DNA of 64,000 nucleotides from Enterococcus mundtii (GTDB lineage: Bacteria; Bacillota; Bacilli; Lactobacillales; Enterococcaceae): positions 2,043,501 to 2,107,500 of the forward strand of contig NZ_AP019810.1 of the NCBI RefSeq assembly GCF_013394305.1, given 5' to 3'. Every line of letters starts with the position of its first letter. Positions within the stretch are counted from its first letter, which is position 1. Positions 1-64,000 of the stretch are shown here, one piece after another. The notes beneath the pieces were generated by a model. The model ran no database searches and was not told the DNA's origin. It saw only the letters and a list, made by a program, of their open reading frames with translations. The position numbers and the translations under genes are program-made.

Positions 1-1
1 T

Positions 2-286
2 ATCAAAGAACTAAATGCGTCAGAAATCGAACAAGGCTTTGGAAACATGCCGAATGTAGAGATTTCAAGTACCCCTGAAAATATCGTGGAACTACTTGTT
101 TCCACAAAAATCGAGCCATCAAAACGTCAAGCGCGTGAAGATGTGTCGAACGGAGCTATAAGTATTAACGGTGATCGCGTAACCGATTTAAATTTTGTCA
201 TTGATCCAGCTACAGAATTTGATGGTAAATTCGTAGTGATCAGAAAAGGGAAAAAACGCTACTTTTTGGCCAAAGTAGTTGATTAG
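2..286 (+). CDS. tyrS: Tyrosyl-tRNA synthetase, C-terminal part (cut by window edge)
   Basis: Only the last 94 codons are present; the frame is open from base 2 and stops at 286. The visible part is the C-terminal S4-like RNA-binding domain of bacterial TyrRS: a segment reading EPSKRQAREDVSNGAISING is the usual S4 signature, followed by a short strand-rich end (RKGKKRYFLAKVV). The protein charges tRNA-Tyr in the cytoplasm. Its position directly before tdcA and tyrP matches the enterococcal tyramine cluster, where a tyrS copy accompanies the decarboxylase. The catalytic domain and any T-box leader lie outside the window, so I cannot tell whether this is the housekeeping or the cluster-dedicated copy; the context favours the latter. 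Confidence 0.93.
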   Translation: MKELNASEIEQGFGNMPNVEISSTPENIVELLVSTKIEPSKRQAREDVSNGAISINGDRVTDLNFVIDPATEFDGKFVVIRKGKKRYFLAKVVD

Positions 287-390
287 AATTTAGTAATTTT
301 TTACCTTGTAAAAGGTCTATTCCATTACAAAATTCCAATTTTTGAAACTTATCCTAATAGTTACGCCGGTTGTCGTTAATACAATCATGA

Positions 391-427
391 GGAGAGAATT
401 TACATTTGTAAATTCCCTCCTTTTTTT
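391..427 (+). terminator. Intrinsic terminator after tyrS
   Basis: Arms GGAGAGAATTTACA and TGTAAATTCCCTCC form a near-perfect stem with a two-base loop, followed directly by seven T. It separates tyrS from the tdcA transcript, so tdcA very likely has its own promoter in the AT-rich 430-560 stretch; I see no convincing consensus promoter there. Confidence 0.85.
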
Positions 428-576
428 AATTTTTATCAATTGTACCAACAATTCAAACAATTAAAAGCATTAAAATGAAATGAGAAAAATAGGAAAAGTG
501 ATATTTACAGAAATAAAAAACAGGTGTAATCTAAGCCTCGACAAAATTTAAAAAATTATTTTAGGAGGGTTTCTAA

Positions 577-2451
577 ATGGAATCAAAGGTAAATGATTTA
601 AATTTGAATGCACTATTCATTGGAGACAAAGCAGAGAATGGCCAAATCTATAAAGCTTTGTTAAATGAATTAGTGGACGAGCACTTAGGATGGCGTCAAA
701 ATTATATGCCACAAGATATGCCGATCATTACGCCGGAAGAAAAAAGCAGTGAAAGCTTCGCGCACACGATCAATAAAACAAAAGACGTGTTAGCTGAAAT
801 CTCTACGCGGATGCGTACACACTCTGTCCCATGGCATAATGCAGGTCGTTATTGGGGTCATATGAACTCTGAAACATTGATGCCATCATTATTAGCCTAT
901 AATTTTGCGATGCTATGGAATGGAAATAACGTCGCATATGAATCTTCTCCAGCAACAAGTCAAATGGAAGAAGAAGTCGGAATGGAATTTGCTACATTGA
1001 TGGGGTACAAAAATGGCTGGGGCCATATCGTTGCAGATGGCTCATTAGCAAATTTAGAAGGTCTTTGGTATGCGCGCAACATCAAATCATTGCCACTTGC
1101 AATGAAAGAAGTGGCACCTGAATTGGTTTCAGGTCAAACAGATTGGGAATTGATGAATCTTTCAACTCGGGAAATCATTGATCTGTTAGATCAAGTGCCA
1201 GAAAAAATCGATGAGATCAAAGCACATTCTGCACGCAGTGGAAAACATCTTCAACAATTAGGTAAATGGTTAGTCCCACAAACAAAACACTATTCATGGT
1301 TGAAAGCAGCAGACATCATTGGTGTCGGACTAGATCAAGTGATTCCAGTGCCTGTGGATCACAACTACCGCATGGACATCAAGGAACTTGAAACAATCAT
1401 TCGTGAATTGGCTGCTGAACAAACACCGGTTTTAGGTGTCGTTGGTGTCGTTGGTTCTACTGAAGAAGGGGCAATCGATGAAATCGATAAAATCGTTGAA
1501 TTACGTCGCAAGCTAGAAAAAGAAGGCATTTATTTCTACCTACACGTAGATGCAGCTTATGGTGGTTACGGACGTGCGATCTTCCTTGATGAGAACAATG
1601 AATTCATCCCATTTGATCAATTAAAAGAAGTACACGCAAAACATCATGTCTTCACAGAAAATAAAGATTATCTTTTAGAAGAAGTACACCGTGCATATCA
1701 AGCAATTGAAGAAGCAGAATCAGTGACGATTGATCCACATAAAATGGGCTATGTTCCTTACTCTGCTGGAGGTATCGTGATCCAAGACATTCGTATGCGT
1801 GATGTGATCTCTTACTTTGCAACCTATGTATTTGAAAAAGGAGCAGATATCCCAGCATTGCTTGGTGCCTATATTTTGGAAGGATCAAAAGCCGGAGCAA
1901 CTGCCGCAAGTGTTTGGGCAGCGCATCACGTACTACCGCTTAATGTGACTGGTTATGGTAAATTGATGGGAGCATCGATTGAAGGCGCACATCGTTTCTT
2001 CCACTTCTTGAACAATTTAACCTTCAAAGTGGGCGATAAAGAAATCGAAGTTCATCCATTGACTTATCCAGATTTCAATATGGTTGATTATGTATTCAAA
2101 GAAAAAGGGAATGACGATCTGGTAGCGATGAATCAGTTGAACCATGATGTGTATGACTATTCTTCTTATGTCAAAGGAAGCATCTATGGCAATGAATTCT
2201 TGACATCTCATACAGACTTTGCAATTCCAGATTATGGCAATAGCCCACTTCAATTTGTAAAACAATTAGGATTTACAGAGGAAGAATGGGAACGTGCTGG
2301 AAAAGTCACAGTCTTACGTGCCAGTGTCATGACGCCGTATATGAATAAAGCAGAACATTTTGAAGAATATGCAGAAAAAATCAAAGCAGCGCTTCAAAGT
2401 AAATTAGAAAAAATCTATGCAGATCAGTTAGTGGCAAACGAAACAAAATAA
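577..2451 (+). CDS. tdcA: Tyrosine decarboxylase (PLP-dependent, group II)
   Basis: Converts L-tyrosine to tyramine and CO2 in the cytoplasm, consuming a proton, which supports acid resistance and, through exchange by TyrP, a proton motive force. The 624-residue length is that of the Enterococcus/Lactobacillus TDC family. The PLP-binding lysine is K389 in the motif [18 protein letters not shown], and the cofactor-binding aspartate D325 is in [12 protein letters not shown] strong ribosome site (TTTTAGGAGGG) precedes the ATG. It lies between tyrS and tyrP, the classic order of the tyramine cluster. Some enterococci carry a second, divergent paralogue; position next to tyrS and tyrP argues this is the main TDC. 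Phenylalanine decarboxylation is a known side activity of the family. Confidence 0.96.
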
Positions 2452-2471
2452 ACGTAAATATTATGATGAGT

Positions 2472-2541
2472 GAAGAGAAAGCAAGTAGAATGAGCGCTCA
2501 TTTCTCGTTCGAAACGAATAAAGAATGAGCCTCCTTTCTCT
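2472..2541 (+). other. Imperfect stem-loop between tdcA and tyrP
   Basis: Complementary ends AGAGAAAG and CTTTCTCT enclose a region with a short palindrome (GAGCGCTC) and a small hairpin TCGTTCGAAACGA. There is no T-run directly after it, so it looks more like a processing or attenuation structure than a full terminator; it could set the tdcA to tyrP mRNA ratio. Inference only. Confidence 0.35.
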
Positions 2542-2695
2542 TATCAAATCTTTCATGTTGGAGTGCCTTTGAAGCTTGATGATCCAAGCAAAAAATACTC
2601 AAAGCACAAGTTGACCATACGTTTGCTTTTATTTGCTGTTAATGAAAAGTTTCAAAGACACGCCTATTTATTTCTTAATAAGGAGAGTGTCAAAA

Positions 2696-4114
2696 TTGAG
2701 TAAAGCTCAAGTAAGTAAAATGGGGCTAGGGACATTCATTGGTTTGACCATGGCGCTATGTGCCACTGTTCGTAGTATCCCAACATTGTCAGCTGTTGGT
2801 TGGACATTGATTTTTTACACGATTTTTGCCGTCTTGTTTTTTGCTGGACCCATTTCAATGATTTCTGGTGAATTATCAACGATGCTGCCGCAAGAAGGAG
2901 GCCCGCAACTTTGGGTCAAAACAGCTCTAGGTAGTAAATGGGGATTTGTCGTTGCATGGTTGCTTTGGGTGCAAATGTTCCCAGGAATGGTCATGGTCGC
3001 TTCTACCTTAGGTCCATTGTTAGGGAATACGTTTGGGAACGCCGCTCTTGGCAACAATCACTACTTCGTTTTAGGGTGTATCTTGGTCATTTACTGGATC
3101 ATCACCTTGCTCAACTTGAAGTTTGACATGGCGAAAGTTGGTGGGAATATTGGTGTTTGGTTGGGTGTTTATATTCCTGTGGTGATCATGTTTGTTTTGG
3201 GGATATTAGCGTTTTTCAAAGTGGGACTTGTTTCAAACGGCTATTTGGGGGATTTTTCATGGTCGAAAGCATTGCCTGATCTACAACACAGTGATTCATT
3301 GAAATATTTGGCAGGGATCACATTTATTTTTGTGGGAATCGAAATGAGCTCAGTGTATATGCCTCGTTTGAAAGAGGCAACGAAGAACTATACTAAAGGG
3401 GTCTTTATTGCATTGATCGGACTAGTTTTATTGAATGTCATCAACGCCTTGTTTGTTGCAAATGTCGTACCAGAAGGAAGAATGGAATTGGCAAACATCA
3501 CACAACCAGTATTGATCTATTGTGATATTTTAGGATTGCCAACGATCATCGGTAATATCTTCAGCTTTATGGTCTTTATTGGTGTGTTATTACAATTGTC
3601 TGCTTGGGTAACTGGACCTTCTAAAACGATCATCCAAGTAGCACGTGAAGGATTCTTGCCACCAAAATTTGGCTTCCATAAAGAAAATGAATATGGTGTT
3701 TCAAGAAATGTGGTATTGACGCAATCAGTAGTTATTTCCCTCTTTGCGTTACTTTATGGCGTCATGGATGATGTAAGTGCGGTCTTTCTTACATTGACGA
3801 ATGCAACAACAGTGATTTATTGCATCGTATATCTCTTGATCGCCATATCTTTAGTGAAAATGAGAAATAGCCATCCAGAATTGCCTCGTCCTTATCGAAT
3901 CGGTAAAAAAGGAAATGGCTTTGCGTGGCTGGTTAGCTGTATGCTGATGTTGGCAATTATCGCCGTTGTTGTTTCAACGTTAGGAACTTCAACATTAGCG
4001 GATGCATTGCTTGTTGCGGTCATCGCAATCGTGATGTTCGTTATTCCGCTGATCATCAATCGCGTGAAGAAAGCAACTTGGTTGACTGAAGTTGAAGCAG
4101 ACTTAAAAGAATAG
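2696..4114 (+). CDS. tyrP: Tyrosine/tyramine antiporter (APC family)
   Basis: Membrane exchanger that imports tyrosine and exports the tyramine made by TdcA. About 472 residues and roughly 12 hydrophobic segments, starting with KMGLGTFIGLTMALCATVRS, the usual first helix of amino-acid/amine antiporters of the APC superfamily. I place the start at TTG 2696 because AAGGAG at 2680-2685 lies ten bases upstream and the protein then begins LSKAQVSKMG (Met at initiation); the longer in-frame opening from 2633 has no ribosome site. Substrate is assigned from the tyrS-tdcA-tyrP gene order, not from sequence alone. The nhaC antiporter gene that often follows in other enterococci is absent here. Confidence 0.9.
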   Translation: MSKAQVSKMGLGTFIGLTMALCATVRSIPTLSAVGWTLIFYTIFAVLFFAGPISMISGELSTMLPQEGGPQLWVKTALGSKWGFVVAWLLWVQMFPGMVMVASTLGPLLGNTFGNAALGNNHYFVLGCILVIYWIITLLNLKFDMAKVGGNIGVWLGVYIPVVIMFVLGILAFFKVGLVSNGYLGDFSWSKALPDLQHSDSLKYLAGITFIFVGIEMSSVYMPRLKEATKNYTKGVFIALIGLVLLNVINALFVANVVPEGRMELANITQPVLIYCDILGLPTIIGNIFSFMVFIGVLLQLSAWVTGPSKTIIQVAREGFLPPKFGFHKENEYGVSRNVVLTQSVVISLFALLYGVMDDVSAVFLTLTNATTVIYCIVYLLIAISLVKMRNSHPELPRPYRIGKKGNGFAWLVSCMLMLAIIAVVVSTLGTSTLADALLVAVIAIVMFVIPLIINRVKKATWLTEVEADLKE

Positions 4115-4148
4115 TGGGGGGACTCCCTCTTAGAGAATATAAAACAAC

Positions 4149-4280
4149 GAGGTTGTGACAGAAGTGTTCAGCTCCGAGAAATAAGCGTGAAACCCCGAAA
4201 ATTGTTCTTCAAATTTTTGGGGTTTCACGCTTATTTCTGAAGGAGTTACTTCTGGAACACCGTTTATTCGGTTCTAGGGG
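4149..4280 (+). repeat. Palindromic intergenic repeat, copy A
   Basis: Starts GAGGTTGTGACAGAAGTGTT and ends near CCGTTTATTCGGTTCTAGGG. The centre is a perfect 19-bp stem (GAAATAAGCGTGAAACCCC at 4178-4196 paired with 4219-4237) with a 22-base AT-rich loop. The outer arms also pair (CTCC with GGAG, AGAAGT with ACTTCT). The arms recur in reverse orientation at 16.5, 42.5 and 51.4 kb. Confidence 0.8.
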
Positions 4281-4556
4281 ATGCAAGATAACTCATATCC
4301 TGGGCTCGTTGTTTTTCTTAAAAAATCAAGAGCAAAAAATAGAGCCGTCTCAACTTTTGGCGAAGTAGACGTGCTCTAATGCTCTATCGATGCTATCTGC
4401 TTTGAACGGACTACATGGGGCATGTTAATGCATGCCTCTTTAACCACATTTTAAGAGATTTTTAGAAAGAATAGAAGAGATTTCTTTTTTTGCTTATTTC
4501 TAGTTAAATACAAATGTGGACTTATCGTTAGTGGATCAGTTGATTACTAGTAAAAT

Positions 4557-4605
4557 AAATAGCAAAGTATCTTTTGTCCGAAGACAAGATGCTTTGCTAT
4601 TTTTG
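4557..4605. terminator. Bidirectional terminator
   Basis: Stem AAATAGCAAAGTATCTT / AAGATGCTTTGCTATTT, one mismatch, with T-rich flanks on both strands. It lies between the converging tyrP and malR transcripts. Confidence 0.8.
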
Positions 4606-4630
4606 TTTGATTTGCCTAGGAATGGATGCC

Positions 4631-5647
4631 CTATTCTTCTTTCAATGGAACGACCGTTTCGCGTTTGATCAAACGATGGGGGATCACTAAACGTACACCA
4701 TTGCTAACTTCTTCATGGATCAGTTCTTGTAATTTTTGCATCGCGACTCGACCTAACTCAGAGATATCGATGTCGATACTTGTTAAGTAAGGATGCATCA
4801 ATGTAGAAAAAATCGAGTTATTGAAGCTGATCATCGAAAGGGTTTCCGGGATGATATAGCCATACATTTGGGCGAGTTGCATCGTGCGTAAAGCAAAAAT
4901 ATCATCGATAACAACTAGCGCTGTCGCTTCAGCTTTTTTTAAGATCGTGTCAAAATCCAAGTAATCTTCAGCCTGTTCCAAGGTCACACTTGGATGGGCG
5001 TTCAGTCCTGCTAACATCATCGCTTTTTGATAACCGAAATAGCGTTCAAAGTATAAACTTTCATGTGTTGTATTGGTCACGAAAAGAATATTTTTATGGC
5101 CATTATCGATCAAAAATTCGGTGGCTTGCTTTCCTAACAGTTGATTGTCGTTATCAATGTAGATGATTTCGTTCTCATGATGGTATGGTTGTCCGATCAG
5201 TGTGAACGGAATCTGTTGTTCATAAAGATAATCGATGACTGGATCGTCACTATCGGAGTAGACTAGGATAAAACCATCAACTTGTTTTTGTAAATGCATC
5301 CGCTGAACGTTCTCTAATAAGACGTCGAAACTTTTTGCGGTAGCAATAGCTGTTGTCACACCGTGATGTCGTGCTTCTTCGTTGATTGCTTCCATGATTT
5401 CTAAATAAAACGGGTTGCCAAGACGCTCTTTGGAATCGAGTGGTGGAAGAATGACACCTACAGCGCTTGATACACGTTTACCAAGATTTCTCGCTGTGAT
5501 ATTGGGGACATATCCTAGTTCATCCATGATTTTTCGTACTTTCTTTTTCGTTGTTTCGGAAATACTTGGATGGTCGTTGATCACGCGAGAAACAGTAGAT
5601 GTCGCTACGCCTGCTTTTTTTGCAACATCTTTCACTGTAATTGCCAT
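4631..5647 (-). CDS. malR: LacI-family maltose operon repressor
   Basis: 338 residues: an N-terminal LacI helix-turn-helix (VKDVAKKAGVATSTVSRVIN, residues 4-23) with hinge region, then a periplasmic-binding-protein-like effector domain. It is the last gene of the minus-strand mapA-pgmB-galM group and close to the MalR regulators of Enterococcus, Lactococcus and Lactobacillus maltose clusters. The likely targets are the two palindromes in the mapA/malT intergenic region. The gap to galM is 64 bp with a weak ribosome site (AAAGGTGAT), so malR may be read through from the operon and may also have its own promoter. Effector (maltose or a phosphosugar) is not shown by sequence. Confidence 0.88.
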   Translation of the reverse strand: MAITVKDVAKKAGVATSTVSRVINDHPSISETTKKKVRKIMDELGYVPNITARNLGKRVSSAVGVILPPLDSKERLGNPFYLEIMEAINEEARHHGVTTAIATAKSFDVLLENVQRMHLQKQVDGFILVYSDSDDPVIDYLYEQQIPFTLIGQPYHHENEIIYIDNDNQLLGKQATEFLIDNGHKNILFVTNTTHESLYFERYFGYQKAMMLAGLNAHPSVTLEQAEDYLDFDTILKKAEATALVVIDDIFALRTMQLAQMYGYIIPETLSMISFNNSIFSTLMHPYLTSIDIDISELGRVAMQKLQELIHEEVSNGVRLVIPHRLIKRETVVPLKEE

Positions 5648-5711
5648 AAGTTAAATCACCTTTCTTTTTCATCGTCCATCGTCTTGTTGAAACCAAGTTA
5701 AATAAAACTGG

Positions 5712-6722
5712 TTAAGTGAATGTACTAAATTCATAAGTTGTTTGGCTGACACGTTCTTGTCCAGGGCGTAGCGTAATCGAGCCAAACTCCGGGAAATGAA
5801 CGATATCTGGTATTTCTTGTGGTTCGATCGCTAAGCCAAAATGAGAATGCATGTTTTGACCGTTGATCTGTAAATCTGCATCGAACCCAGTTGTAGAAAA
5901 TAATACCATACTTTTGTTCGTAGTTGCTATATTCATTTGGCGACCGGAAGCTTCTTCTGATAAAGTTAAGCTATTTTTGGTGAGTTTAGGCGTATTTAAT
6001 AAAAAAACGTCATCAAGACCTGAAGGATACTTGGATAAAATCTCTGTCAGTGTATTTGGTTCTTGAAAATTGATGGGTAAGTCCGCTTTGTCTAGTGTTT
6101 CCCCTGTAGGTAATTTGTCATGATCCAAAAGTAACAAGCTATCTAATTGAATCTGGAGTTGATGGGAATCAATATCACGTTTTCCATTTCCAGATAGATT
6201 GAAATAGGCATGGTTTGTCGGGTTGCAAATCGTTTCTACTACACTGTTAGCTTTAGTGATCATCACTAGTCTATTTCCTTCTAATTGATAGGTCACAGTC
6301 GCGGTGATTGGTCCAGGATAACCTGAAAATGTATCTTTTAAATAAAAGACGACACCCACTGCTTGAGGTGATTTGAATACTTCTACCTCCCAAAACTGAA
6401 AGGACCAGCCGTTTGTTCCGCCGTGGATATGATGGTTGCCATTATTTTTTTCTAGTTGGTGAGGGCCCCATTCACCATTTCTGATCCTACCTGCCACTGG
6501 ACCAACCGTTGCACCGAAAAAACTATAATCAGATAAAACATCTTGAAGATTGTCGTAAGAGAGTAAGATATTTTCCATTTGTCCAAATCTATCTGCTGTG
6601 AATATTTGATGCAAGCGAGCGCCATAATTGAGAAGAACGACTTCTAGCTCGTCGTTCTTCAATGTGATTTTTTTTAGATTTGTTTGTTTGATGGGGAGGA
6701 CAGAGATGCTTGGTTCAGACAT
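5712..6722 (-). CDS. galM: Aldose 1-epimerase (mutarotase)
   Basis: 336-residue galactose-mutarotase-like protein. It carries the family motifs NHAYFNLSG (catalytic His) and, near the C-terminus, an acidic segment AIEPQEIPD that should supply the catalytic glutamate. It interconverts alpha and beta anomers of hexoses in the cytoplasm. In this operon it should convert between beta-glucose-1-P-derived pools, free glucose anomers released by the maltose pathway, or substrate maltose anomers. Its ATG overlaps the end of pgmB by 8 bp and there is no strong ribosome site, pointing to translational coupling. Specificity (glucose, galactose or maltose) is inferred from context. Confidence 0.88.
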
Positions 6723-7380
6723 CTTTGCGCCAAACGTGTTGTAGATAGTCGAGTGTTAACGAAGACGTATCAGCGACGATCGGAATGTCCTCCCCAAGAT
6801 CTTCCTTGCGTCCAACTCCTACAGGATAAGCACCACTTGCGATGATCGCTTGGATGCCTGCTTTTGCATCTTCAATACCTAAACAATCAGTCGCCTCGAA
6901 TCCGATTTCTTTGGCTGCTAATAAAAAGATATCAGGGGCGGGTTTGCCACTTGCTACTTTGCTAGGATCAGCAATCGCATCAAAGTAATCTGTTAGTTGC
7001 ATTTTATCTAGTAATAATGGTCCGTTTTTACTAGCAGAAGCCAAGGCGATCTTGATGCCAGCTTTCTTTAATTCTGTTAATAAAGGAACAATACCCGGAA
7101 ATACGTCTGTTGGCGTGATTTCTTGGATCATTTCTAGATAATACTCATTTTTACGTTTAGCTAAAGCAGCGAATTCTTCGTTTGAAAAGTCATTTTCTTT
7201 CTTGCCATAAGCAAGAAGCAATGTTAATGAATCTTCTCGGCTGACTCCTTTTAATTGTTCGTTGAAATTTCGGTCGATTGAAATCCCGATTTCTTCACCA
7301 AGTTTTTTCCAGGCGCGATAATGGAATTCTGCTGTGTCGGTGATGACACCGTCTAAATCAAATAGGACACCTTTAAACAT
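6715..7380 (-). CDS. pgmB: Beta-phosphoglucomutase
   Basis: HAD-superfamily enzyme that converts beta-glucose-1-phosphate, the product of maltose phosphorylase, to glucose-6-phosphate. I take ATG 7380 as the start: the product begins [12 protein letters not shown] with the catalytic D8 and D10, and AAAGGA is eight bases upstream, whereas an ATG six bases earlier is too near the ribosome site. The resulting 221 residues equal the length of the well-studied Lactococcus lactis enzyme. KGVSRE (cap-domain substrate loop), SASKNG and GIEDAKAGI are present. It overlaps mapA by 8 bp upstream and galM by 8 bp downstream, so the three genes form one tight operon. Confidence 0.94.
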
Positions 7381-9667
7381 GTGCATCGTCCTTTCTTAAT
7401 GGAATCGTCAATTGATCTGTTAGCTCTTGTGCTTGTCCATACACAGTCAATTCCAGTGCCTCACCATTCAGTAATGTAAAGGTGACTTGTTCATCAGAAA
7501 CAGCGATGAAAATCAAGCGACCGCGGTAATTGATATGGAAAGAATAGGCATTCCATGTGTTTGGTAAAAATGGTGCAAAAGATAATTCGCCATGGGCGGT
7601 TTTCATTTGTGCAAAACCTTGAACGATCGCTAGCCAACTACCTGTCATTGACGTGATGTGCAAACCATCTTCCGTATCATTGTTATAGTTATCCAAATCT
7701 AAGCGAGCAGTACGTTGGTACATTTCGACCGCTTTTTCTTCCAAGCCAAGTTCAGCAGCTAAAATCGCGTGGATACTTGGAGAAAGAGAAGATTCGTGAA
7801 CGGTCATCGGCTCATAGAAATCAAAGTTCCGCTGTTTTTCTTCTTTGGTAAATTCTTCATTGAAGAAATAGATGCCTTGTAACACATCCGCTTGTTTAAT
7901 GAAGCAAGAACGCAAGATCTTATCCCAAGACCATTTTTGGTTCAATGGCAATTCGCTAAGTGGTAAATCCGAAACTGGCATCAAATCTTTGTCTAGGAAT
8001 GTATCATGTTGGACAAAAATTCCTTGTTCCTCATCGATCGGGTAGTACATGTTTTCGACAATATCTGCCCATTTTGCTAATTCTTCTTCGCTGATTTCAA
8101 TTGTTGTTTCTTCTTTGAACGCTAAATAATTTTCACGAGTATAACGAAGGACCCAAGCAGCAATCGTGTTCGTGTACCAATTGTTATTGATATTGTTTTC
8201 GTATTCATTTGGACCAGTCACGCCGTGGATCATATACTTGTTTTGACGTTTGGAGTAATGGACACGATCCGCCCAGAAACGAGCAATCTCAGCCAATACT
8301 TCAAGTCCTTCATTTTTCAGATAAGAGGTATCGCCGGTATAATTTGTATAATTGTAGATCGCGTAAGCAATCGCACCGTTACGATGGATCTCTTCAAAGG
8401 TGATTTCCCACTCATTGTGGCACTCGACACCTGTAAAGGTCACCATTGGATAAAGCGCGCCTTTCAATCCTTGTTGTTGGGCATTGTGGATGGCTTGTGG
8501 TAACTGATTGTGACGGTATTTCAATAAATTTTTTGTGACTTCTGGGTCAGCTAATGCTAGATATAATGGCACGGCGTAAGCTTCTGTGTCCCAGTATGTC
8601 GCACCACCGTATTTTTCGCCAGTGAAGCCTTTTGGTCCAATGTTCAACCGTTCGTCTTCTCCGTAATAAGTAGAGAACAATTGGAAAAGATTGAAACGGA
8701 TGCCTTGTTGCGCTTCATCGTCGCCTTCGATCACTACGTCAGCCAATTCCCACCGTTTTGCCCAAGCAGTCGTTTGTTCTTTTTTGGCTTCATCATAATG
8801 AGTAGTTAACTGATCAAATTCATCCATAAGTGTTGCCACTTGTTGTGCTTCAGGGATATCACGACTTGTCAAAACCAAGACTTCTTTATCCACGACCACA
8901 GGATCATTTGGTGTTAGATCATACGAGAATACACCTTGTAACGCTAATGTTTGTTCTTCAAATATAGGTGTTGTTTCTTTGCCGTTGATAAAATGACGCA
9001 TGCCTGCAGTGACGGTGAATTGCTCAATGTCAAATGCATTAGGAATGGTCTTCGTTGTCAAATAACCGATCGAGTCTTTTGTGCCACGGTCGGTCTGATT
9101 CCAGAAATGCTCATCGTAGTTACTATCTTCATTTTGGACATTTCCATCCAGTTTCGAAACAAATTTTACAGTGGCAGAGCCGGCGATCAATTCAACCTTT
9201 ACACGAATATAAGCCGCTTCGCTTTTAACAATACTCAAGAAACGTTCAAATGAGAAACGGACTTTATTTGTAGCTGTCGTAATCGCAAACTGACGAGACA
9301 AGACCCCGTTTTTCATATCTAATTCCCAAGAGAAATCTTCTGGATCTAGTGAAGCTAAGTCAATCAATTGGTCGTTGATGTAAATATCCATTGCAATAAA
9401 GTTGACTGCATTGATGACTTTTCCAAAGTATTCAGGATAGCCGTTTTTCCACCAACCTACACGAGTTTTGTCAGGGTACCAGATACCGGCTAAATAAGTG
9501 CCTTGGTGATGATCGCCAGAGTACGTTTCTTCGAAGTTTCCACGCATTCCCATGTAGCCGTTCCCAATACTTGTCAATGACTCTTGTAAACGTAAGTTTT
9601 CTTTATCTAATGTTGTCGTGCTGATTTTCCAAGGGTCGATCTGGAATAAGCGTTTGATTTGTTTCAT
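7373..9667 (-). CDS. mapA: Maltose phosphorylase (GH65)
   Basis: 764 residues, the length of GH65 phosphorylases. It cleaves maltose with inorganic phosphate into glucose and beta-glucose-1-phosphate, feeding PgmB. The N-terminal beta-sandwich (about 1-260) is followed by an (alpha/alpha)6 barrel; the catalytic acid is the glutamate of [17 protein letters not shown] at about residue 487, and the phosphate-binding region [10 protein letters not shown] follows. Start at ATG 9667 is supported by AGGAGGAG seven bases upstream. It is the first gene of the mapA-pgmB-galM-malR group, facing malT. Trehalose or kojibiose phosphorylases are related, but adjacency to a maltose PTS and MalR favours maltose. 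Confidence 0.92.
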
Positions 9668-9700
9668 GATTCTCCTCCTAAATGTTTCATTTCTTAGGTT

Positions 9701-9730
9701 TATAATAAACGCAACCGGTTGCGTCAGTCA
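9701..9730 (-). promoter_or_regulatory. mapA promoter with embedded MalR operator
   Basis: On the minus strand TTGACT (9725-9730) and TATTAT (9701-9706) are 18 bp apart. The spacer contains the perfect 16-bp palindrome ACGCAACCGGTTGCGT (9708-9723), a LacI-family operator, placed so that bound MalR would block RNA polymerase. Confidence 0.85.
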
Positions 9731-9764
9731 ATAGTAAACTGATAAATACTCAATCTTTTTTATT

Positions 9765-9777
9765 GGCGAACACTTCG
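9765..9777. promoter_or_regulatory. Short palindrome GCGAA-CAC-TTCGC
   Basis: Perfect 5-bp arms with a 3-bp spacer, about 35 bp upstream of the mapA -35 box and in the middle of the divergent region. It is unlike the two MalR operators. It may be a site for another regulator; weak evidence. Confidence 0.3.
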
Positions 9778-9882
9778 CAAGGGGATAGAAAGCATCATTG
9801 CCCTAATATTTCTTTATAGTTCTTATTATATTAGCTGTATCATACTTTTGGATAAAAAAATAAATAAAATAAAAATAAAGCA

Positions 9883-9935
9883 TTTACAAAAAAAGGAATA
9901 ACCTCTATAATACGGATTAACGAAACCGATTGCGT
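9883..9935 (+). promoter_or_regulatory. malT promoter and second MalR operator
   Basis: TTTACA (9883-9888), 17 bp, TATAAT (9906-9911), then the palindrome ACGAAACCGATTGCGT at 9920-9935, which differs by two bases from the operator at 9708-9723. The operator covers about +3 to +18, a typical repression site. Confidence 0.85.
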
Positions 9936-9951
9936 AAAGGAGAGATAGAAA

Positions 9952-12114
9952 TTGAAGAAAATGTTTAGTTTTGATTTTTGGCAGAAATTTGGAAAGGCTT
10001 TAATGGTCGTTGTAGCAGTTATGCCAGCTGCTGGATTAATGATCAGTATCGGGAAATCGATCCCATTGATCAACCCGAACATGGCAGCACTTGTCACTAC
10101 GGGTGGCGTTCTTGAAAGTATTGGTTGGGCAATTATTGGGAACTTGCATTTATTATTTGCATTAGCGATAGGTGGTAGTTGGGCAAAAGAACGAGCAGGT
10201 GGTGCATTCGCTGCCGGAATCTCGTTTGTTTTGATCAATCGGATCACAGGAGCAATCTTCGGGGTCACAACAGAGATGTTAGCAAACGAAGACGCCTTCA
10301 CACATACGTTGTTCGGTACACGAATCATGGTGAAAGGATTCTTTACGAGTGTCTTAGAAGCTCCTGCATTGAACATGGGGGTATTCGTAGGGATCATCGC
10401 TGGGTTCGTCGGTGCGATGGCTTATAACAAATACTATAACTACCGTAAATTACCAGATGCACTTTCTTTCTTTAATGGGAAACGATTTGTTCCTTTTGTA
10501 GTGATTCTTTGGTCAACGATCGTAGCTCTTATTTTGGCAGCAGTTTGGCCAGCTATTCAAGCAGGAATCAACAACTTTGGTTTATGGATTGCACAATCGC
10601 AAGATAGCGCACCAATTTTAGCACCATTTTTATATGGAACATTAGAACGGTTATTACTACCTTTTGGTTTACACCACATGTTGACGATTCCAATCAACTA
10701 TACGCAATTAGGTGGAACATATGAGATTTTATCTGGCGCACAAGCCGGTACACAAGTATTTGGTCAAGATCCACTATGGTTAGCTTGGGCAACTGACTTA
10801 GTGAACCTGCGAGGTGCAGGAGACATGGCACAGTATGAATTCGTCTTGAACAATTGGACACCGGCACGTTTCAAAGTCGGTCAAATGATTGGTTCTTCTG
10901 GTATTTTGATGGGGATGGCGCTTGCGATGTATCGCAATGTCGATCCAGACAAAAAAGCAAAATACAAATCCATGTATTTCTCAGCTGCTTTAGCTGTCTT
11001 TTTAACAGGGGTAACAGAACCACTAGAATTTATGTTTATGTTTGCGGCAGTTCCACTGTATGCAATCTATGCAGTGATCCAAGGAGCAGCTTTTGCGATG
11101 GCGGATATCTTACCGTTGCGTGTCCACTCCTTCGGGAATATCGAATTATTGACGCGAACACCATTAGGGATCAAAGCAGGACTTGGCGGCGATTTGATCA
11201 ACTTCGTCATCTGTGTCATTCTCTTTGGCGTAGTCACTTATTTCTTAGCAAACTTCTTGATCAAGAAATTCAATTTTGCGACACCAGGACGTAACGGGAA
11301 CTATGATAGTGACAGTGAAGAAACAACCACTGGCACGACAACAGGAGCGGCGGATCAACAAATTATCCAAATCATCCATTTATTAGGTGGAAAAGAAAAT
11401 ATCAAAGACGTGGATGCTTGTATGACGCGTTTACGTGTAACAGTGGCAGATCGAGGTAGAGTTGGTTCAGAAGACGCGTGGAAACGTGCTGGCGCAATGG
11501 GCTTGATCGTCAAAGACAATGGTGTCCAAGCAGTTTATGGGCCAAAAGCAGATGTGTTAAAATCAGATATTGAAGATTTGTTGCAATCAGGCGCAGATAT
11601 TCCTGAACCACAAATCAAAGAAGTCGTGATGGAAAAAGAAACAGCGACAGCAGCATTAGGGATCGAAAAAGAATTGTACGCAGTAGCCAAAGGAGAAGTG
11701 ATTGCTTTAGCAGCGGTCAATGATCCAGTATTCTCACAAAAAATGATGGGTGACGGTTTTGCAGTCATTCCTGAAACAGATACGATCACTGCTCCAGTAA
11801 CGGGTAAAATCGTTAGCGTATTCCCAACGAAACACGCCATCGGGATGGAAACAGCTGAAGGCGCAGAAGTACTGATCCACATGGGAATCGATACTGTCCA
11901 AATGGCGCAACCCGCATTTGAAGTATCTGTGAAAGAAGGACAAGAAGTCACACCAGGCATGCCGATTGCACGCATGGATCTTGCAAAAGTCAAAGAACAA
12001 GGAAAAGATACAACGATCATGGTTGTTTTCACGGATGATAAAGTGAAAGAAATTGCGATCACTACACTTGGTTCTGTTGAAATGGGTACAGAAATCGGAA
12101 AAATCAAGCTATAA
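9952..12114 (+). CDS. malT: Maltose PTS permease, EIICBA
   Basis: 720-residue three-domain phosphotransferase permease of the glucose family. Order: EIIC (about 1-440, ten or so membrane segments, with the conserved GLHHMLTIP and GVTEPLEF motifs), EIIB (phospho-Cys C490 in DACMTRLRV), and EIIA (phospho-His H643 in LIHMGIDTVQM). The start is TTG 9952, seven bases after AAAGGAGAG. In Enterococcus MalT imports maltose with phosphorylation or, with MapA, supplies maltose to the phosphorylase after dephosphorylation by a dedicated hydrolase. The latter model fits this locus, where a phosphohydrolase-like gene follows directly. Regulated by the two MalR operators. Confidence 0.93.
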   Translation: MKKMFSFDFWQKFGKALMVVVAVMPAAGLMISIGKSIPLINPNMAALVTTGGVLESIGWAIIGNLHLLFALAIGGSWAKERAGGAFAAGISFVLINRITGAIFGVTTEMLANEDAFTHTLFGTRIMVKGFFTSVLEAPALNMGVFVGIIAGFVGAMAYNKYYNYRKLPDALSFFNGKRFVPFVVILWSTIVALILAAVWPAIQAGINNFGLWIAQSQDSAPILAPFLYGTLERLLLPFGLHHMLTIPINYTQLGGTYEILSGAQAGTQVFGQDPLWLAWATDLVNLRGAGDMAQYEFVLNNWTPARFKVGQMIGSSGILMGMALAMYRNVDPDKKAKYKSMYFSAALAVFLTGVTEPLEFMFMFAAVPLYAIYAVIQGAAFAMADILPLRVHSFGNIELLTRTPLGIKAGLGGDLINFVICVILFGVVTYFLANFLIKKFNFATPGRNGNYDSDSEETTTGTTTGAADQQIIQIIHLLGGKENIKDVDACMTRLRVTVADRGRVGSEDAWKRAGAMGLIVKDNGVQAVYGPKADVLKSDIEDLLQSGADIPEPQIKEVVMEKETATAALGIEKELYAVAKGEVIALAAVNDPVFSQKMMGDGFAVIPETDTITAPVTGKIVSVFPTKHAIGMETAEGAEVLIHMGIDTVQMAQPAFEVSVKEGQEVTPGMPIARMDLAKVKEQGKDTTIMVVFTDDKVKEIAITTLGSVEMGTEIGKIKL

Positions 12115-12129
12115 TAAATAAAAGAAGTG

Positions 12130-12220
12130 ATCAGAGATTGTGACGAAAAAGCGAGACGATTGAGGAGAGATTTCTTCAATAATCAGCGCTGACGTAACAG
12201 TCTCTGATTTTTATGTAAAA
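12130..12220 (+). terminator. Long stem-loop after malT
   Basis: Outer arms ATCAGAGATTGT and AACAGTCTCTGAT with TTTTTA following; inner part GACGAAAAAGCG..CAGCGCTGACG can fold further. Likely a partial terminator between malT and the next gene. Confidence 0.6.
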
Positions 12221-12242
12221 ATAGAAAAGAGGTTCCAAAAAA

Positions 12243-13073
12243 ATGAAAATAATGACGTTGAATACACATAGTTGGTTGGAAGAAGAACCAGTAACTAAAC
12301 TACAAGACCTTGTAGACAAGATTTTAACTGAGCGCTATGATGTCATTGCTTTGCAAGAGGTCAATCAACTGATTGAAACAAAGATCGTAAATGAACAAGA
12401 GCTAGTCGGTTTTTGTCCAGTAACGAATCAGACCCCAATCCACAAAGATAATTTCGCTTATTGCTTGATCCGACGACTGGCAGAAGCAGGAGAATCCTAT
12501 TTTTGGAGTTGGGAAATGAGTCATATTGGTTATGACAAGTATGAAGAAGGAAACGCTATTTTATCAAAGGCTCCTTTGGATAGTCGGGCATACATAGTGT
12601 CTGAAACAAAAGAAAAAGAAAACTACCGTACCCGCATGGTCCTTGTTGCCAAAACAGTTATTGACAATCAACCAATCGTTGTCGCAAGCTGTCATTTCTC
12701 TTGGTGGTCAGATATAGAAACGGGCTTTGCCTACGAGTGGCAATTCTTACAGAAAGAACTCCTAACTTATCAAATACCTTGCTTGTTGATGGGTGATTTT
12801 AATAATCCAGTAGGTGAGGAAGGGTATCGCTTAGTTAATGAAGATAACCAATTGAACATCAAAGATTCATATGTTTTAGCCGAACAAAAATCTGAAGAAG
12901 CCACGATCGAGAAAAAAATCGATGGCTGGGAAAACAATACAGAAGCACTGCGAATCGACTATATTTTCGTTCCGACTGATAGTAAAGTCAGTACGTATAC
13001 GCGCGTCTTTGATGGGACGAATGGCCCGGTCGTTAGTGATCATTTTGGAGTGTCTGTAGAAATGGATCTATAA
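12243..13073 (+). CDS. Endonuclease/exonuclease/phosphatase-fold hydrolase
   Basis: 276 residues with the metal-dependent EEP fold: LNTHSW at the N-terminus, catalytic Glu in ALQEVNQ (about residue 40), DF in MGDFNNP (about 182) and the C-terminal His in SDHFGVS. Enzymes of this fold cleave phosphoester bonds in DNA, lipids, inositol phosphates or sugar phosphates. Its fixed place behind malT suggests a role in maltose use; it may remove phosphate from maltose-6'-phosphate so that MapA can act, as proposed for similarly placed hydrolases. That function is an inference from context. No signal peptide, so cytoplasmic. Ribosome site AGAGG eight bases before ATG. Confidence 0.8.
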   Translation: MKIMTLNTHSWLEEEPVTKLQDLVDKILTERYDVIALQEVNQLIETKIVNEQELVGFCPVTNQTPIHKDNFAYCLIRRLAEAGESYFWSWEMSHIGYDKYEEGNAILSKAPLDSRAYIVSETKEKENYRTRMVLVAKTVIDNQPIVVASCHFSWWSDIETGFAYEWQFLQKELLTYQIPCLLMGDFNNPVGEEGYRLVNEDNQLNIKDSYVLAEQKSEEATIEKKIDGWENNTEALRIDYIFVPTDSKVSTYTRVFDGTNGPVVSDHFGVSVEMDL

Positions 13074-13269
13074 GATAGGTGCTTTTTGCCGTAGTTGGAT
13101 TCACTCAAATAAGTTTGATGAGGAGAAAGATTGGATTGATCAAGATAAAGCGAACGAATAAGAGCTGACAAGTCATAGGATTTTTCAAACCCACTTACTT
13201 ACGTTTCATATAACGATTAACCAAGAGAATGTCTGCTGAGAAAGGATAAATTATCTACTCTCAAATTTT

Positions 13270-13322
13270 TAAGAATAAGCGAGGCTATGACAGTCAATCT
13301 GTCATAGCCTCGCTTATTCTTA
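13270..13322. terminator. Bidirectional terminator, 24-bp perfect stem
   Basis: TAAGAATAAGCGAGGCTATG and its complement, extended to 24 paired bases around a five-base loop (TCAAT), between two converging genes. The rest of 13074-13366 shows no gene. Confidence 0.88.
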
Positions 13323-13366
13323 TACATATATGATAGATGTTACGTATAATCTAAAAAAATGATAGC

Positions 13367-15046
13367 CTAGCTGATTTTCACATTTTTTTCTTTTCTAAAA
13401 TTAAACTTTTGTGAAAGATAGATGCCTAAAAAGGATAGCCAACCGGCAATAGTCGCAGCAACAACGAAGTAGAAATAGACGGGAAGGTCGTAATAGAGAA
13501 TGATCTCGTTGATGCCATTATGCTGTTTGACGATCGGTGTACCGATATCGGTCAATTCAAAATCCGTCAATTTCTGTCCATTTTGCATCAAGACGGTTCG
13601 ATCATACACGATAACTGGCACATGAACAGTCGGTTCACCGGTATTTTTCCATTTGATACTCAACCGACCATCAGGATGTGATTTGATGAATGTTGTTTCA
13701 TTTTCCAGGATTTCTTCATTGTATCGATCGTATTTATTTGCCTTTGTTTGTTTATAGATCGGCAAATAATCTGGCGTAGTTTTCTGGAAAACAAATAAAC
13801 TTTTGGACATATCACGACTGTAGAAAGTTTTTCTTGCTTCATCAGGTGTATCGAACAAATACGTATGACGACTGACGAAGGTTTCATCTTCCCATTTATT
13901 GAGGTGACGGTATAAGTTTTGGATGGTCTGAACAGAACTGATCAGGATCAGTAAGGTCGCAGCTATCCGTAACCAGGTTTTGTTTTCCCAACGATTGGCG
14001 ACGATTGCAAAGTAAAGTAAGAAAAGCAAGGTAAATGGGACAAAGAAACGAAATGGAAACTGAATCAAGCTAATAAATGGCACTTCGTTTTCAACTAATG
14101 TATTCCAAGGGATCAGGCTGGTTGAAAGTAAGAAGAACACAACACTTGTGCGTAACAAAAGTTTTGGAAACAGTTCTTCTCTTTTTCGGAACAATAAGAA
14201 ACATAAAAATCCAGCAAATAAAACGACAGGTAGGATTTTCGGATAATTCAACCAGTAACTTCCCTCAAGATTGATTGATTTCTCTGTCATGCGTCGATTG
14301 ACGAAAGGTGGAAGAATCTCATTCCCACTGTAAACCATCGCCATACCTACCCAGATGTTTGCCGTTAGGATAAAGTAAAGCAAAATTGATTTCCCTAATT
14401 GTAAAAGAGCTTTTCCCTTGTTGGTTTGTGTGAAGAAATAATACCCATAAAAAGGAATATACATCAATACTAGCATCACAGAAGATAGCAGATGGATCTG
14501 CGTCATCAATGCAATCGCTGCAGTTACTTTAAGTACAGGGAATTTTTTATGCACGATGAAATCAACGAGCGGGATCATACATAAAGGATAAAATACTGTT
14601 CCCCAGCTCGTAAAACCTTGATTAACAGCCCAATATTGGATCGAATAGGTCGTCATGAACAGGACTGAAACCGGTACACTTACCCATTCACGTACTTTTA
14701 CATAACGCAACAAAGTCAACATGGACCAACCTGCGATAAGGAAGAGGATAAAATTCGATAAAATCTGGTAATGATACCAACTTCTAGCAACGAGTACGAT
14801 CAACCCTTGAAAGTATGAGAATAAGGGACCGTAGATTGCATTGACGATCCGACCGCTTTGTTGAAAGCCATACATCGATGGGAAGTAGTGTAAGTCTCCG
14901 TGAATAATTTGTTGGGCTGCATCATAAAAACGATTGTAATGAAATGGCGCATCAGCCCCGATGATCAATTTGTGTGATAATATATTTGGCAATACGAAAA
15001 TAATTGCGAAAATAAAAATCAAAAAATATGGTCTATATTTTTTCAA
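13367..15046 (-). CDS. Polytopic membrane protein, GT-C/PTPS-related type
   Basis: 559 residues starting at TTG (AAAAGGAG nine bases upstream). About twelve hydrophobic segments, first at residues 6-24; the first external loop holds GADAPFHYNRFYDA, an acidic motif like the catalytic Asp loop of GT-C glycosyltransferases, and a long extracytoplasmic C-terminal domain (about 390-520) precedes a last membrane helix and a basic tail. This architecture fits the 6-pyruvoyl-tetrahydropterin-synthase-related membrane family of lactic acid bacteria and YfhO-like lipid-linked sugar transferases. A role in modifying cell-envelope polymers is plausible; substrate is unknown. It is a single-gene unit. Confidence 0.6.
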   Translation of the reverse strand: MKKYRPYFLIFIFAIIFVLPNILSHKLIIGADAPFHYNRFYDAAQQIIHGDLHYFPSMYGFQQSGRIVNAIYGPLFSYFQGLIVLVARSWYHYQILSNFILFLIAGWSMLTLLRYVKVREWVSVPVSVLFMTTYSIQYWAVNQGFTSWGTVFYPLCMIPLVDFIVHKKFPVLKVTAAIALMTQIHLLSSVMLVLMYIPFYGYYFFTQTNKGKALLQLGKSILLYFILTANIWVGMAMVYSGNEILPPFVNRRMTEKSINLEGSYWLNYPKILPVVLFAGFLCFLLFRKREELFPKLLLRTSVVFFLLSTSLIPWNTLVENEVPFISLIQFPFRFFVPFTLLFLLYFAIVANRWENKTWLRIAATLLILISSVQTIQNLYRHLNKWEDETFVSRHTYLFDTPDEARKTFYSRDMSKSLFVFQKTTPDYLPIYKQTKANKYDRYNEEILENETTFIKSHPDGRLSIKWKNTGEPTVHVPVIVYDRTVLMQNGQKLTDFELTDIGTPIVKQHNGINEIILYYDLPVYFYFVVAATIAGWLSFLGIYLSQKFNFRKEKNVKIS

Positions 15047-15240
15047 CTGTTTGGCTCCTTTTCATATAATAACTAAACTTATCATAAAGGTTAATGAAAA
15101 GAGAGGCAAGGAATTAGAAAAAAATTGAAAATAACATGAAATTATTTATGTAAATCATAAAGAAATCAATTGGAAAAGTTAAATGACCACATTTATTTAC
15201 AATAAAATAAAGGGTAGAAACAAAAGCCTCCGTTTATAAT

Positions 15241-15286
15241 GATCAAAAAGCCACTGGTCTTCATCAATTGAAGGAGTGGCTTTTGA
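15241..15286. terminator. Terminator
   Basis: Arms ATCAAAAAGCCACT and AGTGGCTTTTGAT around an AT-rich loop, T-rich on both sides; ends the padC transcript on the minus strand. Confidence 0.7.
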
Positions 15287-15310
15287 TTTTATACGAGTGA
15301 GGTAGAGTGA

Positions 15311-15844
15311 TTATTTATTGATACGACGGTAGTTTTCATCGAAGTAACGACCTTCACGAATGTCTTTTGGCATTCCTTCATAAGGTTCTTCGCTAATTAC
15401 GTCTTCATTATCAACACCCGCATCACCCATATAAGTAATTGTCGCAAATTCTGGAACGACTAGTTTTGGATATGTTTCATATTTTTCACGAGCAGCTTCC
15501 ATTTCCGCAATATGTTCGTTTTGGAAAGTGACAGTGATCTCTGGATGTTCTTCGACCCATTTAGGGAAGAAAATCGTGCCATGGAGTTTTTTCTCATTTG
15601 GCATAAAGTCTAAAGCAACGTCTGTACCAGTTGGTTCAGTCCAAGTGATTTTAAAAACACCATCTGTTAATTTTACAATATCTGCTTCTTGATCTTTGAC
15701 CCAACGCCCTTTGACCATTCCGCCATGAATACGATAGTCAACGGTGTGGTCATTTTTTGCATACCATTCATATTCCCAACCATTATCATACGTATAGATA
15801 AAGTGAGTTCCAATAAAATCTTCTAAGTTTTTGAATTGTTTCAT
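15311..15844 (-). CDS. padC: Phenolic acid decarboxylase
   Basis: Decarboxylates p-coumaric, caffeic and ferulic acid to vinyl phenols in the cytoplasm, detoxifying plant phenolics. I choose the ATG at 15844 ([17 protein letters not shown]), nine bases after GGGAG, not the ATG nine bases earlier that overlaps the ribosome site. The 177-residue product has the residues known to be catalytic in Bacillus PAD at the expected places: Y17, Y19, R47 and E70 (equivalent to Y11, Y13, R41, E64). The divergent padR gene and the 26-bp palindrome between them complete the classical PAD/PadR switch. Confidence 0.95.
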
Positions 15845-15866
15845 GTAAAACATCTCCCTTTAAATT

Positions 15867-15892
15867 AAAACATGTAATAATTTACATGTTTT
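15867..15892. promoter_or_regulatory. PadR operator
   Basis: Perfect inverted repeat AAAACATGTAA-TAAT-TTACATGTTTT with 11-bp arms, containing the ATGT/ACAT halves of PadR boxes. It lies 23 bp upstream of the padC start and 56 bp before padR, so it can repress both. Confidence 0.9.
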
Positions 15893-15947
15893 TGATTACG
15901 TGATTATGATAGAATGATTTTGAGAGAATGTCAAGGAGGAAATTTTG

Positions 15948-16496
15948 ATGGCTAGAAAAAATACATTACGCTATATATTACTGGGATTACTGAGCAAAAA
16001 AAATCAAACGGGGTATGAATTGAATCAAGCATTCAAAAATGAAATCGGTGAATTCTGGCAGGCAAAGCATAGTCAGATCTATCCTGAACTGGCCAAAATG
16101 GAAGAACTAGGAATCATCAAACATGAAGTAGGAATCACTGGAGTCAAGCTAGAAAAGAAAATTTATCAGCTGACTGAAGAAGGGCGTGTTTTGTTAAACG
16201 AATGGATCCATACCTCGCCAAATGAACTTCCAGTCAATCGAGACGAATTTGTCTTGAAACTTTATTTTGTGAAAGATATCAATGATCCAACATGGATTGA
16301 GATTCTTGAACAGCAAAAGGAGCTTCATGAAGAAAAAAGACAGCATTTATTCGCCCGACAACAAGTGATTTTCCCGACAGAAAAAGACCAACATGAAAAT
16401 TATGGCCATTATCTGATCTTGTCTCACGCAATCAATCGAGAAACCGAATATATCAATTGGTTGACACAAGTATTGGAACAAGAAATAAGAAAATAA
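15948..16496 (+). CDS. padR: PadR transcriptional regulator
   Basis: 182 residues. N-terminal winged helix (about 5-85; LGLLSKKNQTGYELNQAF, QIYPELAKMEELGIIKHE, YQLTEEGR) and a C-terminal helical dimerisation domain (about 95-182), the two-domain class of PadR. It represses the divergent padC until phenolic acids bind. Start is ATG 15948, eight bases after AAGGAGG; an adjacent TTG is less likely. Confidence 0.92.
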   Translation: MARKNTLRYILLGLLSKKNQTGYELNQAFKNEIGEFWQAKHSQIYPELAKMEELGIIKHEVGITGVKLEKKIYQLTEEGRVLLNEWIHTSPNELPVNRDEFVLKLYFVKDINDPTWIEILEQQKELHEEKRQHLFARQQVIFPTEKDQHENYGHYLILSHAINRETEYINWLTQVLEQEIRK

Positions 16497-16520
16497 ATGG
16501 AAAGTTTATGACAAACAACT

Positions 16521-16612
16521 TAAAAAGGCGACAACCACAAAAATTTGAAAAACAATTTTCGTGGATGGCGCCTTATTTCTCGAGGCTGAACACTTCTGTC
16601 TAGACCTCGTGG
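16521..16612 (-). repeat. Palindromic intergenic repeat, copy B
   Basis: Read on the minus strand it matches copy A over most of its length: AGACAGAAGTGTTCAGC, GAGAAATAAG, then the loop CGAAAATTGTTTTTCAAATT. Its stem is different in composition (AAGGCG/CGCCTT, CCAC/GTGG). It sits between converging padR and the merR-type gene and can act as a bidirectional terminator. Confidence 0.8.
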
Positions 16613-16683
16613 TGGCTTTTTTATTTAACTGTAGCAAGTCGGCTACAAGTTCTAATGGAGTAAAAAAAAACTGCGATCTTTTC

Positions 16684-17151
16684 TTATTTTTCCAGTACTT
16701 TTTTAGGATCGATCGTTTCATCTGCTGGAAGGATCTTATAAGATAGTTCATCCGTTTCTTCGTCATGAATAATACATAGCTGTTCCAGATCATTGAAGTC
16801 GCCAATTAAAAGGAGTGTATAACGTTCATCAATCAATTGGATGTCTTTGATGGACTTTGAGAAAACTTTTCGGACATGGTGCATTTTGTTTAAACGTTCC
16901 TGAGCTTTTTCAGCGGCTTTGGTCAACGTGTACCCTTCATCTAAAAATTTCTTGATGATCTCAACTTTGACCACTGTCGGTAATCGGTATTTTCTTGAAC
17001 AATTCGCGTCAGCAGTAACGGATTGGATAAAGCCTTTTTGTTCCCAGTATCTCAATTGTCGTGGTGAAACTCCGACGATCTCACTCAATTCACTAATGCC
17101 TACTAATAAATGGTCATTTTCCAATAATTGTTTAAGTGAAGCTCCCACCAT
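16684..17151 (-). CDS. MerR-family regulator
   Basis: 155 residues with an N-terminal MerR helix-turn-helix (LVGISELSEIVGVSPRQLRY, about 15-34, then YWEQKGFI) and a coiled-coil/effector part without a visible cysteine cluster. It is divergent from the multidrug MFS operon and probably controls it, like other regulators paired with DHA2 exporters. ATG is eight bases after AAAGGAG. Ligand unknown. Confidence 0.82.
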   Translation of the reverse strand: MVGASLKQLLENDHLLVGISELSEIVGVSPRQLRYWEQKGFIQSVTADANCSRKYRLPTVVKVEIIKKFLDEGYTLTKAAEKAQERLNKMHHVRKVFSKSIKDIQLIDERYTLLLIGDFNDLEQLCIIHDEETDELSYKILPADETIDPKKVLEK

Positions 17152-17188
17152 TCGTCACACTCCTTTGTTGGTCGTTCCCTTAATTATA

Positions 17189-17225
17189 CTTTTGTTGACT
17201 ATCATGTCAAGTAGGTTGACAAAAG
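17189..17225. promoter_or_regulatory. Dyad in the merR/MFS divergent promoter
   Basis: Outer arms CTTTTGT and ACAAAAG enclose an inner dyad TTGAC-TATCAT-GTCAA (17195-17210) and a candidate -35 TTGACA (17216-17221) for the MFS gene. Probable MerR-type operator; the -10 box is not clear. Confidence 0.55.
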
Positions 17226-17285
17226 TTAAAAATAGGAATAAAGTATCTTAGTGGTTTCAGAAAACATTCAGAAAGAAGGAGAAAT

Positions 17286-18758
17286 ATGAGTAAGAATCAA
17301 CCCGTAGATATTTACGGAAAACCATATAATCGTACACTATTAGTTGTCGTGTTATTGATTGGGACATTTTGTACGGTCTTGAATCAGACCTTATTGACAA
17401 CTGCTTTTCCAGCATTGATGAAAGCTTTTGATATTTCAGCTTCTGATGTGCAATGGTTGACAACAGGCTTTTTACTAGTGAACGGGATCATGATTCCGAT
17501 TACTGCTTGGTTGATCAATAAATTTAGTTCTAGAAAATTATATCTGTCAGCTATGACGATTTTTTTGATTGGAACGATTACCTGTTTTACTGCTCCTAAC
17601 TTTAGTACGCTACTGATTGGACGTTTGATCCAAGCGTGTGGTGTAGGGGTATCTATGCCATTATTGCAAAATATCATGCTATCGATCTTCCCACCAGAAA
17701 AAAGAGGTTCTGCTATGGGAATGTCTGGGATCGTTATCGGATTAGCCCCAGCATTAGGCCCAACACTATCTGGTTATATCATTGATAACTATCATTGGCG
17801 CGATTTATTTGGAATGGTTATTCCCATCGTCGTTCTTGTTTTAGTACTTGCGTTCTTTTTGATGAAGAGTGTGATTCCTTTATCCAATCCAAGTATCGAT
17901 ATTTTCTCTGCCATTCTTTCAACAATTGGATTTGGTAGTTTGCTATACGGATTTTCAAGCGTAGGAGACGCCGGTTGGGGAAGTACGAAAGTAATCAGCT
18001 TCTTGATCGTTGGTGTGATTTTCATCGCCGCATTTGCTTGGCGTCAATTACATTTAGAACATCCATTCTTAGAGTTGCGCGTTTTTAAATCACCAACCTT
18101 TACGATTGCAGCGATTTTAGCTGGCGTAACGAATATGGCGATGGTCGGTGCGGAAATGGTTGTGCCATTGTATATTCAAAATATTCGTGGAGAATCGGCA
18201 TTCCACTCTGGCTTGATGTTGCTTCCTGGTGCATTGATCATGGGTGCCATGATGCCGATCACTGGTGCGATTTTTGATAAACACGGGGCAAAACGTCTTG
18301 CGATTGTTGGGATGTTCATCCTAACAGCAGCTACAGCACCTTTTGCCTTCTTGACTGAAACGACACCTGTTTTGTATATCGTCATTCTTTATGCGATCCG
18401 AATGTTTGGGATCTCGATGGTCATGATGCCGGTGACAACATCAGGAATGAATGCTTTACCTAACAACTTGATCAGCCACGGAACAGCAGTGAACAATACC
18501 TTCCGCCAAATTGCAAGTTCAATCGGAACTGCGATTTTGATCAGTGTGTTGACAAATGTTACGAAAGACAATCTACCAACGGATGCTGTGTTGAAAAGTA
18601 CACCTTTAGCCTATAAAGATCAAGCAATCAACGCGACTTTATCTGGTTACCATGCAGCCTTCTTTGTCGCAATCATATTCGGCTTGATCGGCTTTGCGAT
18701 TGCTTTCTTCTTAAAAAGAAAAGAACCAGTAGTGGTGGAAGTGGGGGATAACGCATGA
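17286..18758 (+). CDS. Multidrug MFS exporter (DHA2, 14 TM)
   Basis: 490 residues, EmrB/QacA subfamily. Motif C of antiporters is seen as GIVIGLAPALGPTLSGYIID (about residues 149-168), the first helix region carries the family signature LNQTLLTTAFPALMKAF, and around 14 hydrophobic segments are visible. It should expel toxic compounds with proton exchange. Ribosome site GAAGGAG precedes ATG. Its stop overlaps the ATG of the DUF4811 gene (ATGA), so the two are co-translated. Substrate unknown. Confidence 0.88.
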   Translation: MSKNQPVDIYGKPYNRTLLVVVLLIGTFCTVLNQTLLTTAFPALMKAFDISASDVQWLTTGFLLVNGIMIPITAWLINKFSSRKLYLSAMTIFLIGTITCFTAPNFSTLLIGRLIQACGVGVSMPLLQNIMLSIFPPEKRGSAMGMSGIVIGLAPALGPTLSGYIIDNYHWRDLFGMVIPIVVLVLVLAFFLMKSVIPLSNPSIDIFSAILSTIGFGSLLYGFSSVGDAGWGSTKVISFLIVGVIFIAAFAWRQLHLEHPFLELRVFKSPTFTIAAILAGVTNMAMVGAEMVVPLYIQNIRGESAFHSGLMLLPGALIMGAMMPITGAIFDKHGAKRLAIVGMFILTAATAPFAFLTETTPVLYIVILYAIRMFGISMVMMPVTTSGMNALPNNLISHGTAVNNTFRQIASSIGTAILISVLTNVTKDNLPTDAVLKSTPLAYKDQAINATLSGYHAAFFVAIIFGLIGFAIAFFLKRKEPVVVEVGDNA

Positions 18759-19462
18759 TTATTTTCGTATTGATTGCCAGTGTCATTGCTTTTGCTTTGA
18801 CGAATGTGTTTGCCAAAAAAATGTGGCAAACACTTCTTTCACTCGTCTTTGGCTTACTGTTTGTTCTCTCGTTAGGACTGATCGTAGAAAATATCACGAA
18901 TCATTTTGGGATGGAAGAAGTGACAGAAACAAAAACGACTCCGCTCGTTTCCAGTGCGGATCAGTCAGATGTAAATATGTTGCTTTATCAGTCACTAGGA
19001 GATGGGACAGAAAAAGTCTACTTATATCGAACAGATGACAAGCAAAAAGAACCAAAAGCTACTGGCACAAAAAATGAAACAAATAAGGTTCAACAAACGG
19101 ATGGCAAAGCAGAAAAAGTCAGTGAAACAACTTATTGGGTTTATAAAAATGACCAATACAAATTCTGGTTCAACTTAGCGGATAATAACCATGAATATGA
19201 ACGCCGGGTCAATACGTTCAAACTTCCGAATGATTGGATCGAATTAAGTACTGACCAAGCTTCTGAGTTGGCAAAACGTGTCGAAGAACAAAAAAGCACG
19301 ATGGAAGCCGATGCACAAAAATTTGTCAAAGAAGGCTTGATGAAAGCCATTGCCCAAAATCCAGCGATGTCTCAAGAAGAACAACAACAAGTATCAAAAG
19401 ACTTAGCGACAGCTTATCAAAAACAAGCATTGGCAAAATTAATCGCAGAAGTGAAGAAGTAA
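18755..19462 (+). CDS. DUF4811-type membrane-anchored protein
   Basis: 235 residues with two N-terminal membrane helices (about 1-20 and 25-48), then an extracytoplasmic domain that includes a Lys/Thr-rich linker (about 95-125) and a helical, Gln/Glu-rich C-terminus. I recognise it as the DUF4811 family that accompanies lactic-acid-bacterial EmrB-like exporters. It overlaps the MFS gene by four bases, so it probably serves as a partner or stability factor for the exporter. Biochemical role unknown. Confidence 0.72.
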   Translation: MIIFVLIASVIAFALTNVFAKKMWQTLLSLVFGLLFVLSLGLIVENITNHFGMEEVTETKTTPLVSSADQSDVNMLLYQSLGDGTEKVYLYRTDDKQKEPKATGTKNETNKVQQTDGKAEKVSETTYWVYKNDQYKFWFNLADNNHEYERRVNTFKLPNDWIELSTDQASELAKRVEEQKSTMEADAQKFVKEGLMKAIAQNPAMSQEEQQQVSKDLATAYQKQALAKLIAEVKK

Positions 19463-19480
19463 ATAGTTTAATAATATGAT

Positions 19481-19530
19481 AAAAATAGTGGATGAAGTAT
19501 TCGACAACATACTTTATCCACTATTTTTTT
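19481..19530 (+). terminator. Terminator after MFS operon
   Basis: AAAAATAGTGGATGAAGTAT / ATACTTTATCCACTATTTTT, one mismatch, followed by T-run. Confidence 0.88.
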
Positions 19531-19617
19531 ATGTAAGTAGGAATGAAGAAAAATTAGATTTTTACGTATTTAGAGAGTAGAGGATAGAAAGTTCGTAAAA
19601 GAAAGGAGGAATGACTT

Positions 19618-19849
19618 ATGATTTCAACAAAAACAAGAAAACAAGGGAATTCCCTTGTGATTACACTTCCTGCAAAGTTAGGCATAAAAGAAGGTGAAGA
19701 ATTTAATATTATAAAAAAAGAAAATGGCACGGTTGCTTTAATTCCAAAAGTTGAAGATTTTTTTTGAATCTGCTAAAGAAGGCGAATTTTATTTACCAGA
19801 ATTAGGGGTTGATTATATGCCACATGGAGGAGAACTAGATGAGCTATAA
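19618..19849 (+). pseudogene. MazE-like antitoxin, frameshifted at T8
   Basis: The AbrB-type start MISTKTRKQGNSLVITLP is typical of MazE DNA-binding domains and has a strong ribosome site (AAAGGAGG). After 49 codons the frame meets TGA at 19765-19767, just at the end of a run of eight T (19758-19765). If one T is skipped, the frame continues with ESAKEGEFYLPELGVDYMPH and ends at 19849, overlapping the toxin start, exactly the layout of an intact 76-residue antitoxin. So the gene is either mutated, expressed by slippage, or misread in sequencing. The lost part is the toxin-binding tail. Confidence 0.8.
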
Positions 19850-20204
19850 GCCACGTCAACGAGATATCGTTCTTTTTTACTTTGAACCGTCAAAAGGTTA
19901 TGAAGTTAAGAAGAGACGACCGGCTTTAATTATGAGTAAGGATGCGTACAATTTAGCAACGAATTTAATTATCGTATGCCCAATTACTACAAGTGATAAA
20001 AATAGACCATTTCTTGTGCCTATTCAAAGCGATAAGTTCAAGCTAGATGAAGTAAAGAGAAGCAAAGTAAATACGCTTCAAGTATTCTCTCTTGACTATA
20101 CCGAAAAAGCTAAAAGAAATGTTAAATACATTGATACATTAGAGGAAGAAGCTTTTTTTGATATTGCACAAAGATTTCTTAAAAATTTTTCTTTCCCTAT
20201 TTAG
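19839..20204 (+). CDS. MazF/PemK-type endoribonuclease toxin
   Basis: 121 residues, intact. PemK-like beta-barrel features: RQRDIVLFYFEPSKG at the N-terminus, KRRPALIMS and VCPITTSDK, and a conserved C-terminal helical end (FFDIAQRFLKNF). Such toxins cut mRNA at short motifs; the partner antitoxin masks the active site. It starts within the end of the (frameshifted) antitoxin gene. An intact toxin beside an apparently truncated antitoxin is odd and would be tolerated only if the antitoxin is still made, the toxin is weak, or another antitoxin acts. Confidence 0.85.
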   Translation: MSYKPRQRDIVLFYFEPSKGYEVKKRRPALIMSKDAYNLATNLIIVCPITTSDKNRPFLVPIQSDKFKLDEVKRSKVNTLQVFSLDYTEKAKRNVKYIDTLEEEAFFDIAQRFLKNFSFPI

Positions 20205-20325
20205 AGATCGGGTGGTTGAGAATCAATTTATCTTAGGAAGAATCAACTTATTTCATTTGATATGTAGATATATAGGCCATTTTTAGAAACCGCGAGCTAC
20301 ATAGTACGAACAAAAGAATAAAGCA

Positions 20326-20377
20326 AAAACACAATTGGTTTTGACAAGTGATATCAAAACCAACTGTGTTTTTTTCT
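20326..20377. terminator. Bidirectional terminator
   Basis: AAAACACAATTGGTTTTGA / TATCAAAACCAACTGTGTTTT stem, T-rich both ways, between the toxin gene and the convergent ABC gene. Confidence 0.85.
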
Positions 20378-20388
20378 ATTATATTTTA

Positions 20389-22725
20389 CTATTCTGCTCT
20401 TAAAGCAATCGCTGCATCTTTCTTCGCTGCCATACGAGCTGGGATGTGTCCGCCTAACATCGTTAAGATCGTTGATACAACAATCAAAATCAAGGCGTGT
20501 ACAGGATTTAGTTGAGCAACATTTTCTAAATCAGTCATATTGTACAAGAGACTATTGATTGGGAAAGTCGCTAGCCAAGCAATCAAGACCCCTAATAAAC
20601 CAGAAGAAATCCCTAAGATACAAGTCTCTGCATCGAATACCCGCGTGATATCTTTCTTACGCGCACCTAATGCTTTCAAGACACCGATTTCCTTCGTCCG
20701 TTCGATCACAGAAGTATAAGTGATGATGCTGATCATGATCATACTTGTTACAAGTGAAATACCAGCAAAAGCAATCAGGACATACGTGATGGCATCCATC
20801 AATCCACCAGTCAATTCGGTCATTGTTCCAGCTAAATCAGAATAGATGATTTTATCTTCATCTGATTTTCCTTTGTTGAATTCATCTAAATAGTTTAGAA
20901 TCTCTTCTTTATCGCCAAAATTATTTGGATAGATCATGATGCTTGAAGGTAAGCTGTCTCCACCTAAATAGCTGATCAGCGTTTGTTTTGCTGAGTCATC
21001 TACTTTTTCGGTCGTCAATACGTTCATATCGCTGTCTTTTTGCGCTTGAACGATTTCAGAATTTTTGTTTTCATTGACGATTTCTGTTGTCAATTGGTCG
21101 CTGTAAGCAATACCCGGAGATAACAGATTCATCGTAGAAGAAGATTTGACCCGTAGAATACCAGAAATCTTAACCTCTCTGGAGGCATCTTCGTACATCG
21201 CTTGGTAATCCGTATTAGGAATGAAGTTTCCTGTCGGTAATTTTGTATAGTACGTATCATTGTTCACTAATTTGAAAGTTGTTCCGACGATCTTGTCAAA
21301 ATCAAGCGTTTCGCCGTCTTTCACATCAAAGCCTAAATTTTTCAACGCATTGATGTTGGTATTGTTATTACCATCCACGATCAATACGACATCATTTGCA
21401 GAGGTCGGATAACTACCAGAAAGTAATGAGTAATTTGATTCTAAGAAATTGTCTTTTTGGTCGTCTAGTTGTGTTGGGAAACTAGAAACACCTACGCCAG
21501 TCATGGAAGACATCGCACTTGAGAAGGACAGTGATTCAGTATCTGGGTTTTGATTCGAAAAGCTAACAGGCTGTACTTTGCCGTCAACATCTCTTAATAA
21601 ATTGATACCAGTCGTGCGGGTAAAACCAATATTATTACTTAAATCAGGATCGATACTCGTTACATAATCAACATATTCTTGGTCAATATTATTCGTATGT
21701 TGTGCACGGTCTTCATCGCTGATTTTTGCGGTAACAGTTTTTGTATCTGGATATTCGGCTGTGTTGGAACTCAAGCCATCCGATTCAGAAGGAGGACTAG
21801 TGGTGACTTTGGAAATCGTAATTGGAAAACGAGCCATCGTTTCTGACTGTGTTTGATCAATTTGTTTTTGGAATCCTGTAGATAGGGCTAATACGATCGC
21901 AATCCCAATAATCCCGATACTTGAAGCAAAGGAAGTCAAAAATGTCCGGCCTTTTTTTGTGCGAATATTATTGAAAGATAATTTTAATGCGGTCCAAAAG
22001 CTCATCTTTGTCCGACGTAGATTAAATTGATCATCTTTTGGACGTTCGATATGTGGATTAGAATCAGAAACGATTTTTCCATCTGAGAACTCAATGATCC
22101 GATCGGCATATTCATGTGCCAACTCAGGGTTATGTGTGACCATGATCACTAGTTTCTCATTGGATAGTTCTTCAATCAACTTCATGATTTGGACACTTGT
22201 TTCTGTGTCTAAAGCACCGGTTGGCTCATCACATAAAAGGATGTCAGGGTCATTGGCTAAAGCACGTGCAATTGCGACACGTTGCATTTGTCCACCAGAT
22301 AATTGATTGGGTTTTTTGTGCATGTGGTCGGTCAATCCAACACGACGCAATGATTCCTCCGCTTTTTTCCGTTTTTCATCTTTAGAGACACCACTTAATG
22401 TCATGCCAAGTTCAACATTTTCAATGATTCCTAAATGCCCGATCAAGTTATAACTTTGGAAAACAAAACCGATGGAATTATTACGATAAGCATCCCAATC
22501 GCTGTCTTTAAAATCTTTTGTGGACTTCCCGTTGATGACCATATCGCCAGAGTCATAATTATCCAAGCCGCCGATCACGTTCAACATGGTTGTTTTACCA
22601 GATCCACTTGGGCCTAAAATGGCTACAAATTCTTTTTTTCTAAAAGCGACGGATACGCCGTCTAATGCTTTTGTCGTTGTTTCACCAACTTTATAATATT
22701 TCTTTATCTCTTTTAATTGTAACAT
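20389..22725 (-). CDS. ABC exporter, ATPase fused to FtsX-like permease
   Basis: 778 residues. Residues 1-225 are a MacB-type ATPase (Walker A GPSGSGKT, signature LSGGQMQRVAIARAL, Walker B ILLCDEPTGALD). A membrane helix at about 255-275, a large extracytoplasmic domain (about 280-635) and three C-terminal helices form the permease. I use ATG 22725 (GAAGG six to seven bases upstream) rather than the GTG just before it. Such fused exporters handle peptides or lipids, often in defence against antimicrobial peptides. The divergent response-regulator/kinase pair probably controls it. The substrate is not shown. Confidence 0.85.
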   Translation of the reverse strand: MLQLKEIKKYYKVGETTTKALDGVSVAFRKKEFVAILGPSGSGKTTMLNVIGGLDNYDSGDMVINGKSTKDFKDSDWDAYRNNSIGFVFQSYNLIGHLGIIENVELGMTLSGVSKDEKRKKAEESLRRVGLTDHMHKKPNQLSGGQMQRVAIARALANDPDILLCDEPTGALDTETSVQIMKLIEELSNEKLVIMVTHNPELAHEYADRIIEFSDGKIVSDSNPHIERPKDDQFNLRRTKMSFWTALKLSFNNIRTKKGRTFLTSFASSIGIIGIAIVLALSTGFQKQIDQTQSETMARFPITISKVTTSPPSESDGLSSNTAEYPDTKTVTAKISDEDRAQHTNNIDQEYVDYVTSIDPDLSNNIGFTRTTGINLLRDVDGKVQPVSFSNQNPDTESLSFSSAMSSMTGVGVSSFPTQLDDQKDNFLESNYSLLSGSYPTSANDVVLIVDGNNNTNINALKNLGFDVKDGETLDFDKIVGTTFKLVNNDTYYTKLPTGNFIPNTDYQAMYEDASREVKISGILRVKSSSTMNLLSPGIAYSDQLTTEIVNENKNSEIVQAQKDSDMNVLTTEKVDDSAKQTLISYLGGDSLPSSIMIYPNNFGDKEEILNYLDEFNKGKSDEDKIIYSDLAGTMTELTGGLMDAITYVLIAFAGISLVTSMIMISIITYTSVIERTKEIGVLKALGARKKDITRVFDAETCILGISSGLLGVLIAWLATFPINSLLYNMTDLENVAQLNPVHALILIVVSTILTMLGGHIPARMAAKKDAAIALRAE

Positions 22726-22754
22726 TGTCACCCTTCTTTCCGTTTGAAATATTC

Positions 22755-22774
22755 GTTATACTAATAAGTATAAC
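22755..22774. promoter_or_regulatory. Palindrome in ABC/two-component divergent region
   Basis: GTTATACT-AATA-AGTATAAC, perfect 8-bp arms, just upstream of the ABC gene, overlapping TATACT-like -10 sequences. A plausible operator. Confidence 0.5.
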
Positions 22775-22870
22775 AGAACAACGAACGTAGTATAATGAAT
22801 GAATGTTAACTGAATATGAACAATCAGAAAAAAAACTGAAATTTTTCAAATAATTACATGAGGAGAAATG

Positions 22871-23539
22871 ATGAATCGAATATTACTAGTAGAAGATGAT
22901 GAGCGTTTGCAACAACTTTATCAATCCGTTTTAGAACGCGCTGGTTTTTTGGTTTTCGCAGTCGCAAATGGGACCGAAGCTTTGAAGCAATTAGAGAGTA
23001 CTCAAGTGGATGTGATCATCACAGATATTATGATGCCTGTGATGGATGGGTATGAACTGTTGGAAACTTTACGAAGCAGTCGCGTAGAAACACCTGTGTT
23101 GATCATCACAGCGAAAGCAGATTTTGAAGATAAAAAGAAGGGGTTTCAACTGGGAACGGATGACTATATGACGAAACCAGTAGATGTCAATGAAATGGTG
23201 TTGCGGGTAGAGGCCTTGTTACGGCGAGCGAAAATCAATCATAGCCATCAATTGAACATTGGACAAACTAGCTTGAACCAAGAAACATATGAAGTGATCA
23301 AGCAGGATCAAGCCATCTTACTTCCACAAAAAGAATTTCAATTATTGTACAAACTACTTTCTTATCCAAATAAGATTTTTACACGACAACAATTAATGGA
23401 TGATATATGGGGGTTGGATACCAATACGGAAGAACGGACGATTGATGTGCATATCAAACGATTACGCACGCGTTTTATTGAAAATGATGATTTTCAGATC
23501 ATAACAGTTCGTGGCTTAGGCTATAAGGCGGTGATTTGA
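22871..23539 (+). CDS. OmpR-family response regulator
   Basis: 222 residues. Receiver domain (about 1-115) with acidic pocket E8-D9-D10, phospho-acceptor D52 in IITDIMMPVMDG and K101-like KP motif, then a winged-helix DNA-binding domain (about 125-220, TRQQLMDDIWG and TIDVHIKRLRTRF). Similar to SaeR-type regulators of Gram-positives. I use the second of two consecutive ATGs because GAGGAG is only two bases from the first. Its TGA overlaps the kinase ATG. Divergent from an ABC exporter that it likely regulates. Confidence 0.88.
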   Translation: MNRILLVEDDERLQQLYQSVLERAGFLVFAVANGTEALKQLESTQVDVIITDIMMPVMDGYELLETLRSSRVETPVLIITAKADFEDKKKGFQLGTDDYMTKPVDVNEMVLRVEALLRRAKINHSHQLNIGQTSLNQETYEVIKQDQAILLPQKEFQLLYKLLSYPNKIFTRQQLMDDIWGLDTNTEERTIDVHIKRLRTRFIENDDFQIITVRGLGYKAVI

Positions 23540-24603
23540 TGCGTAAAAAAATCTTTTCACAATTATGGATTTATTTTGCTTGCATTGTGTTTATTTCCAT
23601 TTTAGTTACTTTGTTGTGTTTCTTAGGTTTTATTTTCTTGCTGTCACACAAAACAGTCCCTGCTTCAGAGCAACAAGCGACATGGTTTCCTTTAGTCGTT
23701 TTTGCAGGATTTAGTATGATGGTGGGCACAGGGATCTCGATCTTTGTCGGTCGGCGGATCTTGCTGCCGATCAGTGATTTACGAACCAATATGAGCAAAG
23801 TAGCAACTGGCGATTTTTCGATTCGGATGGATGAGCAACAAAAAGTCGAAGAGGTGCAGCAACTATATAAAGATTTCAACGTGATGGTCCAAGAATTGAG
23901 TAGTATCGAAACGTTACGAAATGACTTTGTTTCCAATGTTTCTCATGAATTTAAGACGCCTCTTGCCACGATCCAAGGATACGTCCAGTTATTGCAGGCG
24001 CCTAACATTTCAGAAGAAGAAAAGCAGGTTTTCTTGCAACGGATCATTGAGAGCATCACTCAGCTTTCGCAATTGACAGAGAACACACTGAAATTGAATA
24101 AATTAGAAAATCAGCGAATCAAATTAGAAAAGCGCCCTTTTCGTTTAGATGAACAGATTCGTGAAGTGATTGTTTTTTTACAACCTAAATGGGAGCAAGA
24201 ACACCTTCAACTGGAGATCGATCTGGAAAGTGTCAACTTTGTCGGTAATGAAGAATTTCTATATCAAGTCTGGCTGAATCTCATGGACAATGCCATCAAG
24301 TACAATCAACCACAAGGGAAAATCAAGATTCGCCTAACACAAAATGCCACTCAAGTAATCGTTGAAGTGACAGATTCTGGCGTGGGAATGGATCAAGAAA
24401 CACAAGCACGACTCTTTGAGAAATTTTATCAAGGGGAATCCAGCCGTCAATTTTCTGGGAACGGGCTGGGCTTATCACTAGTCAAAAAAATCGTTGAGTT
24501 GCATCATGGAAAAATCAGTTATAACAGTATCTCAAAAGTAGGTACGACTGTCATCATTCAATTAGACAAAGAAAACACGTCGCTAACTTATCCGGTGGAA
24601 TAA
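23539..24603 (+). CDS. Sensor histidine kinase
   Basis: 354 residues. Two N-terminal membrane helices (about 9-34 and 49-70) with a very short outside loop, HAMP linker (about 72-124), HisKA box NVSHEFKTPLATIQGY with the phospho-acceptor His at about residue 137, and a HATPase domain with N box (MDNAIKYN) and G box (GNGLGLSLVKKIVELHHGK). The small extracytoplasmic loop is typical of intramembrane-sensing kinases that respond to cell-envelope stress or to a partner transporter. Start codon overlaps the regulator stop. Confidence 0.88.
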   Translation: MRKKIFSQLWIYFACIVFISILVTLLCFLGFIFLLSHKTVPASEQQATWFPLVVFAGFSMMVGTGISIFVGRRILLPISDLRTNMSKVATGDFSIRMDEQQKVEEVQQLYKDFNVMVQELSSIETLRNDFVSNVSHEFKTPLATIQGYVQLLQAPNISEEEKQVFLQRIIESITQLSQLTENTLKLNKLENQRIKLEKRPFRLDEQIREVIVFLQPKWEQEHLQLEIDLESVNFVGNEEFLYQVWLNLMDNAIKYNQPQGKIKIRLTQNATQVIVEVTDSGVGMDQETQARLFEKFYQGESSRQFSGNGLGLSLVKKIVELHHGKISYNSISKVGTTVIIQLDKENTSLTYPVE

Positions 24604-24728
24604 GATCCAGGGAAATGAACAGTTAATGATCTATAGGAGCAATAAACCAACAAAAACAAAGAAAAAAACGCCACTTCTGATTTAATCGTTCTAAGGTGTA
24701 TTTTTCAAGTAATATAAAGATGGAAAAG

Positions 24729-24749
24729 TGTACGAAGTCATGTCGTACA
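24729..24749 (+). promoter_or_regulatory. Dyad upstream of small secreted protein gene
   Basis: TGTACGA-AGTCATG-TCGTACA, perfect 7-bp arms, about 55 bp before the start of the secreted protein gene. Regulator unknown. Confidence 0.4.
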
Positions 24750-24803
24750 TAAGAGAGTATTCGTATATTTTTCTAATAACCGTTATTGGAGGAATGATAG
24801 AAA

Positions 24804-25130
24804 ATGAAAAAACAAGTAGTTTTATTGCTCGGACTTTTGACGTTAAGTGTTGGACTGAGCGGAGCCAATCCCATAGCCATTGCAGAGGAAACAACTCATT
24901 CTCATGGTACTCCCACAGTATTATTGCAACAGGATTCGGTCTTAAGTACACTTGTGGCAAGTTCAAGTGCAGAGGATGAAAAACAAACCGATCGTGGTAT
25001 CGGTTATTATTGGAAATGCCATACATGCGGGTATAATAGTGAGTGGCATCTATTTGCTAGTACAGCTGTTTCTGCTGCCAATAAACATGCACAGCAATAC
25101 AATCATGTCACCTCTGTTTATCCAAATTAG
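24804..25130 (+). CDS. Small secreted protein with CxxC zinc-knuckle-like motif
   Basis: 108 residues. A signal peptide is clear (KK, hydrophobic 5-22, cleavage likely after AIAEE or earlier Ala). The mature part has a His/Thr segment, a variable Ser/Asp/Glu linker and the compact end GYYWKCHTCGYNSEWHLF, followed by two more His in an Ala-rich helix. Cys-x2-Cys plus His suggests metal binding or a redox pair. I do not recognise the family. GGAGG lies 11 bases upstream, a long spacing. It may be controlled by the adjacent two-component system. Confidence 0.7.
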   Translation: MKKQVVLLLGLLTLSVGLSGANPIAIAEETTHSHGTPTVLLQQDSVLSTLVASSSAEDEKQTDRGIGYYWKCHTCGYNSEWHLFASTAVSAANKHAQQYNHVTSVYPN

Positions 25131-25164
25131 CAACTGACTATTTTAGAATGGAGTGGAACAAAAG

Positions 25165-25269
25165 ATGAATGAAACGTGGTTGAGTAGGAATAAAAAAGAA
25201 GTGATCCGTTTCTCTCTTGCCGTTTTTCTAGGTTTTGTATTAAGTTTTATCGTGTTTACTTTGTTGTAG
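25165..25269 (+). CDS. 34-residue single-helix membrane peptide
   Basis: ATG with GGAGTGG upstream at good spacing; product starts MNETWLSRNKKEVIRF and ends in a 19-residue hydrophobic helix (SLAVFLGFVLSFIVFTLL) with positive charge on the N-side. It follows the secreted-protein gene by 34 bp and is followed by a strong terminator at 25295, so the two are likely one transcript. Could be a small accessory membrane peptide. No family recognised. Confidence 0.55.
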   Translation: MNETWLSRNKKEVIRFSLAVFLGFVLSFIVFTLL

Positions 25270-25294
25270 GTAAGAGGATAATAAGAAAGTATTC

Positions 25295-25340
25295 AAAAGG
25301 AACAAAGACCAGAAATCATTACGGTCTTTGTTCCTTTTTT
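25295..25340 (+). terminator. Terminator
   Basis: AAAAGGAACAAAGACC / GGTCTTTGTTCCTTTTTT with a 12-base loop. Confidence 0.9.
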
Positions 25341-25418
25341 GTAAGCAGAATTTTTATGATACTTAGCGTTGTTTTCGCGAATATTGAAGTAATTAGTGGG
25401 TATGATTGTGAATTTTAC

Positions 25419-25450
25419 TTGCAAACAATATTATACGTGATATAATATTG
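25419..25450 (+). promoter_or_regulatory. Promoter and operator of PadR-DUF1700-DUF4097 operon
   Basis: TTGCAA (25419-25424), 16 bp, TATAAT (25441-25446). The perfect palindrome CAATATTATA-CGTGA-TATAATATTG (25426-25450) covers the spacer and the -10 box. A direct autoregulatory site for the first gene, a PadR-type repressor, is the simplest reading. Confidence 0.75.
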
Positions 25451-25490
25451 GTAAATATAAAATATTGCAAACTATAAAGAAGGTGAAGTA

Positions 25491-25808
25491 ATGCATATCC
25501 AAGTCCCAACAGTTTTACTCGATGGTACGGTTTTAGCAGCTTTAAGCAGAGAAGACATGTACGGTTACGCATTAACGAAGATCGTCCAAGAAAGTTTATC
25601 TGTCAGTGAATCAACGATGTATCCTGTTTTACGCAGATTAAAAAAAGAAGAATACTTAGAAACATACGACGAACCATTCGAAGGTAGAAATCGCCGATAT
25701 TACCGCTTAACTCCGAAAGGACGTCAACATTTAGAAGAAATCATTGATAAATGGATCGTGTTTCGAGATTCCTTAAACCGATTACTGGAGGAGAATACGA
25801 ATGAATGA
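25491..25808 (+). CDS. Small PadR-family regulator
   Basis: 105 residues, one winged-helix domain: GTVLAALSREDMYGYALTKI, STMYPVLRRLKKEEYLETY, RRYYRLTPKGRQHLEEI. This is the short PadR class, which dimerises through its ends. It heads the DUF1700-DUF4097 operon and overlaps the next gene by 8 bp. In related operons the regulator responds to envelope-active compounds and represses its own operon. Confidence 0.88.
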   Translation: MHIQVPTVLLDGTVLAALSREDMYGYALTKIVQESLSVSESTMYPVLRRLKKEEYLETYDEPFEGRNRRYYRLTPKGRQHLEEIIDKWIVFRDSLNRLLEENTNE

Positions 25809-26415
25809 ATATTTAGATGATGTGTTGGACGAACTTCAAGAAATACCTGAAGATGATCGCTTTGATATTATTCAGTATTATGAAGAATACTTCTTGGATT
25901 CTGGCAAAACAGTAGAAGAAGTCGTGGATGAATATGGCTCGCCAAAGCAATTTGCCCTGAAACTGAAAATCAATTATTACTCGGAACAAGACGACGATGA
26001 ATCAGAATACAGCCAAAGTCCTAAACGGAAAATCCGTTTGATTTGGATGATCGTCATTGGGTTGTGTGCATCACCTTTATTGATTCCTTTAGCATTAGCG
26101 TTTATTCTAGCGATTTTTGGTATTCTGCTTGGCTTAATTGGCGTGATCATTGGAATCTATGTCGTATGTATCAGTATTTTAGGAGCAGGTTTATTTTCGA
26201 TCATTTCAGGTGTTGCTGTCTTGCAACAATCGATTGCTAGTGGGCTGTTCTTTGTAGGACTAGGGTTACTTGCCACAGGAGGTGCTGTCTTCTTTGCACC
26301 ATTACTGTTAAAAGGAACTAAATGGTTATTCCAAATGATGATGAACTTTGTCAAGTGGGTAGGACGCCGGTTTATTACGAAACGAGCGATCCATACGACG
26401 AATAGTGGGGTGTAA
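25801..26415 (+). CDS. DUF1700 membrane protein
   Basis: 204 residues. Acidic N-terminal region (1-80) with the family pattern YLDDVLDELQEIPEDDRFDI followed by IQYYEEYF and GSPKQFALKLK, then three to four hydrophobic helices rich in Gly/Ile (about 82-180) and a basic tail. DUF1700 genes nearly always lie between a short PadR gene and a DUF4097 gene, as here. The function is thought to concern envelope homeostasis but is not known. Confidence 0.8.
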   Translation: MNEYLDDVLDELQEIPEDDRFDIIQYYEEYFLDSGKTVEEVVDEYGSPKQFALKLKINYYSEQDDDESEYSQSPKRKIRLIWMIVIGLCASPLLIPLALAFILAIFGILLGLIGVIIGIYVVCISILGAGLFSIISGVAVLQQSIASGLFFVGLGLLATGGAVFFAPLLLKGTKWLFQMMMNFVKWVGRRFITKRAIHTTNSGV

Positions 26416-26418
26416 AAA

Positions 26419-27282
26419 ATGAAATTAAAATATATCTTGGGGATAGGTTTAGGACTGATGATCATCGGTGGCTTGACGGCAGGATTAAGTTATGCCTCTG
26501 GTGCCCAAACGAGTCTGACTTGGGAAGGTGGTCCAAGAATAATAGAAATGACTCGTGAAACAAAAGATTTTTCGTCTGAAAAAATTGAAAAAATCGTTGT
26601 ACGAGCAGATCACCAAAATATCATGATCCAACGAGGCGTGAACTTTGAGGTTGAAACGTCTCATGACAAAACGCAAAAACCAAAAATCAATCTGGAAGAT
26701 CACACATTGGATATTTCAGCTGATGGTCAAACACCGGCAGTGATGATCAATATGACAGACACACGTTCGATGTTGAAGATCACGATCCCTAAAACCATTT
26801 TCTTAAAAGAATTAGTGATTGAAGGGAAAAACAATGAATTGTTTTTAGATGAATTCAGTAGTAAGAAAATCAACTTGAATTTAGCAAATACTTGGACGTC
26901 GATCAATGAAGTAAGTGGGGAACTTCTTACTGTTGAAAATCAAATGGGCTCACTAGATTTACAGGAGTTTTCGATAGATAAAGTCAAATTAGCTACAAGT
27001 GATGGCAGTATCATTTTTAACGATAACGAAAAATCAATCAAAGGCGAAGTCACACTTCATAATAGTAGTATTGATTTTTATAACAACCAAGAGCAAGGAT
27101 TAGCTGTGACATTAGAAGGGGATTCTTATATCAACAAAAATTATGAATCTTTGACAACCAAGACGTACAATCAAGGAAACAAAGATCTCAAAGTAACTGC
27201 TCATAATAGTCAAGTGAACTTGACGAATGAAGATTATGACGAGCCTCCGATGGATGATGAAGATTACGGCGAGTATGATTAA
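26419..27282 (+). CDS. DUF4097 extracytoplasmic beta-repeat protein
   Basis: 287 residues. A single N-terminal membrane anchor or signal (about 5-25) is followed by a region of repeated short beta-strands typical of DUF4097 (for example IVIEGKNNEL-like turns, SLDLQEFSIDKVKLATSDGS) and an acidic Asp/Glu/Tyr-rich tail. The family includes parts of LiaX-like envelope-stress proteins of enterococci. It sits three bases after the DUF1700 gene. Probably exposed at the membrane surface; exact role unknown. Confidence 0.78.
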   Translation: MKLKYILGIGLGLMIIGGLTAGLSYASGAQTSLTWEGGPRIIEMTRETKDFSSEKIEKIVVRADHQNIMIQRGVNFEVETSHDKTQKPKINLEDHTLDISADGQTPAVMINMTDTRSMLKITIPKTIFLKELVIEGKNNELFLDEFSSKKINLNLANTWTSINEVSGELLTVENQMGSLDLQEFSIDKVKLATSDGSIIFNDNEKSIKGEVTLHNSSIDFYNNQEQGLAVTLEGDSYINKNYESLTTKTYNQGNKDLKVTAHNSQVNLTNEDYDEPPMDDEDYGEYD

Positions 27283-27334
27283 TCGTTGAACAGTCAAGAC
27301 TGTCTTTTTCTAAATAACGAATAAATAGTTGAAG

Positions 27335-27378
27335 AAGCGTATAATTCTTTATGGAATAAGGAATTATACGCTTTTTTA
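27335..27378 (+). terminator. Terminator
   Basis: AAGCGTATAATTC / GAATTATACGCTT then a T-run. Confidence 0.9.
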
Positions 27379-27477
27379 TTTATTTTACATGAAATATCAT
27401 CGCCTATCATTCAATAATATAGTAGAATAAGGAAAGGGAAAAACGTACATATATGGGGAAAATAGGGTGAATATTGA

Positions 27478-27969
27478 ATGAAAACAGAGGAAATCAAGCG
27501 GGAAGAATTGAAAAGTGAATTAGGGAAATTGCATCATTTTTTAACAGAACTGAGTACCAAGTATTATGATACAGACAAAGAAAGGGTAACGATCCAATAT
27601 CCAAATAATTCCGAAGGTCGACAACTTGAACAAGTGTACAACGAAATGTTCAAACATCTACTGAAAGTGAAAAAAGAATTAGATTATTATTCACTGCCAA
27701 TCATCGATACGGGTATTTTAAAATACGATCAAACAAGTGAGCGATTTGTCTTCAAGTCGGTTCGTGAGAATCTTGAATTATCCGCCGGTATGGACCTAGA
27801 GATCTTAGTAGAAGACTATTTTACTGAAACAAAACAGTGGGTCCGTACACGATTAGAATATTTGCCAGAAGCATCAGGTGGCGTACACGAAAACGGTTGG
27901 TATATCACGGAAGACAAAGAATTGGAACTAGAAGGAGCCATGGCAAGGATTCGTAAAAAAACAGAATAG
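27478..27969 (+). CDS. DUF5348-like hypothetical protein
   Basis: 163 residues, no membrane segment. The first 70 residues are helical and charged; the second half (YDQTSERFVFKSVRENLELSAG, then a C-terminal GWYITEDKELELEGAMARIR) resembles the DUF5348 family, found on chromosomes and plasmids of Firmicutes. It lies 25 bp before the SPFH gene and may be co-transcribed. Function not known. Confidence 0.55.
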   Translation: MKTEEIKREELKSELGKLHHFLTELSTKYYDTDKERVTIQYPNNSEGRQLEQVYNEMFKHLLKVKKELDYYSLPIIDTGILKYDQTSERFVFKSVRENLELSAGMDLEILVEDYFTETKQWVRTRLEYLPEASGGVHENGWYITEDKELELEGAMARIRKKTE

Positions 27970-27994
27970 AACCAAGAAAATTAGGAGTGAGTAA

Positions 27995-28864
27995 ATGAAA
28001 GAAAAAAAGGCTTTCACTATCAATGGCTATATAGGGCTATTTATTATTCTTCTAATGTTTGTCGTAGGAATCTTATTATTTTTCATAGGGGTTGCTCGAT
28101 TTTTAGTTGGATTTTCAATTGTTGGGATTTTCTTGTGGTTGCTCGTTTTCTTAGCAATCAGCGGACTGACAGTAGTCAGCCCCAACCAAGCAAAGGCAAT
28201 CGTCTTTTTTGGGCAATACATCGGAACGATTCGTGAGAGCGGTTTTTTCTTAACGATTCCTTTTGCACAAAAAATCAACTTGTCGTTAAAAGTTCGAAAC
28301 TTCAATAGTTCGCTGTTGAAGGTCAATGACTTAGATGGAAATCCAATCGAGATTTCCGCTGTCGTCGTTTTTAAAGTAGTAGATACAGCTAAGGCGCTTT
28401 TTGATGTAGCAAACTATCATCAATTTGTTGAAATCCAAAGTGAAACCGCCATTCGTCATATCGCCAGTCAATATCCATATGATACATTCAACGAGGATGA
28501 TCTTACTTTACGTGGAAATACCACTGCGATTTCAGATGAATTGGCAAAGGAATTACAAGAACGTTTATCGGTGGCGGGGGTCGAAGTTTTAGAGACGAGA
28601 TTGAATCACTTGGCTTATGCAACAGAAATTGCCAGCGCGATGTTACAACGGCAACAAGCCAAAGCCATTTTATCTGCCCGTCAAACCATTGTTGAAGGCG
28701 CAGTGACGATGACACAAATGGCTCTGGAACAAATCGAAGCAGGTCAGGATATCACCTTTACCGATGATCGAAAGATCCAGTTGATCAACAATCTACTTGT
28801 ATCGATCATTACTGATAAAGGCACACAACCAGTGATCAATACAGGTAATAACAAAGAAAAATAG
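27995..28864 (+). CDS. SPFH/stomatin-like membrane protein
   Basis: 289 residues. Two N-terminal membrane helices (about 9-33, 38-58) then the SPFH/band-7 domain (about 58-230), with the typical segments TVVSPNQAKAIVFFGQYIGT, RNFNSSLLKVNDLDGNPIEI and ETAIRHIASQYPYD, and a C-terminal helical part rich in Ala/Gln (QRQQAKAILSARQTIVEGAV). SPFH proteins form membrane microdomain scaffolds and can control protease access. GGAG precedes ATG. Client proteins unknown. Confidence 0.85.
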   Translation: MKEKKAFTINGYIGLFIILLMFVVGILLFFIGVARFLVGFSIVGIFLWLLVFLAISGLTVVSPNQAKAIVFFGQYIGTIRESGFFLTIPFAQKINLSLKVRNFNSSLLKVNDLDGNPIEISAVVVFKVVDTAKALFDVANYHQFVEIQSETAIRHIASQYPYDTFNEDDLTLRGNTTAISDELAKELQERLSVAGVEVLETRLNHLAYATEIASAMLQRQQAKAILSARQTIVEGAVTMTQMALEQIEAGQDITFTDDRKIQLINNLLVSIITDKGTQPVINTGNNKEK

Positions 28865-28931
28865 CTGAATGAGGAAAGCATTCGTCAGTGGAATGCTTTC
28901 TCCAACGAATATCGGTTTGAATCAATAAAAA

Positions 28932-28970
28932 GGAATTTGGAGTGGCTTACACCTCCAGATTCTTTTTTTT
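28932..28970 (+). terminator. Terminator
   Basis: GAAT-TGGAG / CTCCA-ATTC stem followed by eight T. Confidence 0.75.
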
Positions 28971-29077
28971 TATGGGACATATGACAATAATGAAAGAGTT
29001 TTGATAGTAAAAAGAAAGGAATTTTCACGGATACTTGACTATACTTAATTTATCAGAACAGGAAAGAAGGAGTCACA

Positions 29078-29455
29078 ATGAAAAAATTATTGATTGGGTT
29101 GGGAGCATTTATCATCATCGCTTTTGGTGGCTACCGTTTAGCAGATCATTTGATCATGGGTGGTGAAAGCTACTATGTTCAAATCACAACGGATGGTGAG
29201 AAACAGGTGGATCACGCTGACGGTGGACAAGAAATCATCAGTTATCGTTATGAACTACCTGGGTTTAATAAAGAAGGTAAAGAAAAAACAATGGACTTCA
29301 ATGGTTTTCAAGAACGACCATTAAGAAAAGATGCATTTTTGAAAGTGACTTGGAATAAAAATAAAGGCGTGACGTCTTATGAGGAAGTACAGGCAAAAGA
29401 CATTCCATCAGCAGCACAAGAAAAATTAAGTAAAGGAACGGTCAATAATGGATAA
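29078..29455 (+). CDS. YxeA-family secreted/anchored protein
   Basis: 125 residues with an N-terminal hydrophobic segment (4-22) and a YxeA/DUF1093 domain: SYYVQITTDGE, ISYRYELPGFNKEGKEKTMD and a core FNGFQERPLRKDAFLKV. In Bacillus, yxeA lies beside the yxdLM bacitracin-type ABC transporter; the same arrangement is seen here, with an 8-bp overlap to the ATPase gene. Probable accessory protein for peptide-antibiotic resistance. Confidence 0.8.
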   Translation: MKKLLIGLGAFIIIAFGGYRLADHLIMGGESYYVQITTDGEKQVDHADGGQEIISYRYELPGFNKEGKEKTMDFNGFQERPLRKDAFLKVTWNKNKGVTSYEEVQAKDIPSAAQEKLSKGTVNNG

Positions 29456-30200
29456 AATCGTAGAAATCAAGAACGTAACAAAAGTTTACGGAAAAAGTAA
29501 TGAGAAACAGACACAAGCATTGAACGGTATCAGTTTTAGTGTGGAAAAAGGCGAATTCATTGGTATCATGGGGGCTTCTGGATCAGGTAAATCAACCTTA
29601 TTGAATATCTTATCAACATTAGATAAACCAACAAGTGGCACGATCCATATCAACCAAGCAGATGTCACGAAGTTGAAAGGAAATCAGTTAGCCGATTTTC
29701 GAGCAAAAGAAATCGGCTTTATCTTCCAAGATTTCAATCTTTTAGAGAACTTGACTGCACAAGAAAATATTGCAGTTCCGCTTTCTTTACAAGGCGTGAA
29801 ACCAAAAGAAATCAAGAAAAAAGTCAATGCGGTGGCTGAACGCTTATCAATCAGTCACATATTAGACAGCTACCCCGCAAAAATCTCAGGTGGACAAAAA
29901 CAACGGGTAGCAGCAGCCCGGGCACTAGTTACGCAACCAACGATTCTATTAGGGGATGAACCAACTGGTGCGTTGGATTCAAAAAGTGCGAAAGACCTAT
30001 TAGATACGATGGAAGAATTGAATACAAATGATAAGGTTTCGATTCTGTTGGTGACACATGATGCTTTTTCAGCAAGTTACTGTCAACGAATCTTATTTAT
30101 TAAAGATGGCGTGATCCATCAGGAAGTTAAACGCGGAGAACAAAGTCGTTCAGACTTTTATCGTCAAATATTAACGATTCTAGGTAATCTAGAACAGTAA
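29448..30200 (+). CDS. Bce-type ABC transporter ATPase
   Basis: 250 residues. Walker A GASGSGKST (about 42-50), Q loop GFIFQDFNLLENLTA, signature SGGQKQRVAAARALV and Walker B ILLGDEPTGALDSKS. Sequence type is that of BceA/YxdL ATPases that drive resistance to bacitracin and other cell-wall-active peptides by target protection. It overlaps the YxeA-like gene and precedes the permease by 14 bp. Confidence 0.9.
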   Translation: MDKIVEIKNVTKVYGKSNEKQTQALNGISFSVEKGEFIGIMGASGSGKSTLLNILSTLDKPTSGTIHINQADVTKLKGNQLADFRAKEIGFIFQDFNLLENLTAQENIAVPLSLQGVKPKEIKKKVNAVAERLSISHILDSYPAKISGGQKQRVAAARALVTQPTILLGDEPTGALDSKSAKDLLDTMEELNTNDKVSILLVTHDAFSASYCQRILFIKDGVIHQEVKRGEQSRSDFYRQILTILGNLEQ

Positions 30201-30214
30201 GGGGGAAACTGAAC

Positions 30215-32029
30215 ATGCTTTGGAAATTATCACTTACTGGGATCAAGAGTCGGTTAAGAGACTATATTGTTCTATTTTCCGGTTTAGTCATGGCTTCAGC
30301 CATCTTTTATATGTTCGAGTCAATGGCCAGCAACACCGATTTTTTGAACAATAATTCCACTTTAGCGATGACAGTCTTTATCTTTCGCTTTGGGTCGGTA
30401 TTATTGGGGATCATCACATTTGTTTACATTCTTTATGCCAACTCATTTTTGATGACGATGCGACAAAAAGATTATGCGATGTTTATGATGCTAGGAGCAA
30501 AAGGCCGGAAAATTGCCCAAATGATTTTCTCTGAGACCTTGATAGTAGGAACAGTCGCTACTTTGGTTGGTTCAGCGCTAGGTATTGGTTTAACAAGCGT
30601 CGTCCATCGACTATTAGTTGCCCAGTTAAATATTAAAATTACTCATTTTACACCGTTCAATATGAATGGATTATTGATTACTTTGCTGTTTTTCATCGTA
30701 CTATTCTTATTAGCAGCGTTTGTCAATGCATTCTCGATTGTCAAAAAACCAATTTTGACTTTACTACGTGCGGATCAAACACCTGCGCAGATGAAACAAC
30801 ATAAATTCTTGTTTTTCCTTGAAGTAGTTTTAGGAATCATTTTTATCGGTGTCGGTTATTATATGATGGCAAATATCGGAACCTATCAGTTGATGGGAAT
30901 CGCCGTCGCGTTAGTTACAATCGTTTTAGGAACGTATTTTATTTTCCATTCGGTCATCATTTTCTTCCTTAAACTATTGAAGAAAACAGAAAATCTTTCG
31001 ATGAAAAAACTGAACAACTTTACGTTATCACAGTTAAGCTTCCGTATTCGTGAATACACACAAATGCTTTCAATGGTTGCGATGTTACTCGCATTAGCTT
31101 TAGGTGCATTAACAGTCGGTCTAGGCTTTAAAAACCAGATCACTCAGTTGACGAATGAAGTATCGAATTATGATCTAGTATTGAATCAATCAGAATTGAT
31201 CGATCAATCTAAAGTGGCGAAACTTTCACCAACGATCAACGCGGTCTATCAACAAAAAGAAGACGAAAAAACAGTGTACTATAACTATAGTGAGTTTGAA
31301 CAAGATCCATTTTTGATTATGGAAAATCAAACACCTAACACTGGGGAAAGAAACGTCAAAACGAAAAAAGTAACCGCAGAAGAATTAGCGACAAACTTAA
31401 ACTATCAAGATGAGTTGCGCTATTACGAATTGCCAGAACAACGAGAAAAAGAAATCAAATTACTGCCAGCAGAAGAATTTGCTCAATTAAATCTTCCACA
31501 AACCAGTATGCAACTGATCCAAGCAAAAGATTTCCATGAGAGTATTGAACAAATTGGTGATCTGGTAGCAGAAAACAATAAAAATAATGAATCATTAAAA
31601 GATGGAATGTTTAGTTTCACGCAAAAATATGATGCGTACCAAATGATCAATGGTATGTTCTCAGGCTTTGAATTCATGGGCTTCTTTTTAGGGATCGCCT
31701 TCTTGACAATGTTAGCAAGTTGCTTGATGTTCAAGATCCTCTCAGGTAGCAAGAGTGATGTCGTTCGTTACGAGATGCTCGGTAAGATCGGTGCTCGTCA
31801 AGCATTGTTAAAACAATCGATTCGTCGAGAAATCGGTATTCTCTTCTTAGCACCAGGGATTCTAGGAGCCATCCATGTATTATTTGGACTTCAAATGTTT
31901 ACTGTTTTGATGGATGATCCATATCACAACTTATGGATACCATTTACAATATTCTTTGTTCTCTACTTTATCTACTATGTTGTAACTACTTGGCTGTACA
32001 CAGGCATCGTTTTGAACAAAAAAGAATAA
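30215..32029 (+). CDS. Bce-type ABC transporter permease
   Basis: 604 residues with FtsX domains: four helices in the N-terminal part (about 15-185), more helices to about 310, a medium extracytoplasmic domain (about 315-470) that replaces the usual large one between helices 7 and 8, and C-terminal helices to residue 600. This is the BceB/YxdM layout. It should work with the preceding ATPase. No dedicated BceRS-like two-component pair is adjacent; the pair at 22.9-24.6 kb is a candidate regulator. Confidence 0.87.
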   Translation: MLWKLSLTGIKSRLRDYIVLFSGLVMASAIFYMFESMASNTDFLNNNSTLAMTVFIFRFGSVLLGIITFVYILYANSFLMTMRQKDYAMFMMLGAKGRKIAQMIFSETLIVGTVATLVGSALGIGLTSVVHRLLVAQLNIKITHFTPFNMNGLLITLLFFIVLFLLAAFVNAFSIVKKPILTLLRADQTPAQMKQHKFLFFLEVVLGIIFIGVGYYMMANIGTYQLMGIAVALVTIVLGTYFIFHSVIIFFLKLLKKTENLSMKKLNNFTLSQLSFRIREYTQMLSMVAMLLALALGALTVGLGFKNQITQLTNEVSNYDLVLNQSELIDQSKVAKLSPTINAVYQQKEDEKTVYYNYSEFEQDPFLIMENQTPNTGERNVKTKKVTAEELATNLNYQDELRYYELPEQREKEIKLLPAEEFAQLNLPQTSMQLIQAKDFHESIEQIGDLVAENNKNNESLKDGMFSFTQKYDAYQMINGMFSGFEFMGFFLGIAFLTMLASCLMFKILSGSKSDVVRYEMLGKIGARQALLKQSIRREIGILFLAPGILGAIHVLFGLQMFTVLMDDPYHNLWIPFTIFFVLYFIYYVVTTWLYTGIVLNKKE

Positions 32030-32044
32030 GTTGAGCTTGATAAA

Positions 32045-32088
32045 GAGCGAGAAGATGGTTTGTAGAAAAAACTCCTTCTCGCTTTTTC
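32045..32088 (+). terminator. Terminator of ABC operon
   Basis: AGCGAGAAG / CTTCTCGCT stem with a 19-base loop, followed by TTTTTC. Confidence 0.8.
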
Positions 32089-32166
32089 TGTTGCCTTCGA
32101 TAAAATTTGCTTGAAGCATGATCAAATAGAGAAAAGATTACTGGATACGATGGAAGGATATCGGTT

Positions 32167-32409
32167 ATGAGTGAACTGGCTAGATTTTTCAAAGATGGGC
32201 AACTGCAATAAATCCCTAGAAAAGAAAAAAATAAACGTTTGATCTTTGATCATCTTTATTCAAAGTTTGAATTTGATAAGGATTACTTAGAGAGGGAAGT
32301 CAACGCTATTCTAAAAAGTATTTATCTGGATCATGCGATATTACGGCACTACCTCGGCGATTACCGTTACCTTGATCGAGTAAAGGACGGTTCGATCAAA
32401 AGGCAGTGA
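32167..32409 (+). pseudogene. DUF2087 protein with in-frame stop
   Basis: Frame: MSELARFFKDGQLQ, then TAA at 32209-32211, then IPRKEKNKRLIFDHLYSKFE and LEREVNAILKSIYLDHAILR up to TGA. The portion after the stop is a clear DUF2087 domain (PRKEKNK, EVN.IL, LRHYLGDYRYLDR), usually joined to transcription regulators. One base change at the stop (AAA to TAA) would explain the loss. GGAAGG precedes ATG. The frame has stayed open otherwise, so the event is recent or the downstream part still starts internally. Confidence 0.75.
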
Positions 32410-32430
32410 GAGAGACAGAACCCAATACAT

Positions 32431-32483
32431 AAAAAGCGCATCTCTTTAAAAGCCAAATTGGCACGAAAGAGATGCGTTTTTTA
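32431..32483. terminator. Bidirectional terminator
   Basis: AAAAAGCGCATCTCTTT / AAAGAGATGCGTTTTTT, nearly perfect, between the DUF2087 remnant and the RpiR gene. Confidence 0.88.
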
Positions 32484-33248
32484 GGAACTTTTATTTGTTT
32501 GTTTTTGCCAAGCATCATATTTCAACAAAAAATATTCGATCACGAAAAAAAGTGTTGAAGTTGTTTCAAAAGGTGTAAGGATATCTTCTTGATCTTGTAG
32601 TTCTGGATTCAAGAAGAAAATCGTTTCATCACAAAGTTTTGAGACAGTTGAGTTCCTAAGTTTTGTGATACCAATTGTCTGGATATTTCGTTGCTTCAGT
32701 TGCTTCGCTAATTTGACGACTTCAGGAGACTCACCATTTAGCGTGATCAACAGAACTAAGTCTTCTGGCTGAATGATTTGGTAAAACTGTTTGTTGATCG
32801 AAACGGCACCGAAGTCATAGAGTATCAATCCGTTGTGTACGAAAAGCAATTTCATATAACTTGAAACTAGCGTTTGTATATCACCTGATCCATAGATGAA
32901 AATCCGATTCGCATTAGCCATCATTGTACATAGATCAGTGAAATCTTTTTTCTTGAGGTTCTCAATTGTTTGGATATGATTTTCCAAGATTTCCTCCTCA
33001 AACTCGGATAGACGCACATTTTCCTGTGTAAGTTCATTTTTTAGATGATATTTGAATTCTGAGAAACCATCAAACCCTAATTTTTGGCAAAACCGCATGA
33101 TTGTTGTGCGAGAAACGTTGCATTGTTTCGCCAGTTCGTTAATAGACATTGTTAAAGAATTTTTTTTGTGATTTGTGATATAGGACCAGATAAGAAAATC
33201 ATTTTCAGTCAACCTTGACTGAAACGTCGTAATTCGGTCTTGTAACAT
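32481..33248 (-). CDS. RpiR-family regulator of the alpha-glucoside genes
   Basis: 255 residues. N-terminal RpiR helix-turn-helix (about 1-77; MSINELAKQCNVSRTTIMRF) and C-terminal SIS phosphosugar-binding domain (about 105-240; IFIYGSGDIQTLVSSY, LLITLNGESPEVVKLAKQL). Divergent from the EIICB and GH4 genes, although 656 bp lie between. The GlvR/YfiA-like members of this family activate alpha-glucoside uptake genes in Bacillus and Clostridium, which suits this neighbourhood. The likely effector is a phosphorylated disaccharide. Confidence 0.82.
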   Translation of the reverse strand: MLQDRITTFQSRLTENDFLIWSYITNHKKNSLTMSINELAKQCNVSRTTIMRFCQKLGFDGFSEFKYHLKNELTQENVRLSEFEEEILENHIQTIENLKKKDFTDLCTMMANANRIFIYGSGDIQTLVSSYMKLLFVHNGLILYDFGAVSINKQFYQIIQPEDLVLLITLNGESPEVVKLAKQLKQRNIQTIGITKLRNSTVSKLCDETIFFLNPELQDQEDILTPFETTSTLFFVIEYFLLKYDAWQKQTNKSS

Positions 33249-33400
33249 CTGTTTTCATCATTGCCAAAAATCTATAAATCGTTAGAACTCATCATTAAAG
33301 TTTTCAGAACCATGTTTCTACTACGCTTGTTTGGTCATCTGTGAATATGGATCTGACGAATAGTGGTTATTTTTTTGATGGATCGATTGAATGTTCGATT

Positions 33401-33720
33401 CTAATTTATAGATATTACAGGTTTTGACAAATCAGTTTCCCCCTTTTTCATTTGATATTTTTGAGAGAGTTCACGCTGTAATCGACGGAAACGTTTCTCA
33501 ATCTTGTTAGTTTTATTGCTATTTTCATAGACCTTGCAAGGTGATACAACTGCTAAATCTTTGTTACCTAACTCAATAACCAATTCTTTATCAGTCAATT
33601 TTTGGTTGGTAGACTGCCTTCACTCACCCTTTGGTTTACTTGGAGGATTTTCCAATTGCGTGTGTCCTTCTTGTTCTCACCTCACTATTAAGATACGCCT
33701 TATGTACCGTTTATTTGATT
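33401..33720 (-). pseudogene. Remnant of IS200/IS605-type TnpB (OrfB)
   Basis: A 65-codon open stretch reads ELGNKDLAVVSPCKVYENSN then KTNKIEKRFRRLQRELSQKY, which matches the TnpB core pattern (D/E-LG-K-LAVVS-GKVY-N, followed by KL.KRLKRLQR..SRKYE). Both sides are broken by stops; the rest of the gene (C-terminal RuvC parts, zinc finger) is missing. So it is a decayed insertion-sequence piece, without visible ends or TnpA. It sits in the promoter region of the alpha-glucoside operon. Confidence 0.72.
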
Positions 33721-33865
33721 AACTACTACTGGACCTCTGGTTTTATTCTCGAAGATAGGATGTGACGATTCACAAATTTTGTGACAAAAACCTTTTTCCT
33801 GTGAGGAATTTTTAAATCATCTTAAAGTGTTTCAGGAATCCATTTTAATAGTAAACTAAGAATCG

Positions 33866-33879
33866 GTAAAGCGCTTACT
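33866..33879 (+). promoter_or_regulatory. Candidate CcpA (cre) site
   Basis: GTAAAGCGCTTACT fits the cre consensus at 12 of 14 positions and is nearly palindromic; 26 bp before the EIICB start. Confidence 0.7.
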
Positions 33880-33904
33880 AAAAAATATGAAGGACTAAAA
33901 AACT

Positions 33905-36839
<2,935 letters not shown>

Positions 36840-36863
36840 GTATCACTTATAAAAATGAAAGGG

Positions 36864-36889
36864 GTCGGCTGGAGGAGATTCTTCAGCCG
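36864..36889 (+). other. Hairpin with ribosome-site sequence in its loop
   Basis: TCGGCTG / CAGCCGA arms enclose GAGGAGATTCTT between the GH4 and MFS genes. It may shield or expose a ribosome site for the MFS gene. Confidence 0.4.
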
Positions 36890-36907
36890 ATCATTTTGAA
36901 AGTAGAT

Positions 36908-38074
36908 ATGGCAGTAAAGAATAAATTTCAACTCGTCTATTTTTTTCAGTATGCGTTGATGGCTACTTTGATGACACAGATCGTGCCGTTTTTGACCGAA
37001 CAAGGCTATGATGCGGTCCAGAGAGGCTGGTTTTTGGCTTCTTACAGTGTGACCACGATGATCTTCCAAATCTTTATTGGCTATTATTCTGACCGAAGCA
37101 AGCAGATAAAAAAAGTTGCCATGGTAGTTTCTGTACTATTCGTATGCTTTGCAATCACTTTTTATATGTTAGGAAAAGATATCTTGCTAATGCATCTGAT
37201 CGTACTGGCTATTGCAGGAGGGCTATCCAATACAGGAGCAACCGTCCTAGATAATTGGGTGTTATCAGAGTCAGAGATGCGAAACAACCTTGCGTCGATC
37301 AAAGCAATAGGTTCTTTAGGTTGGAGTGTGATGAGTGTATGTATTCCGGTATTCATTTTTAATAATAATTATCAGTGGCTGCTCGTTCCTTTTCTCTTTT
37401 TTCTAATCAGTTATTTGTACATCGCAAAAACAGTGCCTCAAACACCTCACGATACAAAGGAACCTAAAGAACAAAAAAATGAGGGATTTAATCTTTCGGA
37501 TATGTATCAGCTGTGCAAGAATGGGGAGTTTTTATGTTATACGTTCCTATTTTTTCTTTTATATTTAACGATCGTCGCCAATAATACGATCGTGATTGAC
37601 AAGTTACTCTTAATGGATAGTGGAAATACGTTCGTGGGATTAAAGTGGGCGATTCAAGCTTTCTGTGAAATCCCGGCGTATCTTTTATTGAATCATTCGG
37701 TGACAAAATGGAAAAATGAGCGATTGATTTTTATTTCTGGTTTCTTTTTGGTCCTGCAATTTTTGATTTATGCAACTTCACGAACGCCGTTAGTATTGCT
37801 TGCTGCCAGTTTCTTGCAGTTTTTTACTGTTCCAGCTTTTACTATCGGTAGTCGAATGATTATCAGTGAGATTACCCCTATAAATATCTTTTCTTCAGGG
37901 CAACTTCTATCTATAAGTGTTTATATGGGGCTTTCTTCCTTCATTTCTCCATTACTTGGCGGTGTCCTGGCGCAACAGTTATCATTGAACCAAGCACTTT
38001 ATTTTTTTAGTCTGCTGCCAATCTTCGCTTTTATTTGTTATTACTGTTACAGGAAGTATCAAAGAAATAAATGA
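36908..38074 (+). CDS. MFS transporter (sugar/nucleoside-symporter-like)
   Basis: 388 residues when started at ATG 36908 (MAVKNKFQLVYFFQYALMAT); the frame is open to a TTG inside the GH4 gene, but only the short form has a normal first helix at the N-terminus. About 12 hydrophobic segments and the MFS loop GYYSDRSKQIKK (about residues 60-72). It resembles the MFS_1-like/LacY-type group. Located third in the alpha-glucoside operon, it may import or export a sugar related to that pathway. The ribosome site is weak, so the start is uncertain. Confidence 0.7.
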   Translation: MAVKNKFQLVYFFQYALMATLMTQIVPFLTEQGYDAVQRGWFLASYSVTTMIFQIFIGYYSDRSKQIKKVAMVVSVLFVCFAITFYMLGKDILLMHLIVLAIAGGLSNTGATVLDNWVLSESEMRNNLASIKAIGSLGWSVMSVCIPVFIFNNNYQWLLVPFLFFLISYLYIAKTVPQTPHDTKEPKEQKNEGFNLSDMYQLCKNGEFLCYTFLFFLLYLTIVANNTIVIDKLLLMDSGNTFVGLKWAIQAFCEIPAYLLLNHSVTKWKNERLIFISGFFLVLQFLIYATSRTPLVLLAASFLQFFTVPAFTIGSRMIISEITPINIFSSGQLLSISVYMGLSSFISPLLGGVLAQQLSLNQALYFFSLLPIFAFICYYCYRKYQRNK

Positions 38075-38092
38075 AAAATCTGAACAGATGTG

Positions 38093-38128
38093 TACAAAAA
38101 AAGTGGGGGATGCCATACTTTTTTTGTA
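38093..38128 (+). terminator. Terminator-like hairpin before the second antitoxin gene
   Basis: TACAAAAAAAGT / ACTTTTTTTGTA, 12-bp perfect arms with a GC-rich loop. It may end the operon; as a dyad just upstream of an AbrB-type gene it could also be an autoregulatory operator. Confidence 0.55.
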
Positions 38129-38153
38129 TATCAAATAAAGGAGAGGAATACTT

Positions 38154-38429
38154 ATGGATAAAAAAGTGCAAGTCTCAGCTAAAATGACATCTAAAAATCA
38201 AATCACTGTCCCTAAGAGTGTGCGTCAAACATTAGGCTTGAAAGAGAATCAGAAAGTTATTTTTGAATTCACGCCTGAAGATGAACTTAAAGGGACTAGT
38301 GAAAAAACAATTATGGCTTATGAAGACTTTTGGAACAATGAGTTGGTTGTGATGGAAGAACATGCGAGTGATGATACAGAAATCGTTGATTTTGGAGAGG
38401 ATGTAGGCGAGGAGAAAATCGAATGGTAA
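38154..38429 (+). CDS. AbrB/MazE-like antitoxin
   Basis: 91 residues. N-terminal swapped-hairpin DNA-binding domain: KVQVSAKMTSKNQITVPKSV and RQTLGLKENQKVIFEF; the acidic C-terminal part (DDTEIVDFGEDVGEEKIEW) is the toxin-binding type. AAAGGAGAGG precedes ATG. The stop overlaps the start of a MazF-like gene that is broken, so the antitoxin has no obvious active partner here. Confidence 0.82.
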   Translation: MDKKVQVSAKMTSKNQITVPKSVRQTLGLKENQKVIFEFTPEDELKGTSEKTIMAYEDFWNNELVVMEEHASDDTEIVDFGEDVGEEKIEW

Positions 38430-38775
38430 AACAAGGGGATATTATTTTTATAGATTTGGTTCCAACAAAAGAGAACGGACTAGCAAAAAAAAACGACCGT
38501 GTGTCATCATTAGCAATGACAACTATAACAAGATTTTCAATGCCGTTTTAGTCATGCCAATCAGTAGTGCAACAAAATATTTACAGGAAAAATATCAACG
38601 CTCAGGTGCATTTCAAACAATTTTTGATACAGCGATGTATACAATCAAAGGAACGATATTATGTCAAGATATCCGAAGCATCGATTGATCTTAACGCAGT
38701 AATCTTCAAATGGCTGATCAAATTGATCCTCAAAAGAAAGAAAGGTTATCAGAGATTGCCAAATATTTTTTCTAA
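38423..38775 (+). pseudogene. MazF/PemK-like toxin, broken by frameshifts
   Basis: It begins MVKQGDIIFIDLVPTKENGL, loses frame in a run of nine A (38485-38493), and goes on in another frame as RPCVIISNDNYNKIFNAVLV then MPISSATKYLQEKYQRSGAF up to QDIRSID; a second disruption near 38690 moves the C-terminus (NLQMADQIDPQKKERLSEIA) to a further frame. Read together these parts make a full PemK protein of about 115 residues. So the toxin is inactive unless the reads are wrong at the homopolymer. Confidence 0.82.
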
Positions 38776-38824
38776 CCAATAATGTAACTTTCCAGCGCCC
38801 ATTTAGGTGGAGTAAGATACATAA

Positions 38825-38876
38825 AAAGAACCAGAACTCAGAAGTATTCCATCAACTTCTGAGTTTTGGTTCTTTG
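38825..38876. terminator. Bidirectional terminator
   Basis: AAAGAACCAGAACTCAGAAGT / ACTTCTGAGTTTTGGTTCTTT type stem (one mismatch pair) between converging genes. Confidence 0.85.
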
Positions 38877-38894
38877 ATAGAGTGTCCATTTTTG

Positions 38895-41030
38895 CTATCT
38901 CAAGAATTGTTTCATCCGAAAGACACGATCAAGGTTCAAGCGACTAGCAAGTGGCTGATCGGTTTCTCTGACCGTTACAGAAAGTTTCTGTGGGATCTCT
39001 CTCACTGAAAAATGATGCCATAGGTCCCAGAAAGAAGCAAATCTTAATTCTGATAGATATAGAAGTGAAGGGTTTCTTTGATTGAATAACGAAATGGTCA
39101 TTCTAGATGAAGTAGACGAAGAATTTCGCCAACGAGTAGGAACGACAAAGGAATCCATTCGCTCATTTGTTTCAGAATCCTGTTTTTCTTGTTCTTTTGG
39201 TTCGTCGTATTGCGTCAAGTCATAGGCTTCAATGATGGCATTCAATTTCCTAGAATATTGTCGATCTGTCGCATAGCGCCCTTCTAAATACTTCGTTGCT
39301 TCTCGGTAATCTTTAGTCTCAGATTTCCACGTTGGTTTATAAAAATCAGCATTATGAGATAAGCCGTTTTTGATCAAATCTGCGTAGTCTTTTAAGCTTT
39401 CTTTGTAAGAGGGGTATTTACGAAATGCTGCACGGATTTGATAGTTTTGCCCAGCTGCCGTTTGTTCCAATGTGTTGAAGGAAATACTACTCCCTTTATA
39501 AGCGCCCTTGATCCCAAAAAGATTATAGTTCGGTGAACGAGAAAGCAAGCTGTTGCCAGAACCACTTTCTAGAATAGCTTGTGCCATCATAACAGAAGCA
39601 TAAATATTTTCTTCTTGCCCAATTTCTCGAGCATCTTCAGCGATTTTTTCAACAAACTGATCTGTTGTTTGATTTTGTGCGAAATGGAATGAATCGTTGA
39701 TCCCATCTAAAATCGGTGAACTAGCTAACGAATTTGTCGCTCGTGGTAAACCAGCTATATTGACACGTAAGGCAAAGTCGGGTCTGTAATCCTTGATGGA
39801 AGTGATCCGCACATGGTCACCCGGTTGAGGGGCATGGATGTAATTCCCATTACCAATATAAATACCTACATGATGGGTAGTACCCGAAGCAGGTCCCCAA
39901 AAAACTAGATCGCCTGGTTGAGCATTCTCGACAGGGATTTGTGTACCCGCATATTGTTGTTCCCCTGTCCAACCTCCAATCGAATGGCCAGTTACTTTTT
40001 TATAAATGTAATAAGTCAAACCAGAACAATCGAAAGTCGTAGGACCTTTGGCACCCCAAACATATGGTTTTCCTAGCTGGCGATATGCTTCTTTTACAAG
40101 TGCTTGTTGGGTGCTTGTTGTGTTGGCCGGTAAAATTGCTTCGATTGGTGTTTTTACAACAAAATCAGATGATTCTGAAGCTGGGTTTTCAATTCGATCG
40201 GGCGTCTGAGGCCGATTAGTGTTTGTTGTCTGGTTTGAAGATGAGCCATTATTGTTTGTTGATCCTGTAGAACCACTTGTATTCCCATTATTATTTGAAG
40301 AACTTGGTGGTCGTGAAGGATTTGTCGTATTTCCTGTAGTTGAATTTCCGTTGTTGTTGCCATTATTTCCCGAATTGCCAGTATTGCCATTATTACCACT
40401 ATCCGGAATATCTGGAGTAACTGGCGTTGGCTCAGAAGAATCCGCCGTTTCTTCTTCTGGAGAGATTGGTTCAGAAGGGGAAGTTGACGACTCAAATTTT
40501 GCGGAGATCGTTAAATCAGTCACGCCGACTGTAAAAATTTGTTTGGTATAGTCGATTTCTTGCGCACCTTCGATTTTGACAGAAACTAATTGTTCATTCG
40601 TTTCAGGTGTGATCATATATGTAACTTTGGTTCCTTCTTTTAAGTCTTTGACTTTGCCAGACTTAGAAATCTCTAGAAAATCTTCTTCTGTGTACTCTCT
40701 TGTTTTGATCTCAGATTTTTCTTTCTCTTCATCAACGATCTTCAATTTGATTTTTTCACGTAAATTCCGAGCAATCGATAGCGTCCGAGTGGCTGTTTCG
40801 GTCGATTCTTCCGTTGATTCCTCTGGATTATCGGAAGAATCTGTTGAAGAACTTGATAGCGTGGAATCATTAGTACTTGAATCGGTCGTAGCTGAAGGTG
40901 ACTCCGCAACGATCGTGCTTTCGGATGTCTGTGTTCGCCTGATTGTAGCAAATGCAGGCTGTGTAGATAACAAAGTTGGAGCAATCAGCCAAGATGCTGC
41001 AAGTAGGCGTATTGCTGTTTTTTTCTTCAT
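38895..41030 (-). CDS. Two-domain peptidoglycan hydrolase (NlpC/P60 and GH73)
   Basis: 711 residues if started at ATG 41030, nine bases after AAGGAG; the longer GTG form contains the ribosome site. Order: signal peptide (about 1-29, ending QPAFA), Ser/Thr-rich segment, a charged domain (about 80-190), a low-complexity Asn/Gly/Ser linker (about 205-290), NlpC/P60 domain (about 310-425; C335 in TFDCSG, His in HHVGIYIG and YIHAP), and a glucosaminidase-like domain (about 440-620; E488 in AILESGSG, NYNLFGIKG). The C-terminal 90 residues are basic and hydrophobic and do not resemble either domain or a known wall-binding motif. It should cut stem peptides and glycan strands at the wall. No LPXTG or LysM seen. 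Confidence 0.85.
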   Translation of the reverse strand: MKKKTAIRLLAASWLIAPTLLSTQPAFATIRRTQTSESTIVAESPSATTDSSTNDSTLSSSSTDSSDNPEESTEESTETATRTLSIARNLREKIKLKIVDEEKEKSEIKTREYTEEDFLEISKSGKVKDLKEGTKVTYMITPETNEQLVSVKIEGAQEIDYTKQIFTVGVTDLTISAKFESSTSPSEPISPEEETADSSEPTPVTPDIPDSGNNGNTGNSGNNGNNNGNSTTGNTTNPSRPPSSSNNNGNTSGSTGSTNNNGSSSNQTTNTNRPQTPDRIENPASESSDFVVKTPIEAILPANTTSTQQALVKEAYRQLGKPYVWGAKGPTTFDCSGLTYYIYKKVTGHSIGGWTGEQQYAGTQIPVENAQPGDLVFWGPASGTTHHVGIYIGNGNYIHAPQPGDHVRITSIKDYRPDFALRVNIAGLPRATNSLASSPILDGINDSFHFAQNQTTDQFVEKIAEDAREIGQEENIYASVMMAQAILESGSGNSLLSRSPNYNLFGIKGAYKGSSISFNTLEQTAAGQNYQIRAAFRKYPSYKESLKDYADLIKNGLSHNADFYKPTWKSETKDYREATKYLEGRYATDRQYSRKLNAIIEAYDLTQYDEPKEQEKQDSETNERMDSFVVPTRWRNSSSTSSRMTISLFNQRNPSLLYLSELRFASFWDLWHHFSVREIPQKLSVTVRETDQPLASRLNLDRVFRMKQFLR

Positions 41031-41057
41031 AACGAAATACTCCTTTTCTTTTTCCAC

Positions 41058-41430
41058 AGTTGCACTAATAAAGTTGCATCTGTTCTGTCAGTTGCTTGAT
41101 TTCGTGAATATATTCAATCATGATTCACGAATAAAAAACAAATAAACATTGGACAAAAGTATTAAGTAGCTATTCATTTCGTTTGAACATTCATTGTTTG
41201 ATGTACCCTATTTCATTTGTGGGGGCACAAATTTTGGGGGAAATGAGTACACTTACTATAAGTTTACCAAAGATTTATCAATTCTTCAAAACATTTCGTT
41301 AAATAACGAACGTAAAAAAAGCCTTGGTTGCTGGCTTTTTATGGAAGAAATAAAAATATAAAATAACGCATTATTTAAAAAACCAATGATAACAGGTTCA
41401 GTCATCATTGATTCGCAACAAATATTCGTG
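41058..41430. other. Intergenic region upstream of the hydrolase gene
   Basis: 373 AT-rich bases. A terminator at 41313-41340 (AAAAAGCC / GGCTTTTT, loop TTGGTTGCT) ends the LacI-type gene; the rest should contain the hydrolase promoter, with no clear consensus. No gene seen. Confidence 0.55.
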
Positions 41431-42459
41431 TTATTGAGGGGCGGAGAGATCGATCGATTGAGTTGAGGAACGTTGGATCAACTCTACGGGCAATAAAAGT
41501 TCTTCCCATGATTTATCAGGGTGTTGGATGCGTTCTAAGAGTAAACGAGCAGTCGCTTTACCTAACTCTAAAATGGGTTGAGCAATGGTCGTTAATTTAG
41601 GCTTCATGTATTCACACATATCAATATTATCATAGCCAATGATGCTATAATCTTCGGGAATGAGTTTATCATGCTCCGCTAATCCGCGATATACACCAAA
41701 AGCTAGTTCGTCATTCAATGCGAAAATCGCTGTAGTAGCAGAGGAAAGTAAATCAGGAACGATTTCATAGCCCCCTTTTTTTGAAAAGTGAGTAGGGAAC
41801 CAATGAATCTGTTTCTCAGAATGATCCACATGTTTACACGCTGCTAAGAAACCATCTATCCGATTTTGGACATTTTGAGGTGTCTGTTGTGGATAGACTA
41901 AAGCAACTTCCTGATGACCTAAGCCTAGTAGATGCTCACCGGCTAAGTACCCACCTTGATAATCATCTGTTAAGACCGCATCACTAGAACCTTCTGCTTT
42001 TTTCTGATCTAATACGATAAATGGTTTCCCTTGTTTCTTCAAAGAAACTTGAAGGGCTTTCGTTGAGACAGCCGAAGAGGCAATAATAAACCCGTCGACA
42101 CCACGTTGCGTCAACTCAAGTAAATAATCCGTTTCTTTTTGATGATCAAAATCTGCATTGCATAGAATCGTGACAAAATTTTGTTGGTAAAGATAGTCTT
42201 CGATCCCTTGCATCAACGTATTGAAAAAAGGATTGGTGATATCAGGGACAAGAACACCGATGGTTTTTGTTTTCTTTGTGATCATTTGACGTGCAATGTA
42301 ATCGGGTTGGTAACCTAATTCGTCTCTTGCTTTTACTACTTTTTTGACCGTATCTGGATGGAATTTTGCTTCATTGCCATTCAAGATCAGTGAGACAGTT
42401 GCGATGGATACGCCTGAATGTTTCGCAACGTCTTTGATCGTCACTTTTTTCTTTGCCAT
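41431..42459 (-). CDS. LacI-family regulator, RbsR-like
   Basis: 342 residues. LacI helix-turn-helix (VTIKDVAKHSGVSIATVSLI, residues 5-24), hinge, and a sugar-binding domain beginning KTIGVLVPDITNPFFNTLMQ. The closest group by feel is RbsR of lactic acid bacteria. No sugar operon is adjacent (peptidoglycan hydrolase on one side, ABC exporter on the other), so its targets are elsewhere. It is a single-gene unit. Confidence 0.8.
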   Translation of the reverse strand: MAKKKVTIKDVAKHSGVSIATVSLILNGNEAKFHPDTVKKVVKARDELGYQPDYIARQMITKKTKTIGVLVPDITNPFFNTLMQGIEDYLYQQNFVTILCNADFDHQKETDYLLELTQRGVDGFIIASSAVSTKALQVSLKKQGKPFIVLDQKKAEGSSDAVLTDDYQGGYLAGEHLLGLGHQEVALVYPQQTPQNVQNRIDGFLAACKHVDHSEKQIHWFPTHFSKKGGYEIVPDLLSSATTAIFALNDELAFGVYRGLAEHDKLIPEDYSIIGYDNIDMCEYMKPKLTTIAQPILELGKATARLLLERIQHPDKSWEELLLPVELIQRSSTQSIDLSAPQ

Positions 42460-42544
42460 TGCTATACTCCTATCTCTTTCTTAGTGTCATTTTCCCATGA
42501 ATACGTAAAGAAGTAAATGATGATTCTGTGATATTCGTCATCTT

Positions 42545-42945
42545 GCACACCCTAGAACCGAATAAAAGGTATTCCAGAAGTAAAACTTCAATAATAAAAT
42601 AAGCCAAAAAAATCAAAAAATGAAAAAGCCATTTTAGCTTTTCCACTCTTATTACTCAGTACTAATCGCTTCTCTCACGACCTCTTGTAAACGGTGTTCA
42701 AGGCGCAACACTTCGGACATAAGACAAAAAATAAAAAATGAAAGAACCATTTTCTATTTTTCTTTCTTATACCTCTGTGCTGAACGCGCCTTTCACGACC
42801 TCTTGTAAACGGTGTTCAAGGAACAGCACTTCGGACATAAGACAAAAAATAAAAAATGAAAGAACCATTTTCTATTTTTCTTTCTTATGCCACTGTGCTG
42901 AACGTGCCTTTCACGACCTCTTTTGAAAAGGTTTTTTTCACAACC
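42545..42945 (-). repeat. Palindromic repeat family, tandem array C (118-bp period)
   Basis: At least three units. The motif CACGACCTCTT occurs at 42676, 42794 and 42912, that is, exactly 118 bp apart. Units two and three are almost identical. Each unit has a head (AAACGGTGTTCAAGG, CAGCACTTCGGA), an AT-rich central stem between CATAAG and CTTAT(G), and a tail (GTGCTGAACG, TTTCACGACCTC) that pairs with the head. The left edge (CCCTAGAACCGAATAAAAGG) matches the end of copy A in reverse. Confidence 0.85.
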
Positions 42946-43018
42946 TTTCATTTCAGTGTTAAAATATAAGAGATTTACCAAATAGATAAATAAACGGGAG
43001 AATGAAGGTGGAAGTTTT

Positions 43019-43720
43019 ATGAAATATGTAGAAGTAAAAAATGAATTTAAGCGTTACCAGATGGGCGAAACAACGATTACAGCGAATGACGATATTTCAT
43101 TCTCCATTGAAAAAGGAGAATTAGTGATTATTCTTGGGCCTAGTGGAGCAGGGAAATCAACGGTATTGAATATTTTAGGTGGGATGGATACACCGGATGA
43201 GGGACAGATCATTATTGATGAAACAGATATTGCTCAATTCAATGACAAACAATTAACGGCTTATCGCCGGACAGATGTTGGCTTTGTTTTTCAATTTTAT
43301 AATCTTGTTCCTAACTTAACTGCAAAAGAAAATGTTGAATTGGCAACAGAAGTTTCGCCAAATGCGTTAGATCCTGTAGAAGTTTTGACACAAGTTGGGC
43401 TTGCGCACCGGTTGAATAATTTCCCATCACAATTATCAGGGGGCGAACAACAACGTGTGTCGATTGCACGAGCGCTTGCGAAAAACCCAAAATTATTACT
43501 TTGTGATGAACCAACTGGCGCATTGGATTTTGAAACAGGAAAACAAGTATTGAAATTGTTGCAAAATGCTAGTCGTGAACATGGCAATACCGTTTTGATC
43601 ATTACACATAACTCGGCTTTAGCACCAATCGCTGACCGAGTAATCCATATCAACGATGCAAAAGTCCGTGCAGTCGAATTGAATGAACAGCCTTCATCTA
43701 TCGATGAACTTGTTTGGTAA
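43019..43720 (+). CDS. ABC transporter ATPase (LolD/MacB type)
   Basis: 233 residues. Walker A GPSGAGKST (about 38-46), Q loop FVFQFYNLVPNLTA, signature LSGGEQQRVSIARAL, Walker B LLLCDEPTGALDFET. It pairs with the permease starting 11 bp after it. Such two-gene exporters act on lipids, peptides or other hydrophobic compounds. It follows repeat array C. Confidence 0.88.
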   Translation: MKYVEVKNEFKRYQMGETTITANDDISFSIEKGELVIILGPSGAGKSTVLNILGGMDTPDEGQIIIDETDIAQFNDKQLTAYRRTDVGFVFQFYNLVPNLTAKENVELATEVSPNALDPVEVLTQVGLAHRLNNFPSQLSGGEQQRVSIARALAKNPKLLLCDEPTGALDFETGKQVLKLLQNASREHGNTVLIITHNSALAPIADRVIHINDAKVRAVELNEQPSSIDELVW

Positions 43721-43731
43721 GGAGGTTTGCC

Positions 43732-46443
43732 ATGAAAAATAGAACTTACCTCAAAGCAGGATTTCGTGAAATACGCCAATCAAAAGGCCGCTTTATCGCG
43801 ATTATATTGATCATTTTACTCGGCACGCTCTTATATGTAGGCGTCAAGACAGCTGGTCCTGTGATGCAAAAAACGATGGATGAATATGTCAGGGCAGGTA
43901 AACTCTCTGATCTACAGATCGTTTCGACAGCAGGATTGACGAAAGAAGATGTTGCAGAAGCAGAAAAACTCTCAGATGTAACCGTTGAAACGGGCAAACA
44001 ACTATATTACGCGAATGCCAATAAAAATGAAGTTGTCCAAGTATTCTCTTACGCTCCAGATATGAAACAAAATCAGTTGACGGTGATCGATGGTCGCTTG
44101 CCACAATCGGATGATGAACTTGTACTAGATGAGAAGGCAAAAAATCAAGGATACAGCATCGGTGACACCTACACGATTGAATCAGATGACTTGAAAGAGA
44201 CGGCGTACAAGATTACAGGTTTTGTCCGCTCGCCGTTATTCATCAATAATTTAGAACGAGGTTTTGCAAATGTAGGGAACGGGAGTATTGATTACTTTGC
44301 CTATGTCCCACAAGATAATTTTAAAACAGATATCCAATCCGTATTATATCTCGACTTTGCAAATGTCGACGATTTAAATACGTACAGTGAAGAATACCAA
44401 GAAGAGATGGAAAAAAACATCGAAAAGCTGGAAGGGTTGTTTGAAGAGCGACCGCAGCAACGTTTAGAACAGCTGAAGCAAGAGGGCAAGGATGCTTTAG
44501 CCCCTGCAAAACAAGAAATCGCAGCCGGAAAATCACAAGTGGCTGATGCGAAAAGTCAATTAGAAGCAGCGAGAACGCAGATTGATCAACAACGTCAAGT
44601 CTTGGAGCAGTTACCTGAACCGCAGCGAACACCGGCATTGAGTGCTTTAGCGGAACAAGAAAGTCAATTATCAGAACAAGAAGCACAATTGACAACAAAA
44701 GAAGCGGAGCTAACAGAGGCCGAAGCGTCTATTGCGGAGAATGAAGAAAAAATCAATGAATTAGCCAAGCCAACTTATCTTTTCCAAGAACGATCGGAAA
44801 ATGTCGGCTTTCAGGAATTTGGCGATCTAGCTGAACGCATCGCAGCCATCGCAAATGTCTTTCCAGTCTTTTTCTTCTTTATTGCAGCATTGATCACTTT
44901 TACCACGATGACACGGATGGTAGAAGAAAATAGACGAGAAATCGGTACATTGAAAGCCTTAGGATACAGTAAATTGGAGATTGCCAAAAAATATGCCATT
45001 TATGCTTGTCTCGCTTCAGGTATCGGAATCATTTTAGGAACGATATTAGGAACCAATCTTTTGCCACGGATCATTTTTGAGCTTTCAAACGAACGTTATG
45101 ATATTGGCAGTGCGGTGATTTTCTATGATTGGCCACCAATCATCCAAGCAGCTATTGCGTTCTTCATTGCTGCTTTTGGTGCAGCGATGTTAGTTCTATT
45201 CAAAGATCTACGCGAACGACCAGCTGCTTTGTTACAGCCTAAAGCACCGAAACCAGGGAAAAGAATTCTTTTAGAATACATTACTCCTCTTTGGTCACGT
45301 TTAAGCTTCAACCAAAAAATCAGTTATCGTAATCTTTTCCGTTATAAATCACGGATGTTCATGGCAATCATCGGAATTGCCGGTTGTGCAGGATTGATGG
45401 TCGCAGGAGTTGGGCTAAAGGATTCGCTTAGCTCGGTTTCTGCCAAACAGTTTGGACCAATCATTGATTATCAAGCGATCGTAACGACCAATCAAACTGA
45501 TGAAACGAGTCAAAAAGAAATTAATGATGCAATGGATGATCAAGCGAAGATCACTGATCGTTTAGCGGTTGATTCGCAAACGATTGAACTACGTAAAAAA
45601 GGCCAAGCATCACAAAGTTTGACATTGATGGTACCAGAAAATGAACAAGCATTAGAAACGTTCATCCATCTGAAAACAACGGACGATCAATCGGTAGAAC
45701 TACCAGATCATGGGCTTGCGATTACACGTAAAGCGGCCGAATTATTCGATTTATCTGTCGGTGATACGGTGGAAATGTATGATGACGATCAACAAAAATT
45801 ACATGGAACGGTGGCAGTCATTTTGCAAAATTATTTGGGTAATTTTGTCTATATGAGTCCAACGTACTATGAAGAGATTTCTGGACAGCCAATGACAACC
45901 AATGCGTATCTACTCAAAACAGAAAAGATGTCGAAAGAAGAAGAGGATACACTCTCAGAAGAATTATTGAAAACGGGGGCGGTTACTAATACCTCTTTTA
46001 TTTCGACACAGATCAAGAACCAAGAAGAATCTCTTTCAAATTTAGATGCAGTGGTCATCATTTTCGTCGTTCTATCTGGTTTATTGGCGTTTATCGTTTT
46101 ATACAATTTAACGAATATCAATATCTCTGAACGAGTACGTGAACTTTCTACGATCAAAGTATTAGGCTTTTTTGATAAAGAAGTCACGATGTACATCGTT
46201 CGAGAAAATATCATCTTTACTTTATTAGGGATTTTTGGAGGATTTGGGATCGGTTATGTGCTGACCGACTTTATCTTACGCCAAGCTTCAATGGAATCAG
46301 TGATTTTCCCGTTAGTTATTACCTGGGTTGCTTATACACTATCCGCTGCTTTGACGATTCTATTCACGGTGATCGTGATGATCGTCACTCATTTCAAATT
46401 GAAGCATATTGATATGATCGATGCATTGAAATCAAATGAATAA
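43732..46443 (+). CDS. ABC transporter permease with large coiled-coil outer domain
   Basis: 903 residues from ATG 43732 (AAGGAGG seven bases upstream). N-terminal helix (about 15-35), large extracytoplasmic part with a Gln/Glu/Ala-rich coiled coil (about 235-350, e.g. LSEQEAQLTTKEAELTEAEA), three helices (about 375-490), a short linker, a second helix and extracytoplasmic domain, and three final helices (about 775-895). FtsX domains appear twice. This is the duplicated permease class common in Firmicutes. Likely exports a hydrophobic or peptide substrate. Confidence 0.85.
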   Translation: MKNRTYLKAGFREIRQSKGRFIAIILIILLGTLLYVGVKTAGPVMQKTMDEYVRAGKLSDLQIVSTAGLTKEDVAEAEKLSDVTVETGKQLYYANANKNEVVQVFSYAPDMKQNQLTVIDGRLPQSDDELVLDEKAKNQGYSIGDTYTIESDDLKETAYKITGFVRSPLFINNLERGFANVGNGSIDYFAYVPQDNFKTDIQSVLYLDFANVDDLNTYSEEYQEEMEKNIEKLEGLFEERPQQRLEQLKQEGKDALAPAKQEIAAGKSQVADAKSQLEAARTQIDQQRQVLEQLPEPQRTPALSALAEQESQLSEQEAQLTTKEAELTEAEASIAENEEKINELAKPTYLFQERSENVGFQEFGDLAERIAAIANVFPVFFFFIAALITFTTMTRMVEENRREIGTLKALGYSKLEIAKKYAIYACLASGIGIILGTILGTNLLPRIIFELSNERYDIGSAVIFYDWPPIIQAAIAFFIAAFGAAMLVLFKDLRERPAALLQPKAPKPGKRILLEYITPLWSRLSFNQKISYRNLFRYKSRMFMAIIGIAGCAGLMVAGVGLKDSLSSVSAKQFGPIIDYQAIVTTNQTDETSQKEINDAMDDQAKITDRLAVDSQTIELRKKGQASQSLTLMVPENEQALETFIHLKTTDDQSVELPDHGLAITRKAAELFDLSVGDTVEMYDDDQQKLHGTVAVILQNYLGNFVYMSPTYYEEISGQPMTTNAYLLKTEKMSKEEEDTLSEELLKTGAVTNTSFISTQIKNQEESLSNLDAVVIIFVVLSGLLAFIVLYNLTNINISERVRELSTIKVLGFFDKEVTMYIVRENIIFTLLGIFGGFGIGYVLTDFILRQASMESVIFPLVITWVAYTLSAALTILFTVIVMIVTHFKLKHIDMIDALKSNE

Positions 46444-46460
46444 CGAGTGGGGGGACTAAG

Positions 46461-46760
46461 ATGAGTATTACTGTGAATATCCTATATAGCGGTAAAGAAG
46501 GCAATGCAAAAGCATTTGCCCAAGAAATGACAGAGCGAGGAATCGTCGAACGCATTCGTGCGCAAGAAGGAAATGAACGTTATGAGTATTTTATTCCTTT
46601 AGAAGATGCTGAATCGATCTTATTGGTGGATCGCTGGACAAATCAAGAAGCAATCGATCGTCACCACAAATCAGAGATGATGGTGGAGATTGCTGAATTA
46701 CGAAAAAAATATCAGTTGAAGATGAAGGTCCAACGTTTCATCGATGAACCAACAGAATAG
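46461..46760 (+). CDS. ABM-domain protein (putative quinol monooxygenase)
   Basis: 99 residues with a dimeric ferredoxin-like antibiotic-biosynthesis-monooxygenase fold: VNILYSGKEGNAKAFAQEM, NERYEYFIPLEDAESILLVD and RWTNQEAIDRHHKSEMM. Members act as quinol or haem-linked monooxygenases or have no known activity. It is 17 bp after the ABC permease with a good ribosome site (GTGGGGGG) and may deal with a compound exported by it. Confidence 0.8.
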   Translation: MSITVNILYSGKEGNAKAFAQEMTERGIVERIRAQEGNERYEYFIPLEDAESILLVDRWTNQEAIDRHHKSEMMVEIAELRKKYQLKMKVQRFIDEPTE

Positions 46761-46779
46761 ATCAAACGATAGTTCTGAT

Positions 46780-46829
46780 CCGTTTATTGCTTATTCTTGA
46801 AAAAGAAGATCGCAATAAACGGTTTTTTT
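46780..46829 (+). terminator. Terminator
   Basis: CCGTTTATTGC / GCAATAAACGG then seven T. Confidence 0.88.
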
Positions 46830-46875
46830 GTTGAAAAATAGAGGAGAATAGATAAAGAGAGCCTCGGGGCAAAGC

Positions 46876-46913
46876 AAAAAAAGGATAAACGGTAAATTTC
46901 CCCGTTTATCCCT
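46876..46913 (-). terminator. Terminator of the minus-strand AI-2E gene
   Basis: GGGATAAACGG / CCGTTTATCC stem, followed on the minus strand by TTTTTTT. Confidence 0.8.
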
Positions 46914-46917
46914 AGGA

Positions 46918-48012
46918 TTATTCAGTTGGATGAGTTGAATTAGCTGTATCAGTAGTGTTCTTAAAGCGAATAAAGCTACGGATCATCTCCCGAATGATCG
47001 TATACGTCGGCAATACGAGGATCATTCCTAATAAGCCAAACAAGTTCCCAGCGACAAGTAAAAGAAAAACAGTCGCAATTGGATGGATATGAATCATCTT
47101 ATTCATCACTAGCGGAGACACCAAGTAAGATTCACCAAATTGAATCAAGGTGATGAAAGCTACTAAGAGTAAGGCTGTTTTAACGTCTTGACTTAATGCG
47201 TACAGTAAAGCCGGTGCAGCACCAATAAACGGACCAAAATAAGGAATGATATCCATCAATCCACAAATCAAGGCAAGTAATAACGCATTTGGCAAGCCTA
47301 ATACTTTAAAAACAAGATAACTCCCCACACCTACATACGTGCAGACTAAAAGCTTGCCACTAATATAGGTCGAAGCTGCTAAATGGAAATCATGGCACCA
47401 ATCTCTGACTAACTGATGGAATTTCTTAGGCGTGTAGCGTGTCAATATAGCTGGAATCCTGTCGCCATCTTTGAACATATAAATCAGTAAGAGTGGAATC
47501 GTAAAGAGAATGATCGCAGAGCGCGAAACGATTTCGAATACATTGACTAAACTTGAAGTGGCACCTGAAACAAATTGTAAAACAAAACGTGTCAATTGGT
47601 TCAATTCCAGTGTATCAATAAATGGGAGCAAGCGTTCTTCTAATAAGGAACCATCTAGATTCTCTGCCAAAACATAAAGAATTTGAGGAACCTGACCGAT
47701 AAATTTACTGATTTCCAAAATAATGATCGGTAAAATCACTTGTACGGTCAAATACACAGTTAACAAAATCAGTAGCATCATCAGTGTGACCGCAAGCGTT
47801 CTTGATTTTATATATTTGAGGAGTTGATTGTATATTGGAAGAAAAATATAAAATACGAAAACTGAAATCAAGATTGGCAAGAAGATACTTGCCATGATCG
47901 CTTCGAGTGGCCTGAAAATAAAAGTGATCTTAGAAAAAATAAAAATAGTGATTCCTGTCAAGCTAAGTAAAACAAGTGTTGCAAATAATTTGGAACGTTT
48001 TAAAAAAGTCAT
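46918..48012 (-). CDS. AI-2E (PerM/UPF0118) family permease
   Basis: 364 residues. Two N-terminal membrane helices (about 12-62), another pair (about 65-95), a soluble-looking middle, and four or five C-terminal helices with the family motif DIIPYFGPFIGAAPALLYAL. Named after a suggested autoinducer-2 export, but many members serve as Na+/H+ antiporters or have unknown substrates. A paralogue lies at 50.2-51.3 kb, on the other side of the trehalose hydrolase gene. Confidence 0.85.
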   Translation of the reverse strand: MTFLKRSKLFATLVLLSLTGITIFIFSKITFIFRPLEAIMASIFLPILISVFVFYIFLPIYNQLLKYIKSRTLAVTLMMLLILLTVYLTVQVILPIIILEISKFIGQVPQILYVLAENLDGSLLEERLLPFIDTLELNQLTRFVLQFVSGATSSLVNVFEIVSRSAIILFTIPLLLIYMFKDGDRIPAILTRYTPKKFHQLVRDWCHDFHLAASTYISGKLLVCTYVGVGSYLVFKVLGLPNALLLALICGLMDIIPYFGPFIGAAPALLYALSQDVKTALLLVAFITLIQFGESYLVSPLVMNKMIHIHPIATVFLLLVAGNLFGLLGMILVLPTYTIIREMIRSFIRFKNTTDTANSTHPTE

Positions 48013-48286
48013 AGTAGAGATCCTCCGCTTTTTGGCTTTTTATCGTTTAGGGTATGTATGAAAAAAGCATGTTACTTGAAGACTGTTCAATCGATTTTAG
48101 ATGCTACAAGCTGATTTATATCACGACCCTATACTTAAATATAACATAACTAAAAGAATTTATTTTCTTGAAAAAGGAATTTGTAAAAAAATAAATAGTT
48201 AAATGAATTGAGCGCGGCGTGAATGATCGATTTAACGTAAAATATTTGCTGGGAAAATGATGGCACACATTTCCTAGCGTCATTGA

Positions 48287-48315
48287 TTTACAAACGCTTA
48301 CGTTTCATATATAAT
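48287..48315 (+). promoter_or_regulatory. Promoter with CcpA-type site, trehalose hydrolase gene
   Basis: TTTACA (48287-48292), 17 bp, TATAAT (48310-48315). The palindrome AAACGCTTACGTTT at 48292-48305 fills the spacer and has the core CGCTT of cre sites, so catabolite repression is likely. Confidence 0.8.
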
Positions 48316-48324
48316 TGGATTATC

Positions 48325-48342
48325 AACTTGTATATATAAGTT
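48325..48342 (+). promoter_or_regulatory. Candidate TreR operator
   Basis: AACTTGTATATATAAGTT, a dyad close to the TreR box TTGTATATACAA, at about +3 to +20 of the predicted transcript. Confidence 0.7.
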
Positions 48343-48367
48343 AAAAAACAGCTGGAGGTACAGGATT

Positions 48368-49999
48368 ATGGCGTTTACAGAAAAAGTGATTTATCAGATT
48401 TATCCCAAGTCATATCGTGACACGAATGGTGATGGGATTGGTGATTTACCAGGAGTCAAAGAAAAATTACCTTATTTAAATGAATTGGGCATTGACATGA
48501 TTTGGTTGAACCCCTTTTACCCAAGCCCGCAAAAAGACAATGGGTATGATATCTCTGATTATCAAGCAATCGATCCATTATTCGGTACGATGGCTGATTT
48601 TGAAGAGCTAGTCGCTGAAGCAAAAAAATATCAGATCGACATCATGCTAGATATGGTATTGAACCATGTCTCTATTGAACATGAATGGTTCCAAAAAGCA
48701 TTAGCTGGAGATAAGTATTATCAAGATTTCTTTATTTTAAGAGATGAACCAACAGATTGGGTATCAAAATTCGGTGGGAACGCTTGGGCGCCATTCGGCG
48801 AAACAGGGAAGTACTATTTACACTTGTATGATAAAACGCAAGCTGATTTGAATTGGCGTAATGAAGCAGTCCAACAAGAATTATTCAAAGTTGTTCGTTT
48901 TTGGATGGATAAAGGTGTCAAAGGGTTCCGTTTTGATGTAATCAACGTGATCGGAAAAGACGAGGAACTAAAAAACAACGCGGAAAATGAAGGGAAAGCC
49001 GAGTACACAGATAAACCAATTACTCATACGTATTTACAACGCTTAAATAAAGAAACGTTTGGCCAAGACCCTGAAATCATAACGGTAGGAGAAATGAGTT
49101 CAACGACTATCGAAAACTGTCTTTTATATACGTCACCTGAACGAAATGAATTGTCAATGGTATTTAATTTCCACCATTTGAAAGTCGATTATGAAAATGG
49201 CAATAAATGGACAACTCCGCCATTTGATTTTGAAGAGTTAAAGCGTTTGTTCCATACTTGGGGAGAAGAAATGAGCGCAGGAAATGGCTGGAATGCACTA
49301 TTTTTGAATAACCATGACCAACCACGTGCCTTAAATCGTTTTGTCGATGTCGAACAGTACCGTAAACAAGGGGCAGAGATGTTGGCCACGATGATCCATT
49401 TAAATCGAGGTACTCCGTATATCTATATGGGAGAAGAAATCGGGATGATCGATCCTGACTTCGATTCGATTTCTGACTACCGGGACATTGAAAGCTTAAA
49501 CGCATATAACCTGTTACAAGAACAAGGATTCACGCCAGAAGAAGCCTTTCGACGAATTAAAGCAAAGTCACGAGATAACTCACGCACACCGATGCAGTGG
49601 ACAGATGAACCACAAGCTGGCTTCACGTCAGGGACACCTTGGTTACCTTTAGCATCGAAGCACCAAACAATTAATGTAGCAAACGAGCAAAAGCAAGAAC
49701 AGTCGATTTTTGCCTATTACCAAAGACTGATCCAACTAAGAAAAACATATCCAGTGATTGCTAATGGTGACTACAAAGCCTATGCACCTGAGCATCCACA
49801 AGTCTATGGTTATCTTAGACAAACCGATCATCAAAAATTATTAGTTCTGACCAATTTTTACGCGAAAGAAACGTCGGTGGAATTACCGGAAGAATTTGTA
49901 GGTGCGGAAGTATTGATCAGTAACTACCCAACGACAGTTGAAAAAGAAATGAAGTTACAGCCTTATCAAGCAGTCGCACTATTAGTGCAAGGAAAGTAG
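48368..49999 (+). CDS. treA: Trehalose-6-phosphate hydrolase (GH13)
   Basis: 543 residues. GH13 barrel with the nucleophile D190 in GFRFDVINV, acid/base E242 in TVGEMSST and D317 in LNNHDQPR. The motifs YQIYPKSYRDTNGDGIGDL and NELSMVFNFHHLKVDY are those of TreA/TreC enzymes, and not of oligo-1,6-glucosidases. It cuts trehalose-6-phosphate to glucose and glucose-6-phosphate. No trehalose PTS or treR gene is nearby, yet a TreR-like box lies in the leader. GGAGG precedes ATG. Flanked by two AI-2E permeases. Confidence 0.92.
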   Translation: MAFTEKVIYQIYPKSYRDTNGDGIGDLPGVKEKLPYLNELGIDMIWLNPFYPSPQKDNGYDISDYQAIDPLFGTMADFEELVAEAKKYQIDIMLDMVLNHVSIEHEWFQKALAGDKYYQDFFILRDEPTDWVSKFGGNAWAPFGETGKYYLHLYDKTQADLNWRNEAVQQELFKVVRFWMDKGVKGFRFDVINVIGKDEELKNNAENEGKAEYTDKPITHTYLQRLNKETFGQDPEIITVGEMSSTTIENCLLYTSPERNELSMVFNFHHLKVDYENGNKWTTPPFDFEELKRLFHTWGEEMSAGNGWNALFLNNHDQPRALNRFVDVEQYRKQGAEMLATMIHLNRGTPYIYMGEEIGMIDPDFDSISDYRDIESLNAYNLLQEQGFTPEEAFRRIKAKSRDNSRTPMQWTDEPQAGFTSGTPWLPLASKHQTINVANEQKQEQSIFAYYQRLIQLRKTYPVIANGDYKAYAPEHPQVYGYLRQTDHQKLLVLTNFYAKETSVELPEEFVGAEVLISNYPTTVEKEMKLQPYQAVALLVQGK

Positions 50000-50025
50000 A
50001 GACTGTGACAAACGAATAGTTTGAA

Positions 50026-50068
50026 AAATAAGCAGCAAAAGCATGAATAGCTTTTGCTGCTTATTTAT
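50026..50068 (+). terminator. Terminator after treA
   Basis: AAATAAGCAGCAAAAGC / GCTTTTGCTGCTTATTT, perfect 17-bp arms. A second, bidirectional stem GATAGG..CCTATC follows at about 50123-50155. Confidence 0.85.
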
Positions 50069-50161
50069 GGGATTTGCTTATCTCTGAAATGTTGCTCGAT
50101 GAATACCGTATAGTTTTTTTAAGATAGGAGTGGACTCATGTCTCACGCCTATCCTTTTTTG

Positions 50162-51343
50162 TTACTTAAAGTAATCCTTCTCTGAAAAATCAGCTTTTTG
50201 ATAAACTCCTTGATCCCCATAAAACTTATTGTAACGCTGTTTGAATTTTCTAAAGAGAAAAACAACGAGTAGTTTGATCAATGTATAGATCGGAATACCA
50301 AAAATGACGCCCATGATTCCTAGAAGATCTCCCATGACTAATAAGACAATCAAAATCGTGATGGGGTGGATCTGTAACCGATCACCCATCACACGAGGGA
50401 CCACAAGATCTCCGTGAAGCAACTGGACAACGAACCAGACGATCACAAATTTTACAGCCATGAAAGTCGAATCTTGAAAAGCAATGAATAGTCCCGGAAA
50501 GAAAGCGATGAATGGACCGATATAAGGAATAATACATAATAAACCAGCAGCGATAGCCAGAATACTTGCAAATTCTAAGCCAATCAATAAGAAAGTTACC
50601 CAGTAAACGGCGCCTAGAATGAAAGAAGCGATGATTTGTCCTTTTAAGAAAGCACCTAATTGTTGGTTCGCAATTTTAGTCAAAGTCCGAAAATCTGTGC
50701 GAAATTTTGGTGGAACGATACCTAAGACCGATTGATAAAAATTGTGCGGATCTTTTAAAAGGAAAAAGGCAATGATCGGACCAGTAAATAAAGTGATAAA
50801 GGTCGTTGTGACCGCTGAGAATAGATTTCCTAGACTTTCAGCACCGCTCTGCCAATAGTTACCGATGAATGAAGTAAAGTTATCGGTGAAATCATCAATC
50901 GATGCAAAGAATTGATTGAACGAGTCAGAAAATGGTGTCTGTGCTAAAAAGTCCTTCAACGTTTGTTGGAAATCTTGGAATAGGTCAGGTAGTTGTTGAA
51001 TCAATGTGGTTGCTTGCTGTTCTAAAAACGGAAATAGCCAGACACCTCCTAAGCCAATCAGCAATAAAATAATAACAAAAACTAAAATGACTGACAGATT
51101 ACGTGAGAGTTTCTTGCTGAGACGTTTGATCAAAGGTTCTAATAAATAATATAAGACCAAAGCAAAAAGGACTGGTGGTAAAGTCGTGATAAAAATGACA
51201 ACCAGTGGTTTGAATATAAAAGCAATCTTTTGGAAAAAGTAAATGACCAACGCGATCATCACAAGTAGTCCTAGAACGTAATACGAAGTTTTCCCTCCTA
51301 AAAAACGAATCAGTCGGGAAGATTCTTTCGGTTTTTTTTCCAC
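50162..51343 (-). CDS. AI-2E (PerM/UPF0118) family permease, second copy
   Basis: 394 residues from GTG 51343 (AAAGGAG seven bases upstream; product MEKKPKESSRL). Pairs of helices near the N-terminus, an amphipathic middle (about 130-210, rich in Phe/Gln) and the C-terminal helices with LLCIIPYIGPFIAFFPGLFI. Same family as the gene at 46.9-48.0 kb but clearly diverged, so an old duplication. Substrate unknown. Confidence 0.85.
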   Translation of the reverse strand: MEKKPKESSRLIRFLGGKTSYYVLGLLVMIALVIYFFQKIAFIFKPLVVIFITTLPPVLFALVLYYLLEPLIKRLSKKLSRNLSVILVFVIILLLIGLGGVWLFPFLEQQATTLIQQLPDLFQDFQQTLKDFLAQTPFSDSFNQFFASIDDFTDNFTSFIGNYWQSGAESLGNLFSAVTTTFITLFTGPIIAFFLLKDPHNFYQSVLGIVPPKFRTDFRTLTKIANQQLGAFLKGQIIASFILGAVYWVTFLLIGLEFASILAIAAGLLCIIPYIGPFIAFFPGLFIAFQDSTFMAVKFVIVWFVVQLLHGDLVVPRVMGDRLQIHPITILIVLLVMGDLLGIMGVIFGIPIYTLIKLLVVFLFRKFKQRYNKFYGDQGVYQKADFSEKDYFK

Positions 51344-51429
51344 GATAGTTCTCCTTTCTCTTGAAATAAGTAGTTGATTTTTGGGTTGGGCTATTCTCAC
51401 GAAGCAACTATTGAGATCGAATGAAGCCT

Positions 51430-51645
51430 TTTTAATAGTCAGCCAAACGGTGAAAAATATGAGAAGCTATTTTCTCAAATTCTGTCTTACTACTTGGAGC
51501 TGAACATCTTTCTCACAACCTAATAAACGGTGTTCGAAAAGCTGACCTTCAACAGTAAGATGAAAAATCAAAAAATATGGAAAGCTATTTTCTGATTTTC
51601 CATCTTACTGCTCAGGTCAAAACGCTTCTTACACAACCTTGTCCT
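51430..51645 (-). repeat. Palindromic repeat family, tandem array D (118-bp period)
   Basis: Two units: CACAACC at 51514 and 51632, 118 bp apart. TAAACGGTGTTCGAAAAGC, central stems with AAAGCTATTTTCTGATTTTC, and GGAGCTGAACATCTTTCTCA are recognisable family parts. The array fills most of the gap between the AI-2E gene and adcA. Confidence 0.82.
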
Positions 51646-51743
51646 ACTCCAAGTTATTATAATCTGAAACGGGTATAAAAAGAAAATGATACAGTTGAAA
51701 AATCAATCGAATTTCGATAATAAAATAAATTTAGTAATAATGC

Positions 51744-51807
51744 TTGACGGTTGGTTTGATTCTATGCTAAATTAATTCCTGTTGCTAAAACGTAACTATT
51801 ACGATTT
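51744..51807 (+). promoter_or_regulatory. adcA promoter and Zur-type operator
   Basis: TTGACG (51744-51749), 18 bp, TAAATT (51768-51773). Downstream, AAAACGTAACTATTACGATT at 51787-51806 fits the Zur box (ATCGTAAT-N-ATTACGAT type) at all but two or three positions, and another half-site AATCGTAAT follows at 51817-51825. This suggests repression by Zur when zinc is plentiful. Confidence 0.82.
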
Positions 51808-51860
51808 GCATTTATTAATCGTAATCAAATAGAGAAAGAAGATGAGAAGGAGCGAATAAA

Positions 51861-53465
51861 ATGAAACGTTGGATCAAGGTGGTAGGAGGATTACTGTTGA
51901 CAGGGATCCTTGCAAGTTGTGGCACAGGAGATACTGCAACAAATACAAATGCACAAAATGATGAAAACTTGAATGTAATGACGACATTTTATCCAATGTA
52001 CGAATTTACGAAGCAAGTAGTTGGTGAGGAGGGAAATGTTGAATTATTGATTCCAGCTGGAACAGATTCACATGACTACGAACCTTCTGCAAGAGATATG
52101 GCAAAAATCCAAAATGCTGATGTTTTTGTTTATAATGATGAAAATATGGAAACTTGGGTTCCAGCAATTGAACATACTTTAAAAGAGGGCGATGTACTTC
52201 CAATCAAAGCAACAGAAGGAATGTTGTTATTGCCTGGGGATGGTCATTGCCATCACCACGATCATGACGATGAAGACCACGATCATGAAGACCATGATCA
52301 CGATGATCATGCGGATGACCACGACCATGATCACGATCACGGAGACAACGGTCATTCACATGAATTAGATCCACATGTTTGGTTAGCTCCTAATCTAGCG
52401 ATGAAGCAAGTAGAAACGATTCGTGACCAATTGATTGAGGCATATCCTGAAAAAGAAGAAGCATTCACTGAAAATGCTGCCTCTTATTTAGAAGAATTAG
52501 AAACGCTACACAACACTTTTAAAGAAACATTAGGTCAAGCAAAACAAAAATCATTTGTGACCCAACACGCTGCGTTCAATTATTTAGCTCTAGAATATGG
52601 TCTTAATCAAGTACCAATTGCCGGTCTTTCTTCAAGTGAAGAACCTTCTGCTGCAAGAATTGCCGAGTTAAAAGAATTTGTTGAAGACCATGGGATTGAA
52701 TATATCTATTTTGAAGAGAATGCCAAAGACAGTATCGCTCGTACTTTAGCTACTGAAGCAGGCATATCGTTAGCAGTATTGAATCCTTTAGAAGGATTGA
52801 CAAAAGAGCAAATGGATAACGGTGAAACGTACATTTCAATCATGGAAGCAAACTTAAAAGCGCTCCAAAAAACTACGGATACTGAAAATCCATTAGAAGA
52901 TACATTGAAACCTGAAAAAGAAAAAACAGTTTATAATGGTTATTTTGAAGATTCAGAGGTCCAAGATCGCCCGTTATCAGATTGGAATGGTATCTGGCAA
53001 ACTGTCGATACGTATATGGCAGATGGAACGTTTGATCAAGTATTTGAATATAAAGCCAAAACAAATCCAGATATGACAGCTGAAGAGTATCGTGAATACT
53101 ATGAAATAGGCTACAAAACAGATGTCGAAAAAATTGAGATCAAAGATGATACGATGATCTTTACTTTCAAGGATGGCGAAGTTAAAGAATCGAAATACCG
53201 TTATGCTGGTAAAGAAATCTTGAACTATTCAGCAGGTAATCGCGGTGTCCGTTTCTTGTTTGAAGCAGAAGATCCTGATTCTGGTGCGTTCAAGTATGTA
53301 CAATTCAGTGACCACTCGATTGCGCCTACCAAATCAGACCATTTCCATATCTATCTAGGAAATGAAAGCCAAGAAGCTTTACTAGAAGAAATGGACAATT
53401 GGCCAACTTTCTATCCGGAAGAAATGACTGGAAAAGAAATCGCGCAAGAAATGATCGCGCATTAA
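51861..53465 (+). CDS. adcA: Zinc-binding lipoprotein AdcA with ZinT domain
   Basis: 534 residues. Signal peptide with lipobox ILASC (lipidated C20), a cluster A-I substrate-binding domain of the ZnuA/AdcA type (about 35-345) with a very His/Asp-rich loop (about 126-169), and a C-terminal ZinT/YodA domain (about 355-534; VQDRPLSDWNGIWQTVD, DHFHIYLGNE). It catches Zn2+ outside the membrane and hands it to an AdcBC permease, which is not next to it here. The preceding Zur box fits zinc-starvation control. Start by GAGAAGGAG. Confidence 0.94.
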   Translation: MKRWIKVVGGLLLTGILASCGTGDTATNTNAQNDENLNVMTTFYPMYEFTKQVVGEEGNVELLIPAGTDSHDYEPSARDMAKIQNADVFVYNDENMETWVPAIEHTLKEGDVLPIKATEGMLLLPGDGHCHHHDHDDEDHDHEDHDHDDHADDHDHDHDHGDNGHSHELDPHVWLAPNLAMKQVETIRDQLIEAYPEKEEAFTENAASYLEELETLHNTFKETLGQAKQKSFVTQHAAFNYLALEYGLNQVPIAGLSSSEEPSAARIAELKEFVEDHGIEYIYFEENAKDSIARTLATEAGISLAVLNPLEGLTKEQMDNGETYISIMEANLKALQKTTDTENPLEDTLKPEKEKTVYNGYFEDSEVQDRPLSDWNGIWQTVDTYMADGTFDQVFEYKAKTNPDMTAEEYREYYEIGYKTDVEKIEIKDDTMIFTFKDGEVKESKYRYAGKEILNYSAGNRGVRFLFEAEDPDSGAFKYVQFSDHSIAPTKSDHFHIYLGNESQEALLEEMDNWPTFYPEEMTGKEIAQEMIAH

Positions 53466-53475
53466 ACGATACTAA

Positions 53476-53535
53476 AAAACGAAGAATGAATGGAAAAGAG
53501 GATTTTACGACTTTTTCATTCATTCTTCGTTTCTT
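53476..53535. terminator. Bidirectional terminator
   Basis: AAACGAAGAATGAATG / CATTCATTCTTCGTTT, 16-bp perfect arms, between converging adcA and the agr operon. Confidence 0.88.
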
Positions 53536-53567
53536 TATTAAAAAGAAATTATTTATTTTATTGTCTT

Positions 53568-54296
53568 TCAAGAAATCAACTTCTTTAGCCCACGAATCGA
53601 AACAGGGATCACTTCCCCGTTGGATAGAGTCACTTCTCGTGTTTTCTTATTGATTGTTTGGACATTTTGGGTATTGATGACATAAGATTTGTGACAGCGG
53701 ATAAAGTGTTGACTTTTCTTTTCGATATCTTTTATCTTCTCGTAAAACTGCATTTGGGCATGTGTCAAATGGACCTCCAGTTTATGAGGAGTACCTTGAG
53801 CAGTAGAAAAGTATTGGATATCTCGAATAGGTAAAAATTTGATTTCATCATTGAATTCAATTCTAAAAATATCCTTTTGTAATGGCGCAGTTTGGAAATC
53901 TTCGAATATTTTACTTAAGATACGTTCAACATTTTCTTTAAGATCAAAAATATCTTCTTTGATGATATAATCAGTCGGCTCAATGTTGCTTTTCAAAATC
54001 GTCATGGAAAGATCGGTGTGTGAAGTAACATAAATGATTTTTCCAAGCGAGTCCAAGTCACGTACTCGTTTTCCAATGGCAATGCCATCTAATTCACTGT
54101 CTTTCAGTTCGATATCCAAAAAATAAATACCAAAAGAAGACGTACGTATCCTTGCTGCATTGAGGAGTTCAATAGGATCAGAAGTTGCAATATGGACATA
54201 ACTATCCAAATTTTCAATCATGATCCGATTCTTGATTACTGTAGAGATGACTTCCAGTTGTTTCGGATCGTCTTCACAAATGTAAATGGGAATCAT
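53568..54296 (-). CDS. agrA: AgrA-type response regulator (LytTR)
   Basis: 242 residues. Receiver domain (about 1-125; acidic E8-D9-D10, phospho-acceptor D61 in YFLDIEL, and a later Lys K113-like) and LytTR DNA-binding domain (about 145-242; HFIRCHKSYVINTQNV, REVTLSNGEVIPVSIR). It is the output of an Agr/Fsr-type peptide quorum-sensing system. AAGGAG lies in the last codons of the kinase gene; the gap is four bases. Targets unknown; its own operon is the first candidate. Confidence 0.92.
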   Translation of the reverse strand: MIPIYICEDDPKQLEVISTVIKNRIMIENLDSYVHIATSDPIELLNAARIRTSSFGIYFLDIELKDSELDGIAIGKRVRDLDSLGKIIYVTSHTDLSMTILKSNIEPTDYIIKEDIFDLKENVERILSKIFEDFQTAPLQKDIFRIEFNDEIKFLPIRDIQYFSTAQGTPHKLEVHLTHAQMQFYEKIKDIEKKSQHFIRCHKSYVINTQNVQTINKKTREVTLSNGEVIPVSIRGLKKLIS

Positions 54297-54300
54297 AAAA

Positions 54301-55584
54301 TTACTCCTTTAATTGTATATGGATTGTTTGTGAAAATCGCTGATTCTCAATCGATGTTTCAAGAAAAAGATAAGGATTCGTTTTTGTTAACTCATCAAGA
54401 ATAAATAAACCTAATCCTTCATTTTTGGGATTTGTTTTCGTCGAGAAGCCTTTTTGTTTTAACTTACTCAATGGAAACGTATTCGTAGTAGTGTTGATGA
54501 CACGTATCATCAACGACTGTTTTTTCTTGATGATCAGTACTTCGATTTTTTTCTTTTTGGTTACTGTTGCACCTTCGATTGCATTATCAAGAATAATACC
54601 AAGCATTCTTACCAAATTGATCGTATATTTTTTACCAATGACGATTTCATCTGGAACGGTCAATTGGACAGAGATACCTTTTTCTTGTGCCATCATTAAT
54701 TTTAAAGAGAATAGACTTCTTATTTCAGGTACCTTCATTTTGTCTAGTAAGCTAAGATTTGCTGGGAAGAGATTCATCATTTCACGTGTAGGTAAAATCG
54801 TTTGGTTATAATATTTTTGTAAGCCCTCAAGATCGCCTTCAGAAATATAACTATTCAAAGAAAACAACAGATTTTGATAATCGTGTTTAAACTCTCTAAG
54901 CTCTTGATAATTTTTTTCTAGATCTCTAATGTAATCTTGCTGCAATTGGATGCGTTGTTCCAATAATTGATCTGCCATCTTTTTATTTGATATTTTCCAA
55001 TAGTAAATCAAGATAATTAGGCCGACACACAGATAAAGGATAAAAAAGCTCGTATTTAATGCTAGTACTTTTGGCGTTTCACCAGAAAATCGTGTATAAA
55101 AAATAATGATATAGTAGGTAAGTAAAACCAATGAACCGATTGTACCAATCATTCGACGGTCAACACTAGCGGACCAATTATCTAAAAACTTTTTGAATCC
55201 ATACGCAAATAATAAAGATAAAATCGCTGATACAGTTATATGGAAATATTGTAATGCATCTCCAGGTTCAATGACAGCAGATTCCAATACTAAAAAATCC
55301 GCAACGCTCGTCAAATGATCGCCTAAAATGGAAGCTAATAATCCCAAAGGTAATGCGTAGATCATATGTTGGCGCGAGGATGAAAAGAAAAAGAAAAGTA
55401 GACTCAACATGGCAATTGCGACAAGTGCAGAAAAAATACCTAAAATCGGGTAAAGTATTCCCAACAGGGCTGCTGCCAAGAGACTAAACGTAGAAAATAG
55501 GTATTTATTTTTAATTTGGGAATTGATGATTAAGATAGAACTTGTGTAAATCAGATATTGCAAGGCTATGGACCACAAAAACAT
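54301..55584 (-). CDS. agrC: AgrC-type sensor histidine kinase
   Basis: 427 residues. Six or seven N-terminal membrane helices (about 1-200), coiled coil (about 200-230), the HPK10-class motif FKHDYQNLL with H234, and an ATPase domain with N box ILDNAIEGA and a G box KNEGLGLFIL. The pattern is that of AgrC/FsrC receptors for cyclic peptides. ATG 55584 has GGGAG upstream. It follows the small agrD gene by 49 bases. Confidence 0.92.
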   Translation of the reverse strand: MFLWSIALQYLIYTSSILIINSQIKNKYLFSTFSLLAAALLGILYPILGIFSALVAIAMLSLLFFFFSSSRQHMIYALPLGLLASILGDHLTSVADFLVLESAVIEPGDALQYFHITVSAILSLLFAYGFKKFLDNWSASVDRRMIGTIGSLVLLTYYIIIFYTRFSGETPKVLALNTSFFILYLCVGLIILIYYWKISNKKMADQLLEQRIQLQQDYIRDLEKNYQELREFKHDYQNLLFSLNSYISEGDLEGLQKYYNQTILPTREMMNLFPANLSLLDKMKVPEIRSLFSLKLMMAQEKGISVQLTVPDEIVIGKKYTINLVRMLGIILDNAIEGATVTKKKKIEVLIIKKKQSLMIRVINTTTNTFPLSKLKQKGFSTKTNPKNEGLGLFILDELTKTNPYLFLETSIENQRFSQTIHIQLKE

Positions 55585-55633
55585 AAAGCACAGCTCCCAT
55601 TGCGTTTTCCCAAATTATAGCATATTTATATTA

Positions 55634-55744
55634 TTATTTTTTTAATTTTTCAGGTATTTTAAATTCTGAGCTCATACCGAAGCAGCAGCCAGATACAAAG
55701 AAATCAGAAAGGTTAGTTAATTGTTTAACGATTGTTTTTTTCAT
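55634..55744 (-). CDS. agrD: AgrD-type autoinducing peptide precursor
   Basis: 36 codons on the minus strand, ATG with GGAGG seven bases upstream. It overlaps the end of agrB by 20 bp. Parts: amphipathic leader MKKTIVKQLTNLSDFFVSG (1-19), core CCFGMSS (20-26), and acidic/charged tail EFKIPEKLKK (27-36). The tail has the F-x-[IV]-P-x-x-L pattern of staphylococcal AgrD (EFEVPKEL) and Lactobacillus LamD (ETKIPDEL). In those, cleavage is six residues before the proline; here that falls between S25 and S26, giving a core of CFGMS closed by a thiolactone on C21. C20 could give a six-residue variant. Confidence 0.88.
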   Translation of the reverse strand: MKKTIVKQLTNLSDFFVSGCCFGMSSEFKIPEKLKK

Positions 55745-56327
55745 AAAAAATTCCTCCAATATTCATCATGTAATTTGTAACTGGAAGCAACGTAGCTATT
55801 TCTAAAATAATCCCAAGTAGTAAATAGGTAGAAAAGTAAGAAGCAGAGAAAAATAATGTGAGTACTGCAAATAAAAGATACATGAAAATTGCTTTTTTTA
55901 GTAGGGGTGGGCGTTTCTCTGGTGCAATTGGGTTAAGGGCTGTGCCTCTTGATCCATAGCGAAGCAAAAGGAAAAAACAAACAATTAACAAAAGGACCAT
56001 CATAGGGAAAGAGAAAGTCAATTGATAATGTTTCATTACTAAGGGAACCCCCCACAAATAAAGCAAAGTCCAAAGTAAGCAAACAAATTCAGAATCGGAA
56101 TGGAGACCGTAAGCATATCTGCGAATACAGATATATGAAAGGAAAGTCATTCCTGTTTCTACCCACGTGCCTGTCAATAAAGAAAATACAAAAACGACAG
56201 CAAGTTTTCCAAGATTGTTCAGCAAAACTTCCAGAGCAAACTTCACTTGGATGTAAGTCATATCTTCTTCATCTTGTTTTCCGTTGAATAATATTGCCAA
56301 TATTCGATTTACCACTTTATTTTTCAT
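55725..56327 (-). CDS. agrB: AgrB-type peptide processing protease
   Basis: 200 residues with five or six membrane helices. Catalytic pair H76 and C83 in GLHSDSEFVC, spaced seven apart as in staphylococcal AgrB (H77, C84), preceded by the conserved RRYAYG. It cuts the C-terminal tail of AgrD and closes the thiolactone ring. First gene of the B-D-C-A set, which is the gene order of Agr and Lam, and not that of E. faecalis fsr. Ribosome site GGAGG nine or ten bases before ATG. Confidence 0.93.
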   Translation of the reverse strand: MKNKVVNRILAILFNGKQDEEDMTYIQVKFALEVLLNNLGKLAVVFVFSLLTGTWVETGMTFLSYICIRRYAYGLHSDSEFVCLLWTLLYLWGVPLVMKHYQLTFSFPMMVLLLIVCFFLLLRYGSRGTALNPIAPEKRPPLLKKAIFMYLLFAVLTLFFSASYFSTYLLLGIILEIATLLPVTNYMMNIGGIFYEKNNR

Positions 56328-56340
56328 CTCTATACGTACC

Positions 56341-56417
56341 TCCGAATACTATAATAAGCGAAAAGACATAAAAAAAGTTTTTCGATTCATAAAAGGACGT
56401 TTTGACATCAAAATCGT
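56341..56417 (-). promoter_or_regulatory. agr promoter with upstream dyad
   Basis: On the minus strand -10-like TATTAT (56351-56356) or TATAGT (56348-56353) has only poly-T at the -35 place. About 20 bp further upstream, at 56397-56417, ACGATTTTGATGTCAAAACGT is almost a palindrome (TTTTGA-TG-TCAAAA at the centre) and contains AACG repeats. A weak -35 plus an upstream dyad is what an AgrA-activated promoter should show. Confidence 0.5.
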
Positions 56418-56903
56418 TAACTAAGTGAATTTTGTAACATATTTGTTATACAAGAATGAAAAGCTTTTTCTTATGTAAAAAATAAAAGACATGTTTATCT
56501 CTAAATAATTAAAAAATTTCCTGTAAAACTATCAAATCATCTTTAAATTTTCAACTAAACGTACGATTATACCAAAAAAGAGTGAGATTATTTAACAGTT
56601 TTGATGCCAAAAGAACTTTTTATGATATTTCTGTGTTATGTTTAAAAATTTATGTTAAAAATTAGTAAAGGTTGCGAAGATAAATGTAAGTGACACGTTC
56701 TTATATTTTTGTTTTACCAACTTCTTAATAGAAGGCAGCAACTCCCCTTCCCCTTTTGTTGTTGCCTTCTGATATCAACAACAAGGTAGTTTCTATGTTA
56801 AAATGCAAGCCTTTAAGAAGGTGGGTTTGTCAATAAAGGTAACAGATTCGAAATTTTATCAAAAGAAGTTGTGCCGTATGCACAACATAATGGAGGAAAT
56901 AGC
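56418..56903. other. AT-rich intergenic region between agrB and a small gene
   Basis: No convincing gene. A stem-loop at 56730-56770 (AGAAGGCAGCAAC / GTTGTTGCCTTCT) and a hairpin GTTGTGC-CGTAT-GCACAAC at 56868-56886, just before the ribosome site of the next gene, are the only clear structures. Confidence 0.5.
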
Positions 56904-57119
56904 ATGGAAAATGAAAATCTATTTGAAGTCGGTAAAACGTACGCATTTGTATCAGATTTATTTTGTTCTCCAATTGAAGCAGAAATTGAAAAAATCTATG
57001 AGAATAGTTTGATGGTTCGTGTTCTCAATTGCGCAGATGAAGACAATGAAACTGCACACAATTTACACTGGCAATTAGTCGTTCGTAAGTCAAGTGCAGT
57101 GAAAGAGTACAGCTACTAA
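56904..57119 (+). CDS. Small conserved protein (DUF2187-like)
   Basis: 71 residues from ATG 56904, seven bases after GGAGG; an upstream in-frame ATG lies inside a hairpin and lacks a site. It reads FEVGKTYAFVSDLFCSPIEA then a beta-rich body ending HNLHWQLVVRKSSAVKEYS, similar to small KOW-like DUF2187 proteins of enterococci. No membrane segment. It has its own terminator. Function unknown; its neighbour on the other strand is the agr operon. Confidence 0.6.
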   Translation: MENENLFEVGKTYAFVSDLFCSPIEAEIEKIYENSLMVRVLNCADEDNETAHNLHWQLVVRKSSAVKEYSY

Positions 57120-57156
57120 TAGTAACTGTTCATGAATGAAAAATAGTATTTTGATA

Positions 57157-57216
57157 AATAGCCAGTCAAATCTTGAATGATGGAAAATCATTTTTGGATT
57201 TGACTGGCTATTTTTC
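57157..57216 (+). terminator. Terminator
   Basis: AAATAGCCAGTCAAATC / GATTTGACTGGCTATTT, perfect 17-bp arms, then TTTCC. Confidence 0.9.
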
Positions 57217-57422
57217 CTTTGAAAGGTAAAGGAAAAGTGGGTTTTGCTTTTTTGGGGTTCTCATGTAGTTTTAGGAACTCATCAAATACATCAGTTGATA
57301 GTAGAGTTTCTTTTATTTCTTCCTAAGACCACGATCGTAAAAGGGTGAAGCCCCATTTTATTTTTTGTAAAGGTCTGGTAGTATAAAGAAAATAAATGGA
57401 GTAGAAAATAAATAAAAGAAAG

Positions 57423-59627
<2,205 letters not shown>

Positions 59628-59633
59628 ATGACG

Positions 59634-59673
59634 AAAAGCAAAGCGAGTAAAAATACACTTGCTTTGCTTTTTT
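59634..59673 (+). terminator. Terminator
   Basis: AAAAGCAAAGCGAGT / ACTTGCTTTGCTTTT then T-run. Confidence 0.88.
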
Positions 59674-59875
59674 ATTCAAAAAAATAAATAACTATAATTA
59701 TTTATGTAAATTTTAAATAACCGTTGTTTATAAAAAGAATATAACCTTTAATTGATTGTTTAAATAACGATTTTATGAACAAAAACAAATTTTATTTATT
59801 TTGGGGATAGCGTATGACTGGCATTATTTTGATATTACGTTTAGAATGGGATTACAATTAAAAAGGAGTGAGAAA

Positions 59876-60283
59876 ATGATAAAACTATACACTTCGCCTA
59901 GCTGTACATCTTGCAGAAAGGCCAAAGCATGGTTACAAACGAATCATCTTAATTTTGAAGAAAAGAATATCTTTGCAGAACCTCTGTCAGAAAATGAGAT
60001 ACGACAAATATTGGCCGCAACAGAAGGTGGAGTCGAAGATATTATTTCTACTCGTTCAAAAGTTTATGAGAAATTAGGGATCGATTTTAATGATTTATCC
60101 TTAAAAGAAATGATCCGCTTGTTCAAAGAATACCCATCTTTACTTAGACGTCCGATTCTACTTGATGAAAAAAGAGTATTGATTGGATTCAATGAAGATG
60201 AAATACGAGCATTTATTCCTAGAGAAATACGAGGTGTCGCAAGAAACTTGATTTATATGAAACATAGTGTCTTGTATTCGTAA
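59876..60283 (+). CDS. spx: Spx-family regulator
   Basis: 135 residues from ATG 59876, after AAAAGGAG. Redox CxxC motif C10-T-S-C13 in YTSPSCTSCRKAKAWL, and the conserved RRP (LLRRPILLD) and C-terminal part R.F.PREIR. Spx binds the RNA polymerase alpha subunit under thiol stress and redirects transcription. Enterococci have more than one spx; this copy is probably a paralogue and not the main one. The next gene is a degenerate relative. Confidence 0.85.
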   Translation: MIKLYTSPSCTSCRKAKAWLQTNHLNFEEKNIFAEPLSENEIRQILAATEGGVEDIISTRSKVYEKLGIDFNDLSLKEMIRLFKEYPSLLRRPILLDEKRVLIGFNEDEIRAFIPREIRGVARNLIYMKHSVLYS

Positions 60284-60300
60284 GAATAGGAGGAGACGTT

Positions 60301-60657
60301 GTGAATATCAAAATCTATAGTTCAACGAATTGCACCATAACGGTTAAAGCCATACAATGGTTAGAGAAAAAGAACTTATCTTATCAATTTGTTGATCTAG
60401 AAAGTAGAGCTTTAAGTAATAAAGAAGTCAAAGAGTTATGTAGTTTTGAAAATGCACATATTGAACAATTATTTACTACATGGTCATTTGAATTCAAAAA
60501 AATTAAAGCTGGACTTCCAAAAAAACAGGAAGATCAACTTCTATTTTTGTGCAAAACGCAACGTCATCTTTTAAGACGTCCTTTGATCATCATCGATGAT
60601 GCGCTGTTTGTTGGCTACGATCAACGATTGATGGAGCAATTGATTTTACATGAATAG
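60301..60657 (+). CDS. Divergent Spx/ArsC-like protein lacking CxxC
   Basis: 118 residues, GTG start with GGAGGAG eight bases upstream. It keeps the fold pattern (NIKIYSSTNCTITVKAIQWL, LLRRPLIIIDDALFVGYD) but has C-T-I-T in place of CxxC, so no redox switch of the usual type, and it lacks the C-terminal arm of Spx. It is 17 bp after the spx gene and surely co-transcribed. It may be a modulator or competitor of Spx at the alpha subunit; this is only an inference. Confidence 0.75.
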   Translation: MNIKIYSSTNCTITVKAIQWLEKKNLSYQFVDLESRALSNKEVKELCSFENAHIEQLFTTWSFEFKKIKAGLPKKQEDQLLFLCKTQRHLLRRPLIIIDDALFVGYDQRLMEQLILHE

Positions 60658-60940
60658 ACTGTATCCAATTGTGTTACATACTGAAAAAGGCAATTGGGAT
60701 CATCGGTTTTTCCTTAGTAACAAGCCAAAGAATCAAAATCTCACTTACCTGTTCTCTGGTTTTTTGGCTTATTACCAAAGGCGCGTTGCATATTTTTCGT
60801 AAAGAAACTAGTGATAACTAGCAAAAAGTGTAAGAGGCAAATCGTATATTCCAAAATAAAACATTTCGACTTTTTCGTATTTCTACTATAAAGAGGATCA
60901 AAATTGAAAGTATACCAGATAGATTTATCAGAAATAGTGA
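60658..60940. other. Intergenic region before the rRNA operon
   Basis: No gene supported. AAGCCAAA (60722-60729) and TTTGGCTT (60763-60770) may form a weak terminator for the Spx pair. Confidence 0.45.
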
Positions 60941-61244
60941 TTGACAACTAAATAGAATAAATGGTATATTTTTTTTTGTTGTTTTTTGTTTATTACTGAT
61001 TTTAATAGTGTAAATAAAACTTTAAATAATGCTTGACGAATAGAAAAACACATGTTAATATAACTAGTGTTGTTTGAGAAAATCATCAAGGAATGTTGTC
61101 TCTACAAAAGAAGAGATAAAAAAAGTTGTTGACAAATAACAAACAACAAGTTATTATAAGTGAGTTGCTAAAACGACCTCGTGAAAAACGAGTTGAAAAA
61201 ACTTTTAAAAAATAGTTGACAATCATCCGAGAGTTTGCTAAGAT
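60941..61244 (+). promoter_or_regulatory. Four tandem rRNA promoters
   Basis: TTGACA (60941) 18 bp TATATT (60965-60970); TTGACG (61033) 17 bp TAATAT (61056-61061); TTGACA (61129) 17 bp TATTAT (61152-61157); TTGACA (61216) 17 bp TAAGAT (61239-61244). All are close to consensus. The last two are the usual P1/P2 pair of rrn operons; the first two are extra. Confidence 0.8.
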
Positions 61245-61448
61245 ATAAAAGTTGCTACGGCAATCACAAACGATAAGTTGAGACAGTTGTGTTTCAATTA
61301 TCACGTAGACCTTTGAAAACTGAACAAAGTAAGACAAACCAAATGTGTAGGGCGTCTTGATTCAATTCAAGACAACAAACATTTTTAACAAGCAAGCAAT
61401 ATGCTAGCAAACAATTGAGCTTAACAATCGAAAGATTGTTCTAACTTT

Positions 61449-63015
<1,567 letters not shown>

Positions 63016-63086
63016 AATATTACGGAGACTACACACGTTTGTCGATACTTTGTTCAGTTTTGAGAGGTCTACTCAAAATTTAACCC

Positions 63087-63159
63087 GGGGCCTTAGCTCA
63101 GCTGGGAGAGCGCCTGCTTTGCACGCAGGAGGTCAGCGGTTCGATCCCGCTAGGCTCCA
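63087..63159 (+). tRNA. tRNA-Ala (UGC)
   Basis: 73 nt in the 16S-23S spacer; acceptor GGGGCCT / AGGCTCC, anticodon loop TTTGCAC with TGC, T-loop GGTTCGATCCC. The CCA end is not encoded. Confidence 0.98.
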
Positions 63160-63340
63160 TTAACAACGTATGTTGTTATATACTTGTTCATTGAAAACTG
63201 GATATTGAAGTAAAAATGTAAGTAATACAAACCGAGAACACCGCGTTGAATGAGTTTTTTAATAAGTTCAATTGCTTATTTTTCTTGATTGGACTTCTAT
63301 CGCTAGAAGAAAGATCAAAACCCAACCGTAAGGTTGATAA

Positions 63341-64000
<660 letters not shown>

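Follow-up and report, generated by a model that had tools for sequence, protein, structure and literature searches.

What does the agr-type locus of this Enterococcus mundtii strain signal with, and what does it control? The window, by which we mean the whole 64,000-nucleotide stretch of DNA analysed here, comes from a host genome of 3.3 Mb and holds a complete agrB-agrD-agrC-agrA locus at 56327-53568 on the minus strand, in the order B-D-C-A. The locus itself is an ordinary Agr-type system; the new part is what it may control, namely a candidate regulon of antibacterial weapon genes that share a promoter element with the agr operon. We hold the account as a whole, an agr circuit together with a box-driven antibacterial regulon, to be probable, and we set out below the evidence that bears on each of its steps.

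Gene content of the locus

A reading of the sequence alone had placed four adjacent genes here in B-D-C-A order, and all four were found on the minus strand at these coordinates:

agrB, 55725..56327, minus strand: 200 aa, AgrD-processing membrane peptidase (H76, C83)
agrD, 55634..55744, minus strand: 36 aa from its ATG, signal precursor with predicted ring CFGMS at residues 21-25
agrC, 54301..55584, minus strand: 427 aa, receptor histidine kinase (H234)
agrA, 53568..54296, minus strand: 242 aa, LytTR response regulator

The small agrD gene overlaps agrB by 20 nt, lies for the most part downstream of it, and has a GGAGG ribosome site in front. AgrB, which is 99% identical to the AgrB of E. mundtii strain N55263, matches Pfam family PF04647 (2.2e-24), and its proposed catalytic pair, H76 and C83, is invariant in 10 of 10 rows of an alignment without G012, where agrB is broken, and G002, where a contig end truncates it. 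The assignment of AgrC as a kinase with H234 is upheld in the same way, by a GHKL match (1.6e-15) and by the invariance of that histidine in all 11 rows (G002 excluded). AgrA is indeed a LytTR regulator (Pfam LytTR, 7.1e-21), and its LytTR domain can be aligned to solved S. aureus AgrA chains, with counterparts of the histidine, asparagine and arginine that we take to be the DNA contacts of the S. aureus protein; AgrC can likewise be aligned to a solved S. aureus kinase module. The NCBIfam models of S. aureus type match AgrC (5.9e-52) and AgrA (1.2e-47), both under the curated equivalog cut-offs, and the agrD product scores 13.2 bits with the AgrD model, whose cut-off is 19. No family above cut-off was returned for the agrD product in a Pfam scan, and no relative of AgrB in a sequence search of the PDB.

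These features are those of an Agr system: an AgrB-family peptidase with the His/Cys pair, an AgrC-type kinase with a LytTR response regulator and, beside agrB, a short AgrD made up of a leader, a Cys-led ring and a Pro-containing tail. They are not those of fsr, where the peptide gene lies inside fsrB and encodes an 11-residue lactone, as the overlap here is 20 nt only and the predicted ring is Cys-led. Nor are they those of the linear inducing peptides with a double-glycine leader, for AgrD has no GG and is adjacent to an AgrB-family gene.

Conservation of agrD and the predicted signal

Searched against enterococcal genomes, as had been proposed with the sequence-only reading, the peptide proved to have an intact gene in 12 of 16 same-genus genomes, with no match in 90 other Enterococcaceae genomes. 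An order-level search with an AgrD profile matched 17 of 396 genomes, 11 of them strongly and all 11 from this genus; the 6 weak matches outside the genus (E 9e-5 to 0.007) were not counted. None of the 12 genomes examined has the counter-case named at the outset, a broken agrD beside retained agrB and agrC, and the converse was seen once, in G012, where agrB is broken and agrD, agrC and agrA are intact.

Among ten relatives compared with the window, three have an agrD that is identical in DNA, and the other seven differ by synonymous and amino-acid codon changes in the ratios 5/3, 8/1, 8/1, 10/0, 10/1, 8/1 and 9/7. With its GGAGG site, its intact copies and this mostly synonymous change, the 36-codon frame is borne out as a genuine gene, and its conservation exceeds chance. 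Synonymous change also exceeds amino-acid change in most comparisons of agrD, agrB, agrC and agrA (E. hirae agrA being compared over 240 codons). In six comparisons amino-acid change came to 0-19% for AgrD, 16-36% for AgrB and 22-41% for AgrC.

The predicted ring reads CFGMS in 10 of the 12 genomes, CFGML in G015 and CFGIM in G003, and the tail SEFKIPEKLKK is identical in all 12. Changes in AgrD between species are confined to the leader and to ring positions 4 and 5, a pattern that fits the predicted cut after residue 25. The earlier prediction of a five-residue CFGMS ring thereby gains independent support, in that the tail past the predicted cut is invariant and ring positions 4 and 5 vary. 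The five-residue rule, which concerns the spacing from the ring end to the tail proline, comes from staphylococci, and the spacing in AgrD fits it. A different cut, leaving either a ring of six residues that begins at C20 (CCFGMS) or an exocyclic tail on CFGMS, would find some justification in the invariance of both C20 and C21 and in the tails of staphylococcal signals (PMC12405376). Passages of the same paper, however, give the LamD558 signal of L. plantarum as CVGIW and describe the signals of L. monocytogenes and L. plantarum as tail-less (tail-less signals being also described in a rearranged, homodetic form), and with the ring-to-proline spacing also against it we consider the different cut somewhat unlikely. 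The CFGMS ring that we prefer may be tail-less or may carry C- or GC- at its N-terminal end. The computed [M+H]+ values are 526.179 for cyclic CFGMS, 629.188 for CCFGMS and 686.210 for GCCFGMS, so that this candidate pheromone of the E. faecium clade comes with exactly predicted masses. A search of open-access papers for CFGMS returned unrelated matches only.

Staphylococcal signals split into pherotypes. A signal that stays nearly constant while its receptor changes to the extent seen in AgrC would be unlike these, and would imply signalling across species.

Promoter boxes and a divergent gene

The sequence-only reading makes no mention of paired promoter elements, of a probable regulon, of two further agr-like loci in the genome or of the likely earlier reports of the locus in E. 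faecium, all of which are described from here on. Alignment of the 12 upstream regions revealed two 31-bp elements upstream of agrB, inverted with respect to each other:

Proximal 31-bp box, 56387..56417, minus strand: predicted AgrA site, facing agrB, with 0 mismatches to the relaxed pattern described below
Candidate -10 hexamer TATTAT, 56351..56356, minus strand: 30 nt behind the proximal box, a spacing like that at other boxes
Distal 31-bp box, inverted, 56595..56625, plus strand: predicted AgrA site, facing the divergent gene
div70, 56904..57119, plus strand: 71-aa ORF divergent from agrB and predicted AgrA target, its ATG start picked by homology

The distal box is kept in 12 of 12 loci and the proximal box in 11, G015 being the exception. 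A Pfam scan of div70 gave no family above cut-off. Three genomes without agrB, agrD and agrC at this place (G001, G011 and G013) have an AgrA orthologue (65-66%) adjoining a div70 homologue (66%), and a degenerate box pair with 4 mismatches remains in two of the three; these AgrA-div70 pairs look like remnants of an agr locus. It might be asked, with only AgrA and div70 left in these genomes and agrB broken in G012, whether the locus as such is degenerating and retains hardly any function. We find this very improbable, since the window holds four intact genes and synonymous change prevails in all of them in most comparisons.

Distribution of the box among genomes

A pattern drawn from sites at agr loci only, allowed up to 3 mismatches, found 10 sites in the host genome, 2 of them at the locus (the sites used to draw the pattern) and 8 elsewhere, against 0 for the reversed pattern. 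A relaxed pattern with a tolerance of 2 mismatches gave 95 sites for the 12 agrD-bearing genomes, 3 for the four same-genus genomes without the gene and 10 for the 90 other Enterococcaceae, against 1, 0 and 14 for the reversed control, and its counts are circular, because the pattern was shaped with sites from the first scan; that first scan alone is non-circular. When the 18 agr-locus sites are excluded, the number of sites per genome is 1 to 15 where agrD is present and 0 to 2 where it is absent (one-sided Mann-Whitney p 0.0037, uncorrected for relatedness).

The position of the boxes is informative as well, the -10 hexamer and the distance to the start codon having formed no part of the search pattern. 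In 21 of 55 unique site sequences, which represent 59 loci (3 from genomes without agrD, and excluding L108 and unfetched sites), the hexamer that comes closest to TATAAT is 29-31 nt behind the box; the nominal binomial value of 6e-13 treats sites as independent, although those of related genomes are not. A start with a ribosome site occurs within 330 nt at 36 of the 54 sites with room, and at 19 of them the first such start falls 100-119 nt from where the box begins, so that sites tend to lie about 110 nt ahead of the start codon. The remaining 18 have none by the rule used, a rule that also missed two of the bacteriocin genes discussed below, those of mundticin and of the presumed enterocin P-like peptide. 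A control at mirrored positions, weak with its 9 usable sites, gave any start in 2 and a start at 85-150 nt in 0, and a small-ORF scan of ten box loci, under a rule that was too strict, found a start in one only. Some box sites are probably due to chance, for example the host-genome site G000:C1:883759 (L108, 2 mismatches), behind which no start of a gene is listed for 2 kb.

Genes behind the boxes

In the host genome, a box on contig C3 precedes a class II bacteriocin gene (Bacteriocin_II, 3.2e-9) whose product, read from its sequence, appears to be mundticin; in E. mundtii QU 25 it carries the annotation leucocin A/sakacin P family. The locus also encodes an EntA_Immun protein and a C39 ABC transporter, and its box has a third half-site, again at a 21-bp step. 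Other boxes of the same genome lie ahead of an LXG-EndoU protein (LXG 5.8e-9, EndoU 8.4e-16), a second LXG-like locus (the G007 homologue scores 26.0 bits against an LXG cut-off of 26.5), a lipase_3-like locus (Lipase_3 under the Pfam cut-off), small membrane proteins and, on C3, a protein that is secreted. The relatives offer a similar inventory: class II bacteriocins and a YydG-like radical SAM protein (under cut-off) in E. durans, an LMxysn_1693-family secreted protein (1.3e-50) in E. hirae, and secreted preproteins of about 200 aa with small membrane proteins encoded next in line. On a plasmid of E. faecium DSM 20477, direct translation of the locus behind the box gave a class II-type bacteriocin peptide, which we take to be enterocin P-like. 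Several of the small secreted and membrane proteins match no family above cut-off, and it is for this reason from their neighbourhood only that an antibacterial role is suggested for them.

Further bacteriocin plasmids were examined, eight of them taken from 321 plasmid records that matched the bacteriocin of E. durans; in two of the eight, L245 and L247, the gene is unannotated and its start was placed by analogy. The box stands 129-144 nt ahead of the gene, with 0-2 mismatches, in four of five E. faecium plasmids, and in none of three E. faecalis plasmids, where the best matches have 7-8 mismatches. One of the boxed E. faecium plasmids, NZ_CP044269, is 6.17 kb long and mobilizable, and two records of the same plasmid match list are annotated as hiracin-JM79. 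This contrast between the two species, small as the sample is, is as a clade-specific regulator predicts. With boxes ahead of genes for class II bacteriocins, among them those of mundticin, hiracin-JM79 and enterocin P-like type, for an LXG-EndoU protein and for small secreted proteins, agr is likely to be a clade-wide switch for antibacterial weapons, several of them plasmid-borne. One regulator would then be predicted for several enterococcal bacteriocins, which is of relevance to probiotics, food protection and gut competition.

Which regulator reads the box

The host genome encodes three LytTR proteins, AgrA, AgrA2 (36% identical to AgrA) and AgrA3 (74%), and E. faecium G004 encodes four, the three besides AgrA being only 26-29% identical to it. 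By these identities AgrA is the sole LytTR protein with a close counterpart in both genomes. The two further proteins of the host belong to two further agr-like loci. That of AgrA2 has the order C-A-B-D and a 54-aa precursor, and shows no box within 3 mismatches in either scan of the host genome. AgrA3 adjoins AgrC3 near a box, with agrB and agrD absent within the 8 kb fetched; conjugative plasmids of both E. mundtii and E. faecium carry the AgrC3-AgrA3 pair as well, and the E. faecium record has a box nearby (2 mismatches).

It could be argued that the agr circuit is real and that some other LytTR regulator, either AgrA3 or a bacteriocin regulator, reads a box that weapon genes simply share with the agr promoter. 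Given its similarity to AgrA and the box near AgrC3, AgrA3 could share sites in E. mundtii, and G009, without a close AgrA, has one perfect box and another with 2 mismatches (a single box is present in G013, which lacks agrB-D-C). Yet G004 has boxes while its other LytTR proteins are distant from AgrA, the second agr-like locus lacks the box, and the box pair is retained at the agr promoter across species. We therefore regard another reader as unlikely and retain AgrA as the predicted one.

Proposed mechanism

The sequence itself shows the genes, their catalytic residues, the constraint on agrD and the box, with its placement and its spread over genomes. From these observations we infer the structure of the peptide, the binding of AgrA, the direction of regulation and the antibacterial role as follows. 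AgrB would cut the 36-aa AgrD after S25, with a thiolactone joining C21 to the carboxyl end of S25, and the product would be CFGMS, which may or may not bear a short tail at its N-terminus. The exported peptide would bind AgrC, which would phosphorylate AgrA, and AgrA would bind the 31-bp site, whose two TTNTGA-type half-sites are spaced by 21 bp. The proximal copy would drive agrBDCA, closing a feedback loop, and the inverted copy would drive the divergent div70. Other copies, chromosomal and plasmid-borne, would drive competition genes, among them class II bacteriocins and LXG-type toxin loci, as well as secreted proteins encoded beside small membrane proteins.

A bolder proposal, to which we would give an even chance, is that CFGMS is a common, near-invariant signal of the E. 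faecium/mundtii/hirae/durans clade, that mobile weapons (LXG toxin loci, and plasmid bacteriocins of mundticin, hiracin-JM79 and enterocin P type) have arrived by convergence at a single box and so been wired into the resident AgrA, and that plasmid AgrC-AgrA pairs without a peptide gene eavesdrop. If signal and box are shared in this way, neighbouring species would fire their arsenals together.

Comparison with known systems

Transcriptome studies of E. faecium name AgrB/C/A (PMC10046512) or fsrA/fsrC/fsrBD (PMC11826239) and report changes in them; these are probably the locus described here. Neither a peptide sequence nor a box or a bacteriocin target is given in the relevant passages of the two papers, and the word 'bacteriocin' is absent from their main text. 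Elsewhere, a list of genes of E. faecium and E. lactis that relate to bacteriocins includes agrA (PMC10765913), and fsr-like genes lie within the vagococcin T cluster (PMC9431498). In the passages of the open-access literature that bear on the question, including those of PMC8532689, PMC3546714 and PMC10765913, we found no link of agr to mundticin, hiracin or enterocin P.

The fsr system of E. faecalis, with its signal GBAP, is alike in being an enterococcal Agr-like circuit that controls an antimicrobial precursor, that of enterocin O16 (PMC5454873). It differs in having fsrD inside fsrB and an 11-residue lactone (PMC3673130, PMC5454873), and the three E. faecalis bacteriocin plasmids checked are without the box. 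The sequence-only reading had described the E. faecalis peptide as fused to FsrB, a view that is now dated, fsrD being its own reading frame within fsrB, according to a passage of PMC3673130.

The lamBDCA locus of L. plantarum has the same BDCA order and a pentapeptide ring, CVGIW, that is apparently preceded by Cys too, and its LamKR is an extra two-component system working with LamBDCA, as AgrC3-AgrA3 may do here (passages of PMC12405376 and PMC3673130). The ring sequence and the predicted regulon are different, and the extra pair is here also plasmid-borne.

With agrBDCA of S. aureus, the locus shares its gene order, the AgrB, AgrC and AgrA families and the five-residue ring rule. The two divergent upstream promoters, here predicted to be under regulator control, have their likeness in P2 and P3, as described in PMC10046512. 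Unlike the S. aureus system, the enterococcal one has a signal that is nearly constant between species, with no pherotype split, its divergent promoter faces a 71-aa ORF, and its predicted targets are bacteriocins and LXG loci.

Genes flanking the agr locus

Two genes adjoin agrBDCA in the window:

56904-57119, downstream of the distal box (the inverted copy of the 31-bp predicted AgrA site) and divergent from agrB: div70, a conserved 71-aa ORF

51861-53465, convergent with agrA: lipoprotein in which a ZnuA and a ZinT domain are fused

No Pfam family scored over the cut-off for div70. Of the stretches searched from 11 relatives, 7 have the ZnuA-ZinT lipoprotein next to the locus; in an eighth relative, E. 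durans, it lies on a further contig.

Variation among relatives

In E. mundtii Pe161 (G012, L037), agrB is split in two, but the other three genes, agrD, agrC and agrA, are intact; either the strain is naturally a non-producer or the split is a sequencing error. In three further genomes of the genus (G013, G011 and G001; L201, L202 and L203), the syntenic place retains AgrA and div70 only, and a degenerate box pair with 4 mismatches is found in two of these three loci. KE351659 (L036 / L091), deposited as E. faecalis 13-SD-W-01, carries the ring variant CFGIM; in the grouping used here it shares a genus with E. mundtii and E. faecium, and its deposited species name is probably wrong. G009, though it has no close AgrA, has a perfect box on contig C32 (L179); some 960 nt downstream of this box, a LysM-type secreted protein is listed.

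Loci elsewhere in the genome

On contig C1 of the E. mundtii genome, the type VII secretion protein EssC is divided into two overlapping frames (1435386-1439188), and the genome has box-bearing LXG loci despite this split. The same contig holds a second agr-like locus in the order C-A-B-D (98663-102169, L002), whose 54-aa precursor, with core DCTFVIYKPKMPEAL, has CTFVI as its predicted ring. It also holds an orphan kinase-regulator pair, AgrC3-AgrA3 (about 1.631-1.633 Mb; L231:2624-4656), near which neither agrB nor agrD was found. The pair is 72-74% identical to AgrC/AgrA, and the conjugative plasmids NZ_CP018062 and NZ_KP342511 likewise carry it.
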